A stretch of 17,873 nt of DNA from NCBI GenBank assembly GCA_024278215.1, contig JAJRTR010000149.1, forward strand, positions 1-17,873, in the 5' to 3' direction. Positions 1 to 17,873 of the stretch are shown one piece after another; the first letter of the stretch is position 1, and each line of letters opens with the position of its first letter. The DNA comes from a bacterium (GTDB lineage Bacteria; UBP15; UBA6099; JAJRTR01). Below the pieces are notes generated by a model that saw nothing but the letters and a program-made list of their open reading frames with translations, searched no databases and was not told the DNA's origin. The translations under genes and the position numbers were made by a program.

Positions 1-708
1 ATCACAAAATGAAACAACTTCACCCCCAACACTTTCAGCTAATACTTTTGCATTTTCCTGAGATCTATTCATTACATATACTTTTTTTACATTCTTATCC
101 TTAATTTGATCTAAGATAATCTTACTCATTTTTCCAGCACCAATAATTAAGAACTTTTTCTCCCTTAAATCTCCTAGGCGTTTTTCTGCAAGCGCAACAG
201 CCGCCCAACTAATTGAAGAACCACCATAGCTAATATCAGTTTCTCGTCGAGATTTTTTTCCTGCCTCTATAACCAAATTCGTTAAAATATTGAAACTCTT
301 AATTAAAGTCCCTTTTGAACGCGCCAACTCAACAGCCTTTTTAACTTGACCCTGAATTTGCTTCTCCCCAATAACAAGAGAATCTAAACCCGAAATAACT
401 TTAAACAGATGCTCAATCACATCATTATCAACTAATCGATAAAAATACTCTGTTAATTTTCTTTGAACAGTAATTTTCTTAATGTTAAAAAGAATATTTA
501 GTATTTCACCTGATTCATTCTTAATATCTAAAATTTGTACATAAATCTCTGTACGATTACACGTGGATAAAATAAATACTTCAATAACCCAAGGAATATT
601 CTTTAATTCACTAAGAAAAAGTTCTTGTTGAATAAGACTTAAACTAAATTTCTCTCTTATTTCAATAGGCGCTGTCTTATGGTTAATTCCTATACATAAT
701 GTTTGCAT
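1..708 (-). CDS. hemA: Glutamyl-tRNA reductase, N-terminal 236 residues (runs off window)
   Basis: The frame is open from ATG at 708 to base 1 with no stop. GluTR reduces the glutamate on Glu-tRNA(Glu) to glutamate-1-semialdehyde with NADPH, the first step of C5 tetrapyrrole (heme) synthesis in the cytosol. Visible landmarks are the N-terminal GINHKTAPIEIREKF, the catalytic-Cys motif STCNRTEIY (C50, the family's usual position), GLDSLVIGEKQIQGQ at about residues 110-124, and the start of the NADPH-binding Rossmann domain with IIGAGKMS near 195. The C-terminal part of the Rossmann domain and the dimerisation domain lie outside the window. The start is supported by AAAGGA a few bases upstream. 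Codons are strongly AT-ending, unlike every other gene here. Identity is secure; whether it belongs to the same genome as the rest is doubtful. Confidence 0.93.
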   Translation of the reverse strand, partial: MQTLCIGINHKTAPIEIREKFSLSLIQQELFLSELKNIPWVIEVFILSTCNRTEIYVQILDIKNESGEILNILFNIKKITVQRKLTEYFYRLVDNDVIEHLFKVISGLDSLVIGEKQIQGQVKKAVELARSKGTLIKSFNILTNLVIEAGKKSRRETDISYGGSSISWAAVALAEKRLGDLREKKFLIIGAGKMSKIILDQIKDKNVKKVYVMNRSQENAKVLAESVGGEVVSFCD

Positions 709-757
709 ATTAATCCTTTTCTTTCTTTGGAATGGAATCAGTCAATTAGCACAATAA
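709..757. other. Composition breakpoint between AT-rich hemA piece and the rest
   Basis: Base composition changes abruptly here from AT-rich (hemA side) to mid-GC. The PhnD-like gene reading in from the right keeps family-like sequence up to about EYYQ (near 755) and then hits a stop after three more codons. The hemA ribosome-binding site lies at about 711-720. The true join should therefore fall between roughly 715 and 757. I see no inverted repeats, tRNA end or transposase at the join. Confidence 0.6.
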
Positions 758-1195
758 CTGATAGTATTCTTTCTTTTCCACAACAGGGGCCACGAGGAGT
801 TCAACATTTGTTTTTTTCAGCAGGTCTACATAAGCGCCGCTGCAGATAAACGCAAGGTCTACGGCTCGGTCCCGGACCAGTTCGTTTATCTGGGTATAAG
901 AATATCTCATTACCAGCTTGTATTGCCTGCCTGTCTCTTCCGATATGAAATCCAGTATTTTTTTGTAGCTGACCAGGGTCTCATCAGGAGTTATCATCGT
1001 GCCGATAGCAAAGTTCAGAGGAGGAATGTCCGCCCCGGCATTTATGGACTCATTCGGAATAAGACCTTCTTTCAATCGTATTTTCCTGGGTCCGTTTATT
1101 TCATCCGAACAACCGATAAGGATAACCACCAGCAGAACTGATATTATTGCCGTTAAGATAACACATTTTCCCGGACCGCATCTTATTCTCTTCAT
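746..1195 (-). CDS. PhnD-like ABC-transporter substrate-binding lipoprotein, C-terminally truncated
   Basis: Chosen start is ATG 1195, giving 149 residues. It has AAGGAG about 8 nt upstream and places a lipoprotein signal directly at the N-terminus: a basic start, a hydrophobic stretch, then lipobox LIGC with C29. An in-frame ATG at 1234 would add 13 residues before the signal. After the signal, PPLNFAIGTMITPDETLVSYKKIL and a region ending in LAFICSGAYVDLL match the first lobe of the PhnD/phosphate-phosphonate periplasmic binding family (usually about 280-320 residues). In such proteins the ligand is bound between two lobes; here only the first remains. It ends in KKEYYQLLC at the composition break, so it is almost certainly non-functional as read. 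Ligand unknown. Confidence 0.75.
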   Translation of the reverse strand: MKRIRCGPGKCVILTAIISVLLVVILIGCSDEINGPRKIRLKEGLIPNESINAGADIPPLNFAIGTMITPDETLVSYKKILDFISEETGRQYKLVMRYSYTQINELVRDRAVDLAFICSGAYVDLLKKTNVELLVAPVVEKKEYYQLLC

Positions 1196-1239
1196 GTAAA
1201 ACGCTCCTTGCTCGACATTGATGGGCATTCTCACGATTG

Positions 1240-1271
1240 TTAACCGGCATCGGTGAAATATGCGGGCTGAA
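1240..1271 (+). repeat. Dispersed hairpin repeat, copy 1 (core GGTGAAATATGCGGGCT)
   Basis: The core at 1252-1268 is identical to that of the copy at 10045-10077 (opposite strand). The left arm (CCGGCAT) pairs imperfectly with ATGCGGG. A more diverged copy is at 4527-4557. Function unknown; it looks like a small REP-type or transposon-end repeat. Confidence 0.7.
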
Positions 1272-1417
1272 TCCGCCTCGCCTTACTCCTAACTCTACCA
1301 TAGAATGGTTAAGAATTCCGATAAAATCCTTTTTGGTCCCGGTTCTGCCGGGTTGTGACATTAGGCGGAATAACGTTTGGACAGATGTCGTAATTAGTAA
1401 CACTTTAGCCATGTGAA

Positions 1418-1447
1418 GAATTCCCAGGGGACACAATCCGGAATTCC
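1418..1447 (+). repeat. Degenerate GGGGACA/GGAATT repeat
   Basis: GGGGACACAATCCGGAATT (from 1427) resembles the conserved part of the 65-bp repeats at 9375 and 13318, with two substitutions and one insertion. Perfect 7-bp inverted arms GAATTCC (1418-1424) and GGAATTC (1440-1446) flank it. Confidence 0.5.
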
Positions 1448-1587
1448 ACGACTTTGCTTCAGATGGTTGCTGAAGTGTTACAAATTATGTTTCAGCATTA
1501 AGCAAAGCGGGAATAACCAGAATAAGAAGATTCAAACACTGCAACGCCTGGATATACCAACAGAAAACGAAGAAAGGTTGATGCCTT

Positions 1588-2769
1588 ATGAAGCGCGATA
1601 AAAAAGTGCTAATAGCTCTGCTGTGGACGCTTCTTACATGCAGCGCTTTCTTATGGTTTGCAGGCTGTGGAGGAGCAGGTTCATCGGCCGTCCATGAGCC
1701 CGGAGCAACAACAGCGCCGAATATTACCCGTAATGTGATGTCGACGGCAACAGCTACGGTCATGATCCCCGACGAGGCGAAGGCGGTACAGAAGCCGACG
1801 CCATCCGTTGTTCGCACGCGCGCGGCATCCTCAGTGCCTGCCGGTACGCTCCGGGCGATACTGCCCGTGGTGAAGGCCATGTCGTATCAAAACGAATGCG
1901 CGGCGTACTACTTCGGGCGCGACAGAAGTGTGCGCACACAATATCTCTGGCTGGCGATGGCGGTGTTCGATTGCTGGGACTATTCGATACTTGTGCAATT
2001 CGATCTTTCCGGCCTTGCGGGGATAAACTCCGACGATATTGTGCTGGCCGAGCTTGAGATGTATCAGTACAGTGATTTCGGTCACCATGAGAGTTCCTGG
2101 ATGTATGATTTCGAGGCATCGGTGCTGCCTGTTTCCGGGACATGGGACGAGTCCACGACATGGTTTTTCAACCGGCCCGCCACGGAGGCAGGTTTTCCTG
2201 ATAACCGCATCACTGTAACAAACGAGACCGGCTGGAAAAACTGGGACGTGACCGATGCGGTGAAAGCCTGGCACTCCGGTGTTTTGCATAACTACGGGTT
2301 TAACGTGTTTCCCCATAATGCCGGGATGCCTCTGGACTCCAACGCATTTTTCTATGATGAGACGGGCGGTGCGGCCTTTTCGCCGCCTCTATCTCCGCGT
2401 CTGGTTGTTTACTACAAAGAACCTGCCCCACCTGTTACGACTGTCATGCCGCCTCCGGGGACATGCGTCGTTCCGTCCGCTCCGGGTGTGCAGGATGCCG
2501 ACGCGAATGACTGTGTGGATTCTATTTACGATCTTCACGACCTTATCAAATCACAAGGTCTTGATAAAAGACTGACCAAAAAACTTCTCAGAAAAGCGGA
2601 TAAGGCATTAAAGGAATACAAGAAAGGTAAAAAAGACAAGGCGCTTAAAGAGTTGTTAAAACTCTACAACGAGATTGAAAAACACCGTGGCGATAAAAAG
2701 AAAGATATTCCCGGCGGTGTCGCCGATATGCTGGAGGCTTATATAGAGAATGTTATGCACCTGATTTAA
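1588..2769 (+). CDS. Secreted lipoprotein: DNRLRE/CBM96-like domain plus FIMAH-like C-terminal domain
   Basis: 393 residues. ATG 1588 is preceded by AAAGG at about 9 nt. The N-terminus is a lipoprotein signal (basic MKRDKK, hydrophobic core, lipobox FAGC with C27), then a low-complexity Ala/Thr/Ser linker to about residue 90. Residues ~90-280 look like a DNRLRE domain (the CBM96-like beta-sandwich found in extracellular proteins): an aromatic-rich beta pattern, WDVTDAVKAWHSG, NYGFNV, and the closing SPRLVVYY. A Pro-rich linker leads to residues ~305-393, a Lys-rich helical unit starting DANDCVDSIYDLHDLIKSQG. This unit fits the FIMAH-type helical domain that often ends cell-surface proteins. 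Probably an exported, membrane-anchored binding protein; ligand unknown. The MITE at 2805 lies 35 bp after the stop. Confidence 0.75.
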   Translation: MKRDKKVLIALLWTLLTCSAFLWFAGCGGAGSSAVHEPGATTAPNITRNVMSTATATVMIPDEAKAVQKPTPSVVRTRAASSVPAGTLRAILPVVKAMSYQNECAAYYFGRDRSVRTQYLWLAMAVFDCWDYSILVQFDLSGLAGINSDDIVLAELEMYQYSDFGHHESSWMYDFEASVLPVSGTWDESTTWFFNRPATEAGFPDNRITVTNETGWKNWDVTDAVKAWHSGVLHNYGFNVFPHNAGMPLDSNAFFYDETGGAAFSPPLSPRLVVYYKEPAPPVTTVMPPPGTCVVPSAPGVQDADANDCVDSIYDLHDLIKSQGLDKRLTKKLLRKADKALKEYKKGKKDKALKELLKLYNEIEKHRGDKKKDIPGGVADMLEAYIENVMHLI

Positions 2770-2804
2770 GAGTCATAGTCTGTCTGAATAGAACGGAGCA
2801 GACG

Positions 2805-2933
2805 GGGTGTGCGACACAAAAGTGGGTTTTTGCGAAAAGCGGGACAGGTACCGCAAAAAACAGCGTTACCAGTTCCTGTTTTTCGCACATTAAAAATGTG
2901 GTTATTTTTAACCCACTTTTATGTCGCACACCC
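2805..2933. mobile_element. MITE-like non-autonomous element, 129 bp
   Basis: The terminal inverted repeats are 24 bp long (2805-2828 and 2910-2933) with a single mismatch, and both begin GGGTGTGCGACA. The element is flanked by a perfect 9-bp direct repeat GAGCAGACG at 2796-2804 and 2934-2942, as expected for a target-site duplication. It is too short to encode a transposase. The interior holds the motif GGGACAGGTACC and a small hairpin (CACATT/AATGTG). The parent transposase is not in the window. A 9-bp duplication occurs in several IS families, so I do not assign one. It inserted between the lipoprotein gene and the glycosyltransferase gene and could act as a terminator-like structure there. 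Confidence 0.82.
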
Positions 2934-2984
2934 GAGCAGACGCGGGAAGTTGTTTCGAGCAGGTGGAATTGATAAGATAGTTAT

Positions 2985-4526
2985 ATGGTATTGGACCCCG
3001 CGAAATTCAGGAACCGGGTGTGGGAGTGGATACTGCTGCTGACGGTGGTGTTTATAGCGGCTGTTCCGCGTGTGGTGATGATGGCGACGGTCGGTCAGTG
3101 GCTGGATGCCGATGAATCGATAGTTGGCCTGATGGCGAAGCACATCGCCGGGGGGGAAGGCGTGCCGCTGTTTTTCTATGGCCAGAGCTACGGCGGCGGC
3201 CATGTGATCGAAGCGCTTATCACATCCGGGTGGCGGATGATCCGGCCTGGGCCCAGCGCTCTGGCGGTACATGCGGTTCCGGTGATTTTTTCCATATTGA
3301 CAATTGTCATCGTATTTTATCTTGTTCGAGGCAGGTTCGGGCTCAAACCAGCACTTTTGTCGGCAATCATATTAAGTCTGTCCACGCCGTATCTGAAGTC
3401 GTCGCTGAAGGCGGACGGCTATATCGAAACGATTTTTCTCGGGATTCTTTCATTATATGTTTTCAGGGCGGCGCACCGGGCGGATATGGAAGGAAACAGC
3501 CGAAGGGCATCATTGCTGTCTGTTCTACTGGGTGTGTTACTCGGGCTGGCAGTGTGGAGCTACGATTTCGCGCTTATTTACGTGTGTGCGATACTTGTGC
3601 TCGGAATGAAGCGTGTGTTGAGGAAGCCTGTGAGACTGCTGCTGGCGGCGGCGGGCGCGGCAGCAGGCGCGGCGCCAATGATATACGCCAATGTGACGCA
3701 GGGATACGCGCATCTGGGACATTTCATATCGGGAGCGCCCGGCGCAGACAGATCGCCCGCTGCGATTGCGCAGGGGTTCTGGAATATATTCACAGAATGG
3801 ATACCTGCTTTTCTCACGCAGAACAGTATACATAATTTCGTGTTGCCGCCGCCCGGTTACGCATGGTTCACTTATGCCGGGCTGCTGTTCGCTACAGCAG
3901 TGCTGATCGGTCGCCGAAAGGAAGTGCCGGGCGAATACGCGCTTGTCCCGGCGCTCACGATAGCCGCTTCGCTCGTCCTGGGATATGCCGGAAAATCGCC
4001 CCGGTATCTGCTGCCGCTCGAACCGTTTCTCTCGATCGGTGCAGCTCTGGCTGTCTACTGGTGTTTCGAGACGAAAAGGTATGTTAATCATCTTGCGGGT
4101 TTTCTTCTGCTCGCTGTTTTAGGTTTTGGTATCGTCACGGGAGCGGCGGCGGTTTTCGCGGACAGAAGCATCGTCGAGGGCAATGTAAAGACCGACCCGG
4201 AATCCCTGGTCAAGGTTGTCGAGTTCCTTGAAGATAACGATGTCGACTGCATTTACACGACATATTTTATAAAGTGGCGAGTGCTGTTTATCACAGATGA
4301 AAAGATAAACGCGGTGGATGTGAAAGCGCGCGAGCGAAACGAAGCGTACTTGAGATACGAAGACATCGGTTGTCCGGCGGGCGTGCATGGCGCTTATGTC
4401 CTGCACAGGGCGAGCCCATACAGGTACAGCCTCGCCGCTCAGATAAACCGGAGCGCGGTTCCTTATAAGGTATTTTACTCGTCGGACCACATAGCCGCCG
4501 TCCCGACCGCAGCCGATGAAGAATAG
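2985..4526 (+). CDS. GT-C fold membrane glycosyltransferase (GT39/PMT-like)
   Basis: 513 residues with about ten hydrophobic segments spread over residues ~15-400 and a soluble C-terminal tail of ~110 residues. The first periplasmic loop after TM1 carries the GT-C acidic motif DADES (D41, D43, E44). FFYGQSYGGGH (64-73) and E76 follow, typical of ArnT/PMT-type enzymes that use polyprenyl-phosphate sugars on the outer face of the inner membrane. Acceptor and donor are unknown. ATG 2985 is the first in-frame start but has a poor ribosome-binding site; AGGTGG at 2961 is too distant. It is convergent with the 4618-9329 cluster, whose last-listed gene is a related GT-C protein, suggesting a shared surface-glycan role. 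Confidence 0.8.
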   Translation: MVLDPAKFRNRVWEWILLLTVVFIAAVPRVVMMATVGQWLDADESIVGLMAKHIAGGEGVPLFFYGQSYGGGHVIEALITSGWRMIRPGPSALAVHAVPVIFSILTIVIVFYLVRGRFGLKPALLSAIILSLSTPYLKSSLKADGYIETIFLGILSLYVFRAAHRADMEGNSRRASLLSVLLGVLLGLAVWSYDFALIYVCAILVLGMKRVLRKPVRLLLAAAGAAAGAAPMIYANVTQGYAHLGHFISGAPGADRSPAAIAQGFWNIFTEWIPAFLTQNSIHNFVLPPPGYAWFTYAGLLFATAVLIGRRKEVPGEYALVPALTIAASLVLGYAGKSPRYLLPLEPFLSIGAALAVYWCFETKRYVNHLAGFLLLAVLGFGIVTGAAAVFADRSIVEGNVKTDPESLVKVVEFLEDNDVDCIYTTYFIKWRVLFITDEKINAVDVKARERNEAYLRYEDIGCPAGVHGAYVLHRASPYRYSLAAQINRSAVPYKVFYSSDHIAAVPTAADEE

Positions 4527-4557
4527 CGAACCCGCGCCAGTGAAATATATGGGTTAC
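4527..4557 (+). repeat. Dispersed hairpin repeat, diverged copy
   Basis: GTGAAATAT with flanking arms AACCC (from 4529) and GGGTT (4551-4555) aligns with the copies at 1240 and 10045. It begins immediately after the TAG of the 2985-4526 gene. Confidence 0.5.
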
Positions 4558-4621
4558 ACTCCCTGCGAATGGTTCCGCAAAAGGCCGGCGAAAAAAAAGT
4601 TGCTTCCGGGAAATATTTCAC
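4540..4621. terminator. Inverted repeat between convergent genes, possible transcription end
   Basis: GTGAAATAT (4540-4548) and ATATTTCAC (4613-4621) form 9-bp perfect inverted arms around about 64 bases containing an A8 run at 4591-4598. The arms overlap the repeat at 4527 and the stop of the minus-strand methyltransferase. No classical GC stem plus T-run is present, so the terminator role is only a guess from the convergent layout. Confidence 0.3.
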
Positions 4622-5391
4622 ACTCTGAAATGAGAAACGGTGAGGTAGCAGAAATTGCGCAGGAAGCGTATCCTGTCCAGTATTGATGTGTCGAGCTGTG
4701 AGAATAAATCGAGCGATTTCAGGATTGCGCTCGAAGCGGGGAAAACGCGGGCGGCGATCACCGCGAAAGAACTCAGCAGGAAGAACTCCCTGTGGCTGAA
4801 TCCTGAAAACAGGCTGCCCAGTTCCATAAGTTCGCCGATTGTGAGAAAGCGAAATTTGATTTTCCAGAAGTGCGATTCGAAGAGCCTTGCGAGCATGATG
4901 ATGTGTGGATAGCGCAGAGGCTCGATCAGCGCCACGATGCCTCCCGGCCTGACGACGCGCCTGCATTCCGCGAGCGCTTTCTTTTTATCAAGGAACATAA
5001 TTGTATTAGTTATAATTGCGGCATCCATGCTATTATTGCTGAACGGCAATTCGTGGGCGTCCGCCCTTACGGGCGTCACGGACATATCGGCGGACACCGC
5101 CCTTCGTCTGATCGCACGGACGCTCTGTGCGGAGAAGTCGACAGCAAACAAATCCGCACCCATCGCGCATAATCGCGACGCGTTGCTACCGTCGCCGGCT
5201 CCGATCTCGACAACGCGACGGCCTGCGATGTCGCCGAGTCCGTCGTAAAGATAATCAAAAGCCGGTGCCCACCACCTCGCCATGACCTTCTCGCGCCGGT
5301 TGTAGCCCGAAGACCAGTAGTCGTCGTAATAGTCCCTTATTTTGTCCTTCGCGTTGGAGTCCAGATCAGACCTCCCTGCGTGAAACGACAA
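4618..5391 (-). CDS. Class I SAM-dependent methyltransferase
   Basis: 257 residues as read from TTG 5391. Motif I is VVEIGAGDGSN (60-70); the acidic residue after beta-2 is in FAVDFS (D85). ADAHELPF and then RRVVRPGGIVALIEP complete the Methyltransf_11-type Rossmann fold. The C-terminal ~90 residues are hydrophobic or amphipathic and may carry substrate specificity. The gene overlaps the upstream methyltransferase by 26 bp and is the last of the minus-strand cluster, so it is probably translationally coupled. Start is uncertain: TTG 5391 has no clear ribosome-binding site. AGGGAGG (5377-5371) lies 6 nt before an in-frame CTG at 5364, just after the upstream stop. Substrate unknown; a sugar, lipid or quinone-like acceptor is possible. 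Confidence 0.8.
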   Translation of the reverse strand: MSFHAGRSDLDSNAKDKIRDYYDDYWSSGYNRREKVMARWWAPAFDYLYDGLGDIAGRRVVEIGAGDGSNASRLCAMGADLFAVDFSAQSVRAIRRRAVSADMSVTPVRADAHELPFSNNSMDAAIITNTIMFLDKKKALAECRRVVRPGGIVALIEPLRYPHIIMLARLFESHFWKIKFRFLTIGELMELGSLFSGFSHREFFLLSSFAVIAARVFPASSAILKSLDLFSQLDTSILDRIRFLRNFCYLTVSHFRV

Positions 5392-6217
5392 TCATATTGT
5401 CGTACAGATTTATTGGAATAGGCATTGTAAGTTTTCGAGTGATTCCGAGTACTTTATTCTTCAGTGGTGATGTGTGGGATATTTTCGTGGCGAGAGTGGC
5501 CGGGCTGATGTGGCGGCCCATTCGGGATATGCTCAGAATAGAGAAACCACACATCTCCAGTAACATCGCGATTGTTTTTTTGTCGAAGTAAAACAGATGG
5601 TCGGGCGGGCAGATAATAGGCCAGTGCGGACCGGCAAGCTTTGCGGTAGTGCTGCCGATATCCCATATATCGAGCATAAAAATGCCGCCGGGTTTTGTCA
5701 GCCGGGCGATGCTCGTAATCTCCTTTACCGGGTCCGTGACATGTTCGAGGACGTCGATCATTGTGACAGCATCGAAACTCGCGCGTGGGAAAGGTGCGTC
5801 TGCGATGCGCCCGGCGAAAAGGTTTTCGATGCCAAGGTTTTGCCGTGCCCAGTTTATACCGTAGGCGGCACGGTCGATTCCGTAAGGTTTCCAGCCCAAC
5901 TGTTGCGCTTCGGCAAGTAGAAAGCCAAGCGCGCATCCCACGTCGAGCAGCCTGCCGGATGGAGCATATCCCTTGAGGCGCTGGAGACGGTTTCTGAACC
6001 CTTTCGCAAGTGCTTTTCTCTCCGCTTCGTAATCGTAATAGCCTGTATCGTCGGTGCGGCCTGCGTAATACTCGTCCGAATAGTGTCGTTCGAGCACATC
6101 CGGTCCGGGGATTTCATGCACTCGAACAAGTCCGCAACTCCTGCACTTCACAATGGGGTATTCACCCACGGTGAATAATGCGCTGGTGTCATTCTGATTG
6201 CAGAGAGGGCAGTCCAT
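5366..6217 (-). CDS. Class I SAM methyltransferase with N-terminal zinc ribbon
   Basis: 283 residues from ATG 6217, chosen because GGAG lies 6 nt upstream and the protein then begins directly with the zinc ribbon. An in-frame ATG at 6232 lacks a ribosome-binding site. The zinc ribbon has C3-x2-C6 and C25-x2-C28 (CPLC, CRSC). Motif I LLDVGCALGF spans about 90-99; the acidic residue after beta-2 is D115 in YGID; VTMIDVLEHV and then TKPGGIFMLD complete a Methyltransf_23-type domain. This zinc-ribbon/methyltransferase architecture is common in sugar and O-antigen clusters (C-methyltransferase-like). It sits 56 bp after the UGM-like gene in the same direction and overlaps the next methyltransferase. 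The exact substrate cannot be read from sequence. Confidence 0.85.
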   Translation of the reverse strand: MDCPLCNQNDTSALFTVGEYPIVKCRSCGLVRVHEIPGPDVLERHYSDEYYAGRTDDTGYYDYEAERKALAKGFRNRLQRLKGYAPSGRLLDVGCALGFLLAEAQQLGWKPYGIDRAAYGINWARQNLGIENLFAGRIADAPFPRASFDAVTMIDVLEHVTDPVKEITSIARLTKPGGIFMLDIWDIGSTTAKLAGPHWPIICPPDHLFYFDKKTIAMLLEMCGFSILSISRMGRHISPATLATKISHTSPLKNKVLGITRKLTMPIPINLYDNMIVVSRREV

Positions 6218-6273
6218 ATATTCTCCGGCCATGAATGATTACGGTTATTTGTGGCGGCCATTGCGCATGGCGG

Positions 6274-7671
6274 CTACTTTGCGCCCGCGCCTTTCCACCT
6301 GCTGTCCGGGCTGTACTCGCGAGCGGGATTGCCGGACATGATATTGTCTGCCATTTCAAAAGCCATCTCCATACACTCGTTCATATTGCAGTATTTGTAC
6401 AGCCCCTGACGGCCCGTAGTCAGGAGATTCGATATTTCTGCAATTGGCGCGAGCATCATTGTCACCCATTCGATGTAGCCGTTGATTTGCACAGGGTATC
6501 CAAAATCAGTTCGGTGAACCATTCCCTCGCACTCGATAGCGTCGGGGAGGAATCCGCTTCTTTTCAGGTCGCCGACGGTTCGGGCGACAAGTTCGTCGTC
6601 GGTCATGCCGCCGATCTCGTCTTCCGGGAAATATGAAATTTCCGCGCAAAGGCCCGTCTGACCGTCGGGGCATAAATGCGCGTCGAAGCGGCTGAATTCC
6701 GCCAGTCGCTGGAAGACGATGTCGGGGTCGGGAAAGTATATCCACTGCCAGTCGCGCATCTGCTCGATGGGTACTTTTAAAAACACGAACGCGATGCTGC
6801 GATACCTGATCAATTGTGGCATGCGATAGCCGAGCATATCGAGAAGCACCGACAGAGGCAGTGTGCTCACTACGAGATCGAAATCGGAAAACAGTTCGCC
6901 GCGTATTTCAATGCCGCCTATTTTATTTTGTTCCATGTGGAAGCCGGAGACAGGCGAATCGAGGTGTATCTCCGCGCCCGAAGCCGCCGCTCTTTCCATA
7001 AGCCTCCGACACAGCGTACCGATTCCTTTATTCGCGTATATGAACTGATTCCTCATCGGGGAGTGCGGATTCTTACTCGCTTCATTTTTGAGTCGCAACA
7101 TTAAGTACTGATATACATAATCGAAGATCGAATTGAAGGAAATCCTTTTCGACGCAGTGCGAGGATCGAGTCTGTCGGGGTCGATTCCCCACACTTTTTT
7201 TGTGTAGGGCTCGAAGTAGTCGGCGTATAGCGTTTTGCCGTATCGGCTTTCCGTCCACTTGCGAAAAGAAAAGTCTTCCTGCTGCCAGAATATGTTTTTT
7301 ATACGGCCGGCTATAACCTCCATAGCAGTTCGCAACGGCAGGGCGAACCCCACACATTTTATCAGTTCGGTGAATGTGAAAGGATAGGAAATCTCCGCAC
7401 CCATGAAGAACTGGCACGCACGACGATCACGAAGCAAGTAGTCGCTGCCGAGCACGTCTTTGAGATAATTGATCAGGATGTTGCTGCCGGTGCAGAATTC
7501 GTGGGGTCCGTAGTCGAAGAAAAAGTCGTCCCACTGCACAGTGGCTGCAAGCCCACCAGCAAAGGGTTTCGACTCGAATAGATGCACGGAACAGCCCCGG
7601 CTGCTGAGCGTTTCGCAGAGAGTCAGGCCGGTGATGCCGCCGCCGATGATGGCTACTCTTTTTTCCCCCAT
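6274..7671 (-). CDS. FAD-dependent oxidoreductase/mutase, UDP-galactopyranose mutase- or protoporphyrinogen oxidase-like
   Basis: 465 residues; ATG 7671 with AAGGA 5 nt upstream. The N-terminal dinucleotide-binding fold is RVAIIGGGITGL with E33 ending beta-2 (HLFESK) and GGLAATVQWDDFFFDYGPHEF following, as in the amine-oxidase/UGM/HemG-like superfamily. In mid-protein, YGKTLYADYFEPYTKKVWGI resembles the UGM-like signature (LY..FF..YT.KVWG). Hydrophobic runs are few, so it is probably cytosolic or peripheral. Neighbouring glycosyltransferase and methyltransferase genes favour a role in sugar or polyprenyl-glycan metabolism rather than heme synthesis, but this is inferred from context. Full length for the family, with no frame problems. 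Confidence 0.78.
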   Translation of the reverse strand: MGEKRVAIIGGGITGLTLCETLSSRGCSVHLFESKPFAGGLAATVQWDDFFFDYGPHEFCTGSNILINYLKDVLGSDYLLRDRRACQFFMGAEISYPFTFTELIKCVGFALPLRTAMEVIAGRIKNIFWQQEDFSFRKWTESRYGKTLYADYFEPYTKKVWGIDPDRLDPRTASKRISFNSIFDYVYQYLMLRLKNEASKNPHSPMRNQFIYANKGIGTLCRRLMERAAASGAEIHLDSPVSGFHMEQNKIGGIEIRGELFSDFDLVVSTLPLSVLLDMLGYRMPQLIRYRSIAFVFLKVPIEQMRDWQWIYFPDPDIVFQRLAEFSRFDAHLCPDGQTGLCAEISYFPEDEIGGMTDDELVARTVGDLKRSGFLPDAIECEGMVHRTDFGYPVQINGYIEWVTMMLAPIAEISNLLTTGRQGLYKYCNMNECMEMAFEMADNIMSGNPAREYSPDSRWKGAGAK

Positions 7672-7763
7672 TGGTTCCTTAAAATATTCTTAATTTGTTG
7701 ATCGAAAAGAATTTCCCCGGGCTTCAGTCCGGAGAAGTTCATTCGCAGTGATTTATAATAATG

Positions 7764-9329
7764 TTACTGCACCGTTTTGTTATCATCGAAGCGCGCGCTC
7801 TTAATCAGTGCCGAAAAACACACAGACGTTGCGGCGACTCCGATCATAATAAAAGCAATTAATAGACGCGCCGGCCACGGCGGCAACTTCGGCAGCATAT
7901 ACACGGCCCAGAAATCGATGTAAGTATGCTTGTATTTTGTTTTCCTTTCAGATTCGCTCGTATCACCGGAAAGTGTTCTGAGGGCAAGCGCAAACATTTT
8001 CGGAGCGCGGTTTTTGAGCACAATCCATTCGGCAACGATGGGATTCCCACAGGGCAATTCTGTCAGGTCCGGGGCTTCCTCGCCTCTCCTGGCGAGAACC
8101 CGCGCGTGAATACATTCGTCGATCCGTGAGTTTTCATAACTGATGTTGAACCTGATGGAGATCGCGATAATATTTATCAGGATGCCGGCGAGAGCGAGCG
8201 AAATCACAAGTCCCAAACGCCATTTATTGCCGGTGCCGGTGACAGCCTTATCAATGAAAGGCGCTGCCATCCATACACAAAAGGCTGTTATATGCAGAAA
8301 ATATCTCGGCCCCCAGGCAAGTCCCCCCGCCCAGAAAGAAAAATGTGATAGAAGCGCAATATTTATAACAATAGTAAGCGCTATGCAAAGGGCAGTGATC
8401 CGGCTCCGTTTGAGGAAATAGCCCAGTCCGGCAAGTGCGAGCAAAGCAGGTGGCGAGTAAATGAATATGTTCTTTTCGGTGCCAATGAAAATCCCGTAGA
8501 TGCACTCCCACCATGTGTCCGGTGTCGAAGCGTATGTATCCATAACACTGGATATATGATACCCGGTTTCAGTAACGTCGCCGAAGCGGACATAATTATA
8601 ATACATGATAATGATAACGGAAAAAACGACCGGTGCGCAAAAAGCCGCAATACGTCTGAAACGTCCCTTACGCTGTCCCGCTGCCGCGAGCAGCAGGAAA
8701 ACAGGTCCAAGAGCGGCGTTCGAATATTTTGTCAGCACTGAAAGTCCGAAAAAGAGGCCCGCCAAAGCTGCCGAAAGCAATGTGCCGGTGCGGATGCTCC
8801 TGTAACTGTATAGCAGCGAAACCATCAGGCAGAGTGTCATCAGGGGAGCGCTGAAGTCAAACTTCGAGTACGGCCATGCCATTGTAGCAAAACCCCACAG
8901 CAGAGCAGTTGCTACAGCGCCTCTCGCACTGACTCCCAACTCCGCTGCCGCCGCCGCCATCACCAGCACCGATATGGTTGTTACAAACACATTGAAAAAC
9001 CCCATCGGCCATTTGCCGGCTTCTTTGGGTGGAATAATGTTCTTCAGGATGTGCGTTACTGGTTTCGCGGCGACGTATAAAGGAATTGCCGCTACCGACT
9101 GGAGCGGGCCGTATTTTGAATAATGATATGTTGGTATATATTTATCCGTGACAATCGTTCCGTCGTCGACTATTGCTCTTGTGAGGGCGAACATTATATT
9201 TCCGTCGGTCGAGTACATCCTGCCCGATGCGGTCATGAAATAAATGATGAACGAGAAAAAAGCAAGAAAAACATAAGTTCGCCGGCTGATCCTTGTCGGT
9301 GAATATGTGTTGGCTGAATTAGTTATCAA
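7764..9329 (-). CDS. GT-C fold membrane glycosyltransferase (GT39-like)
   Basis: 521 residues, multi-pass, with about ten to twelve hydrophobic segments. The first loop after TM1 carries STDGN (D42) and VDDGT (D55, D56), then HYSKYGP (69-75), followed by a late FWAGGLAWGPRYFLH motif. This pattern is typical of bacterial membrane glycosyltransferases that use polyprenyl-phosphate sugars on the periplasmic side. The start is TTG 9329, with GAAGAG 3 nt upstream on the minus strand; no in-frame ATG comes before TM1. It is the first gene of the minus-strand cluster and is followed after 92 bp by the UGM-like gene. The gap contains a weak CCGG-type hairpin, so the operon may be partly attenuated. 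Confidence 0.8.
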   Translation of the reverse strand: MITNSANTYSPTRISRRTYVFLAFFSFIIYFMTASGRMYSTDGNIMFALTRAIVDDGTIVTDKYIPTYHYSKYGPLQSVAAIPLYVAAKPVTHILKNIIPPKEAGKWPMGFFNVFVTTISVLVMAAAAAELGVSARGAVATALLWGFATMAWPYSKFDFSAPLMTLCLMVSLLYSYRSIRTGTLLSAALAGLFFGLSVLTKYSNAALGPVFLLLAAAGQRKGRFRRIAAFCAPVVFSVIIIMYYNYVRFGDVTETGYHISSVMDTYASTPDTWWECIYGIFIGTEKNIFIYSPPALLALAGLGYFLKRSRITALCIALTIVINIALLSHFSFWAGGLAWGPRYFLHITAFCVWMAAPFIDKAVTGTGNKWRLGLVISLALAGILINIIAISIRFNISYENSRIDECIHARVLARRGEEAPDLTELPCGNPIVAEWIVLKNRAPKMFALALRTLSGDTSESERKTKYKHTYIDFWAVYMLPKLPPWPARLLIAFIMIGVAATSVCFSALIKSARFDDNKTVQ

Positions 9330-9374
9330 TGTCTCTTCTATGTGTGTCGTCTCGAATTATATGCTGATAAACAT

Positions 9375-9439
9375 CTTGTGAGAATACAGATATTTCATTA
9401 GAATTTAGGGGACATGATCGGAATTTGCCCTTTAATTCC
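9375..9439 (+). repeat. 65-bp GGGGACAT-type repeat, copy A
   Basis: It aligns without gaps over 65 bases to 13318-13382, with 12 mismatches by my count. The best-conserved part is GGGGACATGA..GGAATTTG..TTAATTCC. The GGAATT and AATTCC halves can pair. It lies just upstream of the GT-C gene that starts at 9329. REP-like elements of this look are often scattered in environmental genomes. Confidence 0.75.
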
Positions 9440-9446
9440 AATGAGC

Positions 9447-9598
9447 CAATTGCAAAATTATGATTCTGCTGCGGTCGGCTGCTACTATCCATAGCTGCGT
9501 TGTTTGTGTACTCTACAAAGTACGACCGCGAGGATTTTACACCTTCGTCTTGCTCTGAACAATTTCGCTTGCTCGCTACGAACATAATTTTGCAATTG
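9447..9598. repeat. Inverted-repeat element (16-bp perfect arms)
   Basis: CAATTGCAAAATTATG at 9447-9462 and its exact complement at 9583-9598 flank 120 bp. The interior holds a module (CAATTTCGCT 9560-9569, CTCGCTACGAAC 9572-9583) that recurs inverted at 13426-13451. ACTATCCATAGCTGC inside and ACTATTCATAACTGC just after the right arm are near-identical direct copies. No target duplication was recognised. It could be a small non-autonomous element or a composite repeat. Confidence 0.6.
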
Positions 9599-9627
9599 AC
9601 TATTCATAACTGCAGCAGGGCGGATAC

Positions 9628-9825
9628 TTACGAAAGCTTCTTGAATTCTTCAACCGTCATTCCTGCGTCTCTGATAATGCCGCCCATCGTGAAACCGTCT
9701 ATCGGATTCGCTCCTGGAATGATGATGATACGTCCTCCCTTCGTCATGGAATTGTGTTTCCATAGTGGACCACGTGGAAACCAGCTAACGGCCCGAGAAT
9801 GAGATATGCCGGGTAATTTGAGCAT
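9628..9825 (-). CDS. hicA: HicA-like mRNA interferase toxin, probably damaged
   Basis: 65 residues. HicA toxins are small double-stranded-RNA-binding-fold RNases that cleave mRNA through a conserved His. The start (LPGISHSRAV) and the C-terminal half (MTKGGRIIIIPGANPIDGF, then TMGGIIRDAGMTVEEFKKL) fit the HicA family. The middle, SWFPRGPLWKH, does not. In the +1 frame the same DNA reads AGFHVVHYG, which is what the family has there. Adding one A to the AAA run at 9757-9759 would rejoin KHNSMT, while about 14 bases seem to be missing on the 5' side near 9785-9792. Two compensating indels are therefore likely, and the toxin may be inactive although the frame stays open. The gene starts 2 bp after hicB. 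Confidence 0.7.
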   Translation of the reverse strand: MLKLPGISHSRAVSWFPRGPLWKHNSMTKGGRIIIIPGANPIDGFTMGGIIRDAGMTVEEFKKLS

Positions 9826-9827
9826 AT

Positions 9828-10025
9828 CTATATCGCTACCTCGACAAAACGACAGTCGCTATCCTTTGCAAGTTTCTCAACCGTAGCAAGATACGTTTCT
9901 ATTGCGTCCTTTATGTTTTCGATAGCTTCCGCTTCAGTTTTTCCCTGCGACCAGCAGCCGGGAAGCCCAAGACAGGATGCAGAGTATCCCTCTTCGGTTT
10001 TTTGCAGACTGATCCTGTATTTCAT
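9828..10025 (-). CDS. hicB: HicB-like antitoxin
   Basis: 65 residues with the short HicB fold: MKYRISLQKTEEGYSASCLG, then LPGCWSQGKTEAEAIENIKD and a terminal helix, matching the partial RNase-H-like antitoxin domain. There is no C-terminal DNA-binding domain, as in the short HicB class. In this class the antitoxin gene often comes first, as here (hicB, then hicA after 2 bp). It would bind and neutralise HicA. ATG 10025 has no strong ribosome-binding site. The hairpin repeat at 10045-10077 lies 19 bp upstream, where the promoter or operator would be expected. Confidence 0.85.
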   Translation of the reverse strand: MKYRISLQKTEEGYSASCLGLPGCWSQGKTEAEAIENIKDAIETYLATVEKLAKDSDCRFVEVAI

Positions 10026-10044
10026 TTTTTAATCCACAGCAAAC

Positions 10045-10077
10045 TTTAGCCCGCATATTTCACCAATGCGGGCTAAA
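10045..10077 (-). repeat. Dispersed hairpin repeat, best copy (12-bp perfect stem)
   Basis: TTTAGCCCGCAT (10045-10056) and ATGCGGGCTAAA (10066-10077) pair perfectly around a 9-base loop. Read on the minus strand it contains GGTGAAATATGCGGGCT, identical to 1252-1268. No T-run follows the stem on either strand, so a repeat rather than a simple terminator is favoured. Confidence 0.8.
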
Positions 10078-10079
10078 AA

Positions 10080-10650
10080 TCGGGAGAATGCCCAATAATT
10101 CAAGGTGCGGCAAGCAAGTGGTGAGAGAGCCAGCCGGCCTCTTGCGCAAAATGCTGGTATATGACCGATCCCGAATCGCCGCCGCAACGCAGTAGAATAG
10201 GCGTTATCTCGATTCTCCGGATTTCTTTGTGAAAAATCCGGAATAGTTTCATTATACTCCCCGGATCACGCAGGAGCAAGGCAACACCAAAATGCCGCAA
10301 AAACACAAACCGGCCGGGCGTTCGGGATCTCTCCCTACTGCTCCGGCTGGCGCTTTGGGTTTTATTCGGACGGCGAATCACGTCCGCCGCCTCCGGAATG
10401 AAACTGGACTTTTCACGCCCGCACCGAAGGTCCACCGGGATCATCGTGCTCCGGCTTTTGCGCGGTTCGTGATCCGTGGTTCGTGGTGTGGGAAAAGCAT
10501 AAATATCAAACCAAGAATTGTACGAATTTTCACGAAGAACTTTTTAACCTGAACCTCCCCCCTGAAAATGGGCGGATTATGACAAAAATGCCAGCAAACA
10601 AAAGAATATTTCATGAACTGTAGTTGATATATATACCCATGTAAAATACT
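10080..10650. other. Gene-poor region with hairpins, no supported gene
   Basis: Open frames exist on both strands (for example 10100-10444 minus and 10292-10552 plus), but they overlap each other, are rich in Arg/Ser/Pro, and have no recognisable fold. A stem TCCGGATTT (10216-10224)/AAATCCGGA (10234-10242) and a GGACGGCG/CGTCC hairpin near 10370 are visible. The region probably contains decayed mobile or repeat DNA leading into the IS remnant at 10659-10739. Confidence 0.4.
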
Positions 10651-10658
10651 ATTAGTAC

Positions 10659-10687
10659 TTGATATGACTGCTTTAGTGCGCTATAAT
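10659..10687 (+). promoter_or_regulatory. Strong sigma-70-type promoter of an IS remnant
   Basis: TTGATA (10659-10664), exactly 17 bases, then TATAAT (10682-10687). The first ATG downstream, at 10695, opens a transposase-like peptide. If active, the transcript would run antisense into the 3' end of the URO-D family gene. Confidence 0.6.
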
Positions 10688-10694
10688 GGTGTTC

Positions 10695-10739
10695 ATGTAT
10701 ATCGAATCTGTTCCTAATCGCAATTCTCCGCTTAACTGA
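10695..10739 (+). pseudogene. IS1634-family transposase, N-terminal remnant (14 codons)
   Basis: ATG 10695 reads MYIESVPNRNSPLN and then TGA. The first twelve residues match, from memory, the characteristic start of IS1634-type transposases (MYIE.VPNR.SPP). Homology then stops and the URO-D family gene's 3' end begins 13 bases later. The rest of the IS has therefore been deleted. Confidence 0.6.
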
Positions 10740-10751
10740 ACGGTATTGCGG

Positions 10752-11852
10752 TTAACTCCTGCCGTGCTCTTCCGCATACTTGAGCGGCGCTTCCATCATC
10801 GCGCGCAGGTTTTCGAACGATGTGCCGGGATTCACCGAGCCGGCCGCCGTGAGTATTATCCGGCCACCCGAAGCGTAAGCATCCGAAATATTCGCGACAC
10901 CGGTTTCAAGCACCTCACCGGGTGTTCCGCCCGCAAGCACTTCAGTCGGCGGTATGTGACCCGCGACAATACAGTCCGGCAACTTCTCCAATATCTCTTT
11001 CACATTGAGGCTGGGCCCGAAGTTGACCATCGAAAGGTTCAGGTCGCGCAGGTGATCAAGCTGGTGGTTCATCTTGCTGTCCGCATGATAGAAACGCCCG
11101 GCGCGCGCCGGGCAGAGAGCGTTGAAAAGCCTTTTCTCGACAGGTTTGAAGAAAGTCGCGTACATGTCGGGCGACACCATGCCCGCCATGTCGTTTGCGA
11201 TAGCGAGTGTGAGAGGCGGTATGCCGGCGATGCGTCGGAGCATGCGCACATAACGTATTGTTGTGCGCTGGATAAGCTTCATCAGTTCCAGCATTTCCGC
11301 CGGGTTCGTGGCAAGATACATCATGCATTCGGTCATACCGGCTATTTGTGCTGCAAGTGTGGCGGGACCTTTGATAGATACGCCAATCGTCACATTACTT
11401 CCTGTTTTTTTCTTTATCCTGTCGCGCCATTCGAGCAGTTTCGGCACAAGACCGAGTTCTTTGAGATTTCTGTGATCGTCCATTTTTGCGACAAGTTTTT
11501 TGATGTCGGACGGCGAACTGAAAGCGGGCTCCTGCGAAGGCGGCGCGTTCTCGGGGTAGTGGAGTTCGCCGCCGTAGATGGAAGCGTCGAGCACAGTGCC
11601 GAAATCAATGAGCAGCGGCACTTTCAAGCCGATGGCCTCCCGGGATGCCGCGGAGGCCTTTTGCCTGCACTCCCACTGGAAATCAAAATCAGTGTAGTAG
11701 TCTTTGAAACTCACGCCGAGGAATTCGCATATCCAGTCGCCGTCGAGCGTGAACTGCACTCCGGGCCTTGCCGGCGCCGCTCCCGCGACTGTCGCGACCG
11801 TTGCAAGTGAGTTCTCGAACCAGTATCTTTTTGATCCTGCTTTTACCGCCAT
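10752..11852 (-). CDS. Uroporphyrinogen decarboxylase (URO-D) superfamily protein, function unassigned
   Basis: 366 residues; ATG 11852 with AGGA 4-5 nt upstream. The sequence has the URO-D TIM-barrel layout: GVSIKGPATLAAQIAG followed by MTECMMYLATNPAEMLELM, then NDMAGMVSPDMYATFFKP, then FYHADSKMNHQ with NLSMVNFGPSLNV, and a C-terminal GGTPGEVLETG. Family members include true HemE and the corrinoid/coenzyme M methyltransferases (MtaA, CmuA type). The N-terminal YWFENSLATVATV lacks the usual HemE arginine-rich start, and the His/Cys zinc motif of MtaA is not evident (FYHADS instead of a Cys-containing site). A methyltransferase-like or unknown role is therefore more likely than HemE. No corrinoid protein lies nearby. 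Divergent from gdh across 155 bp. Confidence 0.75.
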   Translation of the reverse strand: MAVKAGSKRYWFENSLATVATVAGAAPARPGVQFTLDGDWICEFLGVSFKDYYTDFDFQWECRQKASAASREAIGLKVPLLIDFGTVLDASIYGGELHYPENAPPSQEPAFSSPSDIKKLVAKMDDHRNLKELGLVPKLLEWRDRIKKKTGSNVTIGVSIKGPATLAAQIAGMTECMMYLATNPAEMLELMKLIQRTTIRYVRMLRRIAGIPPLTLAIANDMAGMVSPDMYATFFKPVEKRLFNALCPARAGRFYHADSKMNHQLDHLRDLNLSMVNFGPSLNVKEILEKLPDCIVAGHIPPTEVLAGGTPGEVLETGVANISDAYASGGRIILTAAGSVNPGTSFENLRAMMEAPLKYAEEHGRS

Positions 11853-11892
11853 GGTTCCTGCCCTTCTTTCTTTCCGACAGCTGTTTGAAGAA

Positions 11893-11920
11893 ATATTAAT
11901 GCTTCACTGTTGAAAATCAA
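11893..11920 (-). promoter_or_regulatory. Possible promoter of the URO-D family gene
   Basis: On the minus strand, TTGATT (11920-11915), 16 bases, then TAATAT (11898-11893), about 40 bp before the ATG. Four of six matches in each box, so weak. Confidence 0.3.
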
Positions 11921-11933
11921 AGTTGTCTGCTAC

Positions 11934-11962
11934 TGAATCTTCAATATGTTTTACTATATAAT
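11934..11962 (+). promoter_or_regulatory. Possible promoter of glutamate dehydrogenase
   Basis: A perfect TATAAT (11957-11962) lies 45 bp before the ATG, within an AT-rich run. The -35 region (TGAATC at a 17-bp spacing) is poor. Confidence 0.4.
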
Positions 11963-12007
11963 TATACATAACGAGTTTAAGAAAACACACAGGGAGATGA
12001 TGAAGAC

Positions 12008-13309
12008 ATGGCGGACGGCGAACAGAATATTTTTATGGATGCCATACGGCGACTTGACAAGGCGTTTGAATATGCGGCAATCGACGAAGAGGCACTGGAA
12101 AAACTGAAGCACCCCAATTCGATACTGCAAGTGTCGATCCCGCTGAGGATGGACGACGGATCGTTGAAAATCTACAAGGGATACCGCGTGCAGCACGACT
12201 CGACGCGTGGCCCCACCAAGGGCGGCATCCGCTACCATCCGAGAGTCGACATAAACGAGATAAAGGCGCTTGCTTTTTGGATGACGTTCAAATGCGCGGT
12301 GGTCGGCATACCGTTCGGAGGCGCGAAGGGCGGTATCGTTGTGGACCCGAAAAAGCTTTCACGTCTCGAACTCGAACGGCTCAGCCGCGGTTTCATTCAG
12401 AAGATCGCGGACTTCATAGGCCCTGAAACGGATATCCCCGCGCCCGATGTCTATACCAACGCTATGATCATGGGCTGGATGATGGATGAGTACTCGAAGA
12501 TACGGAGGCAGCATGTGCCTGCGATCATCACCGGCAAACCCATACCGCTCGGCGGCAGTGAAGGACGAGAAGACGCTACCGGCAGGGGCGCCTATTATTG
12601 CATAAAAGAACTCGAAAAGAAAAACGGCTGGAAGCCGGAAGATAAAAAAGTTGCGGTCCAGGGGTTCGGCAACGCCGGTATGAATATCGCCAGACTTCTA
12701 TACAACGATGGTTACAGGATTGTCGCTGTCAGCGACTCCAAGGGTGCCATATATAATGAAAACGGGCTGGACATTGATAAGTGTATTGAAAGAAAAAAGA
12801 TAACACATCAGGTAAACCACGTCTACAGCCGCGAGTCGTTTTACGAATACAACATGGCTGAAAATATTTCAAATTCCGAACTGCTTAGACTGGATGTCGA
12901 TATCCTTGCTCCGGCCGCGCTCGAGAATGTGATCAACTCGAATAACGCCGAGGACATACTCGCGCCGGTAATCATCGAAGTCGCCAACGGGCCGACCACT
13001 TACAAGGCCGACGATATCCTTTACGCTGCCGGAAAACTTATTATCCCGGACATCCTTGCAAATGCGGGCGGTGTCACTGTCAGCTATTTCGAATGGGTAC
13101 AGAATAAGTCGGGATTCAGATGGAAACTTGAAGAGATACACACCCGGCTGCAAGAGATAATGGCAAGGGAATTCAACGCCGTATATGCGCTGAAGGAGAA
13201 ACACAATATCAGCATGCGCACTGCTGCCTACGTGCATAGTCTGACACGTATCGGCAAAGCCATCGAAGCACAGGGCACAAGCAAGTACTTTCTAAGCAAG
13301 GGCGAGTAG
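12008..13309 (+). CDS. gdhA: Glutamate dehydrogenase (Glu/Leu/Phe/Val dehydrogenase family)
   Basis: 433 residues, the usual length for the hexameric ~48-kDa class. It catalyses reversible oxidative deamination of glutamate to 2-oxoglutarate and ammonia in the cytosol. N-terminal substrate domain: [12 protein letters not shown] (K71), WMTFKCAV (K95), PFGGAKGG with catalytic K107, and DIPAPDVYT with D147. Linker [13 protein letters not shown]. Coupling domain: [14 protein letters not shown] (G219-G224), with D243 (VSDSKG) ending beta-2, which favours NAD over [19 protein letters not shown] is the conserved late motif. AGGGAG is 11 nt before ATG 12008. It is followed at once by the 65-bp repeat, whose hairpin could serve as transcript end. 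Confidence 0.93.
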
Positions 13310-13317
13310 AAGCTGAA

Positions 13318-13392
13318 CTTGTGCGAATTCAGATATATTGTGAGAGTTTTGGGGACATGACTGGAATTTGACCATTAATTCCGTCCCCAGGA
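13318..13392 (+). repeat. 65-bp GGGGACAT-type repeat, copy B, with intact hairpin
   Basis: 13318-13382 is the partner of 9375-9439. In this copy the fold is complete: GGGGAC (13351-13356) and GGAATT (13363-13368) pair with AATTCC (13377-13382) and GTCCCC (13383-13388). It starts 9 bp after the gdh stop. Confidence 0.75.
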
Positions 13393-13425
13393 AATTCTGC
13401 GTATGTTTCAAAAACGCACAAGTCT

Positions 13426-13451
13426 GTTCGTAGCGAGGTCGAGCAAAATTG
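13426..13451 (+). repeat. Module shared with the 9447-9598 element, opposite orientation
   Basis: GTTCGTAGCGAG (13426-13437) and AGCAAAATTG (13442-13451) match the complement of 9572-9583 (exact) and 9560-9569 (one mismatch). In both places the module lies 40-180 bp after a 65-bp repeat. Confidence 0.55.
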
Positions 13452-13525
13452 ATAAATGTTGTAGACACATGGAGGCAATAATAATCGCATGAATGCAAAA
13501 AAACGTAATGGAAAACCTTAATCTT

Positions 13526-14029
13526 CTATTCCGGCACCGGCAATTCTCTTGATGTCCTGGGGGAAATGATCAGAGAGGGCGCATGACGTTGAAGCAGAAA
13601 AACAAGCTTGAGGTCCGTGTTCACATCTGAAGGGTTCGAAGCAGTCATCTTCACACCGGGCGGCAGAGCGTCCGGCACCAGGCGGCAAGCCTCTTCGCCT
13701 ATCTCGAAGCCGATGCAGAAAAGCAGTGCGCTGTCCTTTTTTTCTTTTGCCGGATGTCCGATGGAGCAAAGGCAGTTGGGGGTGGCCGGCGCGAATCTTT
13801 CAAGCCATTTGCGGGTTGTGGGCACGGAAGCCGACTCTGCGGGAAGTGTAACTCCGGTGAGCATTACAGCTCTGCCTTTAATATTTCCGGCGTTTTCCAT
13901 GAACTCGAAGTAAAACTTCACGGCAGCTATGGCAAACAGGATCGTGGCGATCACACATACCCAGAAAACAAGCGCCACTACAGGCTTCGTCTGCGTATCG
14001 GGAATATCAGTATCCTTCGAATTGACCAT
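13526..14029 (-). CDS. Small single-pass membrane protein of unknown function
   Basis: 167 residues; not a family I recognise. A polar N-terminus (MVNSKDTDIPDTQTKP) is followed by one membrane segment at about 17-39 (VVALVFWVCVIATILFAIAA), then a ~125-residue domain predicted to lie outside. That domain contains CLCSIG and an isolated Cys pair (FCIGFEIGEEAC). Codon use resembles the neighbours. There is no ribosome-binding site before ATG 14029. Instead an extended -10 box sits 8 bp upstream, suggesting a leaderless message. It is divergent from the glycosyltransferase-TPR gene, with 137 bp between starts. No repeat or transposon signature inside the frame. Confidence 0.6.
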   Translation of the reverse strand: MVNSKDTDIPDTQTKPVVALVFWVCVIATILFAIAAVKFYFEFMENAGNIKGRAVMLTGVTLPAESASVPTTRKWLERFAPATPNCLCSIGHPAKEKKDSALLFCIGFEIGEEACRLVPDALPPGVKMTASNPSDVNTDLKLVFLLQRHAPSLIISPRTSRELPVPE

Positions 14030-14037
14030 TTGTATTC

Positions 14038-14046
14038 ATTATATCA
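14038..14046 (-). promoter_or_regulatory. Extended -10 promoter, possibly giving a leaderless mRNA
   Basis: On the minus strand, TGATATAAT at 14046-14038 is a TG-N-TATAAT extended -10 box. Initiation 7 bases on would fall at about 14031, two bases before the ATG at 14029. Confidence 0.4.
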
Positions 14047-14166
14047 GAAACAGCGATGCACAGCACTCGTTACAAAACATAAATTTTGTATTTTACTCTG
14101 TTATTTCCTTATGTTACCTAACTATTTGCTCATCGTTGTGCTGAAATTTAAAACTCAGGATATAAT

Positions 14167-16143
14167 GTGTTTGATAGAATGTCGAACTGTGAAATTACAA
14201 TCGTGCATCTTGCGCCGCCGCAGATAACGTCGTGCGGAGATTTCGTATACAGGCTAAAGCAGCCTGATTATGAGCTTGGCAGACTGCCGGGTGTTGTGAC
14301 GGCGAGTATCACAAATATTTGCTCCGCCCGGCTCGATCTTATAAGAAATGCCGATGTCTTGATAATCCAGTTGCTTGGAGACCCCGACCTGCTGTCGGTG
14401 ATAATGGAACGGCGGCAACGCCGACTTTCGACAGTCTTCGAGATTTCCGACAACTTCATGGATTTCCAGCCGCATAATCCCGCTGCCCGTTTTTACGAAG
14501 TTCCGGAGAACCGCGCGTGCATACTGCAACTGATCTCCCAATGTGATGCAATTCAGGTGACGGTGCCGCCGCTCGCAGAGAAATACTCGAGGTACAACCG
14601 TCGTGTGCGTGTTTTCCAGAATCGCATGTCTTCGCTCGGGAAGCATGTGGGAAACAACATGAATCCGGTAGTAGGCTGGGGCGGCAGTTTCGGACATTAT
14701 GAAGATGTAAGGGAAGCCGCGCCATACATTACAGACTGGATAAAAAGGCATCCCGACGTAATATTCTCACTTATGGGCGATTCTAAATTCGCGACTCTTT
14801 TCAGCGATATTCCGAAACATCAGTTCCGGTATCGGCTGCCCGGTGATATTGATTACTACTACGATTTCGTACAATCTCTGGATATAGGACTCGTCATAGC
14901 AAGAGACGACGAATTTAATCTTTGCAGGTCGGACGTAAAGTTCATGGAATATGCGTCTCGGGCTGTTGTTCCTGTTTGCTCCGACATTCCTACCTACAAC
15001 AGGACACTGCGCCACGGAGAAACAGGCCTGCTGTTCAGTGATTACAGCGAAATGACATCACAACTTGATCGGCTTGTTGCGGATAAGAATTTCCGCGAAC
15101 AGATCGCCGAAAACGCTTTCAACTATATAAAAAACGAAAGGATGGAAGCGGAAGGCGCTCGCGAACGGCTTGAATTTTATCAGGAACTCATATGTGAATC
15201 CGGAGGACGAGGATCATTGACGGAGGACATGATGGCATCGCTGCCTTCACTGAAAAAATCAGAAGGCAGCAGTCACTATCTTCACGAAATATCAATAGCT
15301 GAAAATGCGATGTATAACGGGATGATATCCCAGTTCACGCGCGGAGATCAGGGCAATGCCGCAGCCTTTTACAGGGATGCGCTCGACGCCGAGCCTGATT
15401 CTTTCCTTGCGAATTTCTACTTCGGCGTACTTGTCGCTGACACAAATCCGGGCGATGCGGAGATACATCTTGGAAAAGCGCACTCGATATGGCCGGGTTC
15501 ATGCGAAGTAAATCTAAAGGCTGCATTGCTGCAAGCGCAGGCAGGAAATGTGGATAAAACGATTTCCATGCTCGATAAATTGAAATCGGATCACCCGTCT
15601 TATGCACCGGCTCACATGGCGCTCGGCAACTATTATTTCAATAGTGGTGATTACGAAAAGGCTTATGTCAATTATAAAGCAGCGCTCGCGGCGAACCCGT
15701 ATTTCGAACCGGCGATGGTGAAACTCGGCGCGATTATGACCGCACGCAATGAACTTGTTGACGCTGAAAGCCACTATAGGGATGCTATTGAAATATCGCC
15801 GCGCGATGCGACGGCGCGTGCAGGATTGGCTGCAATAGAATTCAGTAATGGAAAGTTCGCGGAGTCTGCCCATCATTTCAATATCGCGCTGGATTCGGTT
15901 TGTGATGCGGCAGTCATTGCCGCCGACATTCTCAATACTGCAAAAAAACTGTATGCAAACAAGAAATATGAGATCGCAATTTCATTATTGAAAAATGCCG
16001 AAATGAAGATTCCCGGCAATGCCGACATCCTTTTCTGGCTCGCCCGCGCACAGGAAAAAAACAACGACACACAGGGTGCCAGGGACACATGGAGAAAATT
16101 ATTGCTTGCCGACCCGGAAGGCAGATACTCGAAGTATATTTGA
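14167..16143 (+). CDS. Glycosyltransferase (GT-B/GT4-like) fused to TPR repeats
   Basis: 658 residues from GTG 14167, which has AGGA 6 nt upstream; an in-frame ATG at 14179 is an alternative. Residues ~8-345 are a GT-B glycosyltransferase: an N-terminal Rossmann half (VLIIQLLGDPDLL, VFEISDN), PVVGWGGSFGHYED beginning the second half, and the nucleotide-sugar-binding signature VKFMEYASRAVVPV with HGETGLLF at about 257-288. Residues ~365-650 are tetratricopeptide-type helical repeats (AAAFYRDALDAEPDSF, APAHMALGNYYFNSGDYEKA, AESHYRDAIEISPRDA), about six to eight units. No signal peptide or membrane segment, so cytosolic. TPRs attached to glycosyltransferases usually bind protein partners or substrates, so a protein-glycosylating or assembly-linked role is possible but not shown. 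Confidence 0.82.
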   Translation: MFDRMSNCEITIVHLAPPQITSCGDFVYRLKQPDYELGRLPGVVTASITNICSARLDLIRNADVLIIQLLGDPDLLSVIMERRQRRLSTVFEISDNFMDFQPHNPAARFYEVPENRACILQLISQCDAIQVTVPPLAEKYSRYNRRVRVFQNRMSSLGKHVGNNMNPVVGWGGSFGHYEDVREAAPYITDWIKRHPDVIFSLMGDSKFATLFSDIPKHQFRYRLPGDIDYYYDFVQSLDIGLVIARDDEFNLCRSDVKFMEYASRAVVPVCSDIPTYNRTLRHGETGLLFSDYSEMTSQLDRLVADKNFREQIAENAFNYIKNERMEAEGARERLEFYQELICESGGRGSLTEDMMASLPSLKKSEGSSHYLHEISIAENAMYNGMISQFTRGDQGNAAAFYRDALDAEPDSFLANFYFGVLVADTNPGDAEIHLGKAHSIWPGSCEVNLKAALLQAQAGNVDKTISMLDKLKSDHPSYAPAHMALGNYYFNSGDYEKAYVNYKAALAANPYFEPAMVKLGAIMTARNELVDAESHYRDAIEISPRDATARAGLAAIEFSNGKFAESAHHFNIALDSVCDAAVIAADILNTAKKLYANKKYEIAISLLKNAEMKIPGNADILFWLARAQEKNNDTQGARDTWRKLLLADPEGRYSKYI

Positions 16144-16234
16144 GATTCACTTTCAGGGTAAAACTTTTCGGTTTGTTATGGAGTTCAGCAGCACCAATAC
16201 GGCTTAGTTAGTGACCGGGCGGAAACACAAAAGC
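16144..16234. other. Intergenic start after the GT-TPR gene
   Basis: No gene or recognisable motif seen in this stretch. Together with the next two entries it forms a non-coding interval of about 350 bp before 6S RNA. Confidence 0.4.
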
Positions 16235-16365
16235 TTTTATTGCGACTGGCCTAAAGGCCGAAAAACGGGTCAATAAAATCATAGGATCATTAGCGGTGCG
16301 GAATGATGGGGGGCGTGGCTGCGGATGGCGATGCCGGTAGAGGTGCGAAAAAAAGTCATTCCGCA
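16235..16365 (+). ncRNA. Structured non-coding segment, two long stems, class unknown
   Basis: Stem 1: TTTTATTG (16235-16242) and CAATAAAA (16271-16278) continue inward through GAC/GTC and enclose a GGCC-TAAA-GGCC hairpin (16248-16259). Stem 2: TGCGGAATGA (16297-16306) pairs perfectly with TCATTCCGCA (16356-16365) and encloses a G-rich interior with GGCGATGCC. It does not match tmRNA, RNase P, SRP or any riboswitch I can recall. It could be the 3' end and terminator region of the upstream gene, a regulatory RNA, or a repeat. Confidence 0.35.
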
Positions 16366-16407
16366 GGGATGTATAGCATCAAGTCTGGTGACAACAAATA
16401 ACTGACT

Positions 16408-16473
16408 TGTCAAGGTGATTTGAAAAAACGAAAAATCGTGTCCTTGACACTTTGCGGAAACCGATTATATCCT
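16408..16473 (+). promoter_or_regulatory. 6S RNA promoter with overlapping inverted repeat
   Basis: A perfect -35 TTGACA (16444-16449) is followed by TATATC (16466-16471) or TATCCT (16468-16473) as -10 at 16- or 18-bp spacing. TGTCAAGG (16408-16415) and CCTTGACA (16442-16449) are an 8-bp inverted repeat whose right arm contains the -35 box, so it may be an operator. Confidence 0.5.
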
Positions 16474-16500
16474 ATTAACAGCAGGAAATATGAATAAAGA

Positions 16501-16686
16501 TTGGAAATCCCTGCTGTGTGCGTTGGGTTGCAATGTCTTGAGCCAACACTTTTACCAGGGGAATCCTGCTTCAACGTCTCGATGGCATGCCTCCCTCGAG
16601 TGGACGTCAGACAGCGATGAGGGGATACCCACCTGTATTTATACAGGTTCAATGAAACATTACCTTACGGCACAGCGGGTTTTTTT
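16501..16686 (+). ncRNA. ssrS: 6S RNA
   Basis: About 185 nt that fold as 6S RNA, the sRNA that mimics an open promoter and sequesters sigma-70 RNA polymerase. The closing stem is CCCTGCTGTG (16509-16518) with CACAGCGGG (16671-16679). AATGT in GTTGCAATGTC pairs with ACATT in the typical 3'-side motif GGTTCAATGAAACATTACC. The 5' side of the central bubble has TTGAGCCAACAC, and the upper stem runs from CCAGGGGAATCC to GGGGATACCC. These motifs are those of the proteobacterial/delta-like 6S consensus as I remember it. A T-run (16680-16686) directly follows the closing stem, giving an intrinsic terminator. The exact 5' end is uncertain and could be as early as ~16479. Thioredoxin lies downstream. 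Confidence 0.85.
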
Positions 16687-16851
16687 CTATACGTTATGGG
16701 CAGAGATAAAACAAATAGCACGTATGGCTACAGGCTCGGAAAGCGCGGCCTGTCATCGTGGACAGACATCATTCCGGGATTTCCAAGGCAGGGACACTGC
16801 GACAGTGGTCCACATGATATCTATTATGAAAGCTGCTCAGACGGAGGACTT
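16687..16851. other. Leader region between 6S RNA and thioredoxin
   Basis: Upstream in-frame extension of the thioredoxin frame is possible from 16696, but it has no family similarity. A small hairpin (GGACACTG, loop CGA, CAGTGGTCC, about 16793-16813) is visible. No clear promoter. Confidence 0.35.
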
Positions 16852-17181
16852 ATGGATACTATCGGCGAGAAGGATTTCCACAAAAGGGTCGAATCGTCCG
16901 GAGTCCCGGTGCTTCTATGTTTTTATTCGCAGAAATGCAAACCATGCGTGATAATGGCGCCTGATATCGAAGAACTCGAGAAAGAATATGGTGACGATGT
17001 AGTATTTCTGCGTGTCGACACATCGGTTGATACTGAACTGGCAGCCAGACTTTCGGTTGTAAGCACTCCTACACTGATTCTTTTTGTAGACGGCGCTCCC
17101 GTGCTAAGAATGGTCGGCTATGTGACCAAAACAGACATCCGCCGGAAAGTTGACGAACAATTAAAGATTTCCGCAAAATGA
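16852..17181 (+). CDS. Thioredoxin with CKPC active site
   Basis: 109 residues from ATG 16852, chosen because GGAGG lies 4 nt upstream and the length matches classical thioredoxin. An open frame back to 16696 has no homologous content. Thioredoxins reduce protein disulfides in the cytosol using electrons from thioredoxin reductase. Visible: FYSQKCKPC with C29 and C32 as the redox pair, VVFLRVDTSVDTELAARLSV, and the cis-Pro motif STPTLILF (P73). The usual W-C-G-P-C is K-C-K-P-C, so the Trp and the Gly are both replaced and redox potential or partner choice may differ. An extra Cys is at position 23. No signal peptide. It precedes aroQ by 54 bp in the same direction. Confidence 0.9.
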   Translation: MDTIGEKDFHKRVESSGVPVLLCFYSQKCKPCVIMAPDIEELEKEYGDDVVFLRVDTSVDTELAARLSVVSTPTLILFVDGAPVLRMVGYVTKTDIRRKVDEQLKISAK

Positions 17182-17235
17182 TTTTTCGGCGGTTTTGCGC
17201 TACAATATGTAAAATCCAATTCGGAACGGTGAGAG

Positions 17236-17679
17236 ATGAAGATCGTTGTCCTGAATGGGCCCAACCTTAACTTGCTTGGCACACGCGAGCCCGATATTTA
17301 TGGTTGCGCGACTCTGGCGGATATTGACCTGATGGTGTTCGAATGGGGCAGGAAGGAAGGCGTAAAAGTCAACACTATCCAATCGAATTATGAAGGCGAG
17401 ATCATCGGCGCCATCCACGAAGCCGGAAAAAACGCGGACGGCATTGTCATCAATCCGGCTGCATACACTCACTACAGCTTTGCCGTTTACGACGCACTCA
17501 AGTCTGTCTATATTCCTGCTGTCGAAGTGCATATCTCAAACATTCACGCACGAGAAGACTTCCGCAAAAATTCCGTCACGGCACCCGCTTCCATCGGCAT
17601 CATATCCGGATTCGGATACAGGGGCTACATTATTGCCCTGAACGCGCTCAAGGATTACCTCGAAAGACATTCGGAATAA
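17236..17679 (+). CDS. aroQ: 3-dehydroquinate dehydratase, type II
   Basis: 147 residues, the normal length for the dodecameric type II enzyme. It converts 3-dehydroquinate to 3-dehydroshikimate in the shikimate pathway (cytosol). All active-site landmarks are present: LNGPNLNLLGTREP (N10, R17), the catalytic Tyr Y22 in IYG, NPAAYTHYS (N73), EVHISN with H99, and REDFR with R110. ATG 17236 has GGTGAG just upstream. A TACAAT box at 17201-17206 could be a -10 of its own, but read-through from thioredoxin is also plausible. Nothing odd in the frame. Confidence 0.95.
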   Translation: MKIVVLNGPNLNLLGTREPDIYGCATLADIDLMVFEWGRKEGVKVNTIQSNYEGEIIGAIHEAGKNADGIVINPAAYTHYSFAVYDALKSVYIPAVEVHISNIHAREDFRKNSVTAPASIGIISGFGYRGYIIALNALKDYLERHSE

Positions 17680-17710
17680 TGCGAGTGGGGGTATGCAACA
17701 CATAGTACTA

Positions 17711-17745
17711 AGTTGCTGAATGTATCAGTTTTTCATTCAGCAACT
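17711..17745. terminator. Strong hairpin after aroQ (12-bp perfect stem)
   Basis: AGTTGCTGAATG (17711-17722) and CATTCAGCAACT (17734-17745) around an 11-base loop. It sits between aroQ and a possible convergent gene, so a two-way terminator is plausible, but no T-run follows on either strand and it could be a repeat. Confidence 0.45.
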
Positions 17746-17774
17746 ACATAAGCTGGACAGTACCAAGTTTACCA

Positions 17775-17873
17775 TCAAGCTGCAAGGCGAAAGTCAGGTA
17801 ATCTACCAGGGTCGGCGTTTTCGAGGATGAATAACGCAAGGTCGGCCTGATTATCCCCGGCAAAGAGAAATTC
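17775..17873 (-). CDS. Possible 3' end of a convergent gene (32 codons, enters from right edge)
   Basis: The minus frame is open from the window edge to TGA at 17777-17775 and ends NADPGRLPDFRLAA. The residue mix looks coding-like but matches no family I recognise. With only 32 codons this is a tentative call; the hairpin at 17711-17745 just after the stop fits a gene end. Confidence 0.3.
   Translation of the reverse strand, partial: EFLFAGDNQADLALFILENADPGRLPDFRLAA

Follow-up and report, generated by a model that had tools for sequence, protein, structure and literature searches.

MITEs are common, and promoter targeting by the ISKra4 group of insertion sequences has already been published. 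In TnGBS and ISLre2 elements and in some ISKra4-group elements, a sigma-A −35 box lies about 16 bp (13 to 17 bp) from the element end (Guerillot et al. 2014, PMC3942029). Insertion sequences of the ISKra4 group have inverted repeats of 18 to 39 bp and 8- to 9-bp duplications; all Mutator-like families give duplications of 8 to 9 bp, and no such promoter preference was found for IS256 (PMC3942029).

The element described here, MITE-A, lies in a 17,873-nucleotide stretch of bacterial DNA (the window) from an uncultured lineage. Its 9-bp duplication, its 24-bp inverted repeats, and a right-flank peak in promoter matches at 16 bp fall within the ranges of the ISKra4 group. We consider it very probable that MITE-A is a non-autonomous ISKra4-group transposon, moved in trans with a 9-bp stagger and directed to sites upstream of promoters.

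The window copy of MITE-A and its neighbourhood

The window copy and the features around it are arranged as follows.

1588–2769, + strand: upstream gene with CBM96-like and FIMAH domains, uninterrupted, ending 26 bp from the left duplication
2796–2804, no strand: left copy of the 9-bp target duplication, GAGCAGACG (flank comparison)
2805–2933, + strand: MITE-A, 129 bp, non-coding (own-genome copies)
2805–2828, + strand: left terminal inverted repeat, GGGTGTGCGACACAAAAGTGGGTT; the first 21 bp are those of ISKra4-family insertion sequence ends
2831–2887, no strand: inner imperfect hairpin with GGGACAGGTACC, integral to MITE-A (fold and core search)
2891–2910, no strand: small inner hairpin adjoining the right end (fold)
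2910–2933, − strand: right terminal inverted repeat, AACCCACTTTTATGTCGCACACCC; the promoter-facing end across the MITE-A family
2934–2942, no strand: right copy of the 9-bp target duplication, GAGCAGACG (flank comparison)
2950–2955, + strand: weak −35-like box, TTGTTT, 16 bp from the right end of MITE-A (the offset preferred by the family)
2973–2978, + strand: −10-like box, TAAGAT, at 17-bp spacing from TTGTTT
2985–4526, + strand: downstream gene for a PMT_2-type glycosyltransferase-like membrane protein, intact

The two 24-nt arms, 81 nt apart, are complementary at 23 of 24 positions (96%) and were the strongest inverted pair found by a repeat search of the whole window. The original prediction, which described a MITE with 24-bp inverted ends carrying one mismatch and an intact 9-bp target duplication, was right on both counts; GAGCAGACG is exact on the two sides, and 9 bp is also the length seen across the family. 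MITE-A has neither coding capacity nor a gene of its own, and it folds in silico as a single long nested hairpin (−70.6 kcal/mol, z −10.9).

The inner GGGACAGGTACC motif had been suggested to mark another repeat of the REP type, and this suggestion did not survive. When the 71-bp core around the motif was queried separately, its matches in the source genome were parts of MITE-A copies or of diverged relatives, and one 75% match in another genome (G004) lay near a contig end. A separate inner repeat was thus rejected, there being no standalone copies of the core, which is an integral hairpin of MITE-A and not an independent REP. MITE-A as the carrier of a terminator or promoter was also rejected, with no consensus for either inside it. 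Elsewhere in the window, a 6S RNA gene is found at 16505–16685 on the + strand (Rfam RF00013, 88.6 bits), overlapped by a mechanically called ORF at 16490–16951.

Copies, target duplications, and nested repeats in the source genome

Querying the source genome (G000, a draft MAG of 4.55 Mb in 207 contigs) with MITE-A gave about 26 copies after end-to-end self matches were dropped, 19 of them two-ended and about 7 to 9 truncated or interrupted, so that the expectation of further copies was borne out. Most are 86 to 98% identical to the window copy. They are dispersed, and the flanks of most are unrelated. Compared to a consensus built from 18 full copies, 2 of 129 positions are substituted in the window copy, and the remaining copies have 0 to 12 substitutions plus small gaps. 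A search of 40 other genomes, some related and some distant, found full MITE-A in none; G006, from the same order as the source genome, has the end sequence only, and G004 has a partial match at 75%.

The target duplication is a property of the group. When the left flank of each of the 19 two-ended copies was set beside its right flank, the two agreed over 9 bp with a mean identity of 0.73, compared to 0.26 for mismatched left and right flanks, and the 9-bp duplication was perfect in 7 of the 19 (0 of 342 mismatched pairs were perfect, as a control for chance). At 7, 8, 10, and 11 bp, agreement was at or near background, leaving 9 bp as the only group-wide length. Individual copies depart from it, with a perfect 10-bp duplication at one (L010) and a near-10-bp duplication matching at 9 of 10 positions at another (L020).

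Five copies (L011, L019, L021, L027, and L028) are inserted at the identical point within a second repeat, MITE-B. When the flanks of the MITE-B-nested copies are joined, they match uninterrupted MITE-B at C160:57056, C16:21077, and C37:29289; at L019, for instance, CCCGGAATT and CGCGGAATT surround MITE-A, and an empty MITE-B copy has CCCCGGAATT once. Uninterrupted MITE-B is the preinsertion state, provided here by paralogous repeats rather than by a sister strain. For the window copy itself, an orthologous empty site sought in relatives via the downstream gene was not found; the gene is there at about 51% identity, in a neighbourhood that is not conserved. The proposed empty-site check came out for the nested copies, with a single-copy target, and not for the copy that prompted it.

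The nested group also bears on whether copies were multiplied through duplication of larger repeats and not by transposition of MITE-A. At least five copies do sit at the same place of MITE-B, and such a process may hold for that subset; for most copies, unrelated flanks and private duplications exclude it, and as an account of the family we find its probability close to nil. A different possibility is that MITE-A is a selected, non-mobile extragenic palindrome (REP/BIME-like, a terminator, or an mRNA-stabilizing hairpin) whose copies arose through recombination or the action of a RAYT tyrosine transposase. It has the strong hairpin, the multiple copies, and the intergenic position shortly after a stop codon that one would imagine for such a sequence. 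Set against these are clearly bounded ends, each site having its own 9-bp duplication, an end sequence in common with insertion sequences encoding DDE transposases, a REP-like core that the search did not find alone, and no terminator-like site in MITE-A. In addition, REP/RAYT insertion is not known to leave a 9-bp duplication. Overall, the non-mobile palindrome seems very unlikely.

Transposition remains our preferred reading. MITE-A is a genuine, multicopy MITE: it is short and non-coding, with inverted ends, dispersed copies, a constant duplication length, and ends common to autonomous elements. Recent movement of the window copy, also part of the original prediction, is plausible given the 2 differences in 129 positions and the intact duplication, yet it is not datable, and the assembly is without an intact partner.

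Several other repeats were noted along the way. MITE-B, the repeated insertion target of MITE-A, also has a copy in the window (1397–1481, 85 bp, ends GTAACACTTTAG and CTGAAGTGTTAC); copies elsewhere in the source genome show apparent 8-bp duplications (GAATAATC, CACAACAG), and its ends and duplication length are reminiscent of IS66 elements. A third MITE-like element, MITE-C, of about 112 bp with ends CATAAGCGTTAACTTAA and an apparent 11-bp duplication, sits inside MITE-A copies as nested MITEs (C160:19791–19902 (L020), C142:9613–9724, C112:81145 and 78389, and C139:1–81). Finally, a palindromic repeat of about 160 to 180 bp (GAGCCAATTGCAAAATTATG ... CATAATTTTGCAATTGACT) that is very abundant in the source genome occupies window positions 9443–9602; that genome gave 467 first-look candidates, 40 of which were scored and matched, and three same-order relatives had none.

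Ends shared with ISKra4-family insertion sequences

The original prediction held that the transposase was supplied elsewhere and that a full insertion sequence might share the 24-bp ends. Such elements were found outside the source genome, and they are of the ISKra4 type. In G006, four contigs end inside an insertion sequence whose outer 26 to 27 bp match the MITE-A end at 92 to 93%. Two of these ends carry the start of a frame (ATG, MNQTEKLMARREA...), and two carry the C-terminus (written ...GMEWSVRGANAIISLRCIHHSNRTEDYWGFATA or ...SNRTEDYWGFATA, followed by a stop), the stop codon beginning 31 nt from the end of the insertion sequence. A scan of 84,980 species genomes with the 21-bp MITE-A end returned 50 stretches, from Bryobacterales and other Acidobacteria, Thermodesulfovibrionales, Nitrospirae, Thermodesulfobacteriota, and a few other MAGs; 18 of these ends adjoin an ISKra4-like C-terminus (E-D-Y/F-W... 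and a stop). One locus, L114, contains a complete insertion sequence of 1,468 bp in which both ends are present, flanked by a perfect 9-bp duplication, CCGGCGGAT; the frame is split, and the frames match DUF6788 (PF20586) and the NCBIfam ISKra4 model NF033572 (8e-21 and 6e-49). Autonomous-type elements with MITE-A ends thus include those of G006, L114, L091, and others. In ORFs capped by such ends, the NF033572 matches score under the curated cut-off because splits or contig ends break up the frames. Viral contigs searched with the MITE-A end gave no match.

Could another family with 9-bp duplications have moved MITE-A? Families of the IS4/IS10 and IS256 types likewise give 8- to 9-bp or 9-bp duplications, and the duplication length would suit them. 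Against them, 18 ends join the exact letters of the MITE-A end to an ISKra4-like C-terminus, and the promoter offset is the pattern of ISLre2, TnGBS, and ISKra4, with none found for IS256 (PMC3942029). We give mobilization by one of these other families very little weight. Movement by an ISKra4-type transposase encoded elsewhere is supported by the copies, by the insertion sequences with the same ends, and by the empty MITE-B target. The sharing is confined to the terminal 24 bp or so, the interior of MITE-A being unrelated to the insertion sequences; therefore, descent from one particular insertion sequence is not established.

In the source genome, searches by end pattern, NF033572, and protein found no intact partner with MITE-A ends. 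At C94:2649, a MITE-A-type end is preceded by SNRIEDFWESASG and a stop, with the 31-nt spacing seen in G006; this is what remains of the right end of a partner. A single longer ISKra4 gene was seen, at C179:39709–40371; it is a diverged fragment and was ruled out as the intact parent. With only this relic end and remnant gene seen, the autonomous partner has been lost or is missing from the draft assembly, since a draft MAG can miss multicopy insertion sequences. Because only partner remnants were assembled, the MITE-A family may now be inactive in this genome.

The same ends were also seen around other cargo. In a Thermodesulfovibrionales MAG, a 2,047-bp element (L088:731–2777) lies between the ISKra4-type ends of MITE-A, with an imperfect duplication (AATAAAGAG / AATAATGAT); two overlapping frames replace the transposase, one DNA methyltransferase-like and the other perhaps a restriction enzyme, and the element is perhaps a restriction-modification cassette mobilized in trans. 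Acidobacteria MAGs also have three MITE-like elements of 267 to 362 bp with MITE-A-type ends (L085:4898–5164, L073:6770–7037, and L105:6135–6496), two of them with perfect 9-bp duplications (CACCTGCAA, TCCTCTGGC); their interiors are unrelated to MITE-A.

Promoter-side insertion and relation to known systems

We scored matches to TTGACA-(16–18)-TATAAT (maximum, 12) at every offset in 22 right flanks. At offset 16 the mean score was 6.27 of 12, compared to 4.10 (z 4.9), and 0 of 1,000 shuffles reached it with the best of 70 offsets allowed. A stricter run dropped all five copies that other repeats contain or interrupt (L011, L019, L021, L023, and L027) and drew its null from a first-order Markov model; at offset 16, 9 of 20 flanks then scored at least 8, compared to an average of 0.22 at other offsets, and 0 of 1,000 Markov simulations matched this count. 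The offset was spotted by eye in the same flanks ahead of the scoring; as safeguards, every offset was scanned, and the value of 16 had been published independently. Left flanks showed a weak, non-significant promoter excess (shuffle P of 0.59 over all offsets). The right end of MITE-A therefore prefers a spacing of precisely 16 bp on the upstream side of a −35 box, a new observation here, and MITE-A obeys the published promoter rule with one orientation predominating. Ahead of the gene at 2985, the window copy itself shows a weak promoter match (joint score, 7 of 12). Beside the two G006 ends that are not C-terminal, offset 16 scored 9 and 8 of 12; most of the other ends looked at, in other phyla, do not reach such values.

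In the most probable account, events run as follows. An ISKra4-family, Mutator-like DDE transposase, made by an insertion sequence with the same 21- to 24-bp ends, would bind the MITE-A ends in trans, and the element would probably move via a circular intermediate, as in its relatives. The target would be cut with a 9-bp stagger, giving the 9-bp duplication. The transposase would also set the target, preferably 16 bp upstream of a sigma-A-type −35 box with the right end toward the promoter, and would for this make contact with the transcription initiation complex. The copies, their ends, the duplication length, the end sequence in common with ISKra4 insertion sequences, and the promoter offset were observed directly; movement in trans, the circular intermediate, and the contact with the initiation complex are inferred. 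With insertion upstream of the −35 box in this orientation, genes and core promoters would therefore survive. More tentatively, and with somewhat less than even confidence, one can envision MITE-A as a promoter-targeting MITE: gene-free, inheriting the transposase's targeting of the initiation complex, settling one way 16 bp upstream of −35 boxes, separating promoters from the regulatory DNA that lies upstream of them, and bringing a strong hairpin to that place, with copies that would both tag the promoters of an uncultured lineage and rewire them.

An anonymous palindrome of an uncultured lineage is in this way tied to a specific transposase family, and the published promoter rule of Mutator-like prokaryotic transposases is extended to a gene-free miniature element, which suggests that ends of roughly 24 bp are sufficient for it. 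MITE-A copies are also natural promoter tags in a genome without mapped promoters. The open-licence literature searched yielded no earlier ISKra4-associated MITE and none with promoter targeting.

The closest described system is the ISKra4 group (p-MULT 4; Guerillot et al. 2014, PMC3942029), with near-perfect ends of similar length, 8- to 9-bp duplications, and insertion upstream of sigma-A promoters; the MITE-A end sequence is also found on ISKra4 transposase genes. Unlike these insertion sequences, MITE-A is 129 bp long, lacks a transposase gene, and has an unrelated interior, and its promoter signal reaches significance at just one of the two ends; in 13 insertion sequences of the ISKra4 group the signal is seen on both sides (PMC3942029). 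ISLre2 and TnGBS (p-MULT 3) share with MITE-A the preference for a 16-bp distance between one end and a −35 box, in a single orientation, but they belong to a different transposase branch and are insertion sequences and conjugative elements, not miniature ones. Bacterial MITEs, such as that of Porphyromonas gingivalis (PMC4596501), are likewise short, non-coding, multicopy, and trans-dependent, with inverted ends and duplications. What distinguishes MITE-A from bacterial MITEs generally is that its partner and its target rule are of the ISKra4 type.
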